Positions 1-10,114 of a DNA stretch of 10,114 bases are shown one piece after another. The position numbers were made by a program, and so were the translations under genes. Each line of letters starts with the position of its first letter. Within the stretch, counting starts at the first letter, position 1. Under the pieces are notes generated by a model. It saw only the letters and a program-made list of their open reading frames with translations. It was not told the origin of the DNA and searched no databases. The DNA is taken from assembly GCA_040755715.1 (NCBI GenBank), contig JBFLXN010000099.1:1-10114 (forward strand), in the 5' to 3' direction. Source of the stretch: JBFLXN01 sp040755715 [NCBI: Candidatus Edwardsbacteria bacterium] (GTDB lineage: Bacteria > Edwardsbacteria > AC1 > JBFLXN01).

Positions 1-127
1 TCCTCCTTTTGGACATTTCTCTCACCCCGGCACCAAAGGTGAGATTTTTCCGTCCCAGGTCGGTGCCACCTTTATAACTACCGCAATCTAAGCACCTTCT
101 TTGTGCTTGAAAAGTCTCCAGCCTCAA
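1..127 (-). repeat. 127-bp perfect direct repeat, copy A
   Basis: This segment is identical, base for base, to 1843-1969 (offset 1842). Read on the minus strand it contains the last 15 codons and stop of the propeller gene (ending KKVLRLR), then a 77-nt spacer, and it ends in an AGGAGGA ribosome binding site at the very edge of the window. By analogy with copy B, where the same site serves the ATG at 1838, another gene of the same type probably starts just beyond base 1. Identity stops at 127 on the right. The left limit is unknown because the window ends there, so the true repeat may be longer. Confidence 0.95.
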
Positions 128-1838
128 GCCTTATAAAGTAGATTCCAGATGACACTTGCCTACCCAAATCATCCTTACCATCCCAGATTACCTTATAGAC
201 CCCAGGATTCTTATTCTCATTACTTAAAGTCTTCACAAGCTGACCATTTACATTATAGACCTTCAAATAGACATCACAGACAACCGGCAACTGATAACCG
301 AGAACTGTTAATCTACTGAATGGATTAGGATAGGCTTGACTGAGAGTAAAGTTTTTCGTTTTTTTGCTTACAGTTCTATCTTCTTCAACACCCACAGACC
401 AGCCTTCAACTCTTGTAATTATCTGGTCAGCAGCTATATTAAACTCTCTGTCAATTCTTCCGCAAGGCCAGCGCACCTCAAGTGTATCTACCTGGGTATA
501 AGAACCTAACCCAAACTCCAAAGTGAGTGAATTTTGTGACTGCTCACTCGTCATACCCGAAACCTCTCTAATTTGAATCATACCACCAGAAACTATCCTT
601 GCCCGCGCCCCAATTGCAGCTCTATTACAGTCATCTCCGACAAGATTCAACTCTAACCAATGGTTAGTATTTCCTCCGTCGTTCCGATATAGTCTGGGAT
701 GGCCTGAAGGATCGAATCTCTGTAAGTCCAAATCGCCATCATTATCATAGTCTGCCCAGGAGACACCCCAAGTGTAGGCACCAGGCAACCCTACTTGCGA
801 TGTCACCTCAGTGAATGTTCCGTCACCATCGTTGCGATAGAGTTTATCGTATATACCCCCTTCATTTTCTAACCCCATGTAAAGATCAAGATAACCATCA
901 TTGTCATAGTCTGCCCAGGCGACATTCTGTCCCTCCAGGCTATAAGTAGGTAGCCCAGCTGCACCTGCGCACTCAGTAAATGTTCCATCTCCATTATTCC
1001 GGTAGAGCCGAACCGGCACATGCTGAGCAGCATAGGCAAAGTCCAAATTGCCATCGTTGTTGTAGTCACCCCAAGCTGCGCCAATCGTATGGTCAAGTGT
1101 GTTGATCCCAGCAGATTCCGATACCTCAGTAAATGTTCCGTCTCCATTATTCCGATAGAGCCAATCGCGACTCAAGCCATAATTTGATACATAAAAGTCT
1201 ATATCCCCATCATTATCATAGTCAGCACAAACAGCATTTCGGCTCATATCATTCCCTATATAAATACCAGCTTGTGCGGTCACATCAACATATATGCCGT
1301 TATCGTTCCGTAAGAGAAGGTTTGGCTCCCCAGTCCATTGATTGTTATTCGCTATAAAGATATCGATGTCACCATCCGCATCATAATCCATAATCCCTAA
1401 TCCTTCGCTCCTTGCTGGTGGTGTTGGGTCAACGAAGGAAACAGAATCACCTATATCAGTAAATGTTCCATCTCCATTATTCCGATAGAGGGCCTTAGTG
1501 GTACAAGCGTCTATTCCAACAAAGAGGTCCAAATAACCATCATTGTCATAGTCTGCCCATGCTGGTGTGTATCCATTTATCGGAGCAACACCAGCACCGA
1601 TGCTTACATCAGTAAATGTGCCATTTCCATTATTCATGTAAAGCACAGAGGTGTCACCCCAAAAAGACCCAAGGTATAGGTCTTGGAAACCGTCATTGTT
1701 GTAATCACCCCATGCTGTTCCAGCCAGGTAGCCAGAGGCGGTGATGCCAGCAGAATCGGTTACATCAGTGAATGTAACCTGGGCTTGAACACCACCGACC
1801 CAAAGCCCTATGATTAGAATTGAAAGTCTCTGTATCAT
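78..1838 (-). CDS. Secreted FG-GAP/VCBS beta-propeller with ASPIC/UnbV and C-terminal sorting domain
   Basis: This encodes an exported protein of 586 residues. Residues 1-19 form a signal peptide (hydrophobic ILIIGLWVGG, likely cleavage after VQA). Seven FG-GAP/VCBS repeats follow, each with a calcium-loop motif of the DYDNDGYLDL type, starting near residues 45, 96, 151, 206, 258, 310 and 363. Each is followed by a strand such as LYRNNGDGTFTEV. Seven repeats fit a seven-bladed, integrin-alpha-like propeller. Residues about 393-475 match the ASPIC/UnbV domain (NHWLELNLVG ... VDTLEVRWPCG). Residues about 500-586 are an Ig-like FlgD/Por-type C-terminal module (AYPNPF, VYNVNGQLVKTL, GIYFIRLEAG), used in FCB-type bacteria for secretion or surface attachment. 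The start is set by AGGAGGA four bases upstream of the ATG. A surface adhesion or carbohydrate-binding role is plausible, but the ligand is unknown. No catalytic residues are apparent. It is not part of the sugar operon. Confidence 0.93.
   Translation of the reverse strand: MIQRLSILIIGLWVGGVQAQVTFTDVTDSAGITASGYLAGTAWGDYNNDGFQDLYLGSFWGDTSVLYMNNGNGTFTDVSIGAGVAPINGYTPAWADYDNDGYLDLFVGIDACTTKALYRNNGDGTFTDIGDSVSFVDPTPPARSEGLGIMDYDADGDIDIFIANNNQWTGEPNLLLRNDNGIYVDVTAQAGIYIGNDMSRNAVCADYDNDGDIDFYVSNYGLSRDWLYRNNGDGTFTEVSESAGINTLDHTIGAAWGDYNNDGNLDFAYAAQHVPVRLYRNNGDGTFTECAGAAGLPTYSLEGQNVAWADYDNDGYLDLYMGLENEGGIYDKLYRNDGDGTFTEVTSQVGLPGAYTWGVSWADYDNDGDLDLQRFDPSGHPRLYRNDGGNTNHWLELNLVGDDCNRAAIGARARIVSGGMIQIREVSGMTSEQSQNSLTLEFGLGSYTQVDTLEVRWPCGRIDREFNIAADQIITRVEGWSVGVEEDRTVSKKTKNFTLSQAYPNPFSRLTVLGYQLPVVCDVYLKVYNVNGQLVKTLSNENKNPGVYKVIWDGKDDLGRQVSSGIYFIRLEAGDFSSTKKVLRLR
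973..1490 (-). repeat. Near-identical 35-bp blocks inside the propeller gene
   Basis: Three 35-bp blocks at 973-1007, 1126-1160 and 1456-1490 differ from each other by only one or two bases. They encode the LYRNNGDGTFTE/TD segment of different blades. Diverged versions occur in the other blades. DNA-level conservation stronger than the protein needs suggests recent internal duplication or gene conversion between blades. Confidence 0.8.
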
Positions 1839-1842
1839 TTTA

Positions 1843-1969
1843 TCCTCCTTTTGGACATTTCTCTCACCCCGGCACCAAAGGTGAGATTTTTCCGTCCCAG
1901 GTCGGTGCCACCTTTATAACTACCGCAATCTAAGCACCTTCTTTGTGCTTGAAAAGTCTCCAGCCTCAA
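1843..1969 (-). repeat. 127-bp perfect direct repeat, copy B (leader of the propeller gene)
   Basis: This is an exact copy of 1-127. On the minus strand it ends with AGGAGGA at 1843-1849, the ribosome binding site of the propeller gene (ATG at 1838). The 77-nt spacer part contains two interleaved complementary pairs. GGCACC (1904-1909) can pair with GGUGCC (1871-1876), and UCUCACC (1880-1886) can pair with GGUGAGA (1862-1868). The order 1-2-1'-2' permits either a pseudoknot or two competing hairpins immediately before the ribosome binding site. Confidence 0.93.
1920..1969 (-). pseudogene. Remnant 3' end of a second propeller-type gene
   Basis: Only the last 15 codons (EAGDFSSTKKVLRLR) and the TAG stop of a propeller-type gene remain here, identical to the end of the intact gene. 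Upstream of 1969 the sequence is unrelated to that gene. The frame closes at a TGA about 15 codons further upstream, inside a TCCTGAA/TTCAGGA palindrome, and no start codon is available. Either an upstream paralogue was deleted down to its tail, or two paths of a tandem array have been joined here in assembly. Confidence 0.7.
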
Positions 1970-2002
1970 ATAGGCTCTTAACCGTTTTGTGTGGTAGACC
2001 TG

Positions 2003-2021
2003 TCCTGAACTCGTTTCAGGA
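2003..2021. repeat. Palindrome TCCTGAA-N5-TTCAGGA
   Basis: Perfect 7-bp arms (2003-2009 and 2015-2021) enclose a 5-nt loop CTCGT. The same architecture, CCTGAA-N5-TTCAGG, recurs at 2683-2701 and, imperfectly, at 9722-9740. It therefore behaves as a dispersed REP-like element. It lies in the leader between the putative promoter at 2084-2111 and the propeller gene. Confidence 0.75.
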
Positions 2022-2083
2022 AAGGCAGAAGCCTCAGACCCAAGAATAGGCACCTCACCGGAAATTTCCAAAGACCAATGTTA

Positions 2084-2111
2084 AATATATTCAATATCTA
2101 GCAAAAGTCAA
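2084..2111 (-). promoter_or_regulatory. Putative sigma70-type promoter for the propeller gene
   Basis: On the minus strand TTGACT (2106-2111) is followed after 16 bp by TATATT (2084-2089), close to the sigma70 consensus. Transcription would begin near 2077 and give a leader of about 240 nt before the ATG at 1838. That leader includes the CCTGAA palindrome and all of repeat copy B. The call rests on sequence match and position only. The region is AT-rich, so chance matches are possible. Confidence 0.5.
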
Positions 2112-2153
2112 GAACTTTTTTAATCTTGCGCAGACGCTTTGCTCCTGAATCAA

Positions 2154-2171
2154 TCCTGATATACATCAGGA
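2154..2171. repeat. Palindrome TCCTGAT-ATAC-ATCAGGA
   Basis: Seven-base perfect arms surround a 4-nt loop. The arms differ from those of the CCTGAA/TTCAGG elements by one base, so this is probably a diverged member of the same repeat family. Confidence 0.65.
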
Positions 2172-2367
2172 CAAGGTTCCGGGTGACATTGTTAAAATTC
2201 ATATTACATCAAAATATTCACGGAGATGCGCCTAAAAACCCCGTTGTCTAACATTTTTAAGCGACACGCCGATACCCAATTTCGTTCGGTTTTTCACCTG
2301 AATATTTTTTGCCTTTGTTTTCACAATGAAGAATTCATTATTTAATCCGCCAAGATGCGTGGTGGAT

Positions 2368-2386
2368 TGGAATTTTTCAAATTCCA
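2368..2386. repeat. Hairpin TGGAATTT-TTC-AAATTCCA, copy 1
   Basis: Eight-base perfect arms surround the loop TTC. The 17-base core GGAATTTTTCAAATTCC (2369-2385) recurs exactly at 2834-2850, where it forms part of a longer stem touching the end of the operon. Confidence 0.75.
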
Positions 2387-2458
2387 TAACTTTAACTTAA
2401 ATAGAAAGATAAAAGCAAAAGTTCACCTCTGTCCTCAATTCCTGTCTCCACATAAGTT

Positions 2459-2480
2459 GTAGGAGCGGTTCCTAACCGCG
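2459..2480. repeat. GTAG-headed hairpin, REP-like
   Basis: GTAG (2459-2462) is followed by the stem GCGGTT (2465-2470), loop CCT and AACCGC (2474-2479). A GTAG tetranucleotide at the foot of a short GC-rich hairpin is the layout of REP elements mobilised by RAYT-type (IS200-related, Y1) transposases. No such transposase is encoded in this window, so mobility is inferred only from the layout. Confidence 0.55.
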
Positions 2481-2521
2481 ATACTCTTTTTTTGGTTTCT
2501 CTGGTTTATCTACGGATTGCT

Positions 2522-2541
2522 TGCAACAGCAAGCTGTTGCA
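2522..2541. repeat. Hairpin TGCAACAGC-AA-GCTGTTGCA
   Basis: Nine-base perfect arms are separated by AA. It is one of a close series of palindromes in this intergenic region. It has no adjacent T-run that would make it an obvious terminator. Confidence 0.65.
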
Positions 2542-2638
2542 CTCCATGGGTATTAAAAGTCACCGTTTCTGGTTATAGGTTTATGGGCATCGCTGCCAGT
2601 ATCGTCCTAAAGCCTTGCCCTACAATTTTGAACATAAT

Positions 2639-2657
2639 CAAGGGGAAAATCCCCTTG
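2639..2657. repeat. Hairpin CAAGGGGA-AAA-TCCCCTTG
   Basis: Eight-base perfect arms surround a 3-nt loop. It lies 25 bases from the next palindrome (2683-2701). The two may belong to one composite repeat. Confidence 0.6.
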
Positions 2658-2682
2658 AAAACCCCGATGGACAGGGATAAAC

Positions 2683-2793
2683 CCCTGAAATAAATTCAGG
2701 GCAGGCTCTGTCCCTACATTTTTTATATAATTTTTTAATCGTAGGGACAACCCCTGAATCGAGCCTGGCCTGGCGCCAGGCCAGGGTTCAGGG
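2683..2793. repeat. Composite REP-like unit (two CCCTGAA...TTCAGGG modules)
   Basis: Module one is CCCTGAA-ATAAA-TTCAGGG (2683-2701). Module two has the same arms at 2752-2758 and 2787-2793, but its centre contains a perfect 22-bp palindrome (2764-2785, half-site CCTGGCCTGGC). Both modules are preceded by the same C and followed by GGGCA(G/A)GCTCT. An inverted pair TGTCCCTAC (2709-2717) and GTAGGGACA (2741-2749) lies between them. This arrangement of paired, related palindromes resembles a bacterial interspersed mosaic element. It is non-coding. Confidence 0.7.
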
Positions 2794-2826
2794 CAAGCTC
2801 TTGTGGTTGTCCATTCTTTATTTTTG

Positions 2827-2857
2827 TCGTATAGGAATTTTTCAAATTCCTATACGA
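2827..2857 (-). terminator. 14-bp stem-loop overlapping the operon's last stop codon
   Basis: A perfect 14-bp inverted repeat (TCGTATAGGAATTT at 2827-2840, partner at 2844-2857, loop TTC) straddles the TAG stop of the GH116 gene (2850-2852). Its position suggests a transcript-end or mRNA-stabilising structure for the five-gene operon. On the minus strand it is followed by CAAAAATAAAG rather than a U-run, so it is not a textbook intrinsic terminator. Its core is the 17-base repeat also found at 2369-2385. It may therefore be a mobile hairpin taken over as a transcript end. Confidence 0.45.
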
Positions 2858-5411
2858 TAAACTTAACCTGAATTGCTTTTCCTTCTACAAGATGGACAAG
2901 GTGTTCAAGTTTTATATACAGCCAAAAAGCATTTTTGACAAACCTTGCTTTTATGCGTCCTTTTGGCTCTTCAACCATTACAGTTTTAGGTTCTCTTTTT
3001 GTAAAGAACCGAAGTGTTTTAATCTCAACTTTACCATAGGCCACTTTAATAGTATCTATTTGCTCGTTTTCATTTATGTTTTGGGAAAAAGTGCCCCATC
3101 CATCTTTTGTGATAAAAAAACACCTGAAATTTTCCGGGTTAAGTTTTGGTGCAAATCCGATAAGTCCGTCTAATACATTATAACAGTAACCGCTCAAAGC
3201 TTCAAGCAAACCCCAACTTGACATTGCTCTAACATAATGGTCGCCACACTCTATTTCGTTCCATGGGTTTCTTCTTCTTCCATCATATCTGCTTCGGGCA
3301 GCAAAAACAATAGAAAGCCCCTCATCAACCAATCCCTCCTGAATCATTAGAGTTGCAACTGCATACTCAATTCCAGTCCATATTTCGTCACTATATAGGG
3401 TTGGAGTCTCAGGTCTTCCACCTCTTGGCCAGCTACATATGATAAGACCTGGTTCATCCTCGCAGGCAAATTGTCTCGGTTTTTGCTTAAAGCCAACAAA
3501 ATTCTTTCTGAAATTGTATCTGTAGATTGATTTGAGCGCCTCTCTCACATGTTCTTTCGGAAGTATATAGCCAAGGTCGAGTTGATTTGCCCACCACTGA
3601 CCTAAAAGTTGATCCAAGTGGCATCCATTTCCGTACTGATCTTTTACATATTTATTAGCATCGTATCTTTGAATATAGTATTCGCCATTCCACAGTTCCT
3701 TATCTATTATATCTCTTCCTGATTCAAACCTCTCTTTATACTCATTTGCCAGAGAATATTCGCCCTGAAGTTTTGCCATCTCCTCAGTCGCCCTTAGTGC
3801 TGCTAAATATAGACCTGAGACAAATGAGTTTTTACCATATAAGTTGCAGTCGTAAGTGTTCCACTGTGGACCATCAAAAACACCATCGCAATTCGAATCC
3901 CATCTTCTTTGAGCGTATGCCATTGCAAGCTTAATCTTTAGCCATACCTTATCCAAAAGAGCCTTACCACCAGCCTGCCTACATTCTCTATAAGTTTTAA
4001 GTATAGTGCCACAATGACCATCGGCTGCGTAAACCTCGGAGTCTTGAGCATCACTACTCCACCTCGGTAAGTGAAATGGCAATACTGTTCGATGCGGTAT
4101 AGCGCCATCCTCGCTCATATTTATATTTAGGTCTACATCACGCATTGTACGTTCTAAATCAGGAAATAGTTTTGAAAGAGACTGCTCATAATTCCACACA
4201 TGTGTACAGTTCAGAGGACAACAACCACCAAGTTTATTCTCAGTACTTGCACCACAGCAACCCTCAAACCCAAATATATTTCCATCTTTTGTCCACATAA
4301 TTGTAGGGCTTCGTATTGTGGAAATATTAGAACTTATACAATCTAAAACTTCATAGGGAAGTATGCTATCATAGAAAACTTGCCTGAAGAGCTCTGTTAA
4401 CTCATTAAGTCTTTTATATTTTCTTTTTACATACGTCCCTACATCAAGAGAACTTTTAAACCAGTTACTATACATATTGCCCAAAAAGAACTTATCATCA
4501 GATACACCAAAGTATTTTTGGCTCCAATTAACATACCTATTTGGGAAATACCAAGAAATAATAAAGATAACATTTGCTAGCTCAGATGGTGCAATCTCTT
4601 TCTTCACAGCAATTGCACCATTCCAAGTACGACCTTTCTCACTCGGTATAGAACTATTTATATTGGGTAAAGTGCCTTCTTTGATGAAATATTCCCAAAC
4701 TGTGTTTAAGTCATCCCATTGTGTGAGATAGAATGAAGTTTTGTCAAGTGCACCGAGTGTCATACTTCCCTCTCCTCCATTTCGCATATTTATTCCTGTG
4801 AACCCTTTTAACCTGACGATTTTATTAAAATTTCCGCCGTAGAGAGGACACTCAACACCGCAAATCTCAGATTTACCATCCCAACCAACCGCATTCTGTA
4901 AGCTTGCCAAAATCGAAAAACTTACATGTTTATTACTTTTAACAATAAAATTAAACACAATAGCAGGCAGCGCAGAATCCTTTGAGTCTAAAGGCACAAA
5001 TGGTGAGAATGCCTTTAAAGTTATTTCTATAGGAAGTTCATCATCTTTATATCTCACTTCGGCAATAGGATATTCACCTACAAATTCAATCTCTTTAATT
5101 CCCGGCAGTAATTTAAGCAGCTTTTTTGATTCTTCTGGGATAATATGGTCGGTAACAAGTGGGGCAGGTGAGAATTTTGTGTTATCATACATGGCATCGG
5201 ATTGGAGTAATTTTGCAACTGAGAAATCACCACTTTTTGTCCATACAGCGAAAAAGCTCATTGGGATATGTGCTATATGATTTGGAAGATTAACAATCTG
5301 CCATTGACGAAGTCCACCATCTCCTGCGATGGAAACCTGCCCTGCACCAATACCACCCATAGGCATTGCAAGTGCTCTAAGTGCCTGGTTTGTATATGGT
5401 CTTCTATCCAT
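2850..5411 (-). CDS. GH116/DUF608-family glycoside hydrolase (beta-glucosidase/glucosylceramidase-like)
   Basis: This 853-residue protein has the layout of the GBA2 (non-lysosomal glucosylceramidase)/GH116 family. An N-terminal beta-domain runs to about residue 340 (starting PMGGIGAGQVSI, with the WYFPNRY motif at 287-293). An (alpha/alpha)6 catalytic DUF608 domain covers about residues 355-745. The GFEGC motif puts a candidate nucleophile at E383, and NTYD puts the candidate acid/base at D521. Both are aligned by motif to known GH116 enzymes, not measured. Other family motifs are NCTHVWNYEQ (401-410), GTILKTYRE (468-476), DEIWTGIEYA (675-684) and MSSWGLLEALSG (730-741). A cysteine cluster (385, 386, 397, 398, 402) lies beside the nucleophile. 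About 110 extra C-terminal residues follow the catalytic domain. There is no signal peptide, so it is probably cytoplasmic. Its ATG shares one base with the isomerase stop (TAATG) and it has only a distant GGAG, so translational coupling is likely. Known members cleave beta-glucosides, beta-xylosides or N-acetylglucosaminides. The substrate here is unknown. Confidence 0.9.
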   Translation of the reverse strand: MDRRPYTNQALRALAMPMGGIGAGQVSIAGDGGLRQWQIVNLPNHIAHIPMSFFAVWTKSGDFSVAKLLQSDAMYDNTKFSPAPLVTDHIIPEESKKLLKLLPGIKEIEFVGEYPIAEVRYKDDELPIEITLKAFSPFVPLDSKDSALPAIVFNFIVKSNKHVSFSILASLQNAVGWDGKSEICGVECPLYGGNFNKIVRLKGFTGINMRNGGEGSMTLGALDKTSFYLTQWDDLNTVWEYFIKEGTLPNINSSIPSEKGRTWNGAIAVKKEIAPSELANVIFIISWYFPNRYVNWSQKYFGVSDDKFFLGNMYSNWFKSSLDVGTYVKRKYKRLNELTELFRQVFYDSILPYEVLDCISSNISTIRSPTIMWTKDGNIFGFEGCCGASTENKLGGCCPLNCTHVWNYEQSLSKLFPDLERTMRDVDLNINMSEDGAIPHRTVLPFHLPRWSSDAQDSEVYAADGHCGTILKTYRECRQAGGKALLDKVWLKIKLAMAYAQRRWDSNCDGVFDGPQWNTYDCNLYGKNSFVSGLYLAALRATEEMAKLQGEYSLANEYKERFESGRDIIDKELWNGEYYIQRYDANKYVKDQYGNGCHLDQLLGQWWANQLDLGYILPKEHVREALKSIYRYNFRKNFVGFKQKPRQFACEDEPGLIICSWPRGGRPETPTLYSDEIWTGIEYAVATLMIQEGLVDEGLSIVFAARSRYDGRRRNPWNEIECGDHYVRAMSSWGLLEALSGYCYNVLDGLIGFAPKLNPENFRCFFITKDGWGTFSQNINENEQIDTIKVAYGKVEIKTLRFFTKREPKTVMVEEPKGRIKARFVKNAFWLYIKLEHLVHLVEGKAIQVKFIV

Positions 5412-6382
5412 TAAAAGATTACACTCCGAATTATCTTTTGTGTCTTAATAGCATCCATACTCTTTTGGGCATTAACTAACTTCTCAACATCAATTTTATC
5501 GCATATTTTCCACATTGCTTTAATATTATCTATTGCCATCTGTGCTGACTCAACAGGGTCTTCACGATACGGATACATATCTAATGCAAACCAGCCATCA
5601 TATTCTATAAGTCGACAATAATACAGAAATTCTAATGTTTCCCAAAAATGAATTACACCAGGAATCATGTCGTCATCCCATTCACGATAGCAGTCATTAA
5701 AATGAATATTAAATAATTTCTTGTGTCTAGCAAGTATTGCAACAGATTCACCTGGATTTTCCTTAGCCATTAATGAGTGACCAAAGTCAATTGTTACACC
5801 TAAATTATCCATGTTGAGCTCAAGCACTATTGCAAGTGCCTTACCTACTGTCCCTATAGCTATATGGGTGCGCGGCTCCTTAAGTTTATACTCTATACCC
5901 ACTTTTATATCTGGAGAAGCATATTCTGCAACCTCTCTTATTGCTGAGAGTAGACTATCCCACTGTGAGCGATAATCTACCTGGAATGGATAATCAAACC
6001 CGTCCGAACCTAACCAAAGCCCAATGCTTGGGCAACCTATCTCTCTTGCAATATCTACTGCACGCTTACCCTCGGAGATTGCCTCTTTACGAAGATTTTT
6101 GTTTAAACTGCTAAATGCCCCTAATTTCCATTTGCTTGCCCCCCAAACATTGAGATTAATATTAGAGCATGTAAGACCAGCGTTTTTAAGGAGCTCGGTA
6201 AATTTCTTGGTAGTTATTGTATCAAAGTCGGTCTGATGGCATTCTACTCCTTTAAGCCCATGCACTCTTCCGGCTTTTTCTATTATCTCCTCTACCGATA
6301 GGAGATCTGAATACCCTTTTGGGCAAAATCGATCAACTGCTCCGCCAAAAACCCATAAACCAGCAGAAAATTTTAGTTCCAT
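5411..6382 (-). CDS. TIM-barrel sugar isomerase (L-rhamnose/xylose isomerase-like)
   Basis: This protein of 323 residues belongs to the xylose-isomerase-like TIM-barrel (AP endonuclease 2) superfamily. Candidate metal ligands are E164 (GIEYK), D199 (TIDFGHS), H227 (NIHFND) and D268 (ALDMYP). H202 and the DDD at 236-238 could form a second metal site. The spacing E-35-D and D-3-H, with the acidic pair after the HFND histidine, resembles the Pseudomonas stutzeri type of L-rhamnose isomerase. An aldose-ketose isomerisation is therefore more likely than DNA repair. Epimerase activity cannot be excluded. I chose the ATG at 6382 over one 20 codons upstream because AAGGAGGA lies 4 bases before it, and because the longer form would extend far into the preceding gene. 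The stop of the upstream gene (TAA) is 1 base before this ATG, and its own stop overlaps the GH116 start. Confidence 0.88.
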   Translation of the reverse strand: MELKFSAGLWVFGGAVDRFCPKGYSDLLSVEEIIEKAGRVHGLKGVECHQTDFDTITTKKFTELLKNAGLTCSNINLNVWGASKWKLGAFSSLNKNLRKEAISEGKRAVDIAREIGCPSIGLWLGSDGFDYPFQVDYRSQWDSLLSAIREVAEYASPDIKVGIEYKLKEPRTHIAIGTVGKALAIVLELNMDNLGVTIDFGHSLMAKENPGESVAILARHKKLFNIHFNDCYREWDDDMIPGVIHFWETLEFLYYCRLIEYDGWFALDMYPYREDPVESAQMAIDNIKAMWKICDKIDVEKLVNAQKSMDAIKTQKIIRSVIF

Positions 6383-6383
6383 C

Positions 6384-7529
6384 TTATCCTCCTTTCTGTT
6401 TTTGCCAATGCTTTTTGGCAATTTTATGTGTTCTCTCTGCAAAAGCAGAAATTCTTTTTTCCTCTATACCAACAACATCGGTTTCTAATAAGTCATTAAG
6501 GCAGGTAGACCACTTTTTAGGAATTTTTTCTGCCCCAAGAATGGTCCCCATTATAGAACCTACTGTAGCACCATTACAATCTGTATCCCAGCCTCCCATA
6601 ACAGTAATGCAGATTGCTCTTTCGAAATTACCACCACTATGAAGAAGCCCCATAGCGATGATAGTAGCATTGTTTATTGTATGCACTGGATTGTACCAGC
6701 CATATTTTTTATTAATTTTAGCATAAGTTTTTTCCCAGTCAGAATTCTTTTTGCTCTCCTCCACTACCAGATGAATAGCCTTACTTAACTTGCAATCTCT
6801 TGGTATCTCTGTTAAACCGAGTTGGATAATATCATCTATCCGGGAAGTGGTAAAACTAGCTGAGATCATTGCCGCCACCCACATTTCCCCATAAATCCCG
6901 TTTTTTATATGGGAAAGAGAAGCATCCCTATAAGCAAACCCTGCGGCTGCCTCTAGAAGCCCAGGGGAGACATATCCCCATATGTCAGCTCTAATTTGGG
7001 CACCTATCCACTCCTTATAAGGATTTTTATAAGTAGCAGTTTTAGGCGGTTCAATACCATTGACTAAATTTTTATAAGCTATTCTTTCTGCGGTGTAAAC
7101 ACTAAGAAATGGTAGATGGGCTAGCCACTGAGAACCAACATCGTTTGTAGTAAAGTTTAGTCCCACTTCTTCCAATATATGCAATCCGAGAATTGTATAG
7201 TCAATATCGTCATCGCGAACCATACTGTTAATATTCCCTAAAAGTGTCCTATTTTCCTTGTTAAATTTTTTGTATTCATTTTTGTGATGAGAAAGGTAAG
7301 GAAAATAGTTTGAAAGTGGATATGCGTCGGCGAATCTCAAGAAGCTCTCTATTTTCCCCTTTTCCCATCCTTCCACAGGTTTACCTAAAAGGCAACCAAT
7401 ACAACGACCTAACCACGCACCATAAATCTTATTATATAGCTCTTTATCCGATAATTTAATTTTTATTCTACGAGGCCCTTCTAGTCTCGCCGCTTTTATC
7501 TCTTCTAAATTGGAAGGTTCGGTATGCAT
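6384..7529 (-). CDS. ADP-ribosylglycohydrolase (DraG/ARH) family protein
   Basis: This all-alpha protein of 381 residues carries the two metal-binding signatures of the family. These are RDDDIDYT at 105-112 near the start (after IYGAWLGRCIGCLLGKPVEG, 35-54) and GGWDTDCNGATVGS at 312-325 near the end. Both acidic clusters are intact, so a binuclear-metal hydrolase is expected. Characterised relatives remove ADP-ribose from arginine, dinitrogenase reductase or other acceptors. Here the gene sits between a ribokinase and a sugar isomerase, in an operon of glycosidases. Cleavage of a ribosyl-like or other furanosyl glycosidic bond in a small molecule is therefore at least as plausible as protein de-ADP-ribosylation (inference). 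I placed the start at 7529 because GAGGTGG lies 5 bases upstream. The longer 402-residue form would overlap ribokinase by 44 bp. About 25 residues before the core domain are not typical and their role is unclear. Confidence 0.88.
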   Translation of the reverse strand: MHTEPSNLEEIKAARLEGPRRIKIKLSDKELYNKIYGAWLGRCIGCLLGKPVEGWEKGKIESFLRFADAYPLSNYFPYLSHHKNEYKKFNKENRTLLGNINSMVRDDDIDYTILGLHILEEVGLNFTTNDVGSQWLAHLPFLSVYTAERIAYKNLVNGIEPPKTATYKNPYKEWIGAQIRADIWGYVSPGLLEAAAGFAYRDASLSHIKNGIYGEMWVAAMISASFTTSRIDDIIQLGLTEIPRDCKLSKAIHLVVEESKKNSDWEKTYAKINKKYGWYNPVHTINNATIIAMGLLHSGGNFERAICITVMGGWDTDCNGATVGSIMGTILGAEKIPKKWSTCLNDLLETDVVGIEEKRISAFAERTHKIAKKHWQKQKGG

Positions 7530-7548
7530 ATTTCCACCTCTAAATATT

Positions 7549-8481
7549 CTAACTGCACTTTTTGCCAGATTCCATAAACTCAACAACTTCATTAAAAGTT
7601 GGTAGCGATGGCTGTGCCCCCATTCTCGTTACTGAGAGGGCTGCGGTAAAGTTTGCAAATCTTACTGCATCTGAAAGATTATCATTTCTCGCTAATGCAA
7701 AAGCAAGTGCACCATTAAATGCATCACCAGCAGCTGTTGTATCAACTGGCTTAACCTTTGGTGGATGTATAAGTTCGCTTCCTACTTTGTTAACAATTAG
7801 TGTTCCACTACCACCCATAGTCACAACTACATTTTCAACACCCTTATCTATAAGGGCATATGCAGATTCTTTTGCTGTGTGCTCATCTTTTACATCTATA
7901 CCAGATAGGATTGACACTTCGTGCTCATTTGGTGTTAGAACATGAATCTGACTTAAAAAAGCAGGCTCTATCTCTTTTGCCGGAGCGGGATTGAGTATGA
8001 TTAGCTTATCGTATTTTTTAGCCAATTCTATCGCAGAATACACAGCAGACAATGGTATCTCTAACTGAACTAAAAGGACATAGCAATTCTTTATTACCTC
8101 TTCTGCTTGGTATACATCATACGGAGAAAGTTTACTATTTGAGCCGGGTGCCACAACAATCTGGTTTTCACCATTAGAATCAACGAAAATTAGTGCTACT
8201 CCAGAATGAGCCTCATTCTCCCTCACAATAAATCTGACATCAATCCCCTCGTTTATTAGGTTTGATATAGACTCCTCACCAAAGCTGTCCTTACCTATTC
8301 TTGCTACAAAGCTCACATCACCTCCTAATCTTGCAATTGCAACCGCTTGATTAGCACCCTTACCACCAGCGGCAATGAAAAAATCACTCCCAAGCAATGT
8401 CTCACCAGGCATTGGAAGACGAGGTACCTTAATAACCATATCAGTATTTGAACTGCCAACTACAACAATCTTTGCACTCAT
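7549..8481 (-). CDS. rbsK: Ribokinase (PfkB family)
   Basis: This enzyme of 310 residues, the usual length for ribokinase, phosphorylates D-ribose (or a related furanose) with ATP to give the 5-phosphate. The N-terminal signature GSSNTDMVIKVPRLPMPGET (9-28) includes the sugar-binding D14. AAGGKGANQAVAIARLG (37-53) is the sugar-binding lid and PfkB signature 1. E141 and NPAPA (164-168) follow, then TPNEHE (183-188). DTTAAGDAFNGALA (247-260) holds the anion hole and the catalytic base D253. All are intact. The start is fixed by a 4-nt ATGA overlap with the stop of the upstream DUF2961 gene and an AGGTGAT upstream. PfkB kinases shift substrate easily, so D-arabinose, tagatose or fructose are possible alternatives. 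There is no ribose ABC transporter or RbsD nearby, which differs from the classical rbs operon. Confidence 0.93.
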   Translation of the reverse strand: MSAKIVVVGSSNTDMVIKVPRLPMPGETLLGSDFFIAAGGKGANQAVAIARLGGDVSFVARIGKDSFGEESISNLINEGIDVRFIVRENEAHSGVALIFVDSNGENQIVVAPGSNSKLSPYDVYQAEEVIKNCYVLLVQLEIPLSAVYSAIELAKKYDKLIILNPAPAKEIEPAFLSQIHVLTPNEHEVSILSGIDVKDEHTAKESAYALIDKGVENVVVTMGGSGTLIVNKVGSELIHPPKVKPVDTTAAGDAFNGALAFALARNDNLSDAVRFANFTAALSVTRMGAQPSLPTFNEVVEFMESGKKCS

Positions 8482-9539
8482 AGATTATCACCTATAGGGA
8501 GCCTCTGTTCAACAGGAGGCATAGGGGGAAACTTTTTATGTGGTTCACTCTGATACCAGTAAGCTGTACTACTATAGTCATCCGAGCGTCGATTGGCATG
8601 ACCATGTTCAATAGTCACTAATATAGACTTCTTGAAAACAATCGGGTCTTCAATGTGAAACCTGTACCAAGAGACTTTGCCTGACCAGTTTTGCCCACTA
8701 CCTAAAGTTATACCATGATATGGAGCATAAAATTCTTCCTGTGGACTCCAAGCACAGTTAAAATAGTCCTCAGTGCCTGTGCCATGGAATGACGGCGGAA
8801 ATAACTCACCATCCACAAAAATCATGTCATCGCCTTCACCATACCAATTTTCAACATCAGGTGGGACATTCCTCAGATTATGGATATTTAAGACGCAACC
8901 AACATAGTGACCTTCACCTTCTCCATCGAGAATTATATAATTACCTTCGCCAGTTAGATTCCTGCCACCGAAAAGGAAATCGTCATTGGTCATCCCAGCC
9001 TCGGATATGCCTTTACAGCGTTCCCTTCGCCATTGGGCATGGAACCGTAGATGGTCAGTTGGCAGTGAATTGTATACTTCGTAATCGAGATAATAATAGA
9101 ATAAGACCTCATTTTTTTCGCACTCACTTTCAATCTCAACTTTGGCTTCCTTCGCAAACGGCATAGGAAAATAACAAGAAAAGCCCCTACCATCCCTTGG
9201 GCTCATACATAAAGGTAGTGAAGCAAAGTTTTTTGTAATACCATGCCCAATTCCAAAAAAATCACCAAGAGGAACCTCGACGCTCGGCTCCCTTTCACCA
9301 TCCCAAAACATTCTAAGAATGATTTTCCTTAAGAACAGCTCCTCTTTTGAACTAACGGTGCACCAAAAGTGAGTGATACAGCCAGCACCTTTTATATTAG
9401 CTAATGTTGCCTTTGATTTAGGTGCGATGTGTAACCTATCGTCATTGCCACCAGTTCTATCCCAGCTCGACTCCCTTTTGGTCTTACATTCGCGCCTGAT
9501 TACCAGTCCCCTTAAAGGACTAAAGAGTAGAGTAGGCAT
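8478..9539 (-). CDS. DUF2961 / GH172-type glycoside hydrolase
   Basis: This 353-residue protein shows the DUF2961 hallmarks in order: SSWDRTGGNDD (25-35), GAGCITHFW (51-59), PLGDFFGIGHG (90-100), WYGEGDDMIFVDGE (232-245), GTGTEDYFNCAW (253-264) and W-containing strands near the end. DUF2961 proteins founded family GH172, whose characterised members act on alpha-D-fructofuranosyl (difructose dianhydride I) or D-arabinofuranosyl linkages. E235 (GEGDD) and E257 (GTGTED) are the likely catalytic pair by motif comparison. There is no signal peptide. It is the first gene of the operon and overlaps ribokinase by 4 nt, so its product sugar may be the kinase substrate (inference). The ATG at 9539 is preferred because AGGAGG ends 6 bases upstream. 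A TTG at 9545 would touch the ribosome binding site. Confidence 0.9.
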   Translation of the reverse strand: MPTLLFSPLRGLVIRRECKTKRESSWDRTGGNDDRLHIAPKSKATLANIKGAGCITHFWCTVSSKEELFLRKIILRMFWDGEREPSVEVPLGDFFGIGHGITKNFASLPLCMSPRDGRGFSCYFPMPFAKEAKVEIESECEKNEVLFYYYLDYEVYNSLPTDHLRFHAQWRRERCKGISEAGMTNDDFLFGGRNLTGEGNYIILDGEGEGHYVGCVLNIHNLRNVPPDVENWYGEGDDMIFVDGELFPPSFHGTGTEDYFNCAWSPQEEFYAPYHGITLGSGQNWSGKVSWYRFHIEDPIVFKKSILVTIEHGHANRRSDDYSSTAYWYQSEPHKKFPPMPPVEQRLPIGDNL

Positions 9540-9545
9540 ATTCAA

Positions 9546-9554
9546 CCTCCTCCT
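9546..9554 (-). promoter_or_regulatory. Strong ribosome binding site of the operon's first gene
   Basis: AGGAGGAGG on the minus strand ends 6 bases before the ATG at 9539. This spacing decides against the in-frame TTG at 9545, which abuts the site. Confidence 0.8.
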
Positions 9555-9573
9555 AGTTTAAAATGGTAGTGTG

Positions 9574-9695
9574 AAAAATCTCCGACTTTTTTCTCTCAAG
9601 AGGAGACCTTTTTGTATATATTCTGACAGGTCTTGTTCCCGGTCCTCCGTTGACAAGTCGTCAGTTGCCACCGGAGACTAGGAGTGTGTCGGAGA
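9574..9695 (-). promoter_or_regulatory. Structured mRNA leader element upstream of the operon
   Basis: In the minus-strand transcript, UCUCCGAC (9695-9688) pairs perfectly with GUCGGAGA (9586-9579), and the closing arm is followed at once by UUUUU (9578-9574). Inside this closing stem are a bulged stem GUCUCCG (9678-9672) with CGGAGGAC (9649-9642), capped by UGAC/GUCA (9663-9660 and 9654-9651), and a second hairpin AGACCU (9633-9628) with AGGUCU (9609-9604). The arrangement of a closing stem, two internal hairpins and a U-run looks like a cis-regulatory leader, either a riboswitch-like element or an attenuator. It matches no class that I recognise. Folding was done by eye only. An alternative GUUC/GAAC pairing competes with the closing stem. 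Confidence 0.45.
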
Positions 9696-9721
9696 ACCCA
9701 CTAAATACGCCTTAAATTCCA

Positions 9722-9740
9722 TCCTGAACTTATTTCAGAA
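9722..9740. repeat. REP-like palindrome TCCTGAA-N5-TTCAGAA
   Basis: This is an imperfect copy of the CCTGAA-N5-TTCAGG element seen at 2003-2021 and 2683-2701, with the same 5-nt loop length. It lies within the predicted leader of the five-gene operon. Confidence 0.65.
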
Positions 9741-9795
9741 TCTTGACCTCCGACGCATAGATTTCCAAGCCATAATTTTTTTGACACTTTTGTTT

Positions 9796-9809
9796 ATTTG
9801 AATTCAAAT
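9796..9809. promoter_or_regulatory. 14-bp perfect palindrome just downstream of the promoter, candidate operator
   Basis: ATTTGAATTCAAAT is a perfect palindrome lying about 14-27 bases downstream of the transcription start predicted from the consensus promoter. This is a usual place for a repressor site, but no regulator gene is present in the window and the site is AT-rich. The call is tentative. Confidence 0.35.
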
Positions 9810-9829
9810 TCTAATGTGTTTTTTCTATT

Positions 9830-9858
9830 ATTATAACACAAAAAAGGCATTTTGTCAA
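9830..9858 (-). promoter_or_regulatory. Consensus sigma70 promoter for the five-gene operon
   Basis: On the minus strand TTGACA (9853-9858) is separated by exactly 17 bp from TATAAT (9830-9835), matching both hexamers and the spacing of the sigma70 consensus. Transcription should start near 9823 and leave an untranslated leader of about 280 nt before the ATG at 9539. The -35 box lies within about 25 bp of the IS-like direct repeats. It could be part of the insertion sequence end. Confidence 0.75.
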
Positions 9859-9878
9859 TATTATTTTTACTCTTTGTC

Positions 9879-9936
9879 ATTTAAAATTCAAAAGTGAACT
9901 CTTTTTAGCGAATTTAAAGTTCAAAAGTGAACTCTT
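9879..9936 (+). repeat. Two 25-bp direct repeats at the IS end
   Basis: ATTTAAA(A/G)TTCAAAAGTGAACTCTT occurs at 9879-9903 and 9912-9936, a 33-bp period of about three helical turns, with one mismatch. They end just before the transposase promoter and probably bind the transposase. Confidence 0.85.
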
Positions 9937-9943
9937 AAACTGC

Positions 9944-9949
9944 TATAAT
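9944..9949 (+). promoter_or_regulatory. Extended -10 box of the transposase promoter
   Basis: TATAAT is preceded by TGC, giving an extended -10 element 27 bases before the transposase ATG. The -35 region would fall in the second direct repeat (TTCAAA, weak). Transposase binding to that repeat could therefore repress its own promoter. Confidence 0.5.
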
Positions 9950-9975
9950 CTAACCCAAAAAGGAGGGTTTGGATT

Positions 9976-10114
9976 ATGGCAAAACAGTTACACAAAAGGT
10001 TTACGGATTCCCAGGTCAAAGATCTTATTGAACGCTATCTGAAAGAAGAAATTGAAAGAAAGTATATCCAAGAAATTCTGAGTATTAAAAAACGCCGATT
10101 TTTTATTCTGGTTA
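9976..10114 (+). CDS. Transposase N-terminal fragment (truncated by window edge)
   Basis: The frame opens with ATG at 9976, 8 bases after a strong AGGAGGG (9961-9967), and runs to the right edge without a stop, giving 46 codons. The product begins MAKQLHKRFTDSQVKDLIER and continues with a basic helical segment (EILSIKKRRFFILV) suited to DNA binding. The wording and the upstream direct repeats resemble N-termini of DDE/integrase-core transposases of IS481- or ISNCY-like elements. This assignment is from memory of such proteins, and the catalytic domain is not in view. It is divergent from the operon. Confidence 0.6.
   Translation, partial: MAKQLHKRFTDSQVKDLIERYLKEEIERKYIQEILSIKKRRFFILV

Follow-up and report, generated by a model that had tools for sequence, protein, structure and literature searches.

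Organization of the locus

The window analyzed here, a stretch of 10,114 nt, carries five intact open reading frames on its minus strand, in the order GH172, RbsK, ARH, TIM-barrel isomerase and GH116. The first (8478–9539, 353 aa) belongs to GH172 (DUF2961) and is a predicted exo-α-D-arabinofuranosidase, judging by its Pfam match, PDB relatives, residues and tree position. It is followed by RbsK (7549–8481, 310 aa), a PfkB-family ribokinase matching the NCBIfam models TIGR02152 and PRK11142 and the ribokinase structure 1gqt (233 bits), and by an ADP-ribosylglycohydrolase-family protein (ARH; 6384–7529, 381 aa) from a subfamily that carries the metal motifs DDD and DTD. The last two genes encode a xylose-isomerase-like TIM-barrel sugar isomerase of the AP_endonuc_2 family (TIM; 5411–6382, 323 aa) and an ExoMA2-type GH116 protein (2850–5411, 853 aa). 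Pfam confirms the families (DUF2961/GH172, 6.5e-89; PfkB, 5.9e-73; ADP_ribosyl_GH, 2.9e-51; AP_endonuc_2, 8.3e-24; and, for GH116, Glyco_hydr_116N, 7.2e-54, and DUF608, 1.4e-53). The junctions of −4, +19, +1 and −1 nt are exactly those of the original prediction, with the ARH start taken as the ATG at 7529; a longer ARH frame from 7592 would overlap RbsK. Shine-Dalgarno-like sequences precede GH172 (AGGAGGAGG), TIM (AAGGAGG) and ARH (GAGGTGG), and the window's edge lies about 140 nt inside the upstream gene.

A sigma-70-type consensus promoter, TTGACA-17-TATAAT with an extended −10 element (TG before the −10), was located by a promoter scan at 9858–9830 on the minus strand. It is the sole 12-of-12 match among 34 promoter-like sites in the window (shuffled sequences yielded 26.3, sd 4.7, at the looser threshold), which bears out the strong promoter proposed earlier. 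The 5′ leader of about 285 nt (9540–9824, minus strand) is moderately structured (fold z −2.33), and an Rfam search returned no match at the gathering score and, below it, two at chance level. Positions 9879–9936 hold a pair of 25-nt direct repeats, 33 nt apart and each with GTTCACTTTTGAA; they are possibly operators between divergent promoters. At the operon's 3′ end, a hairpin with a 14-bp stem overlaps the GH116 stop codon (2827–2857, minus strand). The hairpin, which had also been predicted, is real (−18.4 kcal/mol, z −5.6), but as it lacks a U-run and was not called by the terminator scan, it does not qualify as a canonical intrinsic terminator. Scans of viral contigs found no relatives of the GH116 protein, the ARH, an FG-GAP protein or the direct repeat.

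GH116 resembles an exo-β-D-arabinofuranosidase

The best solved relative of the GH116 protein is ExoMA2 (8ic6, 392 bits, E 4.4e-116), whereas the best β-glucosidase, 7dkw, scores 135 bits. ExoMA2 is an exo-β-D-arabinofuranosidase in which E431 is the nucleophile, D557 the acid/base and H446 and R483 the Araf-specific residues, according to the relevant passages of PMC10509167. All four residues are identical at the aligned positions of the window's protein, which has His and Arg at the positions of TxGH116 Asp452 and His507. H446 and R483 are present in all ExoMA2-type rows of the alignment, and are therefore markers of the subfamily; they occur together in none of four distant GH116 paralogue controls. 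To our knowledge, one member of this subfamily has been assayed. The fold and Pfam families are common to GH116 β-glucosidases, as they would be in a glucoside or xyloside operon with GH116 acting as a β-glucosidase, but the difference in bit scores and the two replaced residues render such an operon highly improbable. By sequence, the protein is not β-glucosidase-like and is a predicted ExoMA2-type (subfamily 4) exo-β-D-arabinofuranosidase, and the activity on β-glucosides and xylosides assigned to it earlier is not supported. One GH116 relative, on a plasmid, is annotated as a non-lysosomal glucosylceramidase; for automatic annotation of this kind, the correction from glucosidase to arabinofuranosidase matters.

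GH116 matches are also frequent in genomes that were chosen for a related GH172 (21 of 42), against backgrounds of 6/299 Bacillota genomes and 0/246 Actinomycetota genomes, the latter an empty result that says little on its own. Within Bacillota, as assigned by record title, the match occurs in 6/16 GH172-chosen genomes versus 6/299 (p = 4.8e-6), and in Bacilli and Erysipelotrichia alone in 4/10 (p = 1.1e-4), an enrichment that genome size and lifestyle may have inflated. Among the GH116 loci scanned for neighbors, GH172 adjoins GH116 once, at a contig end, and in Cohnella JJ-181 the two genes share a contig, 18 kb apart.

Residues, clade and context of GH172

The PDB relatives of the GH172 protein are 4kq7 (285 bits), 7v1v (272 bits), 8ah3 (262 bits) and 8ic8 (133 bits), and αFFase1 (7v1v) outscores ExoMA1 (133 bits). 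The αFFase1 residues Y187, W267, E270, E291, D292 and W298 are all kept, including the catalytic Glu270/Glu291 and Asp292 that mark GH172 (DUF2961) membership, and no obvious signal peptide was seen by eye. The closeness of αFFase1, which acts on D-fructofuranosyl and D-arabinofuranosyl sugars alike (PMC8605356), would suit a fructoside pathway in which GH172 cleaves α-D-fructofuranosides or difructose dianhydrides. However, Gly299 of αFFase1, which leaves room for the hydroxymethyl group of fructose (PMC8605356), is replaced by Ser in the window's protein. Across the other 21 clade rows this position is Cys (19) or Ser (2) and never Gly; DgGH172c, which is active on pNP-α-D-Araf (PMC10115798), has Cys and ExoMA1 has Asn. 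The authors of the αFFase1 study argued that Cys at this place would clash with fructose in BACUNI_00161 (PMC8605356); Ser is small, and might still admit it. Lys147 of αFFase1, needed for inulobiose (PMC8605356), has no counterpart here, but every one of the 99 other alignment rows has a gap at that position, so it tells little.

In the GH172 tree, the window's protein lies in a 22-row clade (support 100/97) with ExoMA1 outside it, and the αFFase1 group excludes it, although αFFase1 itself sits on a long branch of unsure placement. Fructose is an unlikely target on this evidence, and since the operon's kinase scores as a ribokinase rather than a fructokinase, we give the fructoside pathway only a slim probability.

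The context of the clade points to D-arabinan instead. GH183 enzymes are endo-D-arabinanases. A GH183 gene lies nearby in 8 of the 21 other clade loci versus 0/65 loci outside the clade (Fisher p = 3.8e-6), and either GH183 or a SIS-RbsK pair does so in 12/21 versus 0/65 (Fisher p = 1.9e-9). We consider it likely that GH172 and GH116 are both D-arabinofuranosidases.

The kinase and the TIM-barrel isomerase

RbsK passes both NCBIfam ribokinase cut-offs (TIGR02152, 372 bits against 299.65; PRK11142, 342.4 against 341) and scores as a true D-ribokinase. In the kinase tree it does not join the GH172-linked kinases, its own placement being without resolution. The TIM-barrel protein is closest to 3ktc (216 bits), then to xylose isomerases and L-rhamnose isomerase, and falls below the NCBIfam equivalog cut-offs for both (L-rhamnose isomerase, 97.6/531 bits; xylose isomerase, 94.7/447 bits). 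It is a member of the superfamily only, and not an equivalog of either enzyme; a literature search for L-rhamnose isomerase residues found nothing. Its relatives have neighbors of mixed families: among 52 neighboring proteins, drawn from 18 of the 25 TIM loci, ABC_tran was the commonest (7 of 52). These 52 come from 67 near same-strand frames detected mechanically; six of the other 15 (five in loci L130 and L131, one in L154) were covered by separate scans. The neighbor lists of L160 and L167, where the ORF caller missed the TIM frame, are unsafe.

The ARH-family protein

The ARH exceeds the Pfam PF03747 cut-off by a wide margin (175.3 against 26.2 bits), and a motif alignment shows its metal-binding DDD and DTD Asp motifs to be kept; its predicted structure has a mean pLDDT of 41, from an alignment of 3 sequences. 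The ARH proteins known so far target ADP-ribosyl bonds. This family knowledge and the kept motifs would fit a regulatory enzyme that strips ADP-ribose from protein and lies in a sugar operon incidentally. In contrast, the protein scores far under the NCBIfam cut-offs for DraG (26/337 bits) and Tri1 (18/490 bits), and its relatives neighbor sugar ABC transporters, LacI regulators and ribokinases. Loci of Deinococcus, Subdoligranulum and Nonomuraea contain two or three ARH genes each, and in two further loci an ARH gene adjoins two GH172 genes. We consequently regard a regulatory role as unlikely.

A second alternative is a ribose-centered operon, in which ARH and perhaps GH172 and GH116 would cut ribofuranosides, RbsK would form ribose 5-phosphate, the barrel enzyme would act on ribose or ribulose, and D-arabinose would not be the main sugar. 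Besides the ribokinase scores, ARH-family genes lie near RbsK or other PfkB kinases in 5 of the 6 plasmid loci opened (from 35 matching records), and a Staphylococcus SCC element combines ARH, a purine permease and ribokinase, as parts of PMC3321955 describe. A TIM relative in locus L131 belongs to an operon of ABC, nucleoside hydrolase, ARH, adenosine deaminase and TIM genes, and a Rhizobium plasmid carries, one after another, genes for TIM, sugar ABC transport, an RpiR-type regulator and a ribokinase. Yet L131 has an ARH of another type than the window's DDD one, a kinase match lies nearby in just one of the 9 Chloroflexota loci that hold close ARH relatives, and D-arabinose is favored both by GH172, through its clade and context, and by the Araf residues of GH116. 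There is perhaps one chance in a handful that ribose is the operon's central sugar. Bacteroides ribose-utilization loci can carry ARH-family genes; literature searches found no paper on these, and nothing on ARH with ribose and polysaccharide utilization or with a glycoside hydrolase and sugar ABC transporter.

Conservation of the gene set

The original prediction had looked to synteny in relatives, which is partly borne out: gene pairs recur, but the full five-gene set was found nowhere else, neither in the 80 GH172 loci (several ended by contig edges) nor among the other loci scanned. Near GH172 in these 80 loci there were 6 with any RbsK, 2 with ARH, 1 with TIM (26%) and 0 with GH116. A joint query for GH172, ARH and TIM in 251 Chloroflexota genomes, scoring at most three candidates per genome, matched 76 of them; among the matches listed there was no three-gene cluster, and in one genome 25 kb separated ARH from GH172 on a shared contig.

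A proposed D-arabinofuranoside pathway

D-arabinose is the mirror-image form of plant arabinose, and occurs in mycobacterial cell walls. With moderate confidence, we interpret the operon as the cytoplasmic half of a pathway for D-arabinofuranosides (D-arabinan oligosaccharides). After import of the oligosaccharides, GH172 would cut α-D-Araf ends and GH116 β-D-Araf ends. The TIM-barrel enzyme would convert free D-arabinose to D-ribulose, and possibly onward to D-ribose, and RbsK would form the 5-phosphate that enters the pentose phosphate pathway. More tentatively, the ARH may serve as a third furanosidase, metal-dependent and directed at a cis-diol (ribofuranosyl) sugar of the same oligosaccharide or at a co-imported riboside, and RbsK would phosphorylate the ribose so freed. 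A broader version is doubtful: that DDD-type ARHs are carbohydrate furanosidases and not protein de-ADP-ribosylases, that this one adds ribofuranosyl cleavage to the D-arabinan pathway, and that D-arabinose and ribose meet at RbsK via a D-arabinose/D-ribulose/D-ribose isomerase.

We infer these substrates, the isomerase and kinase steps, the route to the pentose phosphate pathway and the role of ARH; what is observed is the gene families, the operon structure, the conservation of active-site residues and, for GH172, its clade and genomic context. By family, the operon has the GH172 and GH116 exo-enzymes with isomerase and kinase of a D-arabinan utilization locus. Counted against a D-arabinan function are the absence of GH183, transporter and regulator genes within the 10,114-nt window (GH183 and an oligosaccharide transporter may lie elsewhere), the greater similarity of GH172 to αFFase1 than to ExoMA1, the single adjacency of GH172 and GH116 among the GH116 loci scanned, the D-ribokinase score of RbsK and its tree position apart from the GH172-linked kinases, and the mixed neighbors of TIM. 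What survives of the original proposal is an operon, probably cytoplasmic, that would release, isomerize and phosphorylate a furanosyl sugar; a mixed glycoside as the necessary substrate is not supported, and neither are the β-glucosides and xylosides. If the D-arabinan pathway is correct, a probably uncultured lineage possesses an intracellular set for D-arabinan exo-degradation, and a further natural pair of exo-α- and exo-β-D-arabinofuranosidases becomes available as tools for mycobacterial-type glycans. One branch of the ADP-ribosylglycohydrolase superfamily, with several members near sugar transporters and ribokinases, would also gain a testable sugar role.

Comparison with known systems

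No described pathway with this gene set had been known to the original prediction. Nevertheless, the relevant passages of PMC10509167 describe a D-arabinan cluster in Microbacterium arabinogalactanolyticum with two GH183 genes, GH172 ExoMA1, GH116 ExoMA2, an ABC transporter, an isomerase and a kinase, and GH172, GH116, isomerase and kinase form the intracellular half of that pathway; the operon's core is therefore of a known kind. Both systems combine an intracellular GH172 and an ExoMA2-type GH116 with isomerase and kinase; the window differs in lacking GH183 and a transporter, in having ARH, and in a GH172 of another clade than ExoMA1. The same passages credit Cellulomonas with a candidate set of GH183, GH172 and GH116, and the Dysgonomonas gadei cluster with a putative GH116 (PMC10509167). 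PUL42 of D. gadei likewise encodes D-arabinofuranosidases of family GH172, of which two act on pNP-α-D-Araf, but relies on a predicted fucose isomerase (PMC10115798), and the term 'ADP-ribosyl' is absent from the main text of that paper. Bifidobacterium dentium αFFase1 shares the GH172 family and the −1 subsite (PMC8605356), and differs by its fructose-admitting Gly299.

Two other kinds of cluster share parts of the operon. ARH-ribokinase clusters, on three plasmids (L081, L084 and L085) and in the SCC element as partly described in PMC3321955, place an ARH-family gene near a ribokinase and transporter, but had no GH172 or GH116 match in the stretches scanned. In Paenibacillus, Bacillus and Acholeplasmatales, clusters of the GH172-SIS-RbsK kind (L001, L002, L005, L006 and L015) place an RbsK-like kinase close to a GH172 that belongs to the window's clade; in place of a TIM-barrel isomerase or ARH match they have a SIS-domain protein, which may be an arabinose 5-phosphate isomerase. 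Compared with the known core, the operon differs in its ARH protein, its xylose/rhamnose-isomerase-like barrel and its RbsK kinase.

Operon architecture and surroundings

The five minus-strand genes, encoding GH172 (9539-8478), RbsK (8481-7549), an ADP-ribosylglycohydrolase-family protein (ARH, 7529-6384), a TIM-barrel isomerase (6382-5411) and GH116 (5411-2850), form a genuine operon whose most probable role is the catabolism of D-arabinofuranosides. An ORF recheck found all five intact, with the junctions of the original prediction (-4, +19, +1 and -1 nt); profile searches returned the same family names, and the claimed strong promoter matches the full consensus, some 290 nt ahead of GH172. 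The hairpin at the 3′ end folds stably (z = -5.6), but is not followed by a U-run. Because inspection by eye found no obvious signal peptide on any of the five genes, the pathway is probably cytoplasmic.

The 285-nt leader (9540-9824, minus strand) folds better than its shuffles (z = -2.33), had no match in Rfam and could be regulatory. Between the operon's promoter and a divergent gene, two 25-nt direct repeats (9879-9936; 96% alike, 33 nt apart) each contain GTTCACTTTTGAA and are possible operators. The divergent ORF begins on the plus strand (9976-10114); a Pfam scan of its 46 amino acids visible in the window returned nothing significant, and on a mere impression it resembles the N-terminal part of a DNA-binding protein or a transposase. 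At the window's other end, a 586-aa FG-GAP-repeat protein (78-1838, minus strand) matched UnbV_ASPIC as well as a sorting tail of the type IX secretion kind in profile searches, which would suggest that the source lineage has a T9SS-like system.

GH116 resembles a D-arabinofuranosidase

The original prediction treated GH116 as a beta-glucoside or beta-xyloside enzyme, which the comparison with solved structures does not support: it scores 392 bits with 8ic6, the exo-beta-D-arabinofuranosidase ExoMA2, whereas the top beta-glucosidase chain reaches 135 bits, and the residues that set ExoMA2 apart from beta-glucosidase are present. According to PMC10509167, ExoMA2 uses E431 as nucleophile and D557 as acid/base, is set apart from beta-glucosidase by R483 and H446 (where TxGH116 has His507 and Asp452), is specific for beta-D-Araf and does not cleave pNP-beta-glucoside. 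All four residues are conserved in the window's GH116, in an alignment of 36 rows, some of which are overlapping duplicates of a single gene. Every ExoMA2-type row has all four, bar one that ends before E431, and H446 and R483 occur together in none of the four distant paralogues serving as controls. As a caution, these residues are, by alignment, marks of the whole ExoMA2 subfamily; we know of one assayed member of it. On sequence grounds, reassigning GH116 towards the ExoMA2 type is the chief correction to the first reading.

GH172 belongs to a clade linked to D-arabinan by gene context

Catalytic and -1 subsite residues, with roles as described in PMC8605356, are conserved in the window's GH172. 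That text also reports that Gly299 lets alphaFFase1, the Bifidobacterium dentium GH172 (7v1v), accept fructose; the position is Ser in the window's protein and, according to PMC10509167, Asn in ExoMA1, the Microbacterium arabinogalactanolyticum GH172. Across 100 alignment rows it is Cys in 36, Gly in 29, Asp in 14, Asn in 12, Tyr in 5 and Ser in 4, and in the 21 other rows of the window's clade it is Cys in 19 and Ser in 2. The alphaFFase1 authors argue that Cys would clash with fructose (PMC8605356), and we infer that Ser may do the same. Lys147 of alphaFFase1 lies in a stretch gapped in all 99 other rows, so its missing counterpart is little informative.

In the 100-row GH172 tree, the window's protein falls in a 22-row clade (support 100/97) apart from alphaFFase1, ExoMA1 and DgGH172c of Dysgonomonas gadei, the first two being on long branches and of unsure placement; its plain scores are 272 bits with alphaFFase1, 262 with DgGH172c and 133 with ExoMA1. 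Gene context separates this clade from the rest. A GH183 endo-D-arabinanase lies near GH172 in 8/21 of its other loci versus 0/65 outside, using a single query protein from locus L015 that weak relatives may escape. Either GH183 or an SIS-RbsK pair is found in 12/21 versus 0/65, with loci on short-cut contigs included on both sides. Two outside loci, L023 and L025, have a remoter PfkB kinase and a different SIS-type protein some kb off and were not counted as pairs; counting them gives 2/65 outside (p = 1.4e-7). Judged by this context, the window's clade is a D-arabinan clade.

Co-occurrence of GH172 and GH116

We searched for GH116 in 42 genomes picked for having a related GH172 (42 of 80 GH172 loci); 21 had a match. 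Between these genomes and the background the thresholds were 1e-20 and 1e-40, and all 21 matches clear 1e-40. For 20 of the 21 genomes the best match was included in the residue alignment and is of ExoMA2 type; the match of genome G025 lies outside that alignment. The background rate is 6/299 in Bacillota, and the 0/246 in Actinomycetota is an empty answer that, lacking a known positive, shows nothing. Within Bacillota, as assigned by record title, GH116 occurs in 6/16 GH172 genomes versus 6/299 (p = 4.8e-6), or in 4/10 (p = 1.1e-4) with Clostridia excluded, should they be absent from the sampled phylum. Physical adjacency is rarer than genome co-occurrence: among the GH116 loci scanned for neighbours, one (L186, at a contig end) has the two genes side by side, and in Cohnella JJ-181 they share a contig about 18 kb apart.

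Three archaeal MAGs (G018, G020 and G022) have GH172 and an ExoMA2-type GH116 (43-44%), the latter being the top-scoring GH116 relatives found; a GH116 search in the genome of the related locus L019 gave no match.

Isomerase and kinase

Among solved structures, the closest to the barrel protein is 3ktc, deposited under the name xylose isomerase; xylose isomerases and L-rhamnose isomerase follow. The barrel protein passes no NCBIfam cut-off. Its alignment with xylose isomerase conserves Glu, Lys, His, Asp and Asp positions that we take to be metal-binding and catalytic, with one Glu replaced by Asp and one Asp by His, presumably the L-rhamnose isomerase pattern. RbsK passes both NCBIfam ribokinase cut-offs. 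D-arabinose would be converted to D-ribulose, perhaps then to D-ribose, and on to the 5-phosphate. In the SIS-RbsK clusters of Bacilli the reverse order seems likely, with the kinase acting before an SIS-domain arabinose 5-phosphate isomerase.

At five loci (L001, L002, L005, L006 and L015) GH172 has an SIS-domain protein and an RbsK-like kinase nearby, the kinases forming a separate clade in the kinase tree; a kinase-first D-arabinose route via arabinose 5-phosphate is possible there. A relative of the window's isomerase (40%) is encoded in a Chloroflexota operon (L131, 4034-11660), alongside an ABC transporter, a nucleoside hydrolase, an ARH-family protein and adenosine deaminase.

The ARH protein and comparison with known gene sets

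The window's ARH conserves its Asp motifs as DDD and G-W-DTD, and by profile scores and alignment its subfamily is unlike DraG and Tri1. We opened six plasmid ARH loci (the first five rows and H37, of 35 matched records), and five have a PfkB-type match within 8 kb; the sixth has none. The surroundings of these plasmid relatives are those of sugar operons, with gene orders that include LacI-ARH-ABC-ribokinase (Mycolicibacterium), ABC-ARH-ribokinase-ARH (Deinococcus), ARH genes with a sugar-binding protein gene and an adjoining ribokinase (Nonomuraea), and, from ORF inspection, ARH with a nucleoside-type ABC set (Halostella, whose PfkB-type match is only 25% identical). A PfkB-type match occurs at 1/9 Chloroflexota loci chosen from ARH matches. 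In Cohnella JJ-181, RbsK lies 1.7 kb downstream of ARH (46%), with a sporulation-family gene in between, and at two Oscillospiraceae loci ARH directly follows two GH172 genes. ARH proteins accompany furanosidases and ribokinases, though the link is uneven. ADP-ribosyl hydrolases hold the ribose 2,3-diol via metal ions, a binding mode that would suit a ribofuranoside better than arabinose as a candidate ARH substrate.

The term "ADP-ribosyl" is absent from the main text of the D-arabinan papers PMC10509167 and PMC10115798, and targeted searches of a literature collection, with most subscription journals outside its coverage, turned up no account of ARH in a D-arabinan pathway. If ARH were a sugar furanosidase, the operon would gain interest. 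In PMC10509167, the published Microbacterium cluster and Cellulomonas gene set each have GH172 and GH116, and a putative GH116 is noted in D. gadei. The operon is a variation on this published gene set, with ARH as a new partner.
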